From: Thioalkalivibrio sp. ALJ24
GTDB lineage: Bacteria; Pseudomonadota; Gammaproteobacteria; Ectothiorhodospirales; Ectothiorhodospiraceae
DNA: 64,000 nt
Reading direction: 5' to 3'
Assembly (NCBI RefSeq): GCF_000377785.1
Contig: NZ_KB898728.1
Coordinates: 180,473-244,472, forward strand
Shown: one piece after another, positions 1-64,000 of the stretch
How positions within the stretch are numbered: position 1 is the stretch's first letter
Layout: every line of letters begins with the position of its first letter
Translations under genes and position numbers: made by a program
The notes under the pieces: model-generated
What the model was told of the DNA's origin: nothing
The model's input: the letters and a program-made list of their open reading frames with translations, nothing else
Databases searched by the model: none

Positions 1-1231
1 AGACCTGCATTGGCAGGCTGGTGGTCTTGACCTGCACCGTGCCGGCGTCCGGGACGTAATACTCCTCTTCCCCGACCAGGCGCTGCGCAATCACCCGCGC
101 CTGGGCCCGCAGCGCACCCACATACGGCCGCAGGGTGCCGTCGAACTCGGCGCAGTCCCCCAGCGCGCGGATCGCCGGATCCGAGGTCGCCAGCGTCGCA
201 TCCACCCGGATACCGCGATCGCAGGCCAGACCGGCCCCCACCGCCAGATCGATGTTCGGCTGCAGCCCGAGCGCGGTGATCACCACATCGGCCTCCAGGG
301 TCTCGCCGGTCGTCAGGGTCAGGCGCGAAGCGGGCCGTGCCGGCTCCCCCGCATCCAGCCGGGTGACCGAGGTGCCGGTGTACAGCGCCACCCCGCGCCC
401 GGCCAGTGCGGCCGCCAGGTCCTCGCCCAGCTGCGGCGGCGCCAGCCCGGCCAGCGGCTGGCCGGCGAGCTCGATCAGATCCACGCGGCAGCCGCCGGCG
501 GTCAGGTCATCGGCCAGCTCGCAGCCGACCAGGCCGCCCCCCACGATGGCCACCCGGGCCCCCACGCCCAGCTCGTCGCGCAGGCCACGGTAGTCATCGA
601 GGGTGTTCACTACCCGCGGCGCGGGGCCGTTGCCGGGGATGTCCAGACGCCGCGGACTCGCGCCGCTGGCCAGGACCAGATCGCCATACGGGATGCCGCC
701 ACGCGGGGTGATCAGGCGCCGGCGCCCGCGGTCGATGTCGAGCAGGCGCACGTGCGGCAACAGTTCGATGCCCAGCCGCTCGGCACGCGCGGGTCCGGAC
801 TCCTCGACCAGCGCGTCCGGTTCTGCGCCGCGCGCACAGGCGGTGGAGATCCGCGGCTTGGTGTAATAGTCACCGCGATCCGCGGTCACCAGGCGGATAC
901 CGCGCTCGGGGTCGCGGGCACGCAGTTCCTCGGCCACCGCCCAGCCGGCCATGCCACCGCCGACGATCACCACCGCCTCGGGGTCATCCGCCAGCGGACT
1001 GCGCCAGGCCTGCGCCGCGGCGTCCTGCACCGGATCCTCGGCCCGCGGCTGCAGGCGGTCGAAGTCAGCCTTGGTGACGTTGCAGTCGGGGCAGTACCAG
1101 TCGTCCGGGATGTCCTCGAACCGGGTGCCCGGCGGCAGACCCGAGTCCGGGTCACCCTTCGCCTCGTCGTAGATGTAGCCGCACACGCGGCAGATGTAGC
1201 GTCGATATTCGGTTTCGGCTTCAGCAGACAT
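1..1231 (-). CDS. Rubredoxin / NAD(P)H:rubredoxin reductase fusion (3' end outside window)
   Basis: The N-terminal ~55 residues form a rubredoxin with two knuckles, CRVCGY and CPDCNV, that should bind one Fe(Cys)4 centre. A FAD-dependent pyridine nucleotide-disulfide oxidoreductase follows. It has a first dinucleotide fold ([10 protein letters not shown]), a second NAD(P)H fold ([14 protein letters not shown]) and a late GDCAEF motif that contacts FAD. The protein should pass electrons from NAD(P)H through FAD to its own rubredoxin and then to a partner oxidase, monooxygenase or peroxide reductase. The start ATG at 1231 shares one base with the stop of the DUF302 gene, so it is the last visible gene of the osmC-led operon. 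The C-terminus runs off the window. The flavoprotein encoded two genes upstream is the obvious acceptor, which is an inference. Confidence 0.9.
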
Positions 1232-1614
1232 CACGCAACCTCCGGCAGACCGGCGACAATGGCCTCGAACAGCGGATCCAGCTCCGCACCCAGCGCATCC
1301 AGGTCGGCGCTGCCCCACGGCGCGAAGACCTCCGACGGGCGCCGCGCCACGACGTGCAGCTGTTCCCCGTCACCCCACACGTGGATGCGCAGCGGGATAT
1401 CGATACCCGCGGGCTTGCAGGCCTCCCACACCCGCAGGGCATAACGCGGGTGGAAGACCTCGAGGATGCGGTCGACCGGGACCTCGGCCCCGATCATCGC
1501 CGCGTTGGCCTGGCCGTTGATCTCGGCGGCCACGCGCAGGCCCTGCGCCTCCACGGCCTCTTTCAGGGCCGCCACGGCCGCTTCGGCGTCGAGTTTGGTG
1601 GTGGTTTCCAGCAT
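1231..1614 (-). CDS. DUF302 family protein
   Basis: This 127-residue soluble protein matches the DUF302 pattern: an alternating helix/strand fold with the family-like segment [16 protein letters not shown] followed by [11 protein letters not shown]302 proteins often sit in sulfur- or redox-related operons and have no agreed reaction. No cysteine pair or metal motif stands out here. The ATG at 1614 has a strong GGAGGAG ribosome site. The gene lies between the acyl-CoA dehydrogenase-like gene (21 bases away) and the rubredoxin reductase (one-base overlap), so it should be co-transcribed from the sigma-54 promoter near 3410. Function unknown. Confidence 0.85.
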
Positions 1615-1635
1615 GATGTCTCCTCCGGGCGCCGG

Positions 1636-2772
1636 TCAGTGGGCGTGGATACGCGCCAGCTCCTTGCGCAGATGCTTGATGGCGGGCGTAACGATGGCCA
1701 CGAAATAGGATTCGCGCAGCTTGCGCTGGGCGGCCGCGCTGGACAGGTAACCGCGCGCCCCGCTGTGCAGCAGCGCGGACTGCGACGCCCGCAGCGCCAG
1801 TTCCGAACCGGTCAGGCGCATCTGCAGCACGTCGGAAAAGAACGCGTCACTGGTGTCGAAGGGGTCGCGTGCCAGGGCATAGGTCGCCTGGCGTGCGTCT
1901 TCCAGAACCTCTTCCAGCTCACCCGCTTGGTCGTCGAGATAGCCGTTCACGTGCGACAGGGTCTCGTTGGCCTCGTGCATGGTGTTGATGCAGCCCTCGA
2001 TCAGGCCCAGGCCCATGCCCATCTGCAGCAGCACGAAACCGGGACGGATGCGCTGGATGTACTCCGGCAGGGGATCCGCCAGCACATGCTCGTCGGGCAC
2101 GAACACCCGGTCGAAATGGCAGCCGAAGGTGCGCGACCCCTCCAGGGCGATGAACTCGGGGCACGGGGTCAGGCTGAACCCGGGATCGGCACAATTGATC
2201 ACGGCCATCAGCGGACGCGGGTTGTCGCCGGTGGTGCGGAAGATCGCGCCGAAGTAGTGATCGTCGCCCAGATTGGACACCCACGGCAGTGCCCCGGACA
2301 CCACATAGCCGCCGTCCACGCGTTCGGCCGAGAGCTTGAGCTCCTCGATGCTGGCGAACCATTTCATTGGATTGGACAGCGCGGTGGCGCCGAACGCCTC
2401 GCCGTTGGCCAGCTTCGGCAGCACCTCGCGCTTGAGCGTGGTGGAATCACTGTTCTCCACGTACCAGGCGCAGGCGTTCTGGCACCAGGCAACGAATCCG
2501 GTGGTCATGCATTCGGCGGAGATCACCTCCTCGGCGCGGATCGCGGACACCAGGTCCGTGGCCCCCGCGGGGTTCTGACTGGCCAGATGCGCATTGAACG
2601 CACCCAGCTGCCCGGCCTGATGCAGGAATTCCTCGGGGTAATGGCCGTCACGGTCGATGCGGACGGTGAGCGGGGCAAGCTGCCCCGCCACCAGGTCCCG
2701 CAGCCCGTCCTCGGCGTACACCGGTGCGGAGACCGGCGCCACCCCCGTTGCTTGTTCACGGGTCTCGAGCAT
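1636..2772 (-). CDS. Acyl-CoA dehydrogenase-fold flavoprotein, possibly a flavin monooxygenase
   Basis: The 378-residue protein has the acyl-CoA dehydrogenase layout: helical N-domain, central beta domain (GGYVVSGALPWVSN, then FIALEGSRTFGCHFDRVFVP) and a C-terminal helical domain. In ordinary family members the C-domain carries a catalytic Glu in a motif like IYEGT. The equivalent stretch here reads FVAIVTPAIKHL, with no Glu. Loss of that base is typical of DszC-like group D monooxygenases, which use the fold with reduced flavin. With OsmC, DUF302 and a rubredoxin reductase in one operon, I infer an oxidative reaction on a small imported compound rather than beta-oxidation. The start at 2772 has a GAGGAG site. 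The substrate cannot be read from sequence. Confidence 0.85.
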   Translation of the reverse strand: MLETREQATGVAPVSAPVYAEDGLRDLVAGQLAPLTVRIDRDGHYPEEFLHQAGQLGAFNAHLASQNPAGATDLVSAIRAEEVISAECMTTGFVAWCQNACAWYVENSDSTTLKREVLPKLANGEAFGATALSNPMKWFASIEELKLSAERVDGGYVVSGALPWVSNLGDDHYFGAIFRTTGDNPRPLMAVINCADPGFSLTPCPEFIALEGSRTFGCHFDRVFVPDEHVLADPLPEYIQRIRPGFVLLQMGMGLGLIEGCINTMHEANETLSHVNGYLDDQAGELEEVLEDARQATYALARDPFDTSDAFFSDVLQMRLTGSELALRASQSALLHSGARGYLSSAAAQRKLRESYFVAIVTPAIKHLRKELARIHAH

Positions 2773-2789
2773 TACGGGTCTCCTCGGCC

Positions 2790-3338
2790 TCAGGCCTTTT
2801 CCACGGCCACGTTGACCGGATTGCGCATGGTGTTGGCGACCGGCGACCAGAAGTCGGCGTGCGCCACCAGTTCCTTCAGCTCTTCCTCGCTGGCGTCCCC
2901 TTCGAGGTCGACCTTCACGCGGATGTCGGTGAAGCCCAGGCGCTTGGACTTGTCGGTGTCGCCCACGCCCCAGACCGCGGTCACGTTGATGTCGCCCTCC
3001 AGCGAGAGCTCCAGTTTGGTCAGGGTGATGCCGCGATCGATGGCGTTGGCGTGCATCCCCACCGACAGACAGGCCCCCAGGCTGGCCAGTGCGGCCTCGG
3101 AGGGGTTGGGCGCGGTGTCATCGCCCAGCAGATGCGGCGGCTCGTCGATCACGTGGGCATCCAGGTCACGCACGTAGGTCAGGTTGCGGAACTTGCCTTC
3201 GCAGACGGTGCGCGCCTTGAGGGTCACGACGTTTTCGGGGTTGGCCTTGCCCTTTTCGGCGAGATTGTTCAGACCATCGTGGTCGATGGGTTCCAGGGCA
3301 TTCATGGAAATGGCGGTGGTGGCTTCGGCGGTCGACAT
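2790..3338 (-). CDS. OsmC family protein lacking the second catalytic Cys
   Basis: The 182-residue protein has the OsmC/Ohr fold. The conserved segment NPSEAALASLGACLSVGM carries the first family Cys. The second Cys, normally at the start of a CPV/CPI motif, is replaced: the protein reads HADFWSPVANTM. It may therefore not be a standard thiol peroxidase, although another thiol (ARTVCEGKF) is present near the N-terminus. The ATG at 3338 is preceded by AGGAGACC. A longer open frame exists upstream but runs through the promoter region. It is the first gene of a four-gene leftward operon driven by the sigma-54 promoter at 3404-3419. Confidence 0.9.
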   Translation of the reverse strand: MSTAEATTAISMNALEPIDHDGLNNLAEKGKANPENVVTLKARTVCEGKFRNLTYVRDLDAHVIDEPPHLLGDDTAPNPSEAALASLGACLSVGMHANAIDRGITLTKLELSLEGDINVTAVWGVGDTDKSKRLGFTDIRVKVDLEGDASEEELKELVAHADFWSPVANTMRNPVNVAVEKA

Positions 3339-3403
3339 GATCAGGTCTCCTGATGGTTTGTTCGTTCGTTGCCCGAACCGATTGGCCGGGTCGCCGGTCC
3401 CGT

Positions 3404-3419
3404 TGCAGAAGCCGTGCCA
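3404..3419 (-). promoter_or_regulatory. Sigma-54 (-24/-12) promoter of the osmC operon
   Basis: On the minus strand the sequence reads TGGCACGGCTTCTGCA. The GG and GC doublets have the invariant 10-base spacing of the RpoN consensus TGGCACG-N4-TTGCA; only one -12 base (C for T) differs. It lies about 65 bases before the osmC ATG and is nearly the same as the cyanase promoter (TGGCACGG-N4-CTGCA). Confidence 0.8.
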
Positions 3420-3507
3420 TGTTTGCGTAACTGGCTTCATGGCGCGGCCTGCACGGGCCACTCCGGCAGAAGGATCGACCCCGGACCGCCTCCGAGGTCG
3501 CCCTGTA

Positions 3508-3548
3508 CGGACAAATACGACGAATTGTCCGGTCATTGCACCGACATT
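3508..3548. promoter_or_regulatory. Candidate enhancer (UAS) of the sigma-54 activator, with dyad
   Basis: Arms CGGACAA (3508-3514) and TTGTCCG (3525-3531) form a perfect inverted repeat with a 10-base spacer. The same ordered blocks CGGACAA, ACGACGAAT, CGGTCA and CGACATT recur upstream of the cyanase promoter (8754-8789). The element is about 90-130 bases upstream of the osmC promoter and about 200 bases upstream of the ABC promoter, a usual range for enhancer-binding proteins. A further dyad, TGGTGC-AGC-GCACCA, lies at 3559-3573. The rest of the 3339-3825 divergent region holds only the two promoters. Confidence 0.6.
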
Positions 3549-3744
3549 GACGCCAAAGTGGTGCAGCGCACCATGACGAAACGTCGCCCGGCTCCCGCAC
3601 CGGACCCGGAGCGAGACCCTTCACCTACTCCTTTGCACGGACCGCCCCGCCCCCGCGATACCGCATCAGGTGGCCATTTGCGCCGGCCGACAGCCACCCG
3701 ATTCCCCACCGGGCCTCACTACCCGGGAAGATTGCGGGGAGATC

Positions 3745-3760
3745 TGGCACGCCTCTTGTA
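3745..3760 (+). promoter_or_regulatory. Sigma-54 promoter of the ABC importer operon
   Basis: TGGCACGCCTCTTGTA matches the RpoN consensus at every -24 base and at all -12 bases but one (TTGTA for TTGCA). It lies 66 bases before the ATPase start codon and points away from the osmC promoter. Confidence 0.8.
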
Positions 3761-3825
3761 AGGACTCCGTTGAGCGCGCCGTGAGATCCACGGCCCATCA
3801 ACGTTCCGCGACGAGGAGCCACGCC

Positions 3826-4689
3826 ATGGGCGCAGCCATCTCCATCGACTACATCACGCATCACTATCCGAAGCAGAAGGACCCGACGCTCAAGGACATC
3901 GAGCTGACCGTGCGGCCCGGGGAGACCATCGCCCTGATCGGCCAGAGCGGCTGTGGCAAGTCCACCCTGCTGCACATGCTCGCGGGCCTGCTGATCCCCA
4001 GCGAGGGCGCCGTGCGCATCAACGGACACCAGGTCATCAAGCCCAGCCCGCGCTGGAACATGATGTTCCAGAAGCCGTCGCTTTACCCGTGGATGACCGT
4101 CCGCCGCAACACCTCGCTGGGACTGATCTTCCAGGGTCGCCGCGACGGCATGAACAAGCGGGTTGATGCCCTGCTGGAGACCGTGGGCCTCGCCGACAAG
4201 GCCGAGGTCAACGTGCAGTCGCTGTCCGGCGGCCAGCAGCAGCGCGTGGCCCTGGCCCGCAGCCTGGCCACCGACCCGGAACTCCTGCTGCTGGACGAGC
4301 CGTTCTCCGCCCTCGACGCCTTCACCAAGGTCGAGCTGCAGGAAGAGGTCAGCCGTCTGTCACAGGAGCGGGGGATCACCGTGGTGTTCGTCACCCACGA
4401 CATCGAGGAGGCCATTGCGATGGCCGACCGCGTGGTCGTGATGGGCTCCAACCCCGGCACGCTGAAGCACGAGCTGACGGTGGAACTGCCGCACCCGCGC
4501 GACCGCGCCGGTGCGCGCTTTAACGAACTCAAGGCCGAACTGATGGAGTTCTTCGGCGCCACCCGCCATCCCGCCGCGCGCCGCGAGGACACCGACGCCA
4601 CCGCGCCCGACGCCCCGGAAGAGGGGTCTGCCGCGGCCGAATCCGAACCCGATTCCGAATCCGGGCGCCGCGCCATCCGCGCGGCCTGA
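3826..4689 (+). CDS. ABC importer ATPase, nitrate/sulfonate/cyanate (NrtD/SsuB/CynD) type
   Basis: The 287-residue ATP-binding subunit has Walker A GQSGCGKST, signature LSGGQQQR, Walker B LLLLDEPFSALD and the switch His in VTHDIEEA. The ATG at 3826 has a GAGGAG site 7 bases upstream and sits just downstream of the sigma-54 promoter; a longer in-frame reading starting near 3670 would run through that promoter and is rejected. The last ~45 residues are an acidic, disordered tail rich in Glu, Ala and Pro. It is followed by the substrate-binding protein and the permease. Family membership fits uptake of a small anion such as cyanate, nitrate or a sulfonate; cyanate is favoured by the linked cyanase. 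Confidence 0.92.
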   Translation: MGAAISIDYITHHYPKQKDPTLKDIELTVRPGETIALIGQSGCGKSTLLHMLAGLLIPSEGAVRINGHQVIKPSPRWNMMFQKPSLYPWMTVRRNTSLGLIFQGRRDGMNKRVDALLETVGLADKAEVNVQSLSGGQQQRVALARSLATDPELLLLDEPFSALDAFTKVELQEEVSRLSQERGITVVFVTHDIEEAIAMADRVVVMGSNPGTLKHELTVELPHPRDRAGARFNELKAELMEFFGATRHPAARREDTDATAPDAPEEGSAAAESEPDSESGRRAIRAA

Positions 4690-4733
4690 CCCCCGACCGT
4701 CCCGACTGCCCCGAACCCGAGAGGAACCTCACC

Positions 4734-6017
4734 ATGTGCAACTGCGACAACCACCACGATATCGACGCGGAACTCGACCGCATCCTTGGCGGCAGCCTGT
4801 CCCGCCGCACCTTCCTGCGCTCGGCGGCCGCCGGCTCGCTGGTCGCCGGCACCGGCCTGGCCGCCCCGGGCTCTCTGCTGGCTGCACAGCCCGATCTGGA
4901 AGACGCGGAGCCCGACGTGAGCGATTTCGACGGCGTCGTGCGCATCGGCTACATCCCCATCACTGACGCCGCCGCCCTGCTGGTCGCCCACTCCGAAGGC
5001 TACTTCGAGGACGAGGGCCTGGAGGTCGCCGAACCGGAGCTGATCCGTGGCTGGTCGCCGCTGATCGAATCCTTCGCGGCCAACCGCTTCAACCTGGTCC
5101 ACCTGCTCAAGCCGATCCCGCTGTGGATGCGCTACCAGAACAACTTCCCGGCCAAGATCATGTCCTGGGCCCACACCAACGGCTCGGCGGTGGTTACCGG
5201 CCGCCACGTGGAGGTCAACGACTTCTCCGACATGGGCGGCATGAGCGTGGCCGTGCCCTACTGGTACTCCATGCACAACGTCGTCATGCAGATGGCCCTG
5301 CGCGATGCGGGCCTGAAGCCGGTCATCAAGGACCAGGGCGCCGACCTTGCCGAGGACGAGGTCAACCTGATGCTGATGCCGCCGCCGGACATGCCGCCGG
5401 CCCTGGCCGCGCGCTCGATCGACGCCTTCATCGTCGCCGAGCCCTTCAACGCCGCCGGCGAGATGCTGGCCCACGGCAACCTGCTGCGCTTCACCGGCGA
5501 CATCTGGAAGAACCACCCCTGCTGCGTGGTGTGCATGAACGAGGAACTGACCGACCGCGAGCCGGAATGGACGCAGAAGACCATGAACGCGGTGGTGCGC
5601 GCCCAGGGGCACATCCAGGACAACAAGAAGGAGATCGCCCACCTGCTCTCGCGCGACGGCAAGGGCTACCTGCCGATGCCGTCGGAGGTGGTCGAACGCG
5701 CGATGACCAACTACGCCGACGACACCACCTATACCGACTCCGGCGCGATCCGCCACGCCGACTGGGGCAACGGCCGCATCGACTTCTCCCCGTGGCCCTA
5801 CCCGTCGGCGACGAAGATGCTGGTCGGGGCAATGAACGAGACCCTGGTCGGCGGCGACACCACCTTCCTCTCGGGCCTGGACCCCGAAGAGGTGGCCGAT
5901 GACCTGGTCAACTACGAGTTCGTCGAGAAGGCGATGGAGAAACACACCGCCTGGCACAACGCGCCCGGCGTGGACATGGATTCGCCGTTCGCCCGCGAGG
6001 AGGTCGTGAAGCTATGA
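4734..6017 (+). CDS. Tat-exported ABC substrate-binding protein, NrtA/SsuA/CynA type
   Basis: The 427-residue protein carries a twin-arginine signal (SRRTFLR at about residues 22-28, then a hydrophobic Ala/Gly run ending near LLAAQ). The mature part has the NMT1/NrtA-like periplasmic fold: VRIGYIPITDAAALLVAHSEG at the start, and a later IDAFIVAEPFNAAGE segment typical of the ligand-cleft hinge region. Unusually, a Cys/His-rich leader, MCNCDNHHD, precedes the Tat motif. A CCVVC cluster lies in the second lobe. The RBS is GAGAGGA. Its stop overlaps the permease start by four bases, so the two are translationally coupled. Ligand not determinable; cyanate, nitrate or sulfonate are the family options. 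Confidence 0.9.
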   Translation: MCNCDNHHDIDAELDRILGGSLSRRTFLRSAAAGSLVAGTGLAAPGSLLAAQPDLEDAEPDVSDFDGVVRIGYIPITDAAALLVAHSEGYFEDEGLEVAEPELIRGWSPLIESFAANRFNLVHLLKPIPLWMRYQNNFPAKIMSWAHTNGSAVVTGRHVEVNDFSDMGGMSVAVPYWYSMHNVVMQMALRDAGLKPVIKDQGADLAEDEVNLMLMPPPDMPPALAARSIDAFIVAEPFNAAGEMLAHGNLLRFTGDIWKNHPCCVVCMNEELTDREPEWTQKTMNAVVRAQGHIQDNKKEIAHLLSRDGKGYLPMPSEVVERAMTNYADDTTYTDSGAIRHADWGNGRIDFSPWPYPSATKMLVGAMNETLVGGDTTFLSGLDPEEVADDLVNYEFVEKAMEKHTAWHNAPGVDMDSPFAREEVVKL

Positions 6018-6853
6018 ACCGCGACGTCACATTCGACATGCCGGCCACCCCCGGGGAATGGGGGTGGGCCTCCCTGCGCTCCCTGAACCACCTGCGCCGG
6101 GCGCTGCAGTATCCGGTACTGGGCATCGCCGGACTGCTCGCCCTGTGGTGGTGGGGTGGCTGGGTGATCGCCAACAACCCCGACACCATGGCGTTCGCCA
6201 GCTTCGCCCCCGGGCCCACGCTGGCCGCGTTCTGGGACCTAGTGAGCTCCGGACAGGTATGGTCGCCGATCGAGTCCAGCCTGCACCGGGTCGGTTTCGG
6301 CCTGCTCTACGCGATCCTGATCGGGGTCCCGCTGGGCGTGATGATCGGCTACTTCAACGTGCTGCGCGAAACCACCCACGTGCCGTTCCAGTTCCTGCGC
6401 ATGATCTCGCCGCTGGCTTGGATGCCGATCGCGGTGCTGGCCTTCGCCACCTGGGATGCAGCGATCATCTTCCTGATCGCCATCGCCGCGGTCTGGCCAA
6501 TCACCTACGCCACCGCACACGGGGTGCAGCGTATCGATCCGATGTGGCTCAAGGTCGGCTCCAACCTGGGCGCCAACCCGTACCACACGCTGCGCTACAT
6601 CGTGATGCCCGCGATCGCCCAGGACGTGTTCGCCGGCATCCGCCTGGCGGTGGGTGTGGCCTGGATTGTGCTGGTCCCGGCCGAATACCTGGGGGTGACC
6701 TCGGGCCTTGGCTACGCCATCAACGATGCCCGCGACACGCTCGAGTACGACAAGCTGGCCGCCTTCGTGCTGGTGATCGGCCTGATCGGCTACATGCTGG
6801 ACGCCATCTGCGTGCGCCTGATCCGGCGCAGCAGCTACCACGCCCAGGGCTGA
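6014..6853 (+). CDS. ABC importer permease, NrtB/SsuC/CynB type
   Basis: The 279-residue inner-membrane protein has about six transmembrane segments and the EAA-type cytoplasmic loop (VGSNLGANPYHTLRYIVMPA) that docks the ATPase. It completes the importer with the two upstream genes. The ATG lies within the SBP stop (ATGA overlap) and a GAGGAGG site sits in the SBP 3' end. The last codons form the first half of a 15-base tandem repeat, and a strong hairpin terminator follows 27 bases after the stop. Confidence 0.92.
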   Translation: MNRDVTFDMPATPGEWGWASLRSLNHLRRALQYPVLGIAGLLALWWWGGWVIANNPDTMAFASFAPGPTLAAFWDLVSSGQVWSPIESSLHRVGFGLLYAILIGVPLGVMIGYFNVLRETTHVPFQFLRMISPLAWMPIAVLAFATWDAAIIFLIAIAAVWPITYATAHGVQRIDPMWLKVGSNLGANPYHTLRYIVMPAIAQDVFAGIRLAVGVAWIVLVPAEYLGVTSGLGYAINDARDTLEYDKLAAFVLVIGLIGYMLDAICVRLIRRSSYHAQG

Positions 6854-6868
6854 CACGCCCAGGGCTCA
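6839..6868. repeat. 15-base tandem duplication across the permease stop codon
   Basis: CACGCCCAGGGCTGA (6839-6853) is followed directly by CACGCCCAGGGCTCA (6854-6868). Only the penultimate base differs, and the first copy supplies the stop codon. Confidence 0.9.
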
Positions 6869-6880
6869 CCTACCCTCCAC

Positions 6881-6911
6881 GGGTCCGGCCTCTCCGGCCG
6901 GGCCCTTTCTT
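6881..6911 (+). terminator. Rho-independent terminator after the ABC operon
   Basis: GGGTCCGGCC (6881-6890) pairs with GGCCGGGCCC (6896-6905) across a 5-base loop, with one G-U pair, and TTTCTT follows. It separates the importer operon from the activator gene. Confidence 0.8.
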
Positions 6912-6969
6912 CCGCCGCGGCACCCCGTTCGTTCCCGCACCGGTCTCTGCACCGTACCCCTGCATACCC

Positions 6970-6984
6970 GCACCACCCCGGTGC
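6970..6984. promoter_or_regulatory. NtrC-like binding site upstream of the activator gene
   Basis: GCACC-ACCCC-GGTGC has the arms and spacing of the NtrC site (GCAC-N7-GTGC). It lies 53-67 bases before a possible -24/-12 element at 7037-7052. The match is short in very GC-rich DNA, so chance is possible. Confidence 0.35.
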
Positions 6985-7036
6985 ACCCCGCATTACCTCC
7001 ATCGCGCCCGCATGCGGCCTGGCCCATACGTGCTGC

Positions 7037-7051
7037 TGGCAGGGTTTCTGC

Positions 7052-7052
<1 letters not shown>
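7037..7052 (+). promoter_or_regulatory. Possible sigma-54 element at the activator start
   Basis: TGGCAGGGTTTCTGCA keeps the GG/GC spacing and the CTGCA -12 form of the two good promoters, with one changed -24 base. It overlaps the ATG at 7052. If used, translation would start at the in-frame ATG 7064 with almost no leader. It may equally be just a Shine-Dalgarno region (GGCAGGG) for the 7052 start. Confidence 0.3.
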
Positions 7053-8737
<1,685 letters not shown>

Positions 8738-8738
8738 C

Positions 8739-8789
8739 TGTCCGGCGCCCCGCCGGACAATGACGACGAATACGGTCAATAACGACATT
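8739..8789. promoter_or_regulatory. Hairpin plus candidate enhancer upstream of cyanase
   Basis: TGTCCGGC (8739-8746) and GCCGGACA (8752-8759) form an 8-base stem without a T-tract, which could weakly terminate the activator transcript. Its right arm begins the block series CGGACAA, ACGACGAAT, CGGTCA, CGACATT shared with 3508-3548. The element lies 70-105 bases upstream of the cyanase -24 box, which fits an activator site. Confidence 0.55.
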
Positions 8790-8858
8790 TTGTCTATCCC
8801 TGGCGGCCCCTCGGCACCAATCACTCCCTTGGAATGGACAATCTGGACGCCACCCACG

Positions 8859-8874
8859 TGGCACGGGATCTGCA
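8859..8874 (+). promoter_or_regulatory. Sigma-54 promoter of cyanase
   Basis: TGGCACGGGATCTGCA carries the full -24 consensus and the same -12 variant (CTGCA) as the osmC promoter. The cyanase ATG is 46 bases downstream, behind an AGGAGA ribosome site. Confidence 0.82.
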
Positions 8875-8920
8875 AAGTCTTCGGCGGGAACACTGATCCG
8901 ACCCCATCCAGGAGACTTCC

Positions 8921-9367
8921 ATGTCCATGAGCAAGACCGAAATGACCGCCACCATCCTCGAGGCCAAGGAGAGCCGCGCCGCGACCTGGGCCGGCATCGC
9001 CGAGGCCACCGGCCTGCACGAGGTCTACGTGACCTCGGCCTGCTACGGCATGAACCACCTTGATCCCGAGGCCGCCGACCGGCTCGCCGCGTTCCTCGAT
9101 CTCGGGCCGGACGTGTCGAAGGCCCTGCAGGCCTTCCCGCACAAGCACTGGGACAAGACCATCCCGACCGATCCGGTGATCTACCGCTTCTACGAGGCGA
9201 TCAACGTGTACGGTGACACCATGAAGGCGCTGATCCACGAGAAGTTCGGCGACGGCATCATGAGCGCCATCGACTTCACCATGGACATCGACAAGGTCGA
9301 GGATCCCAAGGGCGACCGGGTGAAGATCACCTGGAACGGCAAGTTCCTGCCCTACAAGAGCTGGTGA
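8921..9367 (+). CDS. cynS: Cyanate hydratase (cyanase)
   Basis: The 148-residue protein converts cyanate and bicarbonate to ammonia and CO2 via carbamate. It has the small helical N-domain and the C-terminal catalytic domain of the family. The catalytic trio is recognisable: Arg89 and Glu92 in IYRFYEAI, and Ser115 in GIMSAIDF. Length is close to that of E. coli CynS (156). It stands alone behind its own sigma-54 promoter, downstream of the activator gene, instead of in a cynTSX operon. The product ammonia can feed nitrogen assimilation; cyanate could come from outside or from thiocyanate metabolism in sulfur-oxidising relatives (inference). Confidence 0.97.
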   Translation: MSMSKTEMTATILEAKESRAATWAGIAEATGLHEVYVTSACYGMNHLDPEAADRLAAFLDLGPDVSKALQAFPHKHWDKTIPTDPVIYRFYEAINVYGDTMKALIHEKFGDGIMSAIDFTMDIDKVEDPKGDRVKITWNGKFLPYKSW

Positions 9368-9402
9368 CCGCCGGCCGCCCGGCCCTGTTCTGATCACCCC
9401 CC

Positions 9403-9430
9403 GCCCGCCCGCGGTCGTCCCCGGGCGGGC
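9403..9430 (+). terminator. Candidate terminator after cyanase
   Basis: GCCCGCCCG (9403-9411) pairs with CGGGCGGGC (9422-9430) around a 10-base loop. The trailing sequence is only mildly T-containing (CTCTG). Confidence 0.5.
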
Positions 9431-9471
9431 CTCTGCCGCCCACGCCTGCCCCCACACCCCTTGCGGGGACG

Positions 9472-9504
9472 AAAGGTTCCCGAATCAAACCTTTGTGCGC
9501 AAAG
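9472..9504. promoter_or_regulatory. Overlapping inverted repeats before the PhnD-GGDEF-EAL gene
   Basis: AAAGGTT (9472-9478) and AACCTTT (9488-9494) form a perfect 7-base dyad with a 9-base spacer. A second dyad, CTTTG-TGCG-CAAAG (9491-9504), overlaps it. They lie 40-70 bases before the start at 9544 and stand out as A/T-richer than their surroundings. Candidate operator; regulator unknown. Confidence 0.45.
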
Positions 9505-9543
9505 ACAAGCATCCAAAGCCCGGTTCGTAGTAGGCTGACCGGC

Positions 9544-11985
9544 ATGACATGGCTGCCCCGCTCCTTCGTCCTGGCCGCGCTGCTGCTTCCGCCCCTGCCG
9601 GGCGGGGTCGCCGCCGACACCCGGGATGCAGCCACGACGGTGGACATCGGCCTGCTGGCGGTACGCGAGGCGAGCGAGGCCGAGGCCCGCTGGCAGCCGA
9701 CGGCGGATTACCTGACCGAGACCCTGGGCGAGCAGTTCGGCGTGCGCTTCCACATGCGGGCGATGAACTACCCGGAACTAGAGGATGCGGTGGCGGACGA
9801 GGCGATCGACTTTGTCCTCACTAATACCAGCCATTACGTGCAGCTGGAATACCAGCACGGGATCAGCCGGCTGACCACACTGGTCGAGTCCCATGAGGGC
9901 GAGCCCGTACGACTGTTCGGCGGGGTGATATTCACCCGCGACGACCGCGACGACATCACCTCGCTGGAGGACATCGCCGGGCAGCATCTGTTCGCGGTAC
10001 AGGAGGGCTCGCTGGGCGGCTGGCATGCGGGCCACGAGGCCCTGCTGGACGTCGGCGTGGATCCGCGCGAGGATCTCGCCGACCTCAGCTTCACCGACAT
10101 GCCGCACGACCGGGTAGTGGAGGCGGTACTGGAGGGCCGCGGGGATGTCGGGATGGTCCGCACCGGGGTGCTGGACCGGATGCAGGAAGAGGGCCGCTTC
10201 GAGCCCGGAGAACTGCGGATCCTGGAACCCCGCGACACCCCGGGCTACCCGTTCGAACACACCACGCGGCTGTTCCCCGAGTGGCCGTTCGCGCGTCTGG
10301 AGCATGCCGACGAGGCGCTGGCCAACGCGGTCACCGTGGCCCTGCTGGAGATGCCGGAGGACCACCCCGCCAGTGCAACCGGCGGGTACCACGGCTGGTC
10401 CGCACCACTGTCCTATGCGCCGGTGCACGACATCCTGGAACGCCTGAACGCCCCGCCGTACGACCGCAATCCGGCCCTGGATCCGCTGCTCTACTGGCGC
10501 GAAAACCCGGCGGTGACCATCGCCGTGCTGCTGGGGATGCTGGCGCTGATGGCGGCCGCCACCGTGCGCTATCACCGCATCAATCGTGACCTGGGACGCG
10601 AGGTACAGCAGCGCCGCGAGGCCGAGACCCGTCTGCGCCGGCACGAGGCCGAACTGGCACACCGGGCCAGCCACGATCCGCTGACCGACCTGCCCAACCG
10701 GGTTCTGCTGACCCAGCGCCTGCGGGCCGCAATCAACACCAGCGCCGAGAACGACCGGCAGGTCGCGGTCCTGTTCCTCGACCTCGACCGCTTCAAGACC
10801 ATCAACGACAGCCTCGGCCACCAGGTCGGAGACGAGCTGCTCAAGATCCTCGCCGACCGGCTCAAGGACCGGGTACGGGCCAACACCATCGCCCGCCTGG
10901 GCGGGGACGAGTTCATCATCCTGCTGGATGATGTCGAGCACACCGAGGAGATCGAGGAACGCGCGCGCGAGATCCTCGCGGTGATCGCCGAGCCCTTTGC
11001 GGTGGGGGGCTGGCGGGCGCTGCAGGTGGGGGCCTCGCTGGGCATCACTCTGTTTCCCGACAACGGCGGCAGCCCCGAGGCCCTGATCACCCAGGCCGAC
11101 GCGGCGATGTACCGCGCCAAGGCCGAGGGCCGCAATACCTACAGCTTCTACAGCGAGGACCTGACCGCGGCCGCCAGCGAACGCCTGGAGACCGAGAACC
11201 GTCTGCGCGATGCCCTCAAGGAGGGGCATCTCGAGGTCTTCTACCAGCCCCAGATCGACCTGCGCGAGCGCCGCGTGTCCGGGGTGGAGGCACTGGTGCG
11301 CTGGCGCGACCCGAGCCACGGCCTGATCTCGCCGGCGCGCTTCATCCCGGTGGCGGAGGAGACCGGACTGATCAGCCCGCTGGGCGAATTCGTGCTGCGC
11401 GAGGCCTGCCGCCAGATCGTGGAATGGGATGCGCAGGGCCCCGCGGGGCTGTCGCTGGCGGTCAACGTGTCGGCACACCAGATCAACGACCCGGCGCTGG
11501 TGACACGGGTACGCGATGTCCTGGAGAGCACCGGCATGGACCCCTCCCGCCTGGTACTGGAGATGACCGAGACGACCCTGATCCAGGCCGAGGGCATGCG
11601 CGAGGTCCTGGTGAATCTCAAGGCCCTGGGGGTGTCGCTGGCGATCGACGACTTCGGCACCGGCTATTCCTCCCTGGCCTATCTCAAGCGCTTCAACATC
11701 GACTGGCTGAAGATCGACCGCGCGTTCGTGCAGGACCTCCCGGACGACGCCAACGACGCCGAGCTGGCGATCACCATCATCAATATGGCGCACAATCTCG
11801 GGCTGGAGGTCCTCGCCGAGGGGGTGGAGACCGAGGGTCAGCGGGCATTCCTCGAAGAGCGCGTGTGCGATGCCTGGCAGGGCTTCCTGTGCAGCCAACC
11901 GGTGCCGGCGGATCGGCTCCCGGAACTGCTGAAGGAGTGCGAAAAGGGGGCTTCAGCGGGCGTGCCGCCTCGCGGGGAAGACTGA
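9544..11985 (+). CDS. PhnD-like sensor GGDEF-EAL protein
   Basis: The 813-residue protein starts with a signal peptide (MTWLPRSFVLAALLL) and a periplasmic phosphate/phosphonate-binding PhnD-like domain (about residues 35-300; TNTSHYVQLEYQHG is typical). One transmembrane helix (TIAVLLGMLALMAAATV) leads to a GGDEF domain (RLGGDEF intact; the RxxD inhibitory site is degenerate, RANT) and an EAL domain (EALVRW, DDFGTGYSS, and the late EGVETEGQ). It should read a periplasmic solute and make or degrade cyclic-di-GMP. An upstream in-frame reading begins at 9493, but the signal peptide favours 9544. It ends next to the convergent amrS stop. Confidence 0.93.
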   Translation: MTWLPRSFVLAALLLPPLPGGVAADTRDAATTVDIGLLAVREASEAEARWQPTADYLTETLGEQFGVRFHMRAMNYPELEDAVADEAIDFVLTNTSHYVQLEYQHGISRLTTLVESHEGEPVRLFGGVIFTRDDRDDITSLEDIAGQHLFAVQEGSLGGWHAGHEALLDVGVDPREDLADLSFTDMPHDRVVEAVLEGRGDVGMVRTGVLDRMQEEGRFEPGELRILEPRDTPGYPFEHTTRLFPEWPFARLEHADEALANAVTVALLEMPEDHPASATGGYHGWSAPLSYAPVHDILERLNAPPYDRNPALDPLLYWRENPAVTIAVLLGMLALMAAATVRYHRINRDLGREVQQRREAETRLRRHEAELAHRASHDPLTDLPNRVLLTQRLRAAINTSAENDRQVAVLFLDLDRFKTINDSLGHQVGDELLKILADRLKDRVRANTIARLGGDEFIILLDDVEHTEEIEERAREILAVIAEPFAVGGWRALQVGASLGITLFPDNGGSPEALITQADAAMYRAKAEGRNTYSFYSEDLTAAASERLETENRLRDALKEGHLEVFYQPQIDLRERRVSGVEALVRWRDPSHGLISPARFIPVAEETGLISPLGEFVLREACRQIVEWDAQGPAGLSLAVNVSAHQINDPALVTRVRDVLESTGMDPSRLVLEMTETTLIQAEGMREVLVNLKALGVSLAIDDFGTGYSSLAYLKRFNIDWLKIDRAFVQDLPDDANDAELAITIINMAHNLGLEVLAEGVETEGQRAFLEERVCDAWQGFLCSQPVPADRLPELLKECEKGASAGVPPRGED

Positions 11986-13098
11986 TCAGCCGGCGAACTC
12001 CGCCAGCCGCACCGGCTGGCGACGCGGCCCCCAGTCACCCGGCCGTGCCTCGAACACCCCGGCGACAGCCGCCCCGCAGGCATTGCAGCAGCCATCCGCG
12101 GTGAGGTTCCAGTCCGACAGCCGGTACCAGTCGCGCCCGATCAGCCGTTGCCCGCAGGAAGGACACCAGGTGCTCTGGCCCTCGCGGTCGTGCACGTTCC
12201 CCGTATACACGTGATGCAGCCCCCGCTCGCGGGCGATGTTGCGCGCCCGCTGCAGGGTCTCCGGCGGGGTACGCGGCCGGTCTGTCATGCGGAAATCGGG
12301 GTGGAAGGCGGTGAAGTGCAACGGCACCCCAGGACCCAGCCGGTCACGCACCCAGTCGGCCATGTCGGCGATCTCGCCATCACGGTCATTCTCCCCGGGA
12401 ATCAGCAGCGTGGTGATCTCGGTCCACACATCGGTCTCGTGCACCAGCCATTCCAGGGTCTCCAGCACCGGCTGCAGATGCGCCCCGGTCAGGCGGTGGT
12501 AAAAGCGTTCGGTAAACGCCTTGAGGTCCACGTTGGCCGCATCCATCGCGGAGAAGAATTCGCCGCGCGCAGCCTCGGTGATGTACCCCGCCGTGACCGC
12601 GACCGTGCGGATCCCGCGCGCACGGCAGGCCGCCGCAACATCGAGCGCGTATTCGTGGAAGATGACCGGGTCGTTGTAGGTGAACGCCACCGACCGGCAT
12701 TCCAGCTCCTCGGCCGCCCGCGCAATGGTCTCCGGATCCGCCCGGTCGGCCAGGGTGTCGATCTCGCGTGACTTGCTGATATCCCAGTTCTGGCAGAACT
12801 TGCAGGCCAGATTGCAGCCGGCAGTCCCGAACGACAGCACCGGCGTCCCCGGCAGGAAATGGTTCAGCGGCTTCTTCTCGATCGGGTCCACGCAGTAACC
12901 GGAAGAGCGGCCATAGCTGGTCAGCACGACCTCGTCGTCCAGCCGGGCGCGCACGAAACAGGCGCCGCGCTGCCCCTCCTTCAGCTTGCAGAAACGCGGG
13001 CACAGGTCGCACTGCACCCGCCCGTCATCGAGGACGTGCCAGTAGCGGGTCGACACCGTGAAGGCATCGCGTTCGAGCGTTGTGTCGCGGTCACTCAT
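11986..13098 (-). CDS. amrS: AmmeMemoRadiSam system radical SAM enzyme
   Basis: The 370-residue protein has the radical SAM CxxxCxxC motif (CNLACKFC, about residue 93), an N-terminal Cys-rich part (CDLCPRFC), and a C-terminal zinc ribbon (CPSCG and CNACG). The family is called AmrS because it co-occurs with MEMO (AmrB) and AMMECR1 (AmrA) proteins; both genes diverge from it here. It should cleave SAM to a radical acting on an unknown substrate. The ATG at 13098 has an AAGGAC site. The 61 bases between amrS and amrB must hold both promoters. Confidence 0.93.
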   Translation of the reverse strand: MSDRDTTLERDAFTVSTRYWHVLDDGRVQCDLCPRFCKLKEGQRGACFVRARLDDEVVLTSYGRSSGYCVDPIEKKPLNHFLPGTPVLSFGTAGCNLACKFCQNWDISKSREIDTLADRADPETIARAAEELECRSVAFTYNDPVIFHEYALDVAAACRARGIRTVAVTAGYITEAARGEFFSAMDAANVDLKAFTERFYHRLTGAHLQPVLETLEWLVHETDVWTEITTLLIPGENDRDGEIADMADWVRDRLGPGVPLHFTAFHPDFRMTDRPRTPPETLQRARNIARERGLHHVYTGNVHDREGQSTWCPSCGQRLIGRDWYRLSDWNLTADGCCNACGAAVAGVFEARPGDWGPRRQPVRLAEFAG

Positions 13099-13159
13099 GG
13101 CTGTCCTTGAATGTGGCCTCCGAGGTCCCACAATTCAAGGATAGATGAGGACCAAGCAT

Positions 13160-13975
13160 ATGGAGCCGGACATGTCCGACAGCCCCGCCATCCGTGAACC
13201 CGCCGTCGCCGGGCGCTTCTACCCCGCCGAGGCCGCCGTACTGCGGCAGATGGTGGAGGGCTTTCTCGCCGAGGTGTCGCCGCCGGAGGCGGATGCCCCG
13301 GCGCCCCGGGCGATCGTCGCCCCGCACGCCGGCTTCCCGTTTTCCGGTCCGGTCGCCGCCTCGGCCTACGCCCGGTTGCGCCCGCTCGCCGACCAGGTCC
13401 GGCGCGTAGTCCTGCTCGGGCCCTCGCACCGCGTGCCGTTTCGCGGGATCGCCACAACCGACAGCGCGTACTACCGCAGCCCGCTGGGCGACATCCCGGT
13501 GGATCGCGAGGCCGTGGATGCCCTCGCCGGCCTGCCCGGCGTGCAGTGCCTGGAGGCCGCCCATGGCCCGGAACACAGTCTGGAGGCGCAGCTGCCGTTC
13601 CTGCAGGTCGTGCTGGAGGATTTCCGCCTGATCCCGCTGGTCGTCGGCGATGCATCGCCGGACCAGATCGAGGCGGTGCTCGACCGGCTGTGGGACGACC
13701 CGGAGACCCTGGTGGTGGTGAGTTCGGACCTGTCGCATTTCCACGACGAGGCCACCGCGCAGCGCCTGGACGCGGCGACCCAGCAGGCCATCGAGCGTAT
13801 GGACGACAGCGCGCTGGGGCCGGAAGAGGCCTGCGGCTGTCGCCCGCTGGCCGGGCTGCTGCGAGCCGCACGGCGCCGCGGACTGGACATCACCACCCTG
13901 GACCGGCGCACCTCGGCGGATACCGCCGGCCCGCGCGACCAGGTGGTGGGTTACGGCGCCTGGGCCCTGCAATGA
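13160..13975 (+). CDS. amrB: AmmeMemoRadiSam system protein B (MEMO family)
   Basis: The MEMO/LigB-like fold is clear: the family opening REPAVAGRFYPA, the metal-site-like motif IVAPHAGFPFSGPVAASAY, LLGPSHRVPFRG and SSDLSHFHDEATAQRLD. Such proteins resemble non-haem iron dioxygenases. Three in-frame ATGs exist (13145, 13160, 13172). I chose 13160 because GAGGA lies 8 bases upstream of it; 13172, behind GGAG, would fit homologues equally well. The stop overlaps amrA by four bases (ATGA), so the pair is translationally coupled. The molecular role of the triad is not established. Confidence 0.92.
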   Translation: MEPDMSDSPAIREPAVAGRFYPAEAAVLRQMVEGFLAEVSPPEADAPAPRAIVAPHAGFPFSGPVAASAYARLRPLADQVRRVVLLGPSHRVPFRGIATTDSAYYRSPLGDIPVDREAVDALAGLPGVQCLEAAHGPEHSLEAQLPFLQVVLEDFRLIPLVVGDASPDQIEAVLDRLWDDPETLVVVSSDLSHFHDEATAQRLDAATQQAIERMDDSALGPEEACGCRPLAGLLRAARRRGLDITTLDRRTSADTAGPRDQVVGYGAWALQ

Positions 13976-14568
13976 CGCTGCCATTCGAACCCGATCCTGC
14001 GGCCCGCGCGCGGCTGACGGAAATCGCCGACGCGGGCATCCGTCACGCCGCCGGCGACGGCGCTCGGCCCATGGTGGACCCCGTGGCCGAACCCGCACCG
14101 CTGGACCGCCCCGGGGCCAGTTTCGTCACCCTCAAGCGCGAGGGCGAACTGCGCGGCTGCATCGGCTCGCTGGAGGCCCGCCATCCGCTGGCGCAAGACG
14201 TGCTCCACAACGCAGTGGCCGCGGCCACGCGCGACCCGCGTTTCGTCCCGCTGGACGCCGGCGAACTCGCGGGCCTGGAGTACTCGGTGACCCTGCTGGG
14301 ACCCTCCGAGCCGCTGGAGGCCACCCGCCGCCACACCCTGCTGGACCGGCTGCGGCCGCACGAGGACGGGCTGATCCTGCAGGCAGGGCCGCGACGCGCC
14401 ACCTTCCTCCCGGCGGTCTGGGAATCCCTGCCCGATCCGGAGGCCTTCGTCGACGCCCTGCTGCGCAAGGCCGGACTGTCGCGCCATCCGTGGCCCGAGG
14501 GCCTGCAGGCCTGGCGCTACGGCTCGTTTGAGATCCCGGGGCGCATCCGGTCGCGCAGCGACTCGTAA
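13972..14568 (+). CDS. amrA: AmmeMemoRadiSam system protein A (AMMECR1 domain)
   Basis: The 198-residue AMMECR1-domain protein has the family hallmark LRGCIGSLEARHPLAQDV, in which the invariant Arg-Gly-Cys-Ile-Gly lies in a likely active-site loop. It is coupled to amrB through an ATGA overlap. Its last 52 bases overlap the 3' end of the convergent RND pump gene, so both C-termini are read from the same DNA. In eukaryotes AMMECR1 is a single-domain protein of debated function; in bacteria it travels with AmrB and AmrS, as here. Confidence 0.93.
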   Translation: MTLPFEPDPAARARLTEIADAGIRHAAGDGARPMVDPVAEPAPLDRPGASFVTLKREGELRGCIGSLEARHPLAQDVLHNAVAAATRDPRFVPLDAGELAGLEYSVTLLGPSEPLEATRRHTLLDRLRPHEDGLILQAGPRRATFLPAVWESLPDPEAFVDALLRKAGLSRHPWPEGLQAWRYGSFEIPGRIRSRSDS

Positions 14569-17500
14569 CGTGTGCGCATGCGATCCAGCAGCACCAGCAT
14601 CGCCGGGGTAAACAGCAGGGTCAGCGGGGTGGCGAACAGCAGCCCGCCGGCGATCGCCGTGGCCAGCTGGACCCAGAAGCCGGTCACCGGTGCGCCGATG
14701 TAGAAATCCCGCCCGGCGAAGTCCACCGTCCAGGCCAGCACCATCGGCAGCAGGCCAAGGATGGTGGTGATGGCCGTCAGAAGTACCGGACGCATGCGCT
14801 GGGCCGCCGCCCGCAGGGCCGCCTCGTGCGCCGTCAGGCCGCGCCCGCGCTGCTCGTTGTAGTTGTCGATCAGCACGATGTTGTTGTTCACCACGATCCC
14901 CGCCAGCGCCAGCACGCCGATCCCGCTCATCACGATCCCGAACGGCTCGCCGCGCGCCAGCAGCGCGAGCAGCACCCCGGCGGTGGAGAACACGATGGCG
15001 GACATCACCAGCAGCGCCTGGGAGAAGCGATTGAACTGGGTGACCATCATCGCCAGCATCAGGAACAGCGACATCGCGAAGGCGCCCAGCAGGAAGCGCG
15101 CCGCCTCCTCCTGCTCCTCGGCCTCGCCGCGGAAGCGCACCTCCACCGCGTCGTCCAGTTCGCGTTCGGCCAACCGCGCCTGCAGCGCCCGCACCCGCTC
15201 GTCCACCAGATAGCCCGGAGCCGCATCCGCCTCGATGGTGTAGGCGCGCTGGCCATCGAGGCGCTTGATCAGCCCGGTGGCCGGGACCGGTACCAGCTCG
15301 GCGAAGTTCGCCAGCGGCACCAGCCCGCCCGGCGCCGGCAGGTTGAGGTTGGCGAGCTGCTGCAGGTGGCGCTGCTCGGCCGGCAGCCGCAGGCGGATAT
15401 CGACCTCCTCGTCGGTGAAATCGGGGCGCCAGCTCCCCAGCAGGATCCCGTCGGTCAGCAGCTGCACGCCGTCCCCCAGCAGCGGCACGTCCACACCGAA
15501 ACGCGCCGCCTGCTCGCGGTCGAAGCGCACCTCCAGCTCCACCCCGGGCAGCGGCAGATCGTCGCCGATGTCCTCGAAGCCGCCCAGTTCGTCCATCTGC
15601 GCGCGGATCTCGCGGATCACCGGCGGGATGCGCCCGGGCTGCTCGCCGGAGGCGACGATGCGGATCGGCCGGCCCTCGCCCGGCCCGTGTTCCTGCGCCC
15701 GGAACTGCAGCCTCAGCCCGGGCAGATCGGCGGTGCGCTCGCGCAGCTCGGTAATCACCACCTCGGCCGGCGGGCGCGTGCGCCAGTGGGTCAGCTCCAG
15801 CTGGATGACCCCGACCACGTCCTCCGGATAATCGCCCTGCAGACGGGCGAGCTGGGTCCCCAGGGTACGCGCGTAGGCGTGTTTCACCTCGGGGGAGGCC
15901 ATCAGGCGTTCCTCCACCTGACGCACCAGCGCATCCGCCTCGCGCACCGACAGGTCGCCGCGCGCCTGCACCTGGACCTGCACGTTCTCGGGCTCGATCG
16001 ACGGGAAGAACTCCACCCCGCGGCCGAAACTGGCATAGGCCGCATAGGCGAGCAGCAACAGGCCCAGGGTACCGGCCAGGGTGAGGCCCGGCCGGTCCAC
16101 CAGCGGTCGCAGCATGCGGATGTACCCGGCGGTGATGCCATGGAGCTGATCGAAATGCCCCTCGTCCGCAGCGCGCACGTAGCGGGTCTGATCGGCATTG
16201 ATCGGGCGCGACGGGCCGATCACCGAGCCCAGTACCGGGATGAACACCAGCGCCATCGCCAGCGACGCGATCAGGGTCACGATCACGGTGGCCGGCAGAT
16301 AGACGATGAACTCGCCCACCATCCCCGGCCAGAACAGCATCGGCGCGAACACCGCCAGGGTGGTGCCGATGGCGGCGGTGATCGGCCAGGCCATGCGCTG
16401 GGCGGCGGCACGGAAGGCCTCGATGCGCCCGCGCCCCTCGGCGATGTAGCGATCCGCCAGTTCCACCACGACCACCGCGCCATCCACCAGCATCCCCACC
16501 ACCAGGATCAGCGCGAACAGCACGACGATGTTGAGCGTGAAGCCCAGCAGGTGGATGGCCAGGATCCCGCCGAGGAACGCCCCCGGGATCGCCAGCCCCA
16601 CCAGCAGCGCGGCCCGCCCGCCCATCATCACCAGGATCACCAGCGCCACGATCAGCACCGCGGTGATCACGTTGTTCTCCAGGTCTCCCAGCAGGTCCTC
16701 GACATCCCGCGCCTGGTCCTGGGTCCAGGTCACCTCCAGCGCCTCGGGCCAGTCCGCGCGGGCCTGCTCGACCTCCGCGCGGGTGGCGGCCGCGACCTCG
16801 AGGATGTTGGCATCCGACTGCTTGCGCACCTCCAGCGAGACCGACGGCTGCCCGTCGATGCGCGTGAAGCCCTCGGGGTCACGATAGCTGCGGCGGACCT
16901 CGGCCACGTCGCGCACGCGCACCACGGTGTCGCCATCCACCCGCACTGCGGTATCCAGTACGTCGTCGATGTCGTCGATCGTGCCGGGCACCCGCAGCGG
17001 GATCCGCCCGACCCCGCTGTCCACCGCGCCGGCGGCCACCAGTCGGTTGTTGCGTTCAATCGCACGACTGAGATCGCCGAAGGACAGCTCGTAGGTCTCC
17101 AGCACCAGCGGGTCGACCAGCACCTCCATCTGCTCCTCGCGGTCGCCGCCGATGTCGGCCTCCAGCACCCCCGGCAGGGCTTCCACCCGGTCGCGCAGTT
17201 CACGCGCCAGGCGCACCAGGCTGCGCTCCTCCAGCGGGCCCGAGAGGTTCAGCGTGACGACCGGGAACAGCGACAGATCGACCTCGGACACCGAGGGTTC
17301 CTCGGCCCCGTCCGGGAGTTCCGGGCGCACCAGATCGACCTCCTCGCGCAGGTCCGACAGGGCGCGGCGGTTGTCCCACCCGGGTTCGAAGTCGATGCGC
17401 AGCAGGGCAAAGCCCTCGCCGGCCCAGGACTGCATCTCGTCCACTCCGGGGATGCCCTGCAGCTCGCGCTCCAGCGGCTGCACCATCAGCCGTTCCGCAT

Positions 17501-17675
17501 CCTCGGGCGAGACCCCGGGATAGGGCGCGGAGACGAAGAAGATCGGGATGTCGATCTCGGGGGCGGCCTCGCGCGGGACCACCGACCACGCCAGGGCGCC
17601 GGTGACCAGCAGCAGGAACAGCAGCAGCAGGACCGTCCGGGCGCGTTCCACCGCCCAGCCGATCAGCGCCTTCAC
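14517..17675 (-). CDS. RND efflux transporter, inner-membrane subunit
   Basis: The 1052-residue protein has the RND layout: TM1, a large periplasmic loop, TM2-6, a second loop and TM7-12. The TM4 proton-relay motif reads GMLVDGAVVVVEL. The usual adjacent Asp pair (VDD in AcrB) is reduced to one Asp followed by Gly. It is coupled by ATGA overlap to the upstream adaptor gene; no outer-membrane channel gene is present, so TolC would have to be encoded elsewhere. Substrate unknown. The 3' end overlaps amrA by 52 bases on the other strand. Confidence 0.93.
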   Translation of the reverse strand: MKALIGWAVERARTVLLLLFLLLVTGALAWSVVPREAAPEIDIPIFFVSAPYPGVSPEDAERLMVQPLERELQGIPGVDEMQSWAGEGFALLRIDFEPGWDNRRALSDLREEVDLVRPELPDGAEEPSVSEVDLSLFPVVTLNLSGPLEERSLVRLARELRDRVEALPGVLEADIGGDREEQMEVLVDPLVLETYELSFGDLSRAIERNNRLVAAGAVDSGVGRIPLRVPGTIDDIDDVLDTAVRVDGDTVVRVRDVAEVRRSYRDPEGFTRIDGQPSVSLEVRKQSDANILEVAAATRAEVEQARADWPEALEVTWTQDQARDVEDLLGDLENNVITAVLIVALVILVMMGGRAALLVGLAIPGAFLGGILAIHLLGFTLNIVVLFALILVVGMLVDGAVVVVELADRYIAEGRGRIEAFRAAAQRMAWPITAAIGTTLAVFAPMLFWPGMVGEFIVYLPATVIVTLIASLAMALVFIPVLGSVIGPSRPINADQTRYVRAADEGHFDQLHGITAGYIRMLRPLVDRPGLTLAGTLGLLLLAYAAYASFGRGVEFFPSIEPENVQVQVQARGDLSVREADALVRQVEERLMASPEVKHAYARTLGTQLARLQGDYPEDVVGVIQLELTHWRTRPPAEVVITELRERTADLPGLRLQFRAQEHGPGEGRPIRIVASGEQPGRIPPVIREIRAQMDELGGFEDIGDDLPLPGVELEVRFDREQAARFGVDVPLLGDGVQLLTDGILLGSWRPDFTDEEVDIRLRLPAEQRHLQQLANLNLPAPGGLVPLANFAELVPVPATGLIKRLDGQRAYTIEADAAPGYLVDERVRALQARLAERELDDAVEVRFRGEAEEQEEAARFLLGAFAMSLFLMLAMMVTQFNRFSQALLVMSAIVFSTAGVLLALLARGEPFGIVMSGIGVLALAGIVVNNNIVLIDNYNEQRGRGLTAHEAALRAAAQRMRPVLLTAITTILGLLPMVLAWTVDFAGRDFYIGAPVTGFWVQLATAIAGGLLFATPLTLLFTPAMLVLLDRMRTRYESLRDRMRPGISNEP

Positions 17676-18802
17676 CGGATGACCTCCGGAACGCGCGGCA
17701 CGCGCGCCGGGGCGTCCTCCTGCGGCTGCGGCCGCACCCGCTCACCGGCGCTGACGAACCCCTGCCCGACAGTGATCACCCGGGCGAGCTCGGGCAGACC
17801 CGTCACCCACACCCCGTCCGGCCCGGTGCGCACCACCTCCACCGGGTGGAACACCACGCGGTCCTCGTCGTCCACCGTCTTGACCCCGATGCGGCCGTCG
17901 TCCTCCAGCGCCATCACCGCCGGCGACAGTCGATGCGCGGGCACGCTGTCGGTGGGGATCTCGACCCCGGCGCTGATGCCCGACGGCAGCTCGCCGTCGG
18001 GATTGGGGATCTCGACCTCGACGCGGAAGGTGCGGGTCCCGGGTTCGGCCAGGCGCGAGACGAACCGGACCTCGCCCTCGGCACGGCGGCCGTCGAGGAA
18101 GCGGATGCGCGCCGGCAGCCCGGTATGCACCCGCGCGATCTGGTGCTGCGGGACCTGCACCACCGCGACCAGCGGATCGTTGTCGACGATCTCGGCGACC
18201 GGATCACCTCGGCCGACGAAATCGCCGCGCTCGGCCAGACGCTGATGCACGATCCCCGCCAGCGGGGCCCGCACCTGCGTGTTGCGGATATCCAGTTCCA
18301 CGGCCTCGCGCTCGGCGCGCGCCGCCTCCCGCTCGGCCTCGCGGGCCTCCAGCTCGGTACGCGATGCATGGCCCTGGTCGTGCAGCCGGCGCGTGGCCTC
18401 GTAATCGCTCTCCGCTCCGCGCTCGCGGGCAATCGCCTGGCGCAGGCGTGCCTCGCGATCATCCATGCGCAGGCGCGCCAGCAGATCGTCGGTGCTCACC
18501 TCGGCGCCACGGTCCACCGCCCAATCGGCGACCTGGCCGGCGGTTTCGGCGCGCACGCGCACCCGCTGGTCGGGGTCCACCCGTCCCTGCAGGTTAAGGA
18601 TCCGTTCCACCGGCACCGCCTCCTGCCAGACCACGGCCACCGTCATGGGCTGGGCCTCACGGGGCTCCGGGGCAGTTTCGTCCTCGCGCATCACCACGCC
18701 CGAAACGATCCAGACGATCGCCAGCAGCAGGATGCCCGCAGCGGCCAGCCAGCGCCCGTGCAGCCGGCGCCCGCCGCTCGTCCCCGACTCCCCGTCTTCC
18801 AT
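17672..18802 (-). CDS. RND periplasmic adaptor (HlyD/AcrA family)
   Basis: The 376-residue protein has an N-terminal membrane anchor (WLAAAGILLLAIVWIVSGVV), then lipoyl half-motifs (VRVRAETAGQVADWAVDRGAEV and VRAPLAGIVHQRLAERGDFV) flanking a Glu/Arg-rich coiled-coil hairpin, then beta-barrel and membrane-proximal domains. The ATG at 18802 has GAGGGG 6 bases upstream; a TTG just before it is not needed. First gene of the two-gene pump operon. Confidence 0.92.
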   Translation of the reverse strand: MEDGESGTSGGRRLHGRWLAAAGILLLAIVWIVSGVVMREDETAPEPREAQPMTVAVVWQEAVPVERILNLQGRVDPDQRVRVRAETAGQVADWAVDRGAEVSTDDLLARLRMDDREARLRQAIARERGAESDYEATRRLHDQGHASRTELEAREAEREAARAEREAVELDIRNTQVRAPLAGIVHQRLAERGDFVGRGDPVAEIVDNDPLVAVVQVPQHQIARVHTGLPARIRFLDGRRAEGEVRFVSRLAEPGTRTFRVEVEIPNPDGELPSGISAGVEIPTDSVPAHRLSPAVMALEDDGRIGVKTVDDEDRVVFHPVEVVRTGPDGVWVTGLPELARVITVGQGFVSAGERVRPQPQEDAPARVPRVPEVIR

Positions 18803-18929
18803 CAACAGCCCCTCGGTGCGTGCCTCTCTGGCGGGTCTGTTCCGCCAGTGTCACTATAACGCGCGTGGACGGTCGACCGGCAGCGGCCACCGTCCCGGCC
18901 CCATACACGCACCCGTGCGGCGAGATCCG

Positions 18930-20030
18930 ATGCAGGCACCCGGCGAGGACGACCCGGCGGAGGAATTCCGCCGCCACGAGGAGCGCAAGCGGCTGGTCTA
19001 CAGCGTCGCGCTGCTCGGTGGCATCGCGATCGCTCTGCTGAGCTGGTGGTTCCGCGAGCCCGGCGACCTGTTCCTCGAACGGCTCTACCCCCCGTTCGCC
19101 GCCGCGCTGGCCGTACTGCTGGTGCTCCTGCGTCAGCGCTACCTGCCGCTGGCGCAGATCGAAGCGCTGACGGTGGCGACCGCCGCCGCGCTGATCCTCG
19201 GGCGCCTGGCCTGGCACCTGCATTTCGCGGCCGGCATCGAGGCGCAACTGATGGTGCTGGTGGGGGGGCATTACTGGGCCGTCGGCATCCTCATCGCCGG
19301 TGCCTTCGTGATGCTGGACCGGCGGCGCGGGACCTGGGCCGGTCTCGCCATCCTGCTGATCTCCCTGCTGCTGGCCGGGAGCGCCGCCCTGGTCGAGATG
19401 CGCGGGCCCCGGCCGCCCTCGGACGAGGCCCTGATGTACCTGGTCCGCGTGCATGTCTTCCTCGGCCTGCTGCTGGCCCTGATGGCCGCGGCCGCCGGCA
19501 TGCGCGACCAGCTGCAGCGGGCCCTGCTGCGCGCCGAACTGCTGCATGACTGGGCCACCACCGATCCACTGACCGGGCTGGCCAACCGGCGGGCGGCGGA
19601 GGCGGCGCTGGAACGCGAGATCGCCTATGCGCGCCGCTACGGGCGTCCGCTCAGCGTGATCATGGTGGACCTGGATCACTTCAAGGTGATCAATGACCGC
19701 CACGGACACGCCTTCGGCGACGCGGTGCTGCGGGAGATCACTCGTCGTCTGGACGCAGGCATGCGCGACAGCGACCTCGCCGCACGCTGGGGCGGCGAGG
19801 AGCTACTGGTGATCGCACCCGGCATCGACACACCGGAGGCGGCCGAACTGGCCGAGCGCTGCCGCCGGGCCATCGCCGACCAGACGATCGAGGGGATCCG
19901 GATCACGGCGACCTTCGGGGTGGCCGCGTTCCGTGACCACGACGACCGTGACCGGCTGGTCGCACGCGCCGACCGCCGGCTCTACGCCGGCAAGAACGCC
20001 GGGCGCAACCGGGTCGTCGCCGGTGATTGA
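18930..20030 (+). CDS. Membrane diguanylate cyclase
   Basis: The 366-residue protein has about six hydrophobic helices in its first 200 residues without a recognisable periplasmic sensor domain, then a GGDEF domain with active site RWGGEEL and an intact inhibitory I-site RDSD five residues before it. It should make cyclic-di-GMP with product inhibition. It is divergent from the RND adaptor gene with a 127-base gap. The GGCGAGA site supports the ATG at 18930. Confidence 0.9.
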   Translation: MQAPGEDDPAEEFRRHEERKRLVYSVALLGGIAIALLSWWFREPGDLFLERLYPPFAAALAVLLVLLRQRYLPLAQIEALTVATAAALILGRLAWHLHFAAGIEAQLMVLVGGHYWAVGILIAGAFVMLDRRRGTWAGLAILLISLLLAGSAALVEMRGPRPPSDEALMYLVRVHVFLGLLLALMAAAAGMRDQLQRALLRAELLHDWATTDPLTGLANRRAAEAALEREIAYARRYGRPLSVIMVDLDHFKVINDRHGHAFGDAVLREITRRLDAGMRDSDLAARWGGEELLVIAPGIDTPEAAELAERCRRAIADQTIEGIRITATFGVAAFRDHDDRDRLVARADRRLYAGKNAGRNRVVAGD

Positions 20031-20162
20031 ACGCCCCCCGGGGTCGGGTGGTGGCGGCCTCCGGCCGTCCGGGTGCCACACGCCCCGCGAGGGCTCCGCT
20101 GCGAGCGCGATTTCGGGGTTACACTGCCGGCAGCGATCACCCAACAGGAACGGACGGCAGGC

Positions 20163-20999
20163 ATGTGGCTGAGGGTCACCAGCGAACTCGAGATGAACCT
20201 GACGGTGGCCAGCCCGATGCTGCTGCTCCTGCGACCGCGCAGCGACGCCTACCAGTGGGTGGCCACCGACCGCTACCGGGTCAGCCCCGACATCCACGTT
20301 GCCGAATACACCGACCGCCACGGTAACCTGTGCCAGCGGCTGATGGCGCCCGCCGGCCACTTCGCGGTACATGTCAGCGCCGACGTGCGCATCCGTCCGG
20401 AGGACATCGACGTCACCGACGCCCCGTTCGTGCCAGTGGAACGGCTGCCCGACGAGGTCCTGGTCTATCTGCTGCCCAGCCGCTTCTGTGAAGCCGACCG
20501 ACTTGGCGCCCGGGCGTGGGAGATCGTGGGCGGGCGGCGACCGGGCCACGAACAGGTGACCGCGATCTCGCGCTGGATCCACGCCCGCATCGACTACTGC
20601 CCGGACACCGATCCGGCACCCATCGCCGCCAGCGAAGTCCTCGCCCGGGGCAGCGGGGTATGCCGCGACCTCGCCCACCTCGGCATCGCCCTGTGCCGCA
20701 GCCTCAGCATCCCGGCGCGTCTGGCGGTCGGCTATGTACACGGGCTGGAACCGATGGACCTGCACGCCTGGTTCGAGGCCTTTGTCGGCGGGCGCTGGCA
20801 CACCTTCGATCCGACGCAGGCAAACCCCGGGACCGGCCGCGTGCGGCTGGCCTACGGTCGCGATGCCACCGACGTGCCGCTCTACCATCTGTTTGGCCCA
20901 CCGGCCATCCCCACGCGCATGGAAGTCGACGTCCAGCTGATGACCGATCCGGGCCCCGTCCACGCCGGCCCTGCTGCTCCGCCCCCGGAGAACTCCTGA
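20163..20999 (+). CDS. Transglutaminase-like cysteine protease-fold protein
   Basis: The 278-residue protein opens with a beta-rich N-domain like those of bacterial transglutaminase-like proteins, followed by the core with a full Cys-His-Asp triad: GSGVCRDLAH (Cys), MDLHAWFEAF (His) and WHTFDPTQ (Asp). No signal peptide is visible, so it is probably cytoplasmic. Such proteins act as amidases or peptidases; the substrate is unknown. Its stop overlaps the deacetylase start by one base. The 132-base gap before it shows nothing notable. Confidence 0.88.
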   Translation: MWLRVTSELEMNLTVASPMLLLLRPRSDAYQWVATDRYRVSPDIHVAEYTDRHGNLCQRLMAPAGHFAVHVSADVRIRPEDIDVTDAPFVPVERLPDEVLVYLLPSRFCEADRLGARAWEIVGGRRPGHEQVTAISRWIHARIDYCPDTDPAPIAASEVLARGSGVCRDLAHLGIALCRSLSIPARLAVGYVHGLEPMDLHAWFEAFVGGRWHTFDPTQANPGTGRVRLAYGRDATDVPLYHLFGPPAIPTRMEVDVQLMTDPGPVHAGPAAPPPENS

Positions 21000-21775
21000 T
21001 GCGCCCGTCGCGAGGCATCTCTGCCGCCATACTGCTGCTCCCCGGCCTCGCCGCGGGCTCCGGGGTCAGCCCGCCGGAGCATCTGCTGGCGGCCTTCGCG
21101 GAACGCCATCCGGGGCTGGCCGAAACCGCCTCCACGCCCGCCATCGACCCCGCGCCGCCGCAGGTCATACACCACGGAAACCGCGACCGGGAGCGGGTGG
21201 CGCTGACCTTCGACGCCTGCAGCGATCACCAGCACAACGAGGTGGATGACCGGATCCTCGACATCCTGCGCGAACAGGAGATCCCCGCGACCCTGTTCCT
21301 GGGAGGTCGCTGGATGGCGGAACACGCGGAACTGACCCGCGAACTGTACGACGACCCGTTGTTCGAGATCGGGACCCATGCCTGGGGGCACCCGGATCTG
21401 ACGGAACAGTCATCCCAGGAAGTCGAGCGGGACATCGGCCTGGCCCAGATGGTCGCGCACGCCCTGACCGGGGAATGGCCCCGGCACTTTCGCGCGCCCT
21501 ACGTAGCGATCGACGAAACCGTCTGGCACACGGCCGGCGCGCTGGGCGTCCGGACGGTTCAGCACGACGTGGCCAGCGGGGATGCCGACCCCGAAGCCGG
21601 GCCGGAGCGGGTCGCGGAACACGTGCTCGACCGGGTAGCCGGCGGCAGCATCGTGGTGCTGCATTTGCACGACCCGGAGCTGCCCACCGCCGCCGCCCTG
21701 CCCGCGATCCTCGACGGACTGCGCGAACGGGACCTGGAGCCGGTGCGAATGGACCGGCTCTACGCGCCGGAGTGA
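20999..21775 (+). CDS. Exported polysaccharide deacetylase (NodB homology)
   Basis: The 258-residue protein has a signal peptide (ISAAILLLPGLAAGS) and NodB motifs: LTFDACSD (motif 1, with Ala-Cys replacing the second Asp of TFDD), IGTHAWGH (motif 2, with two His for metal) and FRAPY (motif 3). It should remove acetyl groups from a cell-wall or extracellular polysaccharide. The change in motif 1 leaves the catalytic base position uncertain. Coupled to the transglutaminase-like gene by a shared base. Confidence 0.88.
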   Translation: MRPSRGISAAILLLPGLAAGSGVSPPEHLLAAFAERHPGLAETASTPAIDPAPPQVIHHGNRDRERVALTFDACSDHQHNEVDDRILDILREQEIPATLFLGGRWMAEHAELTRELYDDPLFEIGTHAWGHPDLTEQSSQEVERDIGLAQMVAHALTGEWPRHFRAPYVAIDETVWHTAGALGVRTVQHDVASGDADPEAGPERVAEHVLDRVAGGSIVVLHLHDPELPTAAALPAILDGLRERDLEPVRMDRLYAPE

Positions 21776-21808
21776 TCCGCCGCCGGCCGGACCGATCGGC
21801 CCGCGGAC

Positions 21809-23371
21809 TCAGCGCGAGGCACCACCCGTGTCGCGGTCGGTCTCCTCCGATTTGCGCGGCTTCTTCTGTTCCGCCCGCGAGGCATTTACCGCGCGCTTGA
21901 AGCTCCAGTTCCGCAGCTCGCGGATCTGCTCGACCATGGTCTTCGACAGCGGCACCGTGTTGATCGCCGCGCGGATGATGTCCTTCTGGTTGAAGGCGCG
22001 TCCCTCGCGGTAGGCCTCGATGCGTGCCGAACGCACGACCTGCTCGATCTCGGCACCGCTCCATTCCTTGGTTGTGGCGGTCAGATACCCCAGGTCGAAC
22101 TGCCCCGGATCGCCGCCATGACGACGGATGTGCAGCTCCAGGATCTCGCGGCGCTCGTCGGCATTGGGCAGATCCAGGAAGAACAGCTGGTCAAAGCGCC
22201 CCTTGCGCATCAGCTCCGCCGGCATCAGCTCGATGCGGTTGGCGGTGGCCGCCACGAACACCCTGGGCGATTTCTCCTGCAGCCAGGTCAGGAAGCTGGA
22301 GAAGATGTTCACGTTGCCGCCGCTGCCGGTGGAATCGAAGCCGAAGGCGTTCTCCAGCTCGTCGATCCACAGCACCACCGGCGCGATCTCGTCGGCGATG
22401 CGCGTCGCCCGGGCAAACGCGTATTCCGGCGTACCGAAGCTGCCCGAAAGCACCAGGCTCATGTCCAGCCTCGCCAGCGGCAGGTCCCAGGCCGCCGCGA
22501 TGGCCTTGGCCGCCATGCTCTTGCCGCAGCCGGAGACCCCCATGAACAGCACGCCAGCGGGCAGCGGGACGCCGTCCTCGTAGGCCTTCTCCGAGAACAG
22601 CTCGGCTCGCGTGGTGACCCACTCCTTGAGCACGCCCAGACCGCCGATATCCTCCAGCGAGCGCTGCGGAGGATAGAATTGCAGCACGCTCTCCTTGCGC
22701 AGGATCTGCCCCTTCTCCTCCTGCACCTCGCGCAGCAGGGTATCCTCGTCCACGTCCTGCATGCGCATCAGCCGCGCGGCAAGATGCCCCGCCTCGTTGA
22801 GCGATAGCCCGCGCATGCCCGCGGCCAGGCGGAACAGTCGTTCGCGCGGGAAGGCCTCGGCTCCGCGGCGCCCCTCGAGAAATTCCAGCAGCTCTTCCTC
22901 GTCGGGCAGATCCACCTCGACCAGGAAGAGCTCTTTCTTGACGATGTCCGGCAGATGCAGCTGCGGGCAGCTGACGAACACGACGTTGCTGGTCCCCTTC
23001 AGCTCGTAGTAGAGATCGCGCAGGCCACGCACCAGTCCCGGGCGTTCGTCGAACCAGACCGGCAGGTCCTTGAACAGGGTCATGCGCGGCGGATCGCGAT
23101 GCCCGGCGATGCGCGCCAGCGCCGCCTCGGGATCGTGCACCGCGGCGTCGACCTCCACCGCGGCATCGGAACCTGCCTGATCCGGTGCCGCAAAGCCGCG
23201 CGCCGCCGACCAGACCTGCAGTCGGCCATCTTCGCCGTAGTACTTGCGCGCTACCTGCTGCAGCAGGCGCTCGATGCGGTCCTCGTCCCATCCCTGCAGA
23301 TAGATGATCGGATAGCGTGAGCGCAGCCCGCGCAGGACTCGGTCCACCGTCGGGTTTCGCTTCGCCGCCAT
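21809..23371 (-). CDS. AAA+ ATPase, Ycf46-like
   Basis: The 520-residue protein has a degenerate N-terminal AAA-like half (YPIIYLQGWDEDRIERLL) and an active AAA+ domain with Walker A GVSGCGKS, Walker B VLWIDELE, sensor ATANR and the arginine-finger region RKGRFDQLFFLDLP. This architecture matches Ycf46 of cyanobacteria and plastids, linked there to carbon metabolism. A charged C-terminal tail follows. It is convergent with the deacetylase gene. Confidence 0.88.
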   Translation of the reverse strand: MAAKRNPTVDRVLRGLRSRYPIIYLQGWDEDRIERLLQQVARKYYGEDGRLQVWSAARGFAAPDQAGSDAAVEVDAAVHDPEAALARIAGHRDPPRMTLFKDLPVWFDERPGLVRGLRDLYYELKGTSNVVFVSCPQLHLPDIVKKELFLVEVDLPDEEELLEFLEGRRGAEAFPRERLFRLAAGMRGLSLNEAGHLAARLMRMQDVDEDTLLREVQEEKGQILRKESVLQFYPPQRSLEDIGGLGVLKEWVTTRAELFSEKAYEDGVPLPAGVLFMGVSGCGKSMAAKAIAAAWDLPLARLDMSLVLSGSFGTPEYAFARATRIADEIAPVVLWIDELENAFGFDSTGSGGNVNIFSSFLTWLQEKSPRVFVAATANRIELMPAELMRKGRFDQLFFLDLPNADERREILELHIRRHGGDPGQFDLGYLTATTKEWSGAEIEQVVRSARIEAYREGRAFNQKDIIRAAINTVPLSKTMVEQIRELRNWSFKRAVNASRAEQKKPRKSEETDRDTGGASR

Positions 23372-23508
23372 GCCCCCTCCTGATTCCGGAAATGGGCCCC
23401 AGTATAGACCTGCCCGCAGGCCTGCCGGATACCCGCTGGCGCCGCGGCGGGTTTGACCGCCCCCCAGTGGTTGTGGTTGTTTTCACCCAACAGATGAAGG
23501 GGGCCAGC

Positions 23509-24030
23509 ATGGTCGACCGCAGCCTGACCGGGCACGAAATCATTCTCGAACCGCATGACACGATCCAGTCCCGTACGGATACCCGCGGGGTCATCGATCT
23601 GGCCAACAACACCATGATCCGTATCTCGCAGTACAGCCGCGAGGAACTGATCGGAGCCCCCCACAGCATCCTGCGTCACCCGCACATGCCGCGCGCCGTG
23701 TTCTACGTGATGTGGCAGATCATCCAGGCGGGCGACGAGTTCTTCGGCTTCGTCAACAATCGGACGAAATACGGCGACAATTACTGGGTATTCACGCGCG
23801 TGGCGCCCCGCAAGGCGGCCAGCGGCGAGATCACCGGTTACAGCTCGGTGCGCATCCGCCCCAAACGCGAGGCGGTGGAGGAATGGTCGAAGATCTACGC
23901 CGACATACTGGCACTGGAACAGAAGTACCCGCGCGAGGAGCAGGTCCAGGCCGGCTATCAGGCGATCCAGAAGGCCATGCGCAAGCGCGGCTTCCGCAAC
24001 CTCACCGACTGGGTGATGAAATCCGTGTAG
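23509..24030 (+). CDS. Stand-alone Aer-type PAS sensor protein
   Basis: The 173-residue protein is one PAS domain of the Aer family: IQSRTDTRGVIDLANNTMIR, ISQYSREELIGAPHSILRHP, and NYWVFTRVAPRK. In Aer this domain binds FAD and senses redox or oxygen. There is no transmembrane segment or methyl-accepting domain here, only a ~55-residue helical tail, so output must go through a partner. The start at 23509 has GGGGGCC upstream; an in-frame ATG at 23494 is the alternative. Confidence 0.85.
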   Translation: MVDRSLTGHEIILEPHDTIQSRTDTRGVIDLANNTMIRISQYSREELIGAPHSILRHPHMPRAVFYVMWQIIQAGDEFFGFVNNRTKYGDNYWVFTRVAPRKAASGEITGYSSVRIRPKREAVEEWSKIYADILALEQKYPREEQVQAGYQAIQKAMRKRGFRNLTDWVMKSV

Positions 24031-24112
24031 TCGCGCGGGGTTGTGTTGCGCGAACCACCCCTGCGGCTTAATGTCTCACACGGTACGACACATCTCTTCG
24101 AGGCCCTGCCCC

Positions 24113-24481
24113 ATGTACGCCAGAGTGGAAGATCCCCGGCAACAGGAACGCGAACTGCGCGCCCGGCGCCGCTCCCTCAATCTGCTGACGGCCGCCACCG
24201 CCGCCGTGCTGGCGTTCTGGGCCCCGCCCGGCTACGACTCGCCGGTGGCCACGGTGGCTCAGGCGGACTGGGCGCAGCTGGACTGGCCGGGCACCGAATC
24301 GCCCGGATCTGCCGAGGTGACCGAATTCCGTCCGCAGCTCCCGCCGCCGGGCGTGGACGCCGACCAGGTGACCATGGAAGAGACCGAGGACACCCCGATC
24401 CTGACCCTGGACCGCGAGCTGGAACGCACCTCCGGCGATCTGCGTTCGCGCGAGCGCGTCGAGCGCGCTGACCTCGACTGA
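24113..24481 (+). CDS. Hypothetical single-pass membrane protein
   Basis: The 122-residue protein has a basic N-terminus (RELRARRRS), one hydrophobic segment (LNLLTAATAAVLAFWA) and an acidic, Pro-rich periplasmic tail with no known motif. It starts 82 bases after the PAS gene and ends 19 bases before the TlpA-like gene, so it probably shares an operon with the latter. Not recognised. Confidence 0.65.
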   Translation: MYARVEDPRQQERELRARRRSLNLLTAATAAVLAFWAPPGYDSPVATVAQADWAQLDWPGTESPGSAEVTEFRPQLPPPGVDADQVTMEETEDTPILTLDRELERTSGDLRSRERVERADLD

Positions 24482-24500
24482 TCCGGCCAGGCAACCGCCG

Positions 24501-25787
24501 ATGCCGGGGGCCCTGCTCGCCTTCCTGCTGATCGCGCTCCTGCCCGCCGCGGCCGTGGCCGAATCCCCCGCGGCCACCGCGATCACCGCCGGGGGCGAAC
24601 CCGTACCGGTGGAACGCTACGCCGCGGACACCGGCCCCGTCCTGCTGTGGTTCCCCTCCGAACACGGCCTGCAGGACGAACACCGGGAACAGGCCCTAGC
24701 GCTGCAGGCGCGCGGTGTGGAGGTCTGGCTCAGCGATCCCTTCAGCGGACACTTCCTGCCCGAGGCCGCTTCTTCGTTCGACGAGATGCCGGTGGCGACA
24801 GTACCCGACCTGCTGGACGCCGCACGCGAGGAAACCGAACGCCCGGTGTTCGTCTTCGCCAGTGACCGTGCCTGGCCCTGGCTGCTCACCGGGCTGCACC
24901 AGTGGCAGCAGGCCAACCCGGGCGCGGAGGATCTCGCCGGCGTGCTGATGCTCAGCCCGTTCCTGCACACCGGGGCGGATGCCGACGAACCCGAGCTGCA
25001 GCCCGTCGTCCACCTCAGCAACCTGCCGATCTTTATCCTGCAGCCGGCCCAGTCCCCGCAGTTCCAGCATCTGGGCCGGGTGCGCGCCGCGCTCGCGGAG
25101 GCCGGCAGCTCGGTGGGCGTGCGCATCCTCCCGGAGATCCGGGATCGCTATTTCTTCCGCCCCGACGCCACCGCCGGCGAACGCCTCGCACGCGAGGCCA
25201 TGCCGGGCGAGCTCCTGCGCGGCATGGACCTGCTGGCGCGCACCCCGGCGGCGCGCGAACCGCGCGTGCCCGCGGACGATGTCGACCTTGCCGTGCGCAC
25301 CCCGTCGGGCACCGACGCACGGCTCAACCCGGTGGAGGACAAGCCGGAAGCGCCGGAGCTGATCCGCCCCGATCTGGAAGGTAACGAGCACGATCTTCGT
25401 GATTACCGCGGCGAAGTCATACTGATCAACTTCTGGGCCAGCTGGTGCCCGCCGTGCGTCCACGAGATGCCGTCGATGCAGCGTCTGGAAGATGAGCTGC
25501 GCGACGAAGGCTTTCGGATCCTCGCGGTGAACCTCGGCGAGCCGGAAGACACCATCCGCGCGTTCATCGAGGACGAGGTAGAGACGGAGTTCACCATTCT
25601 GCTCGACCCGCAGCAGGAGTCGCTGGAAGACTGGCGCGCCCTCGCCTTCCCCACCAGCTACGTGGTGGACCGCGAGGGGCACGTGCGCTACGCCCTGTAT
25701 GGCGCCATCGAATGGATGGAGCCCGGAGTCATCGAACAGATCCGCGGCCTGCTGGAAGAGTCCACGGAAGCCCCCGACGCCGACTGA
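24501..25787 (+). CDS. Exported TlpA-like thioredoxin with an extra N-terminal domain
   Basis: The 428-residue protein has a signal peptide (LLAFLLIALLPAAAVAES). An alpha/beta domain of about 250 residues follows; it looks like an alpha/beta-hydrolase fold without a clear GxSxG nucleophile (it reads FVFASDRAWPW). The C-terminal ~150 residues are a TlpA/ResA thioredoxin with active site WASWCPPC and the cis-Pro segment FPTSYVVD. The thioredoxin part should reduce or isomerise thiols of exported proteins. The N-domain is unidentified. Confidence 0.88.
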   Translation: MPGALLAFLLIALLPAAAVAESPAATAITAGGEPVPVERYAADTGPVLLWFPSEHGLQDEHREQALALQARGVEVWLSDPFSGHFLPEAASSFDEMPVATVPDLLDAAREETERPVFVFASDRAWPWLLTGLHQWQQANPGAEDLAGVLMLSPFLHTGADADEPELQPVVHLSNLPIFILQPAQSPQFQHLGRVRAALAEAGSSVGVRILPEIRDRYFFRPDATAGERLAREAMPGELLRGMDLLARTPAAREPRVPADDVDLAVRTPSGTDARLNPVEDKPEAPELIRPDLEGNEHDLRDYRGEVILINFWASWCPPCVHEMPSMQRLEDELRDEGFRILAVNLGEPEDTIRAFIEDEVETEFTILLDPQQESLEDWRALAFPTSYVVDREGHVRYALYGAIEWMEPGVIEQIRGLLEESTEAPDAD

Positions 25788-25856
25788 AGCCCCGAACGTG
25801 CACATCGATGACCGTTTCCCTAGGATACGGGCATCCCATTCACTTCGAGGACGACC

Positions 25857-26819
25857 ATGACGGAAAACACCGAGGGACGACTCCCCAACCTGCCCGTACC
25901 CCTGTTCGCCACCGTGATGGGCATGGCCGGGCTGACCCTGGCCTGGCGCACCGGAGAAATCGTCTGGGATGGCCCGACCACGATCAGCGCCGCCCTGACC
26001 GGGCTCACCACGGTGCTGTTTATCTTCCTCGCGATCGCCTACCTGTCGAAGCTCAAGGGATGGCCGGACAAGGTGAAAGAGGAATTCAACCATCCGGTCA
26101 AGCTGAACTTCTTCGCCGCCACCTCGATCTCGGTGATCCTGCTGTCGATGCTGTGGCTGCCGGTAGCGGAAGGCACGGCGCTGGCCCTGTGGATCGTGGG
26201 CGTGATCGCCCATCTGCTGCTGACACTGGTCGCGATGGCGCGCTGGACCGGGTCACAGCCGATGCCGATCGAGTCGATCAACCCGGCCTGGTTCATCCCG
26301 GTCGTGGGGAACATCCTGATCCCCCTGCCCGGCGTGGCCTTCGGCCTGATCGAACTGTCGTGGTTCTTCTTCAGCATCGGCCTGGTGTTCTGGATCGTGC
26401 TGATGACGCTGGTGTTCTATCGCTTCATCTTCCACGACCCGCTGCCCGAACGGATGATGCCGACCCTGGCCATCCTGCTGGCACCCCCGGCGGTGGGCTT
26501 CCTCGCCTGGCTCGAACTGACCGGCGAGGTGGACGCCTTCGCGCGTATCCTCTACTACATCGGCGCGTTCCTGTTCCTGCTCCTGCTGGTGCGGCTGCCG
26601 GCGTTCTTCCGCTTGCCCTTCTTCCTCTCCTGGTGGGCCTATTCGTTCCCGGTGGCGGCGTTCAGCATCGCCACCATGCGTTTCGGAATGCACGGCGAGA
26701 TGCCGCTGATGGAAACCCTGGGGGTGATCCTGCTGGCGCTGACCACCATCCTGATCGTCGGACTGGCGCTGCGCACCCTGAAGGCCGCCCGCGCCGGGGA
26801 AATCTGCAAGCCGGAGTAA
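25857..26819 (+). CDS. SLAC1/TehA family anion channel or transporter
   Basis: The 320-residue protein has about ten transmembrane helices and the family opening LPNLPVPLFATVMGMAGLTLAW, including the Gly-rich TM1 kink, plus PAWFIPVVGNILIPLPG typical of the TDT/SLAC1 fold. Members include TehA and plant SLAC1; they pass small anions or dicarboxylates. Substrate not determinable. It starts 69 bases after the TlpA-like gene on the same strand. Confidence 0.87.
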   Translation: MTENTEGRLPNLPVPLFATVMGMAGLTLAWRTGEIVWDGPTTISAALTGLTTVLFIFLAIAYLSKLKGWPDKVKEEFNHPVKLNFFAATSISVILLSMLWLPVAEGTALALWIVGVIAHLLLTLVAMARWTGSQPMPIESINPAWFIPVVGNILIPLPGVAFGLIELSWFFFSIGLVFWIVLMTLVFYRFIFHDPLPERMMPTLAILLAPPAVGFLAWLELTGEVDAFARILYYIGAFLFLLLLVRLPAFFRLPFFLSWWAYSFPVAAFSIATMRFGMHGEMPLMETLGVILLALTTILIVGLALRTLKAARAGEICKPE

Positions 26820-26840
26820 TGACCGCCGGCGGCGGACGGC

Positions 26841-27275
26841 TCACAGGACTTCCCGCGCCCAGCGGATGATGTCCGCCGCCCGCATCGCCCCTGGCTGACG
26901 GGCCACCTCCCGGCCCTGTTCGAACAGGACCAGGGTCGGGATGCTGCGGATGCCGAACCGCCCGCCAAGAGCGGCCTCGGCATCGGTGTTGATCTTCGCC
27001 AGCCGCACCTGCGGTTCGAGTTCGGCCGCCGCGCGTTCGAACTCGGGGCCCATCATCTTGCACGGGCCGCACCACGGCGCCCAGAAATCCACCAGCACCG
27101 GGAGGTCCCCGCGTTCCAGATGGCGGTCCGCCCGTGCCGCGGTCAGCTCCACCGGCCGCCCGGCGAACAGCGGCGCATGGCACTGACCACATTTCGGGGC
27201 CTGTTCCAGCCGCCGGGACGGGATGCGGTTCACGGCGTCGCAGTGCGTACACACCACGTGCAGGGAGTCGGTCAT
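26841..27275 (-). CDS. trxC: Thioredoxin 2
   Basis: The 144-residue protein has the TrxC zinc ribbon (CTHC and CGQC in the first 35 residues) before a thioredoxin domain with active site APWCGPCK and cis-Pro SIPTLVLF. It is cytoplasmic; E. coli TrxC belongs to the oxidative stress response. The ATG at 27275 has a GAGGAC site. It diverges from proV. Confidence 0.93.
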   Translation of the reverse strand: MTDSLHVVCTHCDAVNRIPSRRLEQAPKCGQCHAPLFAGRPVELTAARADRHLERGDLPVLVDFWAPWCGPCKMMGPEFERAAAELEPQVRLAKINTDAEAALGGRFGIRSIPTLVLFEQGREVARQPGAMRAADIIRWAREVL

Positions 27276-27327
27276 GACGTTGTCCTCGGGCAACCGGTCT
27301 CGCTTCCTGTATAGCACGCCACGAGAG

Positions 27328-27362
27328 TGATACGTTGCACAAGACTGACAAGTTCTGTATCA
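27328..27362. promoter_or_regulatory. trxC-proV intergenic dyad and possible proV promoter
   Basis: TGATAC (27328-27333) and GTATCA (27357-27362) form a perfect 6-base dyad with a 23-base spacer. Within it TTGCAC (27335-27340) and TATCAG (27358-27363) sit 17 bases apart, like a weak sigma-70 promoter for proV. The region is A/T-rich for this genome. Confidence 0.35.
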
Positions 27363-27440
27363 GTATATGCAGACCTGCCGAATACACCCGGTCTGCGAGC
27401 CGCACCACGACGCCCCACCCGAACCCCGAACGGTACGTGC

Positions 27441-28610
27441 ATGAGTGACAAGCTCGTCGTAGAGGACGTCTACAAGATTTTCGGACCGCACCCGCATCGC
27501 GCCCTGGAACTGATGAAGGAGGGGCTGGACAAGGATGCGATCTTCGCCCGCACCGGCAACGTCGTCGGCGTTCGCGAGGCCAGTTTCAGCATCCGCGAAG
27601 GCGAGGTGTTCGTCATCATGGGACTGTCGGGTTCCGGCAAGTCGACCATGGTGCGGATGTTCAACCGCCTGTTCGAACCGACCTTCGGACACATCTACGT
27701 GGATGGCGAAGACATCACCCGCATGACCGACAAGCAGCTGATCGAGCTGCGCCGGCGTGACATGTCGATGGTGTTCCAGTCGTTCGCCCTGCTCCCGCAC
27801 AAGACCGTCATCGAGAACGCCTCGCTGGGCCTGGAGGTTTCCGGCCATGGCCATGCCCGTCAGCACGAACGCGCAATGCAGGCACTGGAGGCCGTGGGGC
27901 TGGGTGCCCACGCCAACAGCTATCCCGACCAGCTCTCCGGCGGCATGCAGCAGCGGGTGGGCCTGGCCCGCGCGCTGGCCACCGACCCCACCATCCTGTT
28001 GATGGACGAGGCCTTCTCCGCACTGGATCCGCTGATCCGTACCGAGATGCAGGACGAACTGCTGAGCCTGCAGCAGGAGAAGAGTCGCACGGTGGTATTC
28101 ATCTCGCACGACCTCGACGAGGCCATGCGCATCGGCGACCGCATCGCCATCATGCAGGGCGGGCAGGTGGTACAGATCGGCACCCCGCAGGAGATCGTGT
28201 CGAACCCGGCCAACGATTACGTGCGTTCGTTCTTCTATGGCGTGGATGTCAGCCAGGTGTACTCCGCCGGCGACATCGCCAGCCGCGATGCCGTGCCGCA
28301 GCTGCGCAGCGGAGATACGGATGCCGCCGGCGCGCGCCAGCAGCTGGGTACCAATGGCTGTGCGGTGCTGCTGGACGAGAGCGGTTCATTCCGCGGCCTG
28401 GTGTCGGCGCGCAGCCTGTCAGACGCCGCCGACCTCGACGCCGCACGCATCGCAGACATCGACACCGTGGATGCCAGCACGGCGATGTCCGACATCCTCG
28501 GCCGAGCCGCCGCCAGCGACTGGCCCCTGGTGGTGGTGGAAGACGGGCGCTTTGTCGGCACCCTGTCGCAGCGCGACATCCTGCACACCCTCGACCGCAC
28601 CCACCAGTAG
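27441..28610 (+). CDS. proV: Glycine betaine/proline ABC importer ATPase
   Basis: The 389-residue protein has the ProV/OpuAA layout: an N-terminal extension (KIFGPHPHRALELMKEG), Walker A GLSGSGKST, signature LSGGMQQR, Walker B ILLMDEAFSALDP, and C-terminal CBS domains that sense ionic strength in OpuA. It energises uptake of compatible solutes, as expected for a halophilic or haloalkaliphilic cell. The ATG at 27441 follows a weak ribosome site. proW starts 9 bases after its stop. Confidence 0.95.
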   Translation: MSDKLVVEDVYKIFGPHPHRALELMKEGLDKDAIFARTGNVVGVREASFSIREGEVFVIMGLSGSGKSTMVRMFNRLFEPTFGHIYVDGEDITRMTDKQLIELRRRDMSMVFQSFALLPHKTVIENASLGLEVSGHGHARQHERAMQALEAVGLGAHANSYPDQLSGGMQQRVGLARALATDPTILLMDEAFSALDPLIRTEMQDELLSLQQEKSRTVVFISHDLDEAMRIGDRIAIMQGGQVVQIGTPQEIVSNPANDYVRSFFYGVDVSQVYSAGDIASRDAVPQLRSGDTDAAGARQQLGTNGCAVLLDESGSFRGLVSARSLSDAADLDAARIADIDTVDASTAMSDILGRAAASDWPLVVVEDGRFVGTLSQRDILHTLDRTHQ

Positions 28611-28619
28611 GCCCATTCC

Positions 28620-29735
<1,116 letters not shown>

Positions 29736-29820
29736 CCATCGTTTCATCCACCCGGCCGCCCCGATCGCGAGTCACCGACGGCGGCCGAACGCTGCAAGAG
29801 CAACAAGGAGAACCGACGCC

Positions 29821-30687
29821 ATGAAGAAGACACTGCTGACCACCGCAACCGCCGCCGCCCTGTCGCTGGGCATGGCCACCTCCGCCGCGCAGGCGGACGA
29901 CGTGCGCATCGGCTGGACCGCCTGGGCCGATGCCGAATTCATCACCCAGGTCGCCGACCGCGTGATCCAGGAACGCCTGGACACCGGCGTGGAGCTGGTG
30001 CAGACCGACATCGCCCCGCAGTACGCCGGCCTGGCCGGGGGTGACCTGGACCTAATGCTGATGTCCTGGCAGCCGATCACCCACGAGGACTACATCGAGG
30101 AATTCGGTGACGAGATCGTCGACCTGGGCGTGCTGTACGAGGATGCGAAGCTCGGCTGGCTGGTCCCGGAATATCTCTACGACATGGGCCTGACGTCGAT
30201 TGAGGACCTGCAGGACGACGAGTGGCAGAACCGCCTGAACGGGCAGATCCAGGGCATCGACCCGGGCGCCGGTCTGACCCGTCTGTCGCATGACACCATC
30301 GAGGAATACGGCCTCGACTTCGACCTGATCGAGGCCTCCGACGCCGCCATGACCGCCGCGCTGGACCGCGCCATCCGCCGCGACGAGGCGATCGTGGTCA
30401 CCGGCTGGAGCCCGCACTGGAAGCTGGGTGCCTACGACCTGAAGTACCTGGATGATCCGAAGGAAGCGCTGGGCGGCGCCGAGACCATTCACGCGATGTC
30501 GCGTACCGGCTTTGAGGAGGACTTCCCCGAGGTGGCGGCCTTTGCCGGTTGCGTGAGCATCGACATCGACCTGCTCAACGAGTACATGTATCTGGCCGAT
30601 GAGGAGTCCACCGGCCACGCGGTGGACAAGTTCTTCGAGGACGAGGCCGACAAGATCGATGAGTGGGTGGCCTGCGCCCGCAACTGA
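29821..30687 (+). CDS. proX: Glycine betaine substrate-binding protein
   Basis: The 288-residue protein has a signal peptide (LLTTATAAALSLGMATSAAQA) and the OpuAC fold. Aromatic residues likely to form the quaternary-amine cage include the Trp of GWTAWADA, MSWQP and GWSPHW. The RBS AAGGAGA is strong. A terminator follows 43 bases after the stop and closes the proVWX operon. Confidence 0.95.
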   Translation: MKKTLLTTATAAALSLGMATSAAQADDVRIGWTAWADAEFITQVADRVIQERLDTGVELVQTDIAPQYAGLAGGDLDLMLMSWQPITHEDYIEEFGDEIVDLGVLYEDAKLGWLVPEYLYDMGLTSIEDLQDDEWQNRLNGQIQGIDPGAGLTRLSHDTIEEYGLDFDLIEASDAAMTAALDRAIRRDEAIVVTGWSPHWKLGAYDLKYLDDPKEALGGAETIHAMSRTGFEEDFPEVAAFAGCVSIDIDLLNEYMYLADEESTGHAVDKFFEDEADKIDEWVACARN

Positions 30688-30729
30688 TCCGCTCTGCAGG
30701 AACCAGCGGCAGCCGCGCGCTGCCCTCCG

Positions 30730-30758
30730 GGCCCGGCCTTCTGGTCGGGCCTTTTTTT
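30730..30758 (+). terminator. Rho-independent terminator of proVWX
   Basis: GGCCCGGCC pairs with GGTCGGGCC (9 base pairs, one G-U) around TTCT, followed by seven T. The T-tract overlaps the stop codon of the convergent thiI. Confidence 0.93.
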
Positions 30759-32229
30759 ATCCCGTCGAAATCCGACCCTGCTTTTTCAGACGGTCCACCC
30801 CGCCACGGAAGGCCCGCGCGCGGAACCCGGCCCGCTGCATGCGTTCGGCGATCACCGCCGAATTGCTGCCGCGCTGGCAGTAGAGCACGTATTCGCGGTC
30901 GGAGGGCCAGTCGGCGAACGTCTGCAGCAGGGTGTCGGCCGGGTGGTTTTCCGCCCCCGGCCAGTGCCAGCGCCGATAGGCCTCCGGCGGCTGGCAGTCG
31001 ATCACCGTGGCCCCCTCGGGGATGCGGTCCACGAAGATCCCTTCACCCTCCCCCGCAACCCCGTCCGGTCCGTCATCCGCTGCCAGCGGGTCGCGCTCGC
31101 ACAGCGAATCGATCGCCTGCTGAAGAATGGCCGGATCCAGCGCCCCTTCGGCCCGTTCGATACGCGAGGTGCGACTCTCGACCAGCGGCGGCTGCTCCGT
31201 CAGCGCGCAGAATTCCGGCACCCGTTCGCACAGCTCGAAGGTGCCGATCGCGCGAGCGCGGTCGGTGATCTCCTGCTTGTCGAAGCCGATCAGCGGCCGC
31301 AGTACAGGCAGCGTGGCCGCCGCGTCGATGGTCTGAAGATTCGAGAGGGTCTGCGAGGAGACCTGGCTCAGGGCCTCGCCGGTGACCAGGGCCTCGGCCC
31401 CGCTGCGCGCCGCCACCGCCTCGGCCGCGCGGTACATCAGCCGTTTGAGCACGATCTGCCACATGTCGCCCGGGAGGCTGGCGCGCAGATCTTCCACCAC
31501 CGCCTCGAAGTCGACCACGTACAGCCGCGGGCGGGTGCCGTGTGCCCAGTCCCCCGCCAGGCGCCGCGCGATCGCCGCCACCATCGCCTCGTGCGTCGGC
31601 CCGCCGAGGTTGCAGAACACGAAATCCGTGGCGGCGCCGCGCCGCATCAGGTACCACGCGGCCACCGCCGAATCGAAGCCCCCGGACAGCAGCACCAGGG
31701 TACGCCCCTGCACCCCCAGCGGCAGCCCGCCGGCCCCGCGCCGCCGCTCGCTGAACAGCCACGCCCGGTCCTCCTGCAGATCGATGCGAACGGTGACGTC
31801 GGGCGCATCCAGGTTCACCTTTCCGGGGCCATTGAGGGCCGCGCCCGCCTCGCGCTCGATGCGGGTGGCCGACACGCGTTTGGTACCCTGGCGCTTGCAG
31901 CGCACCGCGTAGGTCCGGCCGCGCACCACCTCGGTGAAATGCCGCCGCACCCCGTCGACGATGGCCTCCAGCTCGGGTTCGACCTCGGCTACCACCGGCG
32001 AGAAGGTGCTCACGCCGAACACCCGCGGCAGGATCTCCAGCGCCCGCTCGCGTTCCGTCGTGCGCAGCAGCAGACGCCCCTGTGCAGTGGCCAGACGGTG
32101 CGGGATATCCTCCAGTGCCCGGCGCAGGTTGCGCTGCAGGATGCGGGTGAAATGGCGCCGCGTGCCGGGCGCCTTCAGGTGGATCTCCGGCGCCTGGCGG
32201 AGAATGATCAGATCGGATTCGGCAGTCAT
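30757..32229 (-). CDS. thiI: tRNA 4-thiouridine synthase with rhodanese domain
   Basis: The 490-residue protein has the N-terminal ferredoxin-like and THUMP region, a PP-loop (LVLLSGGFDSAVAAW) that adenylates U8 of tRNA, the conserved Cys in VPEFCALTE, and a C-terminal rhodanese domain with persulfide Cys in YCQRGSNS. These match the two essential E. coli Cys positions. It transfers sulfur from IscS to tRNA and can support thiamine thiazole synthesis. Its ATG overlaps the stop of the upstream desulfidase gene (ATGA), so the two are co-translated. Confidence 0.96.
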   Translation of the reverse strand: MTAESDLIILRQAPEIHLKAPGTRRHFTRILQRNLRRALEDIPHRLATAQGRLLLRTTERERALEILPRVFGVSTFSPVVAEVEPELEAIVDGVRRHFTEVVRGRTYAVRCKRQGTKRVSATRIEREAGAALNGPGKVNLDAPDVTVRIDLQEDRAWLFSERRRGAGGLPLGVQGRTLVLLSGGFDSAVAAWYLMRRGAATDFVFCNLGGPTHEAMVAAIARRLAGDWAHGTRPRLYVVDFEAVVEDLRASLPGDMWQIVLKRLMYRAAEAVAARSGAEALVTGEALSQVSSQTLSNLQTIDAAATLPVLRPLIGFDKQEITDRARAIGTFELCERVPEFCALTEQPPLVESRTSRIERAEGALDPAILQQAIDSLCERDPLAADDGPDGVAGEGEGIFVDRIPEGATVIDCQPPEAYRRWHWPGAENHPADTLLQTFADWPSDREYVLYCQRGSNSAVIAERMQRAGFRARAFRGGVDRLKKQGRISTG

Positions 32230-33197
32230 TCGGTCGCGGGGTCTTCACCCGTCAGCAGTTCATCCGGCGCCGGCCGCAGATAGCTCTGCCGGCGCACCCA
32301 GTCCAGTTGCAGCGCATCCGCGTGCTCCCGCAGCCGGCGCACCACCGACATGCGGTCCCGGCGGCCCGCACCGTAGTCCTCGATGGCGGTCTGCAGGGCC
32401 GCACGTTCGTCCGCGGGCAGGTGCTCGCGGAAATGTCCCAGCAGATGCTGCAGCACGTTCACGTGCGCGCCGCGCGTGGTCCCGCGCGCCAGCGCCCGGG
32501 CAAACACCTCTGCATATTCGGCCGCCAGCTCCGCGCGCGGGCGCGTCCCGGCGGCCGCTACCAGACGACCCAGGTGGTCGTAGTCCGGCCGGCCGTGGGC
32601 CAGCAGCAGCATCTTTTCGCGCGCATGGAAGGCCGACAGGTCACCGGCGGTCCACTCCGTGGCCAGGCGCTCGCGCAGCCGCGCCAGTGCGAACAGCCGG
32701 ATCACGAAGGCCTCGCGCGCCGCGGCATCGTGCAGCACGGTCTCGTCCGCCAGCAGCCGTGACGGGTCGGCCGTTTCCAGCGCCGCGGCGAACAGTCCCG
32801 GCCGCGGCTCGCGCTGTCCGTTAACCGGCACCGCGCGCCCGCAACTGGGCGAACGCGCCTTCAGCAGATACCCGTCCGGCCCGTCGGCATCTTCCAGCTC
32901 CGGCAGCCGCCGGTCGATCCAGGCCTGCAGCACCGGCGCATGGTCCTGTCCGCTCTCGCGCCCGCGCAGACGCAGCCGGTCACCGGGACCGCGCTCCAGC
33001 TGCATCGGCTCGCGCGGGGTCCCCAGACCGGCCTCGGCCTCCGGACACAGCGCCACCACCTCCACATACGGCAGCAGCACGCGCGTCAGCCATGCCTCGT
33101 GGCGGTGGCCGCCGTCGTAACGCACGGCCTCGCCCAGCAGGCAGCGCGAAATCCCCAGCCGGGGACGGGGCGGAGAAAGTTCTGGATCATTCATCAT
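32226..33197 (-). CDS. rudS: DUF523-DUF1722 protein, putative tRNA thiouridine desulfidase
   Basis: The 323-residue protein fuses a DUF523 domain (TudS-type) to a DUF1722 domain (YbgA-like). Three Cys that hold the [4Fe-4S] cluster in TudS proteins are visible: ISRCLLGEAVRYDGG, VALCPEAEAGLGTPREPM and RSPSCGRAVP. TudS enzymes remove sulfur from thiouracils, and the TudS-DUF1722 fusion has been described as RudS, which removes sulfur from tRNA 4-thiouridine. It is the first gene of an operon with thiI, which installs that sulfur. Two adjacent ATGs (33197, 33194) are possible starts. Confidence 0.87.
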   Translation of the reverse strand: MMNDPELSPPRPRLGISRCLLGEAVRYDGGHRHEAWLTRVLLPYVEVVALCPEAEAGLGTPREPMQLERGPGDRLRLRGRESGQDHAPVLQAWIDRRLPELEDADGPDGYLLKARSPSCGRAVPVNGQREPRPGLFAAALETADPSRLLADETVLHDAAAREAFVIRLFALARLRERLATEWTAGDLSAFHAREKMLLLAHGRPDYDHLGRLVAAAGTRPRAELAAEYAEVFARALARGTTRGAHVNVLQHLLGHFREHLPADERAALQTAIEDYGAGRRDRMSVVRRLREHADALQLDWVRRQSYLRPAPDELLTGEDPATE

Positions 33198-33217
33198 TGC
33201 GCCGCGGGGCCCGTGAA

Positions 33218-33246
33218 CGGCCCCGGTTGTCCGTATCTCGGGGCCG
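33218..33246. repeat. Inverted repeat in the rudS upstream gap
   Basis: CGGCCCCG (33218-33225) and CGGGGCCG (33239-33246) form a perfect 8-base dyad with a 13-base spacer, 20-50 bases before the rudS start. In DNA this GC-rich it may be chance. Otherwise the 233-base divergent gap shows nothing clear. Confidence 0.3.
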
Positions 33247-33430
33247 CATATGTTAGGCGGCCACGCAACTGGAAGGAAATCGAACCCGCCGGAAGAGCCC
33301 CTCTTTGGCGATCCTCTGTCCCAGAAGACTCCTGTCGCGACGCCGGCAGACTGCGGGACCAGGTGGGCGGCTGCATCGCCACCCGGATCGGGTTCTTCTA
33401 CACTGCAGACAGACAGGCACGGGAACAACG

Positions 33431-34369
33431 ATGAGCGAGGCACCGGAAGGCGCAACGCAGCACGACCGCGACGGTTACAGGCTGTGGTACACCCGGCGCG
33501 ACGGCGAGGTTCACGGCCCGTTCCCCGCCCATCTGATCCGGCGTTATCTGATCCTCGGGCGGCTGACCCCGGACGACGAAGTCGGGCCGACGCCACACCA
33601 GTGGTACCCGCTGCGCGAGGTGCCCGAGCTGATCCCCGAGGAACTGCTGCATGCCGACACCCCGGAAGGGATGGAACGGCTGCAGCAGGCCCGTCTGCGC
33701 GAGGACGAGCGCCTGCGCGAACGCCGCGCTGCGGACGAAGACACCCCGCCGGAACTCCTCGAACGCCGCGCGGGCGAGCGCCGCCGGCCGGAATCGCCCG
33801 AGGCCCTGACGCATCGTCGGCAGTGGGTCGAACTGCTCGCCCTCCCGGCACAGCACATCCCCGTGGTCCTGCGCGGGCGGCGGCGCTGGATCATCCTGGG
33901 GGCCACGCTGGCCGTGACGGTCATGCTGCTTTGGCTGCTGCGCGAGCCGTCACCGGAGACCACCGCCCGCGACTGCTCGGCACCGGCCGCTCCGGAGGTC
34001 AACTGGAACCGCTGCGAAATGCCGGTGGCCGATCTGCGCGGAGCAGACCTGACGCGGGCGAGCCTGCGCGAGACCCGGCTGTCCGGCGCCCGCCTGCAGG
34101 GGGCCCGGCTGGACGAGGCCCTGCTGGAATTTGCCGACCTGAGCCGGGCGAACCTGTCCGACGCGCGGCTGCGCGAGGCCCGACTGCGGGGGGCCAGCCT
34201 GCGCGGCGCGGACCTGAGCGACGCCGACCTTTCCGGCGCCGACCTGCGCCACGCGGACCTGCGTGACGCCAACCCGGAAGACGCCGGGCTCGAAGGCGCC
34301 CGTCTGGGCCGAGCACTGTGGCCGGACGGATCGCGCTGCCCGCCCGAGGCCGTCGGCGCCTGCGAGTGA
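33431..34369 (+). CDS. GYF-like domain membrane protein with pentapeptide repeats
   Basis: The 312-residue protein has an N-terminal GYF_2-like domain (LWYTRRDGEVHGPFPAHLI), a charged Glu/Arg-rich linker, a transmembrane helix (RWIILGATLAVTVMLLWLL, about residues 155-175) and a C-terminal right-handed quadrilateral helix of pentapeptide repeats (ADLRGADLTRASLRE, then LRGADLSDADLSGADLRHA) spanning about 90 residues. Two Cys pairs flank the repeats. The repeat domain should lie across the membrane from the GYF domain. Function unknown. Confidence 0.85.
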   Translation: MSEAPEGATQHDRDGYRLWYTRRDGEVHGPFPAHLIRRYLILGRLTPDDEVGPTPHQWYPLREVPELIPEELLHADTPEGMERLQQARLREDERLRERRAADEDTPPELLERRAGERRRPESPEALTHRRQWVELLALPAQHIPVVLRGRRRWIILGATLAVTVMLLWLLREPSPETTARDCSAPAAPEVNWNRCEMPVADLRGADLTRASLRETRLSGARLQGARLDEALLEFADLSRANLSDARLREARLRGASLRGADLSDADLSGADLRHADLRDANPEDAGLEGARLGRALWPDGSRCPPEAVGACE

Positions 34370-34400
34370 TGCGCGCGAGGCCGTCGCGGACAGACCGGTC

Positions 34401-35078
34401 TCAGACAGGCCGTGCGAGGGCGTTGCGGATGTCGGGGATGCCCTTGACCCAGTAGAGCAGCGCCACGCAGCCGGCGAAGAAGGCGATCGCGGCCCAGTCG
34501 AACAGCTCCTTGTAGCGCACGGTGTCGGCCGCCAGCAGCAGGGTCATCATGCCAAGGTAGGCCAGCGCGAAGGCCAGGTGGATCAGCATGTCGCGGTAAC
34601 CGCCGCGGGCCACCCGGTACCAGACCAGTACGGTCAGATGCCACAGCGCCAGGAACAGGAACAGGAAGGGCAGCATGGTGTCGCCCAGCTCCACGCTGGT
34701 GGCGGCCTCGCGCCCGCCCAGCGAGGTCAGGTGACCGATCAGCAGGATGGCGTACAGCCAGGCCACCAGCGTGACCTCGACCAGATCCAGCAGGAACAGG
34801 ACCACGATTCGGCGCGGGCTGAGCCCGGCCAGGCGGGCGCCGTTATCGGGATTGCAGAAATAGGCCGAATAAGCGACGAACTTGTAGGCGGTGAAGACCG
34901 TAACCAGCGCCGTCAGCACGATGCGCTTCCAGAACTCCGGGTCCCGGATGGTGGACGGGTGATCCGTCAGGAACTGCACGTATTCGACCGAAACCACCAG
35001 CAGCCCCAGCGCGATGACCGCCAGGATCAGATCGCTGATCTTCTCGGAGAGGCGGTTATAGAAGGTATTGGTATTCAT
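34401..35078 (-). CDS. Multi-pass membrane protein, unknown
   Basis: The 225-residue protein has about six hydrophobic segments (ILAVIALGLLVVSVEYV, IVVLFLLDLVEVTLVAW, MLPFLFLFLALWHLTVLVW and others). It has no motif I can assign. The ATG at 35078 gives a hydrophilic N-terminus; a longer upstream reading would cross a region without membrane character. It converges with the pentapeptide gene and diverges from the exported protein at 35196. Confidence 0.75.
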   Translation of the reverse strand: MNTNTFYNRLSEKISDLILAVIALGLLVVSVEYVQFLTDHPSTIRDPEFWKRIVLTALVTVFTAYKFVAYSAYFCNPDNGARLAGLSPRRIVVLFLLDLVEVTLVAWLYAILLIGHLTSLGGREAATSVELGDTMLPFLFLFLALWHLTVLVWYRVARGGYRDMLIHLAFALAYLGMMTLLLAADTVRYKELFDWAAIAFFAGCVALLYWVKGIPDIRNALARPV

Positions 35079-35195
35079 CGCGGATTCTCGTCCCTGTGCA
35101 TGCGGTGGCTCGATCGATGTCCCCTGCGTTTGAGGGGCGACGGCGGGAGGAGCGCAGTTTAGGCTGTTCGCCATATCCCTTCCACTGGAGGCAGC

Positions 35196-35741
35196 ATGCA
35201 GCCGACGAAACCGAATACCCGCACCCGTGCCACCCTGCTGACGGGTCTGGCGGCCGGCGCCGCCCTGACGCTGACCGGCGGACAGGCCGTCGCCGGCGAG
35301 GTGGTGATGAGCGGCACGATCGATGGTGACGAACGGACCTGGGAGCGCTTCGACACGGATGACGGGGGGCCGGCCTTCTTCACCGACCTGCCCGGCGGGG
35401 CCCGCCTGTTCAACCTGCACGGACTGCGCGACGGCAGCACGCCAAACCCCATGGGCTCGCTGATCGTCAGCGTAACGACCTTCAACGACAACGTGGGCAG
35501 GGTGGAGATCAGCTACTACCACGAACAGGCCGGCGGCCCCGATTTCGTGGGCAACGACGAGCTCGAGAATGTCGAGTACGAATTCGACCGCCTGGAGGTC
35601 GACGGAGACACCGCCCGCATCAGCGGCCGGGTTTCGGGCGAGCTGCACCACCGGGAGAATCCGCTGAGCGAGGAGACGGACGCTTCGCGCACGCGGTCGG
35701 TGGAGGTGGAGTTCGACACCACCCTGCCCGAACAGGAGTAG
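35196..35741 (+). CDS. Exported protein of unknown function
   Basis: The 181-residue protein has a signal peptide (LLTGLAAGAALTLTGGQAVA-GE) and an acidic, beta-rich mature part (EVVMSGTIDGDERTWERF onwards) without Cys. Its acidity fits an exported protein of a salt-loving organism. GGAGG lies before the ATG. Not recognised. Confidence 0.75.
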   Translation: MQPTKPNTRTRATLLTGLAAGAALTLTGGQAVAGEVVMSGTIDGDERTWERFDTDDGGPAFFTDLPGGARLFNLHGLRDGSTPNPMGSLIVSVTTFNDNVGRVEISYYHEQAGGPDFVGNDELENVEYEFDRLEVDGDTARISGRVSGELHHRENPLSEETDASRTRSVEVEFDTTLPEQE

Positions 35742-35760
35742 GACAAGAGCCGGAACAGGA

Positions 35761-35785
35761 CCGGGCGCCCGTTGCAGGCGCCCGG
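35761..35785. terminator. Candidate bidirectional terminator
   Basis: CCGGGCGCC (35761-35769) pairs perfectly with GGCGCCCGG (35777-35785) around a 7-base loop, between two convergent stop codons. No T-tract is present on either side. Confidence 0.5.
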
Positions 35786-35798
35786 CAACCGGTGGTGA

Positions 35799-38087
<2,289 letters not shown>

Positions 38088-38109
38088 TTATCGAGTTCAC
38101 ATTGTCTTG

Positions 38110-38124
38110 ATAGGGCGCACCTAT
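38110..38124. promoter_or_regulatory. OxyR-like box upstream of katG
   Basis: ATAG-GGCGCAC-CTAT fits the OxyR element ATAG-N7-CTAT and forms a longer perfect dyad GATAGG-GCGCA-CCTATC. The second ATAG-N7-CTAT expected of a full oxidised-OxyR site is not evident. Confidence 0.5.
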
Positions 38125-38139
38125 CGGGGAATCGAAAAG

Positions 38140-38982
38140 CTAGAGACGCGCCCGGGTGCGCTGCACCAGGCCGGCCGGATCGCGCAGGCCCGGAACGACC
38201 TTGGCGTGGCCGTCGGCGTCCACCACGGTCACCTTGCCGAAGCCCAGCCAGCGCCCCAGCCAGTGCTGCCTGACCCCGATATCGCCGACGCGCCTGAGCT
38301 CGAAGCGCACCACGCGCTGCCACAGAAGGCCACTGGCCACGTGCAGATAGCGATCGGTCAGTACCGCCTCGGAATTCACGAAACTGGCCAGCGCACGGAT
38401 GGCCAGCCCCGGCAGGACCACCAGGTACAGCACCGCCGCGGCCCCCTGACCCCAGACCCCGAACGGGCCGATGGCCAGCAGTGCCGTCACCCCCAGCACC
38501 ACCAGCGCCGGCAGGAACACCGCCCAGTGGGCGTTGGTTTCCAGCTCCACGTGGGCATCCGCGCCCACTTCGTCCCGCAGCTCGATCGAACGCCGCCCGA
38601 GAAACCCCAGCAGGCTGATCACCACCGCCGGTGGCAGCAGCAGGATCCCCGCGACCATCAGCATGTTGCCAACCCGCGAGCCCGACCACGCGACCCCGGC
38701 CACCAGGGTGATCACCGCCGAGATCATCAGCGCCACCGCCAGCATCCACAGGGCACGGCGCACGCGTTCCTGCCGGCAGGCGGTACGCGCCGCCCGCCCG
38801 CCCGGCCACCAGCGAATCAGCGCCGACGCCAGCGTCAGCGGCAGCAACACCACGAAGGCCGCCACGAATCCGAGTGAACTCTCGCCGCGCACCAGCATGG
38901 CGCCCAGCAGCGCGACCACCGTCGCACCCGCCAGGATCAGCGGCATGCGCCGCACCAGTCGTGCCCAGAACCCCTGCGCCAT
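38140..38982 (-). CDS. Membrane protein with bacterial PH-like domain
   Basis: The 280-residue protein has about six transmembrane helices (first: LILAGATVVALLGAMLV) and a C-terminal bPH-type domain beginning at AVLTDRYLHVASGLLWQRVVRF. The final part VTVVDADGHAKVVPGLRDP is typical of that fold. ATG 38982 with GAGG is preferred over a GTG immediately before it. It is the last of three leftward genes. Function unknown. Confidence 0.75.
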   Translation of the reverse strand: MAQGFWARLVRRMPLILAGATVVALLGAMLVRGESSLGFVAAFVVLLPLTLASALIRWWPGGRAARTACRQERVRRALWMLAVALMISAVITLVAGVAWSGSRVGNMLMVAGILLLPPAVVISLLGFLGRRSIELRDEVGADAHVELETNAHWAVFLPALVVLGVTALLAIGPFGVWGQGAAAVLYLVVLPGLAIRALASFVNSEAVLTDRYLHVASGLLWQRVVRFELRRVGDIGVRQHWLGRWLGFGKVTVVDADGHAKVVPGLRDPAGLVQRTRARL

Positions 38983-39039
38983 CACGTCCTCTTGCGGTTG
39001 TCCGTCTCCGGAAAAGGCGCCAGTCTATCAGCGAACGGC

Positions 39040-39930
39040 TTATTCCTCGGCGGCCGGCGGCTCGGCCGCACCGGAGAACCCCGGTCCGCGCACGTCCTCG
39101 ATCTCCCAGCCGCGGTCCATGTCGCGGCCCGTCACCCACCAGTCATGCACGTGCAGGCGCAGCGGGCCCCGCACCCGTTCCTCGAAGCGCGACGGCAGCA
39201 CATACGGCCCGACCTCCTCGTACTCCAGGAACGTGGTGTCCACGTGTGCGCCCTGCGTGGGCTCGAAGCCCTCGAGCGTGATGTGCACGCGGTAGAGCCG
39301 GTCGGTCTCCGGGTGGATCCACATCACCACCTCGTCGCGTTCGGCAAAGCCGAAGCCCGGTTCGATGGTCGCCAGCACCCGGTGGTAGTCCACGCCATCC
39401 TCGCGCCGGTCCGGCAGGCGCTGCAGATCGGTGGCCCGGTGCTTCACGAAACTGGGGCCGAAATGGAACAGCTCGCCCGCGTCGATGGTCATCGCGGTGG
39501 CGGCGACCCGGTCCGGATCGGTCTCGAACTCGCCGTTGTAGTACACGCTGATCGTGCCCTCGTGGCGGAATACGTGCTTCACCCCCTCGGGCCCGGTGTA
39601 CTCGCGCACGTACAGCGAATCCGCCGGGCGATAGCGCTCTTCCGAACGCCCGCGAAAGCCGGTATCCGTCACCAGCGGCTGGATGCGCTGGATCATGCGT
39701 CCCCATTCGCCGTCGGTGGCCATGTTGAAGTCGCGCGGGTCCTCGCGCAGATCGCCCCCGTGGGCCTCCAGCGTGCGCTCGAACAGGGTCTCGGCCGACA
39801 GCCCGTCGGCGAACTCCCGATCCGGTGCCGGCTCCGGAAAGGCGCGCCCGCAGCCCGCCAGCAACACGATCAATCCCGCCACGCTCGCAAGCCGCCAGCC
39901 CGCGGCTGCTGTCCATCCCGTCCGTACCAT
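39040..39930 (-). CDS. Outer-membrane-type lipoprotein, LolA-like fold suspected
   Basis: The 296-residue protein has a lipobox (LIVLLAGCG). Position +2 is Gly, so outer-membrane sorting is likely. The mature part is a run of amphipathic strands like LolA/outer-membrane lipoprotein-sorting proteins (VVMWIHPETDRLYRVHITLEG); the assignment is by pattern only. ATG 39930 has GGAGG 6 bases upstream; an ATG at 39936 is too close to it. It lies 48 bases after the ATPase-like gene. Confidence 0.75.
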   Translation of the reverse strand: MVRTGWTAAAGWRLASVAGLIVLLAGCGRAFPEPAPDREFADGLSAETLFERTLEAHGGDLREDPRDFNMATDGEWGRMIQRIQPLVTDTGFRGRSEERYRPADSLYVREYTGPEGVKHVFRHEGTISVYYNGEFETDPDRVAATAMTIDAGELFHFGPSFVKHRATDLQRLPDRREDGVDYHRVLATIEPGFGFAERDEVVMWIHPETDRLYRVHITLEGFEPTQGAHVDTTFLEYEEVGPYVLPSRFEERVRGPLRLHVHDWWVTGRDMDRGWEIEDVRGPGFSGAAEPPAAEE

Positions 39931-39978
39931 GGCCATCCTCCCCTGCGTGCGACCCGGGCCCTGCGGCCCGGTATCCGT

Positions 39979-40848
39979 CTACTCGGGATCCGGGGGCACG
40001 CCGGAAAGTTCCACGTGCTCGGACCCCACGAACTCCCACAGCTCCGGCATCAGCCGTTCCATGCGTTGCTGGATCGCATCGGAGACCAGCAGCGTGTGGT
40101 CGATCCCCTCGGTCCAGCCGAAGATCGAATGGGTCAGCTCCTCGCGGGTGCGCACGCGGTTGCGGATGTCGTCCAGCAGGCGACGGAACTCCGAGGGGGT
40201 CGGCTGTACCCCCAGTGCCCGGAACAGCTCGCCGAGCCCGGCCAGCAGGCCCTCGGCCTCCGGCCCCAGACCGAAATCCTCCGGGCGGTAATCCGCCTCG
40301 CCCACCGAGGCGCGCGGCACCCACACGGTAAAACCGACCTTCTTCAGCGAATGATAGATCGGCTCCTCCGAGATCAGCAGCAGCATCAGCCGTTCCGGAC
40401 TGGCCACGAAGGACGACCCGCCCATCGACCATTCGCGGTCGACCACGAAGCGGTACAGCCGAAGGTGCTCGCGGAAATCCGCCGCCTGCAGCTGATCCAG
40501 GATCAGGATGGTGCGCTCGCCCTCGGAATACGCGCAGGCGCTGGAGACCTCCCGGTCGAACGCCGGGATCGGCGGCTCTTCGCGCCCTTCCTCTTCCGGG
40601 TTGGACGCCGGCTGTGCGGTCGGCGCCGGGTCCTGCGCCTGGGTGAAGTCGTGATAGAGCACGTGCGGGACTTCCAGTGCCGCGGCCAGCGCGTTGGCAA
40701 AGGCCGTCTTGCGCCGGCCCGAATCCCCCTCGACGTTCAGCGTGGGGATCACGCCGCCCGCCTGGGCCAGCACGCATTCCACATGGTGGGCGTAATCGAT
40801 GTTCGACTCGAACCCGTTGTCCGCCATCCGTTCGCGCAGTGTCTTCAT
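39979..40848 (-). CDS. P-loop ATPase-like protein with degenerate Walker A
   Basis: The 289-residue protein has a nucleotide-binding-like loop GDSGRRKTA (residues 41-49). The third Gly of GxxGxGKT is replaced by Arg. A Walker B-like stretch ERTILILDQLQ follows near residue 110, then LMLLLISEEPIY. It resembles small AAA+ or MoxR-type NTPases but I cannot place it. First of three leftward genes with the lipoprotein and the PH-like membrane protein; it diverges from tetR. Confidence 0.7.
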   Translation of the reverse strand: MKTLRERMADNGFESNIDYAHHVECVLAQAGGVIPTLNVEGDSGRRKTAFANALAAALEVPHVLYHDFTQAQDPAPTAQPASNPEEEGREEPPIPAFDREVSSACAYSEGERTILILDQLQAADFREHLRLYRFVVDREWSMGGSSFVASPERLMLLLISEEPIYHSLKKVGFTVWVPRASVGEADYRPEDFGLGPEAEGLLAGLGELFRALGVQPTPSEFRRLLDDIRNRVRTREELTHSIFGWTEGIDHTLLVSDAIQQRMERLMPELWEFVGSEHVELSGVPPDPE

Positions 40849-40963
40849 GAGCCTTCCTCGTGGCCAGCCTTCCCCTCAAGGATACGTTCCCGCTGGCCGG
40901 CGGGGGTATGGAACCGGCCCTCCAGCTGACGCCGATCGGCCGCGGCGTGTTCCAGCCTCCGAC

Positions 40964-41014
40964 GCGAACCCGAAACAATCCATGAATTCGGTTCACAAAC
41001 CGTTCCGGGTTCGC
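40964..41014. promoter_or_regulatory. Nested operators before the TetR-RND operon
   Basis: GCGAACCCG (40964-40972) and CGGGTTCGC (41006-41014) form a perfect 9-base dyad with a 33-base spacer. Inside it CGGTT-CACA-AACCG (40989-41002) is a second perfect dyad, close in size to a TetR-family operator. Both lie directly before the tetR start (41029), so autoregulation is likely. Confidence 0.6.
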
Positions 41015-41028
41015 TAGCCTGCAGCGTC

Positions 41029-41751
41029 ATGGGAACCGAAGACCGCAAGCAACGCGAGCGCCAGGCACGCGAACAGCTGTTCATCGACAAGGCCCACGAG
41101 CTGATCCGCACGGACGGCCTGCTGGCACTGCAGATGTCGAAGCTGGCCTCCGCCTGCGAATACGCCACCGGCACGCTGTACCAGCACTTCGCCTCCAAGG
41201 AGGATCTGCTGGCCGCGGTGGCGACGCGCACCACCATCCAGCACGCCGAACGCTTCCGCCGGCTGCCGGAGCTGCCCCTGGGCACGCGCTCGCAGATGCT
41301 GGCGATCGTACTGACGGACCTCGATTTCGCCGCCGCCAACCCGGACCACTACCGCCTGATGCAGTACCTGCTCACCGAGGCGGTCTGGGCGCAGATTTCA
41401 CAGGAACGCCGCGAGGCTCTGCTCACGGCCGCCCAGCCGATCAGCGATGCCGTGAGTGGCGTGGTGGAAAGGGCCCGGGAAAAGGGGGACCTTCCCGTGG
41501 CACGGGAGATCTCCGCCGAAGAGATGGGGCTCGGCCCCTGGGCCCTGAACCAGGGCATGCAGAGCCTTGCCAATGCCCGCGGCCTGCTGGAGGCCTATGA
41601 CATCGGCCAGCCGCTGGATCACCTGCTGCGCCATTTCCACGCACTGATGACCGGCTGGCGCTGGGAGCCGCGCGTGGACCCCGACGAACCCTCGGTGGTG
41701 CGCGCGGAGAGCGAGCGCGTACGCGCCGTGCTGCAGGAGGCCTTCCAGTGA
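41029..41751 (+). CDS. TetR family regulator of the RND pump
   Basis: The 240-residue protein has an N-terminal TetR DNA-binding domain; the helix-turn-helix is MSKLASACEYATGTLYQHFASKEDL, shown here as ACEYATGTLYQHFASKE. A helical ligand-binding domain follows. Its stop overlaps the adaptor GTG start by four bases (GTGA), so regulator and pump form one operon. It should repress its own operon and be released by a pump substrate. Confidence 0.92.
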   Translation: MGTEDRKQRERQAREQLFIDKAHELIRTDGLLALQMSKLASACEYATGTLYQHFASKEDLLAAVATRTTIQHAERFRRLPELPLGTRSQMLAIVLTDLDFAAANPDHYRLMQYLLTEAVWAQISQERREALLTAAQPISDAVSGVVERAREKGDLPVAREISAEEMGLGPWALNQGMQSLANARGLLEAYDIGQPLDHLLRHFHALMTGWRWEPRVDPDEPSVVRAESERVRAVLQEAFQ

Positions 41752-42860
41752 GTCGCCGTTTCTTCTACATGCTGTTCGGCGTGGCCGTGGTGCTGGGCGG
41801 GATCTTCGGATTCAAGGCCTTCATCGACCAGCAGATCGCCGAATATTTCGAGGAGATGCCCGAACCCGAGGCCACCATCAACGCAGCCACCGTCCAGACC
41901 GACGCGTGGACACCCGAGACCCGCGCCATCGGCAGTCTCGAGGCGGTGCGCGGCGCGACCCTGAGCTTCCAGAGCCAGGGCCTGGTGGATCGCATCCTGT
42001 TCTCCAGCGGCACCGAAGTGGTCGAAGGCGAGACCCTGGTGGAGCTGGACACCGCCCTCGACCGCGCCGAGCTGGAGAGCCTGCAGGCCGCGGCCATGCT
42101 GGCCGAAAGCGAGCTGCAGCGCGCCCGCGGGCTGGCCGAGCGCGACAGCATCTCCGACTCCGAACTGCAGCGCCGGCAGACCGAAGCGGAACAGGCCCGC
42201 GCCGCCGTGCGCTCGCAGGAAGAACGCATCCGGCAGAAGCGCCTGCGCGCGCCGTTCGACGGCCAGCTGGGCATCCGCCAGATCGACGAGGGCCAGTTCG
42301 TCGGCCCCGGCGATCCGGTGGTCGAACTGCAGACCCTGGACCCCATCCACCTGGATTTCTCCCTGCCCGAGCGGCGCCTGAGCCAGATCGAGCTGGGCCA
42401 GGAGGTGCGCGTGCGGGTGGATGCGCACGACTCCACCTTCAGCGGCGAGATCACCGCCATCGAACCCCGGGTGCGCGCGGCCTCGCGGATGTTCCAGGTG
42501 CAGGCCACCCTCGATAACGAGGACCACCGCCTGCGCCCGGGACAGTTCGCCCGCGTGACGCTGGAACGCGGCGAGGCCGAGGAAGGACTGGTGGTGCCGC
42601 AGACCGCCATCCGCCACGCCCCGTGGGGCCAGTCGGCGTTCGTGGTGTTCGAGGACGATGACGGGCAGAAGCGGGTGGAACAGCGTCTGGTCGAGACCGG
42701 CGAACGGCGCGGCGACCTGATCCGCATCCGCGACGGGCTGGAGGAAGGCGACACCGTGGCCGCCAGCGGCCTGCTCAAGCTGCAGAACGACACCCCGGTG
42801 AACATCACCGAAGACGCCCAGCCGGATGCCGAGCGCGACCCGCGCCCGGACACTCGCTGA
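41748..42860 (+). CDS. RND periplasmic adaptor (AcrA/MexA-like)
   Basis: The 370-residue protein has an N-terminal anchor (FYMLFGVAVVLGGIFGF), lipoyl halves (LSFQSQGLVDRILFSSGTEV and LRAPFDGQLGIRQIDEGQFV) around a helical hairpin, and a beta-barrel domain. It starts with GTG at 41748 inside the tetR stop. It should link the inner-membrane pump to a TolC-like channel, which is not encoded here. Confidence 0.93.
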   Translation: MSRRFFYMLFGVAVVLGGIFGFKAFIDQQIAEYFEEMPEPEATINAATVQTDAWTPETRAIGSLEAVRGATLSFQSQGLVDRILFSSGTEVVEGETLVELDTALDRAELESLQAAAMLAESELQRARGLAERDSISDSELQRRQTEAEQARAAVRSQEERIRQKRLRAPFDGQLGIRQIDEGQFVGPGDPVVELQTLDPIHLDFSLPERRLSQIELGQEVRVRVDAHDSTFSGEITAIEPRVRAASRMFQVQATLDNEDHRLRPGQFARVTLERGEAEEGLVVPQTAIRHAPWGQSAFVVFEDDDGQKRVEQRLVETGERRGDLIRIRDGLEEGDTVAASGLLKLQNDTPVNITEDAQPDAERDPRPDTR

Positions 42861-42874
42861 CCCGGGCCGCGACC

Positions 42875-45800
42875 ATGCGTTTCACCGACGTCTTCATTCA
42901 GAAACCGGTGCTGGCCACGGTGGTCAGCCTGTTCATCCTGCTGTTCGGCATCCGCGCGGTGGTGGACCTGAACGTCCGCCAGTTCCCCGAGGTGCAGAAC
43001 GCGGTGGTGACCGTCAGCACCTCGTATATCGGCGCGGAAGCCGATCTGGTCGAGGGCTTCATCACCACCCCGATGGAGCGCGAGGTCGCCGAGGCCGAGG
43101 GCATCGACTACATCGTCTCCTCCAGCATGGCGGGCACCAGCACGGTACAGGCCCATCTGGAGCTGGACTACGATCCCAACGAGGCGCTGACCCAGATCTC
43201 CGCGCAGGTCGACAAGATCCGCTCCGAACTCCCGGCCGAGGCCGAGGACCCGGTGGTGGACCTGTCGGTGGGCGACGACGTCGCCGCGATGTACCTGTCG
43301 TTCTATTCCGAACAGCTCGACAACAACCAGATCACCGACTACCTCGTGCGCGAGGTGCAGCCGGAGCTGTCCACCGTCAACGGCGTGCAGCGCGCCGAGA
43401 TCCTCGGCGGCGAGCCCTTTGCCATGCGGGCCTGGCTGGACGCGGACCGCATGGCCTCGTACGGGGTCAGCGGGCGCGACGTGCGCCAGGCGCTGGAGGG
43501 CAACAACGTGCTCTCCGCGGTCGGCCAGACCCGGGGTTCGATGGTCAGCCTCGACCTCACCGCCGACACCGACCTGCAGAGCGTCGAGGAATTCGAGCAG
43601 CTGGTGCTGTTCGAGGCCGATGGCGACCTGGTGCGCCTGGCCGACGTGGCCGAGGTGGAACTGGGCTCGGAGACCTACGACTCCTCGGTGCGCTTCAACG
43701 GTCAGGCGGCCACCTTCATGGGGATCGAGCTGGCGCCGGACGCCAACGCCCTGGACGTGATCGCCGAGGTGCGCGAGGTCTTCGACGAGCGCGTGGAACC
43801 ACGGCTGCCGTCGGGGCTGAACGGCGAGATCGTCTACGACTCCACCGACTACATCGAGAGCGCGATCAACGAGGTGCTGATCACCATCGCCCTCGCGCTG
43901 CTGATCGTGCTGGTGGTGATCTACCTGTTCCTGGGCTCGCTGCGCAGCGTGATCATCCCCGCGGTGGCGGTGCCGCTGTCGCTGGTCGGCACCTTCATGC
44001 TGATGCTGCTGATGGGCTTCTCGCTCAACCTCCTGACCCTGCTCGCGATGGTCCTGGCGATCGGCATCGTGGTGGACGACGCGATCATCATGCTGGAGAA
44101 CATCTCGCGGCATATCGAGGAGGGGATGTCGCGCATGGAGGCCGCGCTGCAGGGGGCGCGCGAGCTGGCCTGGCCGATCGTGGCGATGTCCACCACGCTG
44201 GTCGCGGTGTTCCTGCCGCTGGGCTTCATCGGCGGGCTGACCGGCACGCTGTTCATCGAGTTCGCCTTCACCCTGGCGGCCACCGTGGTGATCTCGGGGA
44301 TCGTCGCCATCACCCTGTCGCCGATGATGTGCTCGAAGATCCTGCGCCACGGCGACGGCCAGAAGCGCGGGCGCATCGAGACCTGGCTGGACGACCGCTT
44401 CGACGGTCTGCGCCGGCGCTACCGGCGGCGCCTGCACGGGGCCCTCAACGACCGCTTCACCATTGCAGTGTTCGGCGCGATCGTGCTGGTCTCGTGCTAT
44501 TTCCTGTTCGTTACCTCGCAGTCGGAACTGGAGCCGCCCGAGGACCAGGGCTTCGCCTTCTCCATCATGGAGGGCGACCCGCACATGGGCATCGACCACC
44601 TCGAACGCAACACGGCCCTGACCGACCGCCTGTTCGACGAGATCCCGGAGATGGACAACATCTTCATCGTCAACGGCTTCGGTGGCGGCCCGGGCATGGC
44701 CGGCGCGACCAACCAGGCGCTGGGCGGCTTCGTGCTGAGCCCGTGGGAACAGCGCGAGCGCGATACCGACACGATCCTGGAAGAAGACCTGCAGCCGGCA
44801 CTGGACCGCATCCCGGGACTGGAGGTGTTCGCGATCCAGCCGCCGCAGCTGCCGACCCCGGGCGACGGTGCCCCGGTCAGCGTGGTGTTCAACTCCACGG
44901 CCTCGTTCGAGGAGCTGGAGACCTTCACGGACGAGATCACCGAACGCGCGATGGCCACCGGGCGCTTCATCTTCCTGGATACCGATCTCGACTTCGACAA
45001 GCCGCGGGTGGACCTGAAGATCGACCGCGAGCGCGCGGCCCAGCTGGGCATCGACATGACCACGCTGAACGCCGACCTCGCCACGTTCCTCTCCGGGGGC
45101 TACACCGGCCGCTTCGCGATGGAGAACCGCAGCTACCGAGTGATCCCCCAGGTGCAGCGCACCGACCGCCTGACCCCGGAGCAGCTGGAGGAGCTGTTCA
45201 CCCGCACCGCCGACGGCACGCCGGTGCCGCTGTCCAGCATCGTGACCCTGGAGGAAAGCGTCACCCCGCGCGAGCTGAACCGCTTCCAGCAGCTCAACGC
45301 CGTGACCCTGCAGGGCGTGCCGGCCCCGGGCGTGACCCTCGGCGAGGCGCTGGAGCTGATCGACGAGATCGCCGCCGAAATACTGCCGCCGGACGTGAAC
45401 GTGGACTACGCGGGTGAATCCCGCCAGCTGAAGGCCGAGGGCGGCGACCTGGTGGTGACGTTCTTCTTCGCCCTGCTCGTGATCTTCCTGGTGCTGGCCG
45501 CGCAGTTCGAGTCGTTCCGCGACCCGCTGATCATCCTGACCACGGTGCCGATGTCCATCGCCGGCGCGCTGATCTTCATCAGCCTGGGCGTGACCTCGCT
45601 CAACATCTACACCCAGGTGGGCCTGCTGACGCTGATCGGCCTGATCGCCAAGCACGGCATCCTGATCGTGGAGTTCGCCAACCAGCTGCAGCGCCGGGGG
45701 CACCCGCTGCGCGAGGCGATCGAGGAGGCCGCCAGCCTGCGCCTGCGTCCGATCCTGATGACCACCACCGCGACCGTGGTGGCCATGGTGCCGCTGCTGA

Positions 45801-45976
45801 TGTCCACCGGCGCCGGCGCCGGCTCGCGCTTCGCCATGGGCCTGGTGATCGCCGCCGGCATGGCCATCGGCACGCTGTTCACCCTGTTCGTGGTCCCGGC
45901 GATCTACACCTACCTCGCCCGCGACCACTACGCCGACCGCCTCGCCGACGGGGAGACGGACCACTCGGCCGCCTGA
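42875..45976 (+). CDS. RND efflux transporter (HAE1/AcrB-like)
   Basis: The 1033-residue pump subunit has the standard twelve-helix layout and an intact TM4 proton-relay pair in IGIVVDDAIIMLEN, unlike the pump at 14517. The opening FTDVFIQKPVLATVVSLFILL is typical of HAE1 pumps. Gene order tetR-adaptor-pump points to multidrug or solvent efflux; substrate unknown. Confidence 0.94.
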   Translation: MRFTDVFIQKPVLATVVSLFILLFGIRAVVDLNVRQFPEVQNAVVTVSTSYIGAEADLVEGFITTPMEREVAEAEGIDYIVSSSMAGTSTVQAHLELDYDPNEALTQISAQVDKIRSELPAEAEDPVVDLSVGDDVAAMYLSFYSEQLDNNQITDYLVREVQPELSTVNGVQRAEILGGEPFAMRAWLDADRMASYGVSGRDVRQALEGNNVLSAVGQTRGSMVSLDLTADTDLQSVEEFEQLVLFEADGDLVRLADVAEVELGSETYDSSVRFNGQAATFMGIELAPDANALDVIAEVREVFDERVEPRLPSGLNGEIVYDSTDYIESAINEVLITIALALLIVLVVIYLFLGSLRSVIIPAVAVPLSLVGTFMLMLLMGFSLNLLTLLAMVLAIGIVVDDAIIMLENISRHIEEGMSRMEAALQGARELAWPIVAMSTTLVAVFLPLGFIGGLTGTLFIEFAFTLAATVVISGIVAITLSPMMCSKILRHGDGQKRGRIETWLDDRFDGLRRRYRRRLHGALNDRFTIAVFGAIVLVSCYFLFVTSQSELEPPEDQGFAFSIMEGDPHMGIDHLERNTALTDRLFDEIPEMDNIFIVNGFGGGPGMAGATNQALGGFVLSPWEQRERDTDTILEEDLQPALDRIPGLEVFAIQPPQLPTPGDGAPVSVVFNSTASFEELETFTDEITERAMATGRFIFLDTDLDFDKPRVDLKIDRERAAQLGIDMTTLNADLATFLSGGYTGRFAMENRSYRVIPQVQRTDRLTPEQLEELFTRTADGTPVPLSSIVTLEESVTPRELNRFQQLNAVTLQGVPAPGVTLGEALELIDEIAAEILPPDVNVDYAGESRQLKAEGGDLVVTFFFALLVIFLVLAAQFESFRDPLIILTTVPMSIAGALIFISLGVTSLNIYTQVGLLTLIGLIAKHGILIVEFANQLQRRGHPLREAIEEAASLRLRPILMTTTATVVAMVPLLMSTGAGAGSRFAMGLVIAAGMAIGTLFTLFVVPAIYTYLARDHYADRLADGETDHSAA

Positions 45977-45999
45977 CTGAACGTGCCTGACCTGGCATG

Positions 46000-46027
46000 G
46001 CATGGCGGCAACCATTTGCCGCCATGC
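46000..46027. repeat. Perfect 12-base hairpin before the sigma-28 promoter
   Basis: GCATGGCGGCAA and TTGCCGCCATGC are fully complementary with a 4-base loop (CCAT). It lies 24 bases after the RND stop and could be a terminator without T-tract or an operator. The 9-mer TTTGCCGCC of its right half recurs at 46036-46044. Confidence 0.7.
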
Positions 46028-46030
46028 GGC

Positions 46031-46057
46031 TAAAGTTTGCCGCCCGCCAGCCGTTAC
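46031..46057 (+). promoter_or_regulatory. Sigma-28 (FliA) promoter
   Basis: TAAAGTTT-N11-GCCGTTAC matches the flagellar sigma-28 consensus TAAAGTTT-N11-GCCGATAA at 8 of 8 and 6 of 8 bases with exact spacing. The downstream ATG is at 46092. Confidence 0.72.
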
Positions 46058-46091
46058 CTCCGGGAAGCTGTGTACCCGGAGGGCCGCCCCC

Positions 46092-47183
46092 ATGCGCATC
46101 GCAGAACACTCCCTGGAACTTTCGAGCCAGCGCGTCGCCTTCGAGGCCACGCACCGCTCGGCACGCCTCACTGCCACCCGCGCCGACGCGACGAACCTGC
46201 CAGCACCACCGGCAGCCCCGACGGCAGTCACGGCAACCGGCGAATCCCCCCGGGCCCTGCCATCCTTGTCAGCCCCGGCCGCCACCCCGCACACCGAAGC
46301 CCGCTCCACGGTCGGCGCCGCACCCGCGGATGCCGAACTCACCCCGCTGGACAACATGCGCATGGAGTTGCTGCGCCTGATCGTGGAACGCCTGACCGGG
46401 CGGGAGATCGAGGTCCTGGATCCGTCCGAGCTGCGCCCGGACCCGGACGAGAATGCCGAGACGGTCGAATTCTCGCCGCCCCCGGCTCACGCACGGGGGC
46501 CGGGCTCGGTGGCCCGTGCCGGCATCGCCTGGTCGGTGGAGGAAACCCGGATCGAGGTCGAGCACACGTCCTTCGAGGCCCGGGGCATGGTGCGCACAGC
46601 CGACGGCCAGGCGATCGACATCGACCTCTCCGTCAGCATGAGCCGCGAGTTCATGCAGCACACCCGCGTCAGCGCCGGCATGGACGCCGAGCTGCACGAT
46701 CCGCTGGTCATCAACTTCCATGCACCGGCGGCCGCCCTCACCGACACCCGTTTCGAGTTCGACCTGGATGCCGACGGCCACGAACAGCAGGTGGCCTTTC
46801 TCCAGTCCGGCAGCGGGTTCCTGGCCATCGACCGCTCCGGCAGCGGCAAGGTGGACGACGGCTCGGAGCTGTTCGGCCCGCTCACCGGCGACGGCTTTGC
46901 CGAGCTGCGCCGCCACGACCACGACGGCAATGGCTGGATCGACGCGGACGATCCGATCTACGACCGCCTGCGCGTGTGGACGCGCGACGAAAAGGGTCGC
47001 GACCAGCTACTGGCCCTGGGGGAGGTCGGGGTCGGCGCCATCTACCTGGGCCACGTCAGCACCCCGTTCGACCTGCGGCACAGCGCAGACAACAGCCTGC
47101 TCGGCCAGGTCGAGTCCACCGGGCTGTGGATCAACGAAGACGGGGAGACCGGCAGCGTCCAGCAGATCGACCTGACCGCCTGA
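46092..47183 (+). CDS. Protein with calcium-binding-type DxDxDG loops, likely flagellar regulon
   Basis: The 363-residue protein has a disordered Ala/Pro/Thr-rich N-terminal region, a middle beta part, and a C-terminal region with loops of EF-hand or VCBS type: FDLDADGHEQ, IDRSGSGKVDDGSELFG and DHDGNGWIDADDP. No signal peptide is visible. The sigma-28 promoter in front suggests expression with late flagellar genes. Such proteins are common in motile gammaproteobacteria and lack a known role. Confidence 0.82.
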   Translation: MRIAEHSLELSSQRVAFEATHRSARLTATRADATNLPAPPAAPTAVTATGESPRALPSLSAPAATPHTEARSTVGAAPADAELTPLDNMRMELLRLIVERLTGREIEVLDPSELRPDPDENAETVEFSPPPAHARGPGSVARAGIAWSVEETRIEVEHTSFEARGMVRTADGQAIDIDLSVSMSREFMQHTRVSAGMDAELHDPLVINFHAPAAALTDTRFEFDLDADGHEQQVAFLQSGSGFLAIDRSGSGKVDDGSELFGPLTGDGFAELRRHDHDGNGWIDADDPIYDRLRVWTRDEKGRDQLLALGEVGVGAIYLGHVSTPFDLRHSADNSLLGQVESTGLWINEDGETGSVQQIDLTA

Positions 47184-47205
47184 TCGGGGAACCGCGGAGT
47201 CCGTA

Positions 47206-47739
47206 TTACTCGGTCAGTTCCTTGAGGATGCGCGCATGGATGTCGCGGTCCTCGTCCTTGCTCAGCACGAAGCGGATGTAGCGCACCGACTCCAGATGCG
47301 GGGTCCGGTGCACAACTGTCTCCAGGGCCACCCGCGCCGCATCCTCGATGGGGTAGCCGAACGCCCCGGTGGACAGTGCCGGGAACGCGATGCTGAAGAC
47401 CCCCGCCTCCTCGGCGCGCGCCAGGGCCTCGCGATAGCACGAAGCCAGCAGGCGACTGGCCGGCTCGTCACGCCCGTACACCGGCCCGAGGCAATGAATC
47501 ACGTAACGGTTCGGCAGCCGATGCCCGTCCGTCAGCACCGCCTGCCCCGGCTCGATGGGAGCCAGCGCCTGGCATTCACGCTCCAGCTCCGGCCCCGCCG
47601 CATGGTGGATGGCCCCGGCCACGCCCCCGCCCGGGCGCAACCAGGCATTGGCCGCGTTCACGATGGCGTCCATGTCGTGCTGCTCGACGATGTTGCCGGT
47701 GACGCACTCGATCTTCACTCCCCGGACCACGACCTGCAT
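47206..47739 (-). CDS. Macro domain protein (ADP-ribose binding/hydrolysing)
   Basis: The 177-residue protein is one macro domain: VTGNIVEQHDMDAIVNAANA, the Gly-rich loop LRPGGGVAGAIHHAAG and the phosphate loop ALSTGAFGYPIEDAA. It resembles YmdB-type deacetylases of O-acetyl-ADP-ribose. It converges with the calcium-loop gene. The 123-base gap on its other side holds nothing clear. Confidence 0.93.
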   Translation of the reverse strand: MQVVVRGVKIECVTGNIVEQHDMDAIVNAANAWLRPGGGVAGAIHHAAGPELERECQALAPIEPGQAVLTDGHRLPNRYVIHCLGPVYGRDEPASRLLASCYREALARAEEAGVFSIAFPALSTGAFGYPIEDAARVALETVVHRTPHLESVRYIRFVLSKDEDRDIHARILKELTE

Positions 47740-47862
47740 GGTGGTTCCCCCGTCTTTCCCTGATGTTTTCCACCCGAATCATAGGCCAGCCAGCCGGCCC
47801 CGTACACGTCACCCTCCCCGACCTCGCCCCCGAGGGAGGCCAGACCTCTGGCCGATCCGGCG

Positions 47863-48810
47863 TCAAATCCGGAGCAGCGATTCCACAGGCCGGCGGGGCG
47901 TCGCCCGCGGCGTCCCGTCCGGGCGCCCCAGTGCGAACAGCAGCTGCGGATGCCCGCCACCCAGCGGCTCCGCCAGCTCCGCGCGTCGCTCCGGCAGCTG
48001 CAGCGGCTGATTCAGATAACGCGCGCAGAACCCGTGGCGCGTGGCCTCCAGCAGCACCCGCTGCAGGCCCTGCCCGGCCGCCAGCGACTGCATCGGACCG
48101 TCGATCCCCGTCCCCAGCGCCAGCAGGACCGGGGCCCCGCTCGCCACCCGAGCCTCGGCACGACCCATCCCCCGCGGCGACACCAGCCGGCGCACCGCCC
48201 AGCGGGTCAGACCGCCGGTGAAGCGGCCAACCGGCAGCCCGTCACCCGCGGCCGCCGGGCGCATCCAGTGCGCCAGCTCGGCACGCCAGGCCGGGTTGCG
48301 CCACTGCTCGCGCGTCGCTTCCCGCACCAGCCGCACGATCTCGCGGCGCGGTTCCGCCTCCGTCACCGGCCGCAGCCAGACGCCCTCCTGGCGCGCGGCG
48401 GCGACCAGCGCATCCACCACCTCCGGCGGCACCGGGTCCGGACGGAAGCGTCCGCGCCACGAACGCCGTTGCGGGATCCACTCCTTCAGCGGCGGCAGCG
48501 TCTGCAGATCGGCACCTGCATGCGAGGTATTCAGCAGGCGCACGTACGGTCCGGTACCGGCCTGTTCCGGACGCACGTTCAGCCCCTGGCCGTCGGCCGC
48601 CGCAGCCACCCGCAGATTCATCACCGCGCAGCCCACGCTGATCACCCGCTCGCGGCCGCCGGGGTCGGAGACCGGCAGGGACCGCTCCGGGTCAATCCAG
48701 ACCTCGATCCCGTCGCGCGCCACGCGGAACCGCCACGGCTGGCTGTTGTGCGACGACGGGGCCTGCGCGGCAAGCTCCAGCCAGTTCCGGATGACGGGGT
48801 CGAGATCCAT
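47863..48810 (-). CDS. Acg-type nitroreductase-family flavoprotein
   Basis: The 315-residue protein has the FMN-binding start APSSHNSQPWRFRV of the nitroreductase/Acg family and later RRSWRGRF and RYLNQPLQLPE. Acg-like proteins are double-length nitroreductase folds with uncertain, possibly FMN-storing, roles. It begins 4 bases after the glycerate kinase stop, so the two are co-transcribed. Confidence 0.83.
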   Translation of the reverse strand: MDLDPVIRNWLELAAQAPSSHNSQPWRFRVARDGIEVWIDPERSLPVSDPGGRERVISVGCAVMNLRVAAAADGQGLNVRPEQAGTGPYVRLLNTSHAGADLQTLPPLKEWIPQRRSWRGRFRPDPVPPEVVDALVAAARQEGVWLRPVTEAEPRREIVRLVREATREQWRNPAWRAELAHWMRPAAAGDGLPVGRFTGGLTRWAVRRLVSPRGMGRAEARVASGAPVLLALGTGIDGPMQSLAAGQGLQRVLLEATRHGFCARYLNQPLQLPERRAELAEPLGGGHPQLLFALGRPDGTPRATPRRPVESLLRI

Positions 48811-48814
48811 GAAG

Positions 48815-49969
48815 TCATGCCTCTTCGATCAGGGAACGGGTGCGCGCCGCGATGGCCTCGGCCGGGCGCGCCATGGCCTCCTCCGGGGTCAGGCTCCCGT
48901 CACACAGGGCGCGCACGTCGGCCAGGCCCAGCGCGGCCAGTTCGTCCGCATCGGCGTCCACGGAACCGGCCACCGCCGCTACCGGCACGCCCGGCCCCCC
49001 GGCGCGCCGCAGGACCTCGGCCACCACCTTGCCATGCGCGGTCTGGCCATCCAGCCGGCCCTCGCCGGTGATCACCCGGTCCGCCTCGCGCATCGCCGCA
49101 TCCAGACCGATCAGGTCGGCCACGTACGCCGCCCCCATGCGCGCCGTCCCGCCCAGCACGCAGCCCAGCGCGAAGCCCAGTCCGCCGGCGGCCCCGGCGC
49201 CCGGGGCATCCGCCGGCCGCCGCAGCCACCCGGCGGCTTCGATGGCCCCCGCCAGGCGCTGCAGGCAGGCATCCATCGCCGCGACGTCGTCCACCGCCAG
49301 GCCCTTCTGCGGCCCGAACACCGCCGCCGCCCCCTGCGGACCGGTCAGCGGGTTGTCCACGTCGCTCAAAAGCGTGATCTCGACTTCGCCCAGGCGCGGA
49401 TCCAGCTCCGCGAAATCGGCCTGCGCGACGCTGCCCAGTTCCGCCGGGCGTGATACCAGCTCCCGCCCCTCCGCATCCCGGAACCGCACGCCCAGGGCTG
49501 CCAGCAGGCCCGCGCCCCCGTCCACCGTGCCACTGCCGCCCAGGCCCACCAGCAGATGCCGTGCCCCCGCATCCAGCGCCGCGCGCATCAGTTCACCCAC
49601 GCCCCGGGTATCCAGCCGCCAGGGATCGCGCCGACCCGCGGAGATCCGGTCCAGACCGCAGGCCGAGGCGACGTCCAGCACGGCCCGACGACCCTGCGGG
49701 TCCAGTCCCCAGCCGGCCTGCAGCGCCGTTCCGTCGGGGCCGGTGACCCGCGCCTGGCGCCATTCCCAGCCCGCCGCCCGGCTTATCCGCCATGCGGTGC
49801 CCTCGCCGCCATCGGCCATCGGCAGCGCTTGCACCCGGGCATCCGGCCGCGCCGCAAGAACGCCGCGCACCATCGCCGCGGCGACCTCCTCGGCCGCCAG
49901 GCTGCCCTTGAAGCTGTCCGGGCACACTACCACCCGCAGCGGCTCAGTCGGCATCACCACGGGCCCCAT
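48815..49969 (-). CDS. Glycerate kinase (GlxK/GarK family)
   Basis: The 384-residue protein has the GckA/GlxK motifs: VVCPDSFKGSLAA, MADGGEGT, LLVGLGGSGTVDGGAGLLAALG and ITGEGRLDGQTAHGK. It phosphorylates D-glycerate using ATP, usually giving 2-phosphoglycerate in this family. ATG 49969 (GGAAGG upstream) and ATG 49954 are both possible; a GTG at 50008 is less likely. First gene of a pair with the Acg-like flavoprotein. Confidence 0.92.
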   Translation of the reverse strand: MGPVVMPTEPLRVVVCPDSFKGSLAAEEVAAAMVRGVLAARPDARVQALPMADGGEGTAWRISRAAGWEWRQARVTGPDGTALQAGWGLDPQGRRAVLDVASACGLDRISAGRRDPWRLDTRGVGELMRAALDAGARHLLVGLGGSGTVDGGAGLLAALGVRFRDAEGRELVSRPAELGSVAQADFAELDPRLGEVEITLLSDVDNPLTGPQGAAAVFGPQKGLAVDDVAAMDACLQRLAGAIEAAGWLRRPADAPGAGAAGGLGFALGCVLGGTARMGAAYVADLIGLDAAMREADRVITGEGRLDGQTAHGKVVAEVLRRAGGPGVPVAAVAGSVDADADELAALGLADVRALCDGSLTPEEAMARPAEAIAARTRSLIEEA

Positions 49970-50026
49970 CAACCTTCCACATAACGCTCGTTCCGTCCCG
50001 GTCTGCACGGGCGCGCAGCCACTCGA

Positions 50027-51718
50027 TCAGCACTCCCGGGAGTCCGCGCCTCCCCGCGCGAACACGACCTGGTTGCGCCCACTCGACTTGGCCTCATACA
50101 GGGCATCGTCCGCGCGTTTCAACAGGGTGTTCGCATCGTCTCCGGGACACGCGCCGGCCAGGCCCACACTGATGGTCACCTGCCCCACCACGGCAAAGGA
50201 AGCATCCGCTACCCGGGAGCGCAGGCGCTCCGCCATCTGGCAGGCCTCGGCAACATCGGTATTCGGCAGCAGCACCGCGAATTCCTCGCCTCCCCAGCGG
50301 GCCAGAACGTCGGTCTCGCGAATCTCACCGACCAGGCGTCCGGCCAGTTCCACGAGGACCTGGTCACCAATGTCGTGGCCGTGCCCGTCGTTCACGCTCT
50401 TGAAATAGTCGAGGTCAATGATCAGCAGTGCGACCGCGCTCTCGTGACGATGGTAAAGCGCCAACGCGCGTTCCAGTTCCCGATCAAAACACTGCCGGTT
50501 CGCAACGCCCGTCAGCCGGTCGGTCGATGCCTCGCGTTCCAGGATCGCCTCCAGCCGCTTCTGCCGGGTGATATCCAGACCCACCCCGAGCAGGTACGCG
50601 TGACCGTGAAGCTCGACCCGCAAGCCATTGAACAGATAAGGAGTCTCGCCATCGACAGTACACAGGCGACTCTCCACCCGTACGCTTTCGCCGGCAAAGA
50701 CCTGGCGGATACTTTCCTCAATATGATCCCGCTCCTCCACGGGGATGAGTTCCAGCGCATCCAGCCCGTCGAGTTCCTCCCGCATGCGCCCCGTGACCGT
50801 TTCCATCTGCTCGTTCCACCGGACGAACCGACCTTGCATGTCGAGCATGTAGAAAACCCCGGGCAGCCCCCGAAGGATCGCCTCGAACAACACCTTCTCG
50901 TGCCGGAGCTGATCCTCCAGCTGACTCTGCACGGTGATGTCCTGCACCGTACCGATCATCCGCACCGGCCGGCCTGCGGCGTCGAATTCGGTGCGTCCAT
51001 GTTCACGGACCGTGCGCTGTGATCCGTCGGGCCGGACAACCCGGTGGAGCACAGCGAAGGGTTCCCCACGCAGAGAGGCCGCGATGGCTGACCGGAACCG
51101 GCTTTGATCCTCCGGGTGGACCACCGCCATCAACGTCTCCTGGTCGACGTCCCCTTCCTCGGGAGGCAGGCCGAAGATGCGGTAGACCTCGTCGGACCAG
51201 CGCACCCGGCCGGTACGGAAATCGGCCACCCAGCTCCCGACCCCGGCGATATGCTGCGCCTCGGCCAGCTCCTGCTCGCGTTCACGCAGGGTCCGCTCGG
51301 CCTGTTTGCGATCGCTGACATCGCGCACGACTGCCTGCAGAAACGCACCCTGTTCCAGATCGATGCGGCTCAGCAGGACCTCGGCGGGAAACTCGGCTCC
51401 ACCCCCCCAGGTAACGTATCGCCATTCGAAAAAGGCCTGGCCCTCACGCATCGCCGCATTGATGTGCTCGACAAGCACCGCCCGGCTCGGGCGGCCGTCC
51501 GGCTGAACAAGCGGCGAGAGTTCGCAGGGATCAAGGGTAACGAAGGTCGCAACGTCCGGGACCCGGAACATCGCCAGCGCGGCTGGGTTGCAGTCCTCAA
51601 TGCGGTCGCGCTCAAGAAAGATGATCGCGTCGCGCGTCTGCTCGAAGGCCAGCCGGTACTTGCGGTATTGCCGCCGCGCTTCCCGAACCGAGGTTTTCGG
51701 GGCCGTTTGCTCTGTCAT
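50027..51718 (-). CDS. Cytoplasmic multi-PAS diguanylate cyclase
   Basis: The 563-residue protein has three PAS/PAC modules (PAS starts near residues 25, 150 and 280; the second contains VGSWVADFRTGRVRWSDEVY) and a C-terminal GGDEF domain with RWGGEEF and an intact I-site RETD five residues upstream. There is no transmembrane segment. It should make cyclic-di-GMP in response to an intracellular redox or ligand signal. Confidence 0.92.
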   Translation of the reverse strand: MTEQTAPKTSVREARRQYRKYRLAFEQTRDAIIFLERDRIEDCNPAALAMFRVPDVATFVTLDPCELSPLVQPDGRPSRAVLVEHINAAMREGQAFFEWRYVTWGGGAEFPAEVLLSRIDLEQGAFLQAVVRDVSDRKQAERTLREREQELAEAQHIAGVGSWVADFRTGRVRWSDEVYRIFGLPPEEGDVDQETLMAVVHPEDQSRFRSAIAASLRGEPFAVLHRVVRPDGSQRTVREHGRTEFDAAGRPVRMIGTVQDITVQSQLEDQLRHEKVLFEAILRGLPGVFYMLDMQGRFVRWNEQMETVTGRMREELDGLDALELIPVEERDHIEESIRQVFAGESVRVESRLCTVDGETPYLFNGLRVELHGHAYLLGVGLDITRQKRLEAILEREASTDRLTGVANRQCFDRELERALALYHRHESAVALLIIDLDYFKSVNDGHGHDIGDQVLVELAGRLVGEIRETDVLARWGGEEFAVLLPNTDVAEACQMAERLRSRVADASFAVVGQVTISVGLAGACPGDDANTLLKRADDALYEAKSSGRNQVVFARGGADSREC

Positions 51719-51793
51719 GTCTGAAAGCCTCCACGCGCCCGTCTGCCCCCGGCCATGCCTTGCAGCAGGGCCGCCACACGCTGCGGCCTGAAC

Positions 51794-51808
51794 TAGGTCC
51801 CATACCTA
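51794..51808. promoter_or_regulatory. TAGGT-N5-ACCTA dyad
   Basis: A perfect 5-base dyad lies in A/T-richer DNA 76-90 bases before the PAS-diguanylate cyclase start. The 51719-51901 stretch otherwise shows no feature. Confidence 0.3.
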
Positions 51809-51901
51809 ATCTGTAGCAGGATTCACGCGATACCGACACCCCGGCCGTCAGGCGCCCTGCCCGGACAACGAACCTTCGCCTCACCAACGGCTCGAACGTA
51901 C

Positions 51902-52054
51902 ATGGACATCCCGCTGCTGATCATCGGCCTGCTGCTGCTCGCCACCCTCGCCGCCTTTTTCGCCGGCGTGCTGCCGTATCCCGTCGGCTGGATCATCCTC
52001 GGCATCGCATTCCTCGGCCGGCTGCTGCACCTGCGAACCCGTGGCGGAAACTGA
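51902..52054 (+). CDS. 50-residue membrane protein
   Basis: This short open frame encodes two hydrophobic segments (LLIIGLLLLATLAAFFAGV and YPVGWIILGIAFLGRLL) ending in a basic tail RLLHLRTRGGN, a layout expected of a small inner-membrane protein with a positive cytoplasmic end. The ribosome site is weak. It lies 51 bases before the SDR gene. Not recognised, but composition argues that it is real. Confidence 0.5.
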   Translation: MDIPLLIIGLLLLATLAAFFAGVLPYPVGWIILGIAFLGRLLHLRTRGGN

Positions 52055-52105
52055 TACGTTGTTCCCATCGAATTCACCACACGGTTAACGACACGGAGAA
52101 GCGAC

Positions 52106-52870
52106 ATGAGTGGTCTGGAAGGCAAGGTCATCGCCATCACCGGCGGCGCCGGCGGGATCGGCGAGAGCACGGCGCGCAAGCTGTACGAACAGGGCGCCAG
52201 CCTGGTCATCACCGACCGCGAGGCGGGCCCGGTGGAAGAGATCGCCCGCTCGCTCGGCGAGTGCGCGGTCGGTCTGGCAGTCGACGTGACCCGGCGAGAG
52301 GACAACGAACGCATGGTCGCCACCGCCATGGATCGCTTCGGCCGCCTCGATGGCGTGTTCCTCAACGCCGGGATCGAGGGCGAGATCGGCCCGTTCGACA
52401 GCCGCACCGATGCCGCCTGGGACAAGGTCTTTGCCGTCAACGTGCAGGGCGTGCGCCTTGGCGCGGAAGCGGCCCTGCCGGCACTGCGCCGGGGCAACGG
52501 CGGCAGCATCGTCATCACCTCCAGCGTGGCCGGCCTGCGCGGGTTCGGCGGCCTCTCGCCGTACGTATCCAGCAAGCACGCGGTGGTGGGCATGATGAAA
52601 TGCCTGGCCGCCGAACTCGGGCCGGAGAACATCCGCGTCAACACCCTTAACCCGGGCCCGGTCGCCAACCGCATGATGGAATCCATCGAGGAACAGGCGA
52701 ACCCCGGCCACGCCGACGAGGTGCACCAGTCCTTCGAGGCGCGCATCCCGCTGGGTCGCTACGTCAACAACGAGGAATGCGCCGGCATGGCCGCTTTCCT
52801 GCTGTCCGACGCCGCCTCCGGCTGCACCGGCAACACCTACGTCGTCGACGGCGGCCTCTGCGCGCAGTAA
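52106..52870 (+). CDS. SDR family oxidoreductase
   Basis: The 254-residue classical short-chain dehydrogenase has the cofactor motif TGGAGGIGES, NAG motif FLNAGIEG, catalytic Ser in VITSSVAGL, and YxxxK in YVSSKHAVV. Asp in VITDREAG suggests NAD(H) preference. The C-terminus (TGNTYVVDGGLCAQ) is typical of FabG-like members. Substrate unknown. Confidence 0.93.
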   Translation: MSGLEGKVIAITGGAGGIGESTARKLYEQGASLVITDREAGPVEEIARSLGECAVGLAVDVTRREDNERMVATAMDRFGRLDGVFLNAGIEGEIGPFDSRTDAAWDKVFAVNVQGVRLGAEAALPALRRGNGGSIVITSSVAGLRGFGGLSPYVSSKHAVVGMMKCLAAELGPENIRVNTLNPGPVANRMMESIEEQANPGHADEVHQSFEARIPLGRYVNNEECAGMAAFLLSDAASGCTGNTYVVDGGLCAQ

Positions 52871-52879
52871 TCCTGGGCC

Positions 52880-53212
52880 CTACCCCGTCGCGCGCATGCC
52901 GCCGCCCCCGCCACCCCCCGGTGGCGGGGTCCAGACGTTGCGAAACGCCTGGTGGGTGTTCTTGGGCAGATCGCGCGAGAAGCGCAGCTGAACGCCCCCG
53001 TCCGCGCGCACCGCGTGGATCCGCCCGCGCTTGAGGCGGTACTGGCGTGCCACGTCCTCGCATCCGCGCAGGAACGCCCTCGGCGGCTTGCCGCGCCGCA
53101 CCCGGGCCGTGCCGTCACGCAGCTCCACCGTGAACACCAGCCGTGCGTGCCACAGCATCAGCGCGACCCCCAGGGCCAGCACGGCGAACATGATGAGCAA
53201 CGTCAGCAGCAT
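52880..53212 (-). CDS. DUF3634-like small membrane protein
   Basis: The 110-residue protein has one N-terminal membrane helix (LLTLLIMFAVLALGVALML) followed by a small basic domain (VELRDGTARVRRGKPP, then GCEDVARQYRLKRGRIHAV) resembling DUF3634. It ends in a Gly-rich tail. It converges with the SDR gene. Function unknown. Confidence 0.75.
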   Translation of the reverse strand: MLLTLLIMFAVLALGVALMLWHARLVFTVELRDGTARVRRGKPPRAFLRGCEDVARQYRLKRGRIHAVRADGGVQLRFSRDLPKNTHQAFRNVWTPPPGGGGGGGMRATG

Positions 53213-53322
53213 AGCGGGTCCCGCGGAGAGGAAAGGGATCGGCGTATTGGTCCGGGCCGGCGCACCTGTCTCGTATTCCAGGGCGCTGCATCACCCCCTG
53301 CGCCGACAAAGCAAGGGTGGCT

Positions 53323-54156
53323 TCATTCAGTGGCTCCCTGATCTTCGGCCCTGGATGATGCCGATTTGTCGGGAGGAGGAAACGCAGAGACGATTCCATC
53401 CACATGCTCATTCAGGTCATCGGAGACAGACTGCCACATCGGATCCACGAGAAATTCGATACCCTCTCGGCGGGCCAGTTTCGCTGCCGGAACGAAATCG
53501 CTGTCCCCAGTCACCAGCACGATGGTATCCGCCTGTTTTTTCAAAGCCAGGCTGGCGATATCCAGCCCGATGCGCATATCAACGCCCTTCTGTCGAAGCT
53601 CAAGGCCAATATGCCTTTCTTCCAGCTCATTCCACGTCGCGAGCACCCTGTTGAGCTGCGCGAGCTCGTCTGCAGAGAGCTGTGGAGGGGCATCGCCCTC
53701 GATAACCGTTTCCTCCAGGACCTTCATCCACTTCTGAGTCTTCAGGAGCTTTTTAGTCAGGGCAGGGCTGATCTGCCAATCGGATGTCTTCTGTACTGTC
53801 CCCAGCCTCAACGCGAATTTCCGTTTCTTGCGTAGCTGGGAGAACAGCTCACGGCGAAAGGTCGCGGTTTCCGTCTTTCCGTAATCAATGCGCCGATTGG
53901 CCAGCGGATGGTGACTTGTGCCGTCGTAAGGCTCTGCATCGTAGAAAAAAAGGCGGTAGACCTGATCCAGCCACACGCCGTCAGCCTCATTCTCATCGGA
54001 ATGGATCAGTTTCTGGACATGACGTTTGCAGAGATGGCGCGCACTGTCAGCAACCGCTTCCGGGGAATCACAGAACTGCAAACCGACCAGCCTTGGTAGC
54101 CGTTTGATGAAGAAGCCACCGTCAATGAGGATTGCGATCCGTCGCACTCGAGTCAT
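53323..54156 (-). CDS. NYN-domain protein (LabA-like, putative RNase)
   Basis: The 277-residue protein has a NYN/PIN-like nuclease fold: RIAILIDGGFFIKRL at the start, MRIGLDIASLALKK in the middle and VTGDSDFVPAAKLARREG later, giving the Asp positions for metal binding. A Lys/Arg-rich insertion (LRKKRKFALRLG) could bind nucleic acid. ATG 54156 fits the family start; a longer upstream reading is unlikely. Base composition is lower in GC than neighbours, hinting at transfer. It may degrade RNA in stress or defence (inference). Confidence 0.87.
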   Translation of the reverse strand: MTRVRRIAILIDGGFFIKRLPRLVGLQFCDSPEAVADSARHLCKRHVQKLIHSDENEADGVWLDQVYRLFFYDAEPYDGTSHHPLANRRIDYGKTETATFRRELFSQLRKKRKFALRLGTVQKTSDWQISPALTKKLLKTQKWMKVLEETVIEGDAPPQLSADELAQLNRVLATWNELEERHIGLELRQKGVDMRIGLDIASLALKKQADTIVLVTGDSDFVPAAKLARREGIEFLVDPMWQSVSDDLNEHVDGIVSAFPPPDKSASSRAEDQGATE

Positions 54157-54264
54157 GTTCTTGTCCCTCAGAACGAAAAAAGCCTCCGGCTTTCGGCACA
54201 CGCTCAGGATGGGGGAGCGGGCGTACTCGCAGGAGGCGGATAACCATCATCGTCGACCAACGGT

Positions 54265-54299
54265 TAGCGGTTGTCAATCTGGCGACGATTCAACCGCTA
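54265..54299. repeat. Inverted repeat between NYN gene and outer-membrane protein gene
   Basis: TAGCGGTTG (54265-54273) and CAACCGCTA (54291-54299) form a perfect 9-base dyad with a 17-base spacer, directly after the stop of the outer-membrane gene and before the NYN gene. It could be a terminator stem or an operator. Confidence 0.5.
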
Positions 54300-54301
54300 G
54301 T

Positions 54302-54835
54302 TCAGAAGTTGACGCCCACCTTCACCTGGCCCAGCAGGTTGTCGGCATCGCCGCCGCTGGTGAACTGCTGGCGCACGCCCGCGCCCGCAAACAGGGCACC
54401 ATGGCGATACTCCACGTCCGCCCCCACCTGGAACGCCCACATGCTGTCGGACGACTCGTCATCCGGGTTGGTCCGGACGTACCCGATCCCGGGGCCGGCG
54501 CCATAGGTAAGCCGGCCACTGCCGCCAAACCAGCGTGGATTCATCTCGAAGGTCTGCAGCTTCAGGCCGTCGTTATCGAAGCGGTTGTAATTGAACTGCT
54601 GGCGGATGTTGCCCGCCGGCGGCGAGAACCACGGACAGTTCATCGAAAACTGCGCGCCCACGGCCGTGTCCGAGCCCACCCCGGAGACATCCACATCCAT
54701 GGGCCCGGCGGTCGCCGCCAGGGTGAAGTCCGGAGACCACTCCGGGTCCTGATAGGGGCTGGTCGTCCATTCTCCGGCCTGCGCCGTGCCCACCAGTCCC
54801 GCGCACAGCACTGCCGTGGTGAAAGCCGTCTTCAT
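54302..54835 (-). CDS. Outer-membrane beta-barrel protein
   Basis: The 177-residue protein has a signal peptide (AFTTAVLCAGLVGTAQA-GE) and alternating amphipathic strands ending in a terminal Phe (LGQVKVGVNF), the signature for BAM-mediated barrel insertion. Strand pattern resembles PagL/OmpW-size eight-stranded barrels; no catalytic Ser-His pattern could be fixed. GAGGAGAGGAC precedes the ATG at 54835. Confidence 0.8.
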   Translation of the reverse strand: MKTAFTTAVLCAGLVGTAQAGEWTTSPYQDPEWSPDFTLAATAGPMDVDVSGVGSDTAVGAQFSMNCPWFSPPAGNIRQQFNYNRFDNDGLKLQTFEMNPRWFGGSGRLTYGAGPGIGYVRTNPDDESSDSMWAFQVGADVEYRHGALFAGAGVRQQFTSGGDADNLLGQVKVGVNF

Positions 54836-54966
54836 GTCCTCTCCTCGCCTGTGAATGCCGCGGGGCCGCATATGCACCCCGTTTCGCGGGCGGGATTATG
54901 GCGAAGGCGTGACATGAGCGCCACGACCGGCACCTGCGTCGCGGCCCTCGCGCGTCGGGCAACGAC

Positions 54967-56808
54967 TCAGCTGGAGAGGCCCCCGATGCGCCGGCCCGTG
55001 GCGGTTAGCAGGCTTTCGACCTCTGCCGCCGGCATGGGCCGGAAGAAGTGGAAGCCCTGTACCAGATCGATTTGCATCTCGCGCACCAGGTCCAGGTGTT
55101 CGCGAGTCTCCACGCCCTCGGCCACCACCTCGAGCCCCAGCCGGTGGCCGATGAACACCGCGGCCTCCATGATCGCCCGATCCTCGGGCCAGCGCGGCGC
55201 GTCGCTCACGAAGCTCTGATCGATCTTGAGGGAGGTCACGGGAAAGTGCTTGAGGTAACTCAGCGAGGAGTAACCGGTACCGAAGTCGTCGATGCCGATG
55301 TGGAACCCCCGGTGGCGAAGGTCCCGAAGTGCCGCCAGGGTCTCCTCGTCGGAATCGATCAGCACGTTCTCGGTCAGCTCAATGCCGATGTCCTCGGGGT
55401 TCAGCCCATGGCGTTCCACACTGGCCCGGAAGCGCGGAAGGAGATCGGCCTTGCGCATCTGGCGACCGGAGAAGTTGATGTCGATGCGCTGGAGCCCCAG
55501 ACCGGCATCCCGCCAGGCCGCGCGCTGTCGGCAGGCCTCCTCGATCACCCAGTCACCGATGCGGTGGATCAGGTCCGAGCGTTCGGCCAGGGGGATGAAC
55601 TCGCTGGGCGACATGGACGAGCCGTCCGCCGGAATCCAGCGCAGCAGGGCCTCGAGATTGGGGATCCGACCGGTGCTGGCCGACACCTGGGGCTGGTAGT
55701 ACAGGACGAACTCGCCTTCCTCCAGTCCCCGCTCCAGACGGTCCATCAACCGGTGCCGATGGATCATCTCGTCGTGGAGCTGCTGGCTGAAATAGACGAC
55801 GCGCGCCTCCTCGTCGAGCTTGGCACGGCCCTTGGCCAGATCGGCGTTGCGGATCAGTTCCCTGCCGGTCTCCCCGTTGTCGGGAAAGGTAGCCACCCCG
55901 AGACAGGCGGTCAGCCTCATGCTGCGGCCCCCCAGGGGAAACGGAGCCCGCATGGCCTCCTCCACCTTCTGCACCAGCCGCTGAATACTGTCCCGGTCGC
56001 GGATGCCGGGGAAAGCCATCACGAACTCATCGCTGGAGATCCGGGCCAGGAGATCGCCGGCGCGGCGATTGCTGCTCAACCGATGCGCCAGCTCGACCAG
56101 CAACCGGTCCCCCTGGTTATAGCCCAGGGCCTCGTTGACCTCGGAAAAGTGATCAATGTCGAGGTAAACCAGCACCAGGCTGGTACCCTGGCGGCGACAC
56201 TCCGCCAACGCCCCATCCAGATCTTCCTCGAAGCCATGCCGGTTCAGGAGGTGGGTCAGCCGGTCGAAACGAGTGGCAAAGTCGAGCTGTCGATAGGCGC
56301 GTTTCTGCTCGGAGAGATCCACGTCCACACAGAACATCACGGGGTCGTCCGTGTGCTCGTTGAGCATGACGTGATGCGAATAAACCGCCACCGGATCACC
56401 GTTGCGGTGCCGCAGCTCCAGTTCCCCGGACGGGATCCCACGGTCGTGCTCGAGCCAGGCGCGGTGGGCCTCATCCGTCCATTCCCGCATCTCCGGCGGG
56501 ATGATCAGGTCCTGCAACGGGCGACCGTGGGCCTCCTCCGGCGTGTAACCGTACAGGCGGGTACTGGCATCGTTCCAGTAGATGACCCGCCAGTCACGGT
56601 CGTACCCCTGGATCGCGACCATCGGCAGGCTTTCCAGCAGGGCACGAAATTGCCGCTCGCTCTCCCGATATTGGGTACGGACAAGATCAGCGTCACGGGA
56701 CCCGGCCGAAGGGCGTTTCGGTGGGGCGACGCGCTCGGCCAGTCGACTGATCAGGCGGTGCAGTCGCTGCCTCAGACGCCGCGTCACACTGGGGGCTCCG
56801 CCATTCAT
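54967..56808 (-). CDS. PAS-GGDEF-EAL protein with degenerate GGDEF
   Basis: The 613-residue cytoplasmic protein has one PAS domain (about residues 55-170), a GGDEF domain whose active site reads RISSDEF (both Gly replaced by Ser), and an EAL domain with EALLRW, ELTENVL, DDFGTGYSS and EGVETREH intact. It is therefore probably a phosphodiesterase for cyclic-di-GMP, with the GGDEF part as a GTP-binding or regulatory unit. An RAGD I-site-like motif persists. ATG 56808 has AGGAGAGC; upstream readings lack homologous sequence. Confidence 0.92.
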   Translation of the reverse strand: MNGGAPSVTRRLRQRLHRLISRLAERVAPPKRPSAGSRDADLVRTQYRESERQFRALLESLPMVAIQGYDRDWRVIYWNDASTRLYGYTPEEAHGRPLQDLIIPPEMREWTDEAHRAWLEHDRGIPSGELELRHRNGDPVAVYSHHVMLNEHTDDPVMFCVDVDLSEQKRAYRQLDFATRFDRLTHLLNRHGFEEDLDGALAECRRQGTSLVLVYLDIDHFSEVNEALGYNQGDRLLVELAHRLSSNRRAGDLLARISSDEFVMAFPGIRDRDSIQRLVQKVEEAMRAPFPLGGRSMRLTACLGVATFPDNGETGRELIRNADLAKGRAKLDEEARVVYFSQQLHDEMIHRHRLMDRLERGLEEGEFVLYYQPQVSASTGRIPNLEALLRWIPADGSSMSPSEFIPLAERSDLIHRIGDWVIEEACRQRAAWRDAGLGLQRIDINFSGRQMRKADLLPRFRASVERHGLNPEDIGIELTENVLIDSDEETLAALRDLRHRGFHIGIDDFGTGYSSLSYLKHFPVTSLKIDQSFVSDAPRWPEDRAIMEAAVFIGHRLGLEVVAEGVETREHLDLVREMQIDLVQGFHFFRPMPAAEVESLLTATGRRIGGLSS

Positions 56809-56998
56809 TCGCTCTCCTGCAGATGCCTGCGCCACCGGGCACTGTTCCCTCCGCGCCGCAGGAACGTCCCTCTCAGTCGCATCCAATAGATTGCCTGGAC
56901 ACGGATTCCGCCGGCACGCCCTCCTCCAGTTATAGCAAAGGCTGAAACGCACCCCCATTCCCGGACTTGGCAAGGGGACAAGCTCGGCCGCCGTGCAG

Positions 56999-57358
56999 TC
57001 ATTCTGCACACCCCGATCTCGCTCCGCTCGCTCGCACATTGACACGTGTCACGTGATGCGAGACGTCCGTGCCATGATCAAGACCCTCGCGGATACGGGG
57101 GTGGGAGGCGTCGGGCATGCGGCAGCTCGGTGGAAAGCGCTCCAGTAGCGACACCGCGTCGCCGATGGCGGTTCGCGCATGGGCCGCGGACGCCAGACCG
57201 CGCGCCAGGCACTCGGCCCGGGCCTGTCGGCGGTCAATCTCGTGGCGAACGGCATCCTCGATAAAGGCCGACAGCGTTTCTCCCTCGCCAAGGGCCTGCT
57301 CCACCTGATGCCGAAAACCATCACTGACCCGCAGGGCCGGTAACGTCGTGTTTTTCAT
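56999..57358 (-). CDS. Orphan antitoxin-like protein with extended C-terminus
   Basis: The first ~75 residues (KNTTLPALRVSDGFRHQVEQ, then GETLSAFIEDAVRHEIDRRQ and ARGLAS) match small ribbon-helix-helix-type antitoxins of the YlcI/YnfO kind. After SLLERF the sequence continues for ~45 residues without family resemblance. This suggests a lost stop or a frameshift joining non-coding sequence. No RelE/ParE-type toxin gene lies on either side, so the module looks decayed. GGAGACG precedes the ATG at 57358. Confidence 0.65.
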   Translation of the reverse strand: MKNTTLPALRVSDGFRHQVEQALGEGETLSAFIEDAVRHEIDRRQARAECLARGLASAAHARTAIGDAVSLLERFPPSCRMPDASHPRIREGLDHGTDVSHHVTRVNVRASGARSGCAE

Positions 57359-57720
57359 GCCGCGTCTCCAGAAGGACCTTCTCGGACTGCATCGCAAATG
57401 GAATACAGCGCCCATCAGTGGACCCGTCCGCGCCGCTCGTCTCCATAGTCCACTGGGCTTACCCTGCAGGGCATGTCCCCGATGCCACGCCGTGGCCTAC
57501 CCACTGCAGGAGACCAGCCTCCTGGCCGATCAGACGCGTCCAACACCCCATCGCCCAGAGGGCTTGGCTCCCGATTTGATCGACCTGTTAACGGTTGGCT
57601 GTACCGTTCGATCGAGATCTGACACGTATCCTGCGGCCTTGACCGGCGTTGTGCCGGTATTTGGGGCTGACCGAGTCCGGTACGATGCCGGCAGGCAAGA
57701 ACGGAACAGGCGGGGGATCG
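57359..57720. other. Intergenic stretch without a convincing gene
   Basis: This 362-base gap has lower GC than the rest. GATCGA (57578-57583) and TCGATC (57608-57613) flank inner arms ACGGT (57591-57595) and ACCGT (57603-57607); the spacing is asymmetric. An open frame on the plus strand (57348-57728) is Pro/Arg-rich and resembles translated non-coding DNA. It should contain the promoter of the MazG/helicase pair. Confidence 0.5.
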
Positions 57721-58089
57721 ATGAGTAAGGAGTCACGCACCTCAACGGAGCTGGACGATCTGGCGGGCCGCCTGGAGGCGTTCGTTCGGGAGCGCGACTG
57801 GGAGCAGTTTCATTCGCCGAAGAACCTGTCGATGGCGCTTGCGGGCGAGGTGGGAGAGTTGATCGAGCACTTCCAGTGGCTGACGGAGGAACGGTCTCGT
57901 GAGCTGTCGGATGCGGAGCGGGAGGCCGTTCAGGCAGAAATCGCGGACGTGCAGATCTATCTGCTGTTGCTGGCGCGGGGGCTGGGAATCGACGTGGTTC
58001 AGGCAGCGAACGAAAAGCTGAACGTGAACGAGCAGAAGTATCCGGTCGACAAGGCGCGGGGCAGTGCGCGCAAGTACACGGATCTGTAG
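57721..58089 (+). CDS. MazG-like nucleotide pyrophosphohydrolase
   Basis: The 122-residue all-helical protein has the MazG/dCTPase metal motif EVGELIEHFQW followed by EIADVQIYLLLLARGLG, that is ExxE(12-28)ExxD. Such proteins hydrolyse (d)NTPs to monophosphate and pyrophosphate. The ATG at 57721 follows GCGGGGG; upstream codons in the same frame are not family-like. It is 17 bases before the nuclease-helicase gene, so the two form one operon. It may deplete or clean nucleotide pools when the partner is triggered (inference). Confidence 0.88.
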   Translation: MSKESRTSTELDDLAGRLEAFVRERDWEQFHSPKNLSMALAGEVGELIEHFQWLTEERSRELSDAEREAVQAEIADVQIYLLLLARGLGIDVVQAANEKLNVNEQKYPVDKARGSARKYTDL

Positions 58090-58106
58090 CCGAAAGGCAA
58101 GTCACG

Positions 58107-60515
58107 ATGCTGATCTATACCGCTGACAAGCGCCATTTCGTCGAGCATGTCCGGCACAACCAGATCGAGGATCGGATCCTCGCCGGGATGCTGGGCGCCG
58201 GCAAGGGCAAGCCCTCGCCCAACGAGATCACTTCCTGGCGCAACTCGATGCAGTACATGGAGAACGTGCTCAGCGCATCGGGGATCCCGGATGACGCCGG
58301 CGTCGCCATCGAGTACATGATCCCGCAGACCTCCAAGCGGGTGGACTTCATCCTGACCGGACGCAACGACGATGGCCGGGATACGGCGGTGATCGTCGAA
58401 CTGAAACAGTGGGAGCAGGTCGAGGCGACCGAGAAGGATGCGATCGTGCGTACGTTCGTAGGCGGCAAGGAACGCGAGGTGACGCATCCTTCCTACCAGG
58501 CGTGGTCGTATGCGGCGCTGCTGGAGGACTACAACGAGACCGTGCAGACCGACGGTATCGGGCTGCATCCCTGTGCCTATCTCCACAACAGCGTGTCGGG
58601 CGCGATTTCCGATGCGCGCTACCACGAGCACCTGGAGCGCGCGCCGGCCTTCCTGAAGGCGGACGCCGAGAAACTCGCCCGTTTTCTCGGCCAGCATGTG
58701 CGCAAGGGGGATACCAACGACATCCTCTACCGGGTCGAGCATGGCCGGATTCGCCCCTCGAAGTCGCTCGCGGACCATCTGGCGTCGCTGCTCGAGGGGA
58801 ACGCCGAGTTCGTGATGGTCGACGACCAGAAACTGGTCTTCGAAAGCGCGCTGGAGCTCTCCGACATGGCCGAGGGACACGGCAAGCAGGTGCTGATCGT
58901 GGAGGGCGGGCCGGGAACCGGGAAATCGGTGGTGGCCGTGAACCTGCTTGGAGAGCTGACCCGCCGCGGAAAGGTTGCACAGTATGTGACCCGCAATGCG
59001 GCCCCGCGGGAGGTCTATGAGGCGAAATTGACCGGGACGATGAAGAAGAGTCGCATCAGCAACCTGTTCCGTAGCTCCGGTGCATTTCACGAAACCGACA
59101 CGGACACCTTCGACACCCTGCTGGTGGACGAGGCACACCGCCTGAACGAGAAGTCGGGGCTTTTCCAGAACCTGGGAGAGAGCCAGACCAAGGAGATCAT
59201 CAACGCGGCGCGCACGGCGGTGTTCTTCCTGGACGAAGATCAGCGGATTCACTGGAAGGACATTGGATCGCGGGAGGAGATCGAGCGCTGGGCACAGGCA
59301 GAGGGCGCTACCGTGCACTACGCCGAGCTTCGCTCGCAGTTCCGTTGCGCCGGGTCTGACGGCTACCTGGCCTGGCTGGATCAGGCGCTCCAGATTCGCG
59401 AGACGGCAAACGAGGATCTGGATGAACTGGACTATTCGGTCGAGGTCGTCGACTCACCAACCGCCATGCGCGACCGGATCTTCGCGCTGAACGTCCACGC
59501 CAACCGTGCGCGGATGCTCGCGGGCTACTGCTGGGACTGGGATAGCAAGAAGGACGCGCAGGTCATGGACATCCGCTTTCCCGAGCACAATTTCGCCATG
59601 CAGTGGAACCTCGACAAGGACGGTCACACCTGGATGATCCAGCCGGACTCGGTCCACCAGATCGGCTGTATCCATACCAGTCAGGGGCTGGAGCTGGACT
59701 ATGTGGGCGTAATCATCGGGCCCGACCTGATCGTGCGGGACGGCAAAGTGATCACGGTGCCGGAAGCACGTTCGAAGAATGACGCCTCCATCAAGGGCTA
59801 CAAGAAGGCCCTGAAGGAGGATCCCGATGCGGCCCGAACCAAGGCCGACAGAATCATCAAGAACACCTATCGCACGCTGATGAGCCGCGGGATGAAGGGG
59901 TGCCTCATCTGGTCGGCGGATGCGGAGACGCGCGCCTATTTCCGCGCGCTGATCGGCCAGCACACGCCCGAGCCACAATCTGCCCCGACGGAGGCTGCAC
60001 CGGCGGATGTCCTGCCGTTCGAGAAGATGGCGCCGGAGGAGGTCGAGCCATTCGTGAATGCGTTGCCGGTGGTGCCGATCAAGGCGGCGGCGGGCAGTTT
60101 CAGTGACCTGCAGACCGTGGACCAGAACCCGGATGCATTCGACTGGGTCATGCCCCCGGACTTCATTACACCCCAACCGGGGATGTTCATCGCCCAGGTG
60201 TTCGGCGAGTCAATGAACCGCCGTATCGCGAACGGGGCATGGTGTCTGTTCCGGGCGCCGGGCGGCGGAACGCGCGAAGGCAAGATCGTGCTGGTGCAGC
60301 ACCGCGACATCAATGACCCGGACACCGGCGCCAGCTTTACCATCAAGCGCTATCACAGCGAGAAGACGGTGGACCCGGACACTGAGTGGCGCCACCAGCG
60401 GATCATGCTGAAACCGGATTCCAGCGTCCCCGGCTACGAGCCCATCATCCTGGAAGAGGACAGCGCGTCCGAACTGGTCGTGGTCGGCGAGTACGTCGCC
60501 CAACTGGAACATTGA
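58107..60515 (+). CDS. PD-(D/E)XK-like / DUF2075 helicase / S24 (LexA-like) fusion
   Basis: The 802-residue protein appears to join three units. Residues 1-200: a likely PD-(D/E)XK nuclease with Asp80 (KRVDFIL), Glu98-x-Lys100 (VIVELKQW) and a QxxxY-like motif at 131-135. Residues 220-620: a DUF2075 superfamily 1 ATPase with Walker A GGPGTGKS (267-274), DEAH (341-344), LDEDQR and HTSQGLELDYVGVIIG. Residues 650-802: a LexA/S24 domain with Ala662-Gly663 as potential self-cleavage bond, Ser702 in FGESMNRR and Lys747 in FTIKRYH. The spacings (39 and 45 residues) approach those in LexA. It is co-operonic with the MazG-like gene. The nuclease call is from motifs only. Confidence 0.88.
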   Translation: MLIYTADKRHFVEHVRHNQIEDRILAGMLGAGKGKPSPNEITSWRNSMQYMENVLSASGIPDDAGVAIEYMIPQTSKRVDFILTGRNDDGRDTAVIVELKQWEQVEATEKDAIVRTFVGGKEREVTHPSYQAWSYAALLEDYNETVQTDGIGLHPCAYLHNSVSGAISDARYHEHLERAPAFLKADAEKLARFLGQHVRKGDTNDILYRVEHGRIRPSKSLADHLASLLEGNAEFVMVDDQKLVFESALELSDMAEGHGKQVLIVEGGPGTGKSVVAVNLLGELTRRGKVAQYVTRNAAPREVYEAKLTGTMKKSRISNLFRSSGAFHETDTDTFDTLLVDEAHRLNEKSGLFQNLGESQTKEIINAARTAVFFLDEDQRIHWKDIGSREEIERWAQAEGATVHYAELRSQFRCAGSDGYLAWLDQALQIRETANEDLDELDYSVEVVDSPTAMRDRIFALNVHANRARMLAGYCWDWDSKKDAQVMDIRFPEHNFAMQWNLDKDGHTWMIQPDSVHQIGCIHTSQGLELDYVGVIIGPDLIVRDGKVITVPEARSKNDASIKGYKKALKEDPDAARTKADRIIKNTYRTLMSRGMKGCLIWSADAETRAYFRALIGQHTPEPQSAPTEAAPADVLPFEKMAPEEVEPFVNALPVVPIKAAAGSFSDLQTVDQNPDAFDWVMPPDFITPQPGMFIAQVFGESMNRRIANGAWCLFRAPGGGTREGKIVLVQHRDINDPDTGASFTIKRYHSEKTVDPDTEWRHQRIMLKPDSSVPGYEPIILEEDSASELVVVGEYVAQLEH

Positions 60516-60585
60516 GGGAGCGCCGGAACCACCAGCACGTGGCAGAATCCAACCCCCGGTTTCCGACACCCACAGGGAGAGAGAC

Positions 60586-61164
60586 ATGCCGCACCGCACT
60601 ACCCGCTGGATTTTTGGACTGGCCCTTGTAGCTTGCGCCGGTACGGCTGCGGCCAACCCGTATGCGGATCTGCAGGAACGCGAGATCAAGGCGCTTTCCG
60701 CGGACGAAAAGCAGGGCCTGCTCGAGGGTCAGGGCCTGGGCACCGCCCTGCCCGCCGAACTGCATGGCTACCCCGGCCCGATGCACGTGCTGGAGGTCGT
60801 CGATCATCTCGATCTCACGTCGGATCAGCGCGCGGAGACCGAACGGCTGTACGAGGAGATGCGGGCGGAGGCGATCGAGCTGGGCGAACGCATCGTGGAA
60901 CTTGAACGCGAGCTGGATGAAGGGTTTGCCTCCCGGGAGATCACCGAAGACCGGATCGAGGCGCTGTCCGTGGAGATCGGCAAGCTGCGCGGCCAGCTGC
61001 GCTCCACGCATCTGGCGTATCACCTGAAGATGGATGCGCTGATGAACGAGGACCAGAAGGCGGCCTATGCACGCGCCCGCGGCTACGAAGGCTCCGACCA
61101 GGGGCATCACCACCGCGGGCATCATGGCCATGATCACGGCCACGGGCACCATCACGGCCACTGA
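60586..61164 (+). CDS. Spy/CpxP-like periplasmic protein with His-rich tail
   Basis: The 192-residue protein has a signal peptide (IFGLALVACAGTAAA-NP), a helical hairpin region (MHVLEVVDHLDLTSDQRAET, later LRSTHLAYHLKMDALMNEDQ) typical of Spy/CpxP/ZraP proteins including an LTxxQ-like motif, and a tail with about 14 His in the last 25 residues. The tail suggests Ni, Zn or Cu binding. A metal-responsive periplasmic chaperone is likely. Confidence 0.85.
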   Translation: MPHRTTRWIFGLALVACAGTAAANPYADLQEREIKALSADEKQGLLEGQGLGTALPAELHGYPGPMHVLEVVDHLDLTSDQRAETERLYEEMRAEAIELGERIVELERELDEGFASREITEDRIEALSVEIGKLRGQLRSTHLAYHLKMDALMNEDQKAAYARARGYEGSDQGHHHRGHHGHDHGHGHHHGH

Positions 61165-61303
61165 GACGACCCGGCACCGGCAGCCATCAGCCGGACGGCC
61201 GGTCTCCTACGCGGTGCTGGGCCTCCCTGCCATCCGCTCCAGGTGAGAGGCGAGCCCTCCCGCCGATTCGGCACCCGCGCACCCGGCGCCCGCCGGTTCG
61301 GCG

Positions 61304-62209
61304 TCAGAAGCCGCCTCCTCCGCCGGCGCCTCCGCCGCCTCCGCCACCACCACCGCCGAATCCGCCGCCGAAGCCACCACCGGCCGATCCCGAGCGCGCT
61401 CCGGGTGGCGGGGCCGCGGGAGGTGGCATGTACCGATAGACGCCCCAGGCGGCGAGCAGAGCGAGCGCGACCCAGAAAAGCGCTCCCACCACGATCAGGC
61501 CCGCCCCGATCTTGCTCAGTGCGGCCCGATTGCGTGGCAGCAATGCTGCCAGCAGCAGACACAGCACACCGGGCACCACGAACCACAGGACGGTACCCAG
61601 CGCGAACGGCGTGGTGACCCAGGGGGACACGTGCAGGCGTTCATGCCAGACGCCCACGGCCCGCGGCGGTTCGCCTTCGGGGCCGATGGCGGCCGTGGCG
61701 ATGAGTTCTTCCAGACCGGCGCGCAGGCCTGTCTCAAAGGCCCCGCGGGCGAATTCCGGGAGGACGCGCACGTCCATGATCTGCTGCAGATGGGGGCTCC
61801 AGAGGTCGTCGTTCCAGGCGCGGTCGGCCTGAACCCAGGCCTTGCGATCGTCCCGGCTGACCATCAGCAGCATGTCCCGGCCTTCGGTACGCCGGTCGGG
61901 GTGCAGCGCCGGGCGCCAGATGGCGAGCCACAACCGGGTAAAACCTTCGATGCCCAGCGAATCGCGGGCCTCGTAGTGCGCCATGGATTCCACCGTCACC
62001 ACCGCGATGTGGGTCCCGTGGCGGCGCAGTGCCCGCTCCTGCAAATCCTCCACGGCCTCGCGCCCGGAAGCGCTCAACAACTCGGCACGGTCATCGAGAA
62101 AGGGCTGCTGCTCCGGCGGATCGGGGATTTCCACCGCAGACGCCGGTGCCGGCACCACCAGCAACAGGGCGAGGAACAGGAACCCGTGAAGGCATGTACG
62201 CAGGCTCAT
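61304..62209 (-). CDS. TPM-domain membrane protein with Gly-rich tail
   Basis: The 301-residue protein has a signal peptide (FLFLALLLVVPAPASA), a TPM domain (PFLDDRAELLSASGREAVED, with AVVTVESMAHYEARD) and two transmembrane helices, then an Ala/Pro linker and a terminal Gly/Phe-rich run of about 35 residues, as in YgcG-type proteins. TPM domains occur in photosystem repair and secreted phosphatases; the bacterial role is unclear. ATG 62209 is used because it starts the signal peptide. Confidence 0.85.
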   Translation of the reverse strand: MSLRTCLHGFLFLALLLVVPAPASAVEIPDPPEQQPFLDDRAELLSASGREAVEDLQERALRRHGTHIAVVTVESMAHYEARDSLGIEGFTRLWLAIWRPALHPDRRTEGRDMLLMVSRDDRKAWVQADRAWNDDLWSPHLQQIMDVRVLPEFARGAFETGLRAGLEELIATAAIGPEGEPPRAVGVWHERLHVSPWVTTPFALGTVLWFVVPGVLCLLLAALLPRNRAALSKIGAGLIVVGALFWVALALLAAWGVYRYMPPPAAPPPGARSGSAGGGFGGGFGGGGGGGGGGAGGGGGF

Positions 62210-62213
62210 GGCC

Positions 62214-62241
62214 CCATATCTAATATGGCCATGCCATATGG
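62214..62241. promoter_or_regulatory. CCATAT/ATATGG triple motif before the TPM gene
   Basis: CCATAT (62214-62219), ATATGG (62223-62228) and the palindrome CCATATGG (62234-62241) lie within 28 bases, starting 5 bases upstream of the TPM start codon. The A/T-rich cluster is unusual here and may be an operator overlapping the promoter. Confidence 0.35.
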
Positions 62242-62320
62242 TGGTGTGATGCAGGTCACCCCCGCTCAATGCACGGCATGCCAAAGGGATCCCGAGCCCG
62301 GCGTCAGTCCCGGATTCCGA

Positions 62321-64000
62321 TCATTCGGGGGCCGCACCCGGATGATCGATGACGACGCGGTCGCGGCCTTCGCTCTTGGCCCGATAGAGGGCGTTGTCGG
62401 CCTTGCAGATGAGTCCGTCGATGTCCCGCTCGCCGTCGCTGATGGCCACGCCGATGCTGACGGTCACGCGGACGCTCTCGCCCTCGTGCTCGATGGCCAT
62501 CGCGGCCACGGCCCGACGCAGTCGTTCGGCGATCTCGCGGGCCTCTTCGGCATGGGTCCCGGGTAACAGGACCAGGAATTCCTCGCCGCCAAAGCGCCCG
62601 CTTAGGTCCAGCGGCCGCAGGGAATCGCGCAGGGTATCGGCCACTGCATGCAGCACCCGGTCGCCCACCGGATGCCCCCAGGTATCGTTGACCTGTTTGA
62701 AGTGGTCCAGATCCAGCATCAGCAACGACACCGGACTGGAATTCCTGGCACGCCGAAGCAGTTCGCGTTCGGCCACCTCCAGGAAGTACCAGCGGTTGGC
62801 GATACCGGTGAGCGGATCGGTGGACGCGATCCGCTCCAGCCGCTGGTTGGCCTCCTGCAGCGCGGCGGTACGCTCGGCCACGCGCTGCTCCAGATCCTCT
62901 TCCGAGCGCTTGAATTCGGTCAGGTCGCGCTGCACGCCCACGTAGTGCGTCACCCGGTTGTGTGCATCGCATACCGGCGCCAGGCTCAGCTGGATCCACA
63001 GGGGTTCGCCGTCGCGGCGGTAGTTGCGCACCAGCGTCTGCACCGGCTCCTCGCGCCGCAACGCCTCGCGGACCTCCTGCACGCCCGGCTGCTCGTTATT
63101 GCCGTGCTGCAGGAACCGGCAGTTACGGCCCATGACCTCCTCGCGCGAGTACCCGAACAGCTTTTCGAAGGTGTCGTTCACCCAGATGATCGGGTTATCC
63201 CGGCGCCGGGCATCGGTGATGATGACCGCATCATTGATGGCCTTCATGGCCCGTTCGAACAACCTGAGCCGCATGCGCTGGGACTCGATCTCGCGCATGA
63301 ACAGGCCGACCCCGATCCCGGTGATCGCGGTGACGGCAAGGAATTCCTGCATCGCGAGGATCGCCCCTTCGGGATCCACGCCGTACATCGGCCAGGATAC
63401 GTGCACCATCCAGACGACAGCGGTGGCCGCCACCAGCGCCACCAGCAGCGCCGCACCGGCCACCCCGAACCGGGCCGCGGCCCACAGCACCGGCGGCAGC
63501 AACAGGACCAGGGCCAGCGGATGCCCACCGTCCTCGGCTCGCCCGGTGGTCAGCAGCACTGTGGCCATGGCCGCCAGCAGCACCAGCAGGGCACCCGCCT
63601 CCAGCACCCGACCACCGGTCCACCCGCGAAGCAGCTCGCGGTGCTGGCGGATCAGGATGACGAGCAGCGGCGTCAACACCAGCAGGCCCAGCGCATCGCC
63701 GAACCACCACATCTGCCAGTGCGCGAGGTAACCGCCCTCCTCGCCCAGCAGCCCGCGGTAGATCCCGGCGCCGAACAGGGCGGCCACTCCGGCCGCCAGC
63801 AGCGGCCCGAACAGCAGGAAATAGCCGCCCCGGGCGAGACTGTCGAAATCGAAACGCGGACCGGTGAACCAGCGGATGAGCGACGCGGCGAGGAACACCT
63901 CGAACAGGTTCACCATGCCGAAGGAGAGCGCGGCCCACAGCGGGAAGGTCGGGAGGTCGGCGGCGAGCTCCGCCGCCATCACCGCCGGCACCACCCAGGC
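62321..64000 (-). CDS. MASE1-LOV-GGDEF diguanylate cyclase (5' end outside window)
   Basis: The visible ~559 residues hold about eight membrane helices of MASE1 type, a PAS domain with the LOV flavin motif GRNCRFLQ (Cys codon 63119-63121), a short coiled coil (ERVAERTAALQEANQRLER) and a GGDEF domain with RFGGEEF and an intact I-site RPLD. The LOV domain keeps the Asn of NYRRDG and the Gln of YVGVQRD that contact flavin. The second conserved Asn (usually FWN) is Ile (LWI). Blue-light control of cyclic-di-GMP synthesis is expected. The frame stays open to the window edge, so the true start lies outside. Confidence 0.9.
   Translation of the reverse strand, partial: AWVVPAVMAAELAADLPTFPLWAALSFGMVNLFEVFLAASLIRWFTGPRFDFDSLARGGYFLLFGPLLAAGVAALFGAGIYRGLLGEEGGYLAHWQMWWFGDALGLLVLTPLLVILIRQHRELLRGWTGGRVLEAGALLVLLAAMATVLLTTGRAEDGGHPLALVLLLPPVLWAAARFGVAGAALLVALVAATAVVWMVHVSWPMYGVDPEGAILAMQEFLAVTAITGIGVGLFMREIESQRMRLRLFERAMKAINDAVIITDARRRDNPIIWVNDTFEKLFGYSREEVMGRNCRFLQHGNNEQPGVQEVREALRREEPVQTLVRNYRRDGEPLWIQLSLAPVCDAHNRVTHYVGVQRDLTEFKRSEEDLEQRVAERTAALQEANQRLERIASTDPLTGIANRWYFLEVAERELLRRARNSSPVSLLMLDLDHFKQVNDTWGHPVGDRVLHAVADTLRDSLRPLDLSGRFGGEEFLVLLPGTHAEEAREIAERLRRAVAAMAIEHEGESVRVTVSIGVAISDGERDIDGLICKADNALYRAKSEGRDRVVIDHPGAAPE

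Follow-up and report, generated by a model that had tools for sequence, protein, structure and literature searches.

A 64,000-nucleotide stretch of the Thioalkalivibrio sp. ALJ24 genome (hereafter the window) carries a gene for a MazG-like nucleotide pyrophosphohydrolase followed by a gene for an 802-residue protein that combines a putative PD-(D/E)XK-type nuclease, a Schlafen group 3 (SLFN-g3, DUF2075) helicase and a C-terminal LexA-type S24 tail. Judging from the sequences, we are inclined, on balance, to regard this pair as an anti-mobile-element cassette directed at phages or plasmids, composed of a nuclease-helicase with a RecA-type self-cleavage switch and a DCTPP1-type pyrophosphatase. 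The large protein would act as an ATP-driven DNA motor coupled to a nuclease and attack foreign or aberrant DNA, while the small one would hydrolyze dCTP or modified dCTP, either depriving replication of its substrate or preventing protective modified cytosines from entering invading DNA. The S24 domain would be a self-cleaving switch that senses DNA damage post-translationally: once docked on a RecA-ssDNA filament, the protein would be cut at the A662-G663 bond, the resulting core with its LexA-like AAA end may be recognized by ClpXP, and its removal would provide a built-in restriction alleviation, shielding the host chromosome during repair.

Anatomy of the gene pair

The MazG-like gene occupies positions 57721..58089 (122 aa when started at the ATG at 57721, although its frame stays open upstream to a TTG at 57649) and is separated by a 17-base gap from the large gene at 58107..60515, both on the forward strand, as are all features given below. 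This confirms the two-gene layout given in the first-pass annotation of this DNA, and the residue numbers given there for the large protein (D80, E98, K100, 267-274, 341-344, A662-G663, S702 and K747) are all correct. The MazG-type identity of the small protein is likewise borne out (PF12643, E 2.9e-17) and can be narrowed to DCTPP1-like, since its best PDB matches are dCTP pyrophosphatase 1 / RS21-C6 (E 1.1e-28, residues 11-122 of 122). The window gene differs from these in being bacterial and in lying beside a nuclease-helicase gene. Its sequence reads E43-x2-E46 ... E73-x2-D76, which we take to be the MazG-like metal-site motif (E-x2-E ... E-x2-D).

The N-terminal domain of the large protein (residues 1-235, 58107..58811) carries the putative catalytic residues D80 (58344-58346), E98 (58398-58400) and K100 (58404-58406), invariant in all 30 N-terminal sequences compared. 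In the predicted model of this domain (pLDDT 90, pTM 0.86) they fall in strands 78-86 and 92-100. The best structural match (VIA-align) is Can2, with a Z of 8.6 and an rmsd of 3.7 over 138 residues, which is near the background of the tool (a best Z of 7-8 is deemed typical where there is no clear match); Z reached 8 or more for 2 of 999 chains. Most of the matching structures are, as we take it, PD-(D/E)XK enzymes. A Foldseek search with the same model gave no matches at E ≤ 0.001, nor were any found in PDB sequence-profile searches with alignments A1 and A3 (A1 leaves out L007, L018, L024, L027 and L029, which are broken, truncated or mis-started, and all loci from genome searches; a first conservation count leaves out L035-L038). 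Because the structural matches agree with each other and the motif is in place, we lean towards a PD-(D/E)XK fold, in support of the nuclease-like N-terminus suggested earlier.

The helicase assignment holds. Residues 260-605 (58884..59921) match the SLFN-g3 helicase family PF09848 with an E of 1.9e-100 (337 bits against a cut-off of 24), and both the Walker A motif GGPGTGKS (267-274, 58905-58928) and the DEAH box (341-344, 59127-59138) are intact, GGPGTGK and DEAH being invariant in 24 out of 24 sequences. The structural matches of the full-length model were supplied by this part of the protein, with UvrD at a Z of 20 and SLFN11/SLFN14 at 13.6-17.9. Human SLFN11 and SLFN14 share the Pfam helicase family by name (9erd, Z 16.6, rmsd 3.8 over 270 residues), but the window protein scores higher with UvrD, is prokaryotic, contains a putative PD-(D/E)XK-type nuclease and shows no Pfam match to the Slfn RNase core anywhere in its 802 residues at E ≤ 1.

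Past a fast-evolving linker (residues 617-650, 59955..60056; pLDDT below 50 at 619-634) the protein ends in the S24 tail (residues 651-800, 60057..60506), whose confidence in the full-length model is low to middling. Peptidase_S24 (PF00717) matches the whole protein with an E of 2.1e-4 and 21.4 bits, under the family cut-off of 23.3, and the tail alone with an E of 5.9e-6 and 26.4 bits; it matches each of the 18 tails scanned. The dN/dS values of the window copy against two sister strains (0.07-0.08 for S24 and 0.07 for the nuclease, compared with 0.24-0.48 for linker residues 617-645) indicate purifying selection on the S24 segment. A chance origin of the observed pattern is excluded.

A LexA-type tail as a candidate switch

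Three elements define the predicted self-cleavage apparatus: the A662-G663 bond (codons gcg and ggc, 60090..60095), the predicted nucleophile S702 (60210..60212) and the predicted general base K747 (60345..60347). The corresponding patterns, A-[AC]/G (the slash marking the bond), SM and T[VI]K, are kept in 29 out of 29 tails, and a 30th (L134), read by eye, has the site and dyad intact, so that the LexA-type tail first noted in the window proved to be preserved in every tail examined. (The count of 29 leaves out the fragment L029 and L048-L050, copies of L003/L004/L014; it includes the split-gene tails L007, L024 and L108 and the contig-end tails L104 and L080, whose chassis can at most be guessed.) The tail aligns with the LexA of its own genome (hhalign probability 95.6, E 1.1e-8), and the tail profile finds LexA 1jhe as the sole PDB sequence match at E ≤ 0.01 (E 0.0048), in an alignment that includes the LexA VAA/G site. 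The tail thus shares with LexA, UmuD and CI the (A/C)/G site, the Ser-Met and the T-[VI]-K, but it belongs to an enzyme: by Pfam and the model, a LexA-type DNA-binding domain is absent from the N-terminus, which is the nuclease-helicase.

The direction in which cleavage would act has two readings. We give switching off just under an even chance, consider switching on doubtful and leave the remainder to other outcomes. The off direction is favored because, in 24 of 29 tails, cleavage is predicted to leave a core with [AVIM]AA at positions P3-P1, similar to the VAA of LexA; the five others, all from Elusimicrobia, would end in AAC. According to passages of PMC10584840, LexA cleavage exposes latent ClpX signals, and PMC4231737 describes the degradation of the EcoKI HsdR by ClpXP in restriction alleviation, where a search for the degron did not reveal it. 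This EcoKI degron is not said there to arise by self-cleavage. Against the off direction, conservation of [AVIM]AA may reflect only what self-cleavage itself requires, and the AAC ends depart from it.

In the opposite model, the tail restrains the nuclease-helicase until it is released by RecA filaments that arise as a phage replicates or the host genome is damaged; abortive infection would follow, with MazG then depleting dCTP. Freeing of the enzyme was, beside switching it off, an option in the first-pass annotation. UmuD, an S24 relative, is activated by cleavage, and tail-less relatives similar to the cleaved core are common (20 of 46 loci). We nevertheless regard this model as unlikely, given that the new C-terminus resembles the degradable end of LexA in 24 of 29 cases and that HsdR, which can bear the same tail, is already controlled through its recognition of DNA. 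What counts against the off direction is the resemblance of a cleaved core to natural tail-less relatives, which presumably work, so that cleavage could equally activate.

The same annotation had proposed a defense or SOS-linked system. The LexA gene of this genome is preceded by CTGTaattatgaACAG, and no LexA box with one mismatch or fewer occurs at 57301-58110, ahead of the gene pair (the whole window has 8 LexA-box-like sites, with 14.8 expected). Scanning other upstream regions yielded a single one-mismatch site, about 350 bases ahead of the mazG of L004, which is roughly what chance would give. SOS transcriptional control of the window pair is therefore ruled out by the missing box, and any link to DNA damage must be post-translational; the SOS claim fails as regards transcription and could hold only as cleavage of the protein itself.

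The missing box is also compatible with an S24 domain that answers a signal other than RecA (a phage protein, a nucleotide or a stress adaptor) or cleaves in trans, in which case the connection to DNA damage would be wrong. We find this quite improbable given that all tails examined have a dyad and a site of the LexA/UmuD kind and that RecA dependence is the commonest trigger among characterized relatives. In its favor, IrvR, a LexA-like protein that departs from the RecA rule, is reported (PMC7101444).

Distribution, neighborhood and the MazG partner

The large protein is patchily distributed: a homologue of the helicase is present in 5 of the 30 genomes of the genus, and at the level of the class a single-piece match of more than 600 residues was found in 4 of 274 genomes (12 with any match). 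Plasmids, phage records and viral contigs also contain homologues, and in close strains the homologue is found at different sites and in different arrangements. The S24 tail itself is borne by three chassis, namely PD-(D/E)XK-SLFN, GIY-YIG-SLFN (L099, L100 and L102) and the type I restriction subunit HsdR (L134 and L103, the latter with Pfam HSDR_N and S24). Tail searches gave one plasmid record (Halomonas), one viral contig (of HsdR type) and none among phage records. We would advance, as a tentative possibility, a broader reading in which a portable LexA-type fuse sits on at least three unrelated classes of DNA-motor nucleases, RecA filaments on damaged host DNA cause it to cut itself off, the new [AVIM]AA end directs the nuclease to ClpXP as a form of restriction alleviation encoded in the protein, and a DCTPP1-type enzyme is the standing partner of both Schlafen types.

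Strong defense genes lie within 5 kb of 6 of the 24 tailed loci scanned. These are a type IV REase (L006), IetA/IetS (L024), RhuM-type candidates (L101), two ThsB (L105), HsdM with SoFic (L106) and a cytosine methylase (L030); in addition, HsdM/HsdS (L103) and PtuA/PtuB (L134) lie beside the tailed HsdR. Among 11 plasmid or phage regions with relatives, defense systems are named in the flanks of four (a restriction-methylation pair; BREX-4; HsdM/HsdS together with ABC-three-component genes; DruA); the other seven show no named defense system, one of them being without any annotation.

A PADLOC comparison at E ≤ 1e-10 was made for genes of 100-1300 aa lying no more than 5 kb from the 24 tailed loci (including the HsdR-type L103; the A5 scan also took in the tail-less L107, and one 1146-aa protein at L005, for its size, and the MazG of L012 itself were left out). 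The controls were 120 genes drawn randomly from the 173 in 15 stretches at round coordinates in six of the genomes, the metagenome-assembled A6 loci being without a control of their own. At least 14 of 182 neighbor genes matched (10 in A5, three of which form the RM operon of L103, and 4 in A6), compared with at most 8 of 120 control genes, both numbers being bounds as the PADLOC output counts per family and not per gene. The numbers of families matched (248 and 120, compared with 7 in the control) are inflated because many models of one kind match one gene; the three RM-operon genes of L103 alone match up to 121 families. A gene-level excess of defense neighbors is thus not proven by these sequence comparisons. 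Two sets of ten proteins picked by eye as likely defense genes were also searched with PADLOC (E ≤ 1e-30 and E ≤ 1e-10); for four of them nothing matched (L006:540-1448, L030:2711-4192, L082:18185-19216 and L016:9416-10216) and the match of L005:1547-3325 was weak (3.6e-14).

The flanks of the window copy itself are ordinary: no defense genes were seen there by Pfam or genus comparison, several of the loci read in the genus contain relatives of the SDR, DUF, Spy-like and antitoxin genes, and the Spy-like gene has matches in 16 of 30 genus genomes. The suggestion of an accessory or defense island around this copy is therefore not supported, and defense genes are seen near some homologues but not around the window copy. 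The orphan antitoxin nearby looks like a remnant of an eroded toxin-antitoxin pair.

These ordinary flanks and the unproven gene-level excess would suit a host repair factor whose substrates are broken forks or recombination intermediates; MazG would then clean the dNTP pool, and S24 would set the time at which the enzyme is removed. The LexA-type tail and the UvrD/SLFN-like motor fit such a role as well, as does the pool-cleaning function described for DCTPP1-type enzymes in passages of PMC10742078. On the other hand, the patchy distribution, the homologues carried by plasmids, phage records and viral contigs, the strong defense genes beside several homologues and the differing sites and arrangements among close strains make a repair role rather unlikely.

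The first-pass annotation had also asked whether MazG and the S24 tail are conserved together. A MazG gene adjoins the nuclease-helicase in 29 of 46 loci (and in 0 of 15 arbitrary control stretches), and in 15 of these 29 the two frames touch or overlap; the loci concerned come from bacteria of several phyla, from an archaeon, and from a phage record and a viral contig. The adjacency is similar with the tail (17 of 26 loci) and without it (12 of 20), which rules out that MazG accompanies the S24 tail and leaves the linkage to the nuclease-helicase. No adjacent MazG is seen in 17 of the 46 loci, where short flanks at L026, L047 and L008 could conceal one; the MazG genes of L099 and L107 are broken or partial, and that of L017 runs off its contig. 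Because 16 of the adjacent MazGs went into the MazG profile, detection is partly circular, but position is not. Within the genus MazG is widely present without the helicase (MazG in 17 of 30 genomes, compared with 5 of 30 for the helicase), and the pairing in the window alone is therefore weak evidence. That the helicase gene merely landed next to a resident MazG, as the frequency of solitary copies and the closeness of the window MazG to one of them would allow (77% in the alignment for a tree of 24 cassette and 19 solitary rows, fewer than all 29 adjacent genes), is very improbable in view of the recurrence of the pair across phyla and of the two arrangements, with unrelated flanks, in which it occurs in the genus.

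Relation to known systems and significance

Several characterized or candidate defense proteins resemble parts of this system. PDC-S41, listed by PADLOC as a phage-defense candidate without a stated function, shares the helicase family and a similar N-terminal part with the 802-aa protein (E 1.2e-12, the best stretch covering only profile positions 18-279 of 657), and six tail-less relatives match it with E values from 1.7e-10 to 2e-21. It is, however, a single-gene entry, hence without MazG, and its 657-position model has the length of the tail-less form. The helicase part also matches Nhi (E 9.7e-11) and AbiO (E 1.7e-11), with the best stretches confined to residues 234-412. Nhi is a single-protein nuclease-helicase immunity system, and to our knowledge neither Nhi nor AbiO systems have an S24 tail or a MazG. 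HsdR likewise unites nuclease and motor in one chain and in some cases bears the same tail, but the window protein differs in its SLFN-g3 motor and in having no HsdM/HsdS alongside. Passages of PMC13092281 present a defense role of MazG domains as predicted, not proven. A literature search gave no paper on this architecture among the matches listed, a weak negative as preprints and many subscription journals lay outside its scope.

DNA-translocating nucleases must be kept off the damaged or recombining chromosomes of their own host. A nuclease that carried a LexA-type switch of its own would open the connection between DNA damage and nuclease control to direct tests with single-residue mutants (S702A, K747A and G663). 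The recurrent pairing with a DCTPP1-like enzyme ties cytosine nucleotide chemistry to the nuclease-helicase, and from the occurrence of the same tail on two further kinds of nuclease it would seem that such enzymes may have a DNA-damage switch built in.

The nuclease-motor body and its LexA-type tail

The gene pair lies on contig 5 of a 2.8-Mb genome, and its closest named relatives at this locus are from Thioalkalivibrio strains (85-86% protein identity). A 122-residue MazG-like gene (57721-58089, + strand) is followed after a 17-base gap, on the same strand, by a gene for an 802-residue protein (58107-60515). The latter comprises a PD-(D/E)XK-type domain (residues 1-235), a Schlafen group 3/DUF2075 helicase (residues 260-605; PF09848, E 1.9e-100) and an S24 tail (residues 651-800; Pfam PF00717) with a predicted cleavage bond A662-G663 and a Ser702/Lys747 dyad. 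The residue numbers given for this protein in the first-pass annotation, when checked against the sequence, were all correct.

The same annotation had proposed a nuclease-like N-terminus, and the evidence is consistent with it. D80, E98 and K100 do not vary across 30 of 30 aligned N-termini. Foldseek alone found no PDB match at E <= 0.001 for the structure model of residues 1-235 (pLDDT 90, pTM 0.86). In a second look, VIA-align placed Can2 on top at only Z 8.6, which barely exceeds what the tool gives as usual for models lacking a clear match; the weight of the predicted fold therefore lies in the motif and in the agreement of the rows. Other rows include Cdn1, Card1, EndoMS, BsoBI, McrBC, NucC, Shedu, Hachiman and Cap4, and we take the rows to be mostly PD-(D/E)XK enzymes. 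The full-length model (pLDDT 79) matched UvrD best (Z 20); SLFN11/SLFN14 structures matched at Z 13.6-17.9 (rmsd of ~16-17 for those with Z >= 17, because several domains are spanned), and 9erd gave Z 16.6 with an rmsd of 3.8. The helicase Walker A and DEAH motifs are invariant in 24 of 24 sequences.

Where homologues carry the LexA-type tail, they keep its predicted cleavage site and dyad. Peptidase_S24 was matched in all 18 aligned tails (Pfam); the tail profile aligned with the LexA encoded in this genome (hhalign probability 95.6, E 1.1e-8), and its sole PDB sequence match at E <= 0.01 was LexA 1jhe (E 0.0048), with the VAA|G site of LexA falling on that of the tail. By pattern test the A-[AC]|G site, the Ser-Met and the T-[VI]-K motifs are all present in 29 of 29 tails, and a 30th, from a viral contig, has an identical site and dyad when read. 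Compared with two Thioalkalivibrio copies, the window gene has a dN/dS (Nei-Gojobori, with high dS) of 0.07-0.08 for S24, 0.07 for the nuclease, 0.09 for the helicase and 0.24-0.48 for the linker. Self-cleavage itself appears to be under selection, because a mere docking module would not need an invariant Ser/Lys pair together with a scissile bond. Few genomes carry the tail (5 of 398 in the phylum at E <= 1e-12), and on a tree of 37 PD-type cores its distribution calls for four gains or losses, two or more of which are forced by well-supported branches. A Halomonas megaplasmid copy (L108, 11920-14387) is broken near the linker into two frames of 686 and 159 residues, through either a sequencing error or a real break.

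The tail also occurs on other bodies. In three loci (L099, L100, L102) the helicase family and the tail are unchanged and a different N-terminus, unmatched by the window's nuclease part, replaces PD-(D/E)XK; in L100 Pfam gave GIY-YIG (E 7e-4, below its cut-off), SLFN-g3_helicase and Peptidase_S24, while GIY-YIG in the other two was assigned by eye. A type I restriction HsdR-type protein of 1188 residues with a C-terminal S24 tail (L103, 221-3784, - strand; HSDR_N, SWI2/SNF2, T1R_D3-like and S24 by Pfam) is encoded together with HsdS and HsdM, an ATPase gene also being present. A 1200-residue protein on a viral contig (L134, 1848-5447, + strand), classed as HsdR because it closely resembles L103, ends in the tail as well and adjoins PtuA and PtuB (Septu) genes.

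The MazG partner

The best structural relatives of the MazG-like protein (residues 11-122) are dCTP pyrophosphatase 1/RS21-C6 enzymes (E 1.1e-28), for which action on 5-methyl-dCTP is reported (PMC10742078). A MazG profile located a MazG gene, sometimes a partial copy, no more than 800 bp from the nuclease-helicase in 29 of 46 loci, a set that takes in close relatives (four Thioalkalivibrio copies), and the two frames touch or overlap at 15 of these 29; the same profile found none in 15 arbitrary 13-kb control stretches. One check proposed was whether MazG and the tail are conserved as a unit. They are not: adjacency is similar with the tail (17 of 26 loci) and without it (12 of 20), which argues from gene order that MazG goes with the nuclease-helicase, not with the tail.

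MazG is common in the genus without the helicase (MazG in 17 of 30 genomes; helicase protein matches in 5 of 30, one merely a contig-end fragment). In three sister strains it lies downstream of the helicase gene and convergent to it, and their flanks share with those of the window a single stretch, a 67-base match in L004. Since the window and sister-cassette MazGs form no clade and are scattered among solitary copies, the tree points to more than one assembly of the pair within the genus, or more than one landing of the helicase beside MazG.

Neighbourhoods and the SOS question

Of the 24 tailed loci scanned, 6 have strong named defence genes (PADLOC) no further than 5 kb away: a type IV restriction enzyme (L006), IetA and IetS (L024), RhuM-type candidates PDC-S05/S23 (L101), two ThsB (L105), HsdM with SoFic (L106) and a DNA cytosine methylase (L030). 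Relatives were also inspected in 11 annotated regions of plasmids or phages, with flanks of 8-12 kb, and four of these name defence systems: a Priestia region in which MazG and the helicase are bordered by ABC-three-component and DUF3578 genes at one end and by HsdM/HsdS at the other, a Methanosphaera region with BREX-4 genes ~8 kb away, a Hymenobacter plasmid with a restriction-methylation pair, and a second with DruA ~6 kb away. The other seven, one of them unannotated, have none by name. PADLOC families matched at E <= 1e-10 numbered 248 (97 neighbour genes), 120 (85) and 7 (120 control genes), counts inflated by many models matching one gene; counted per gene, no fewer than 14 of 182 neighbours match, versus no more than 8 of 120 controls. 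These statistics are no proof of a defence-gene excess: neighbours (restriction, ThsB, IetAS) differ from controls (RtcR, dGTPase and similar) in kind and strength rather than in proven number.

Several layouts deserve mention. On the Priestia plasmid (L113, 9612-17546) MazG and the nuclease-helicase have the DUF3578 gene on one side and hsdM/hsdS on the other, and HsdR is missing from the annotation, as if the nuclease-helicase served as their nuclease subunit. A Hymenobacter plasmid (L109, 10001-13987) carries tandem DUF2075 nuclease-helicase genes beside a restriction-methylation pair and DUF4747. A third gene family adjoins the nuclease-helicase in four loci, downstream (L007 5121-5984, L009 9662-10375, L010 9514-10254) or upstream (L045 8833-9636), with a weak fifth match in L011; its viral copy has no Pfam or PADLOC match and contains a zinc-protease-like HECGH motif not seen in the Verrucomicrobia copies.

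The accessory island suggested for the window copy was not supported, its surroundings being common chromosomal genes (SDR, Spy-like, TPM, GGDEF/EAL) and the cassette GC (0.62-0.63) lying inside the flank range (0.58-0.70). Nearby, the 'orphan antitoxin' (56999-57358, - strand) appears, by eye, to continue into what is left of a ParE-like toxin, which suggests a toxin-antitoxin pair in decay; in a relative (L066, 13099-13717) the toxin and antitoxin ORFs are seemingly separate. An NYN-domain gene (53323-54201, - strand) matches phrog_5783, a phage family of unknown function (E 1.4e-76), in the stretch of lowest GC within the last 14 kb of the window.

An SOS link was also suggested; at the level of transcription it found no support: an E. 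coli-type LexA box (CTGTaattatgaACAG) precedes the genome's LexA gene, but no such box, even with one mismatch allowed, precedes the pair. Elsewhere the scan of upstream regions turned up a lone one-mismatch site, in L004, about the chance expectation. Since the window pair has no such box, any DNA-damage response would have to act through the protein.

Relation to known systems and the proposed switch

Nuclease-SLFN-g3 helicases are themselves partly known: the PADLOC candidate PDC-S41 covers them in part, and Nhi and AbiO resemble them in the helicase part. For MazG, a role as a defence domain is so far a prediction (PMC13092281). A literature search of limited reach found no paper on the S24-tailed forms or on the MazG/nuclease-helicase pair.

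Self-cleavage could activate the nuclease-helicase, and the predicted cleaved core does resemble natural tail-less relatives. We favour inactivation because the tail sits on three kinds of DNA-motor nuclease, hazardous to a damaged chromosome, because LexA cleavage lays bare ClpX signals (as described in PMC10584840) and the released cores would share that kind of ending, and because in EcoKI HsdR is already shut down by ClpXP, through a degron that was sought in vain (PMC4231737). The core would end in [AVIM]AA in 24 of 29 tails; counting against inactivation, it would end in AAC in five of 29, every one from Elusimicrobia, and conservation of the motif may serve cleavage only. On the best reading, LexA-style self-cleavage would shorten the life, or alter the activity, of a defence-type nuclease-motor; under the favoured inactivation, cleavage would expose a LexA-like core end as a ClpX signal.
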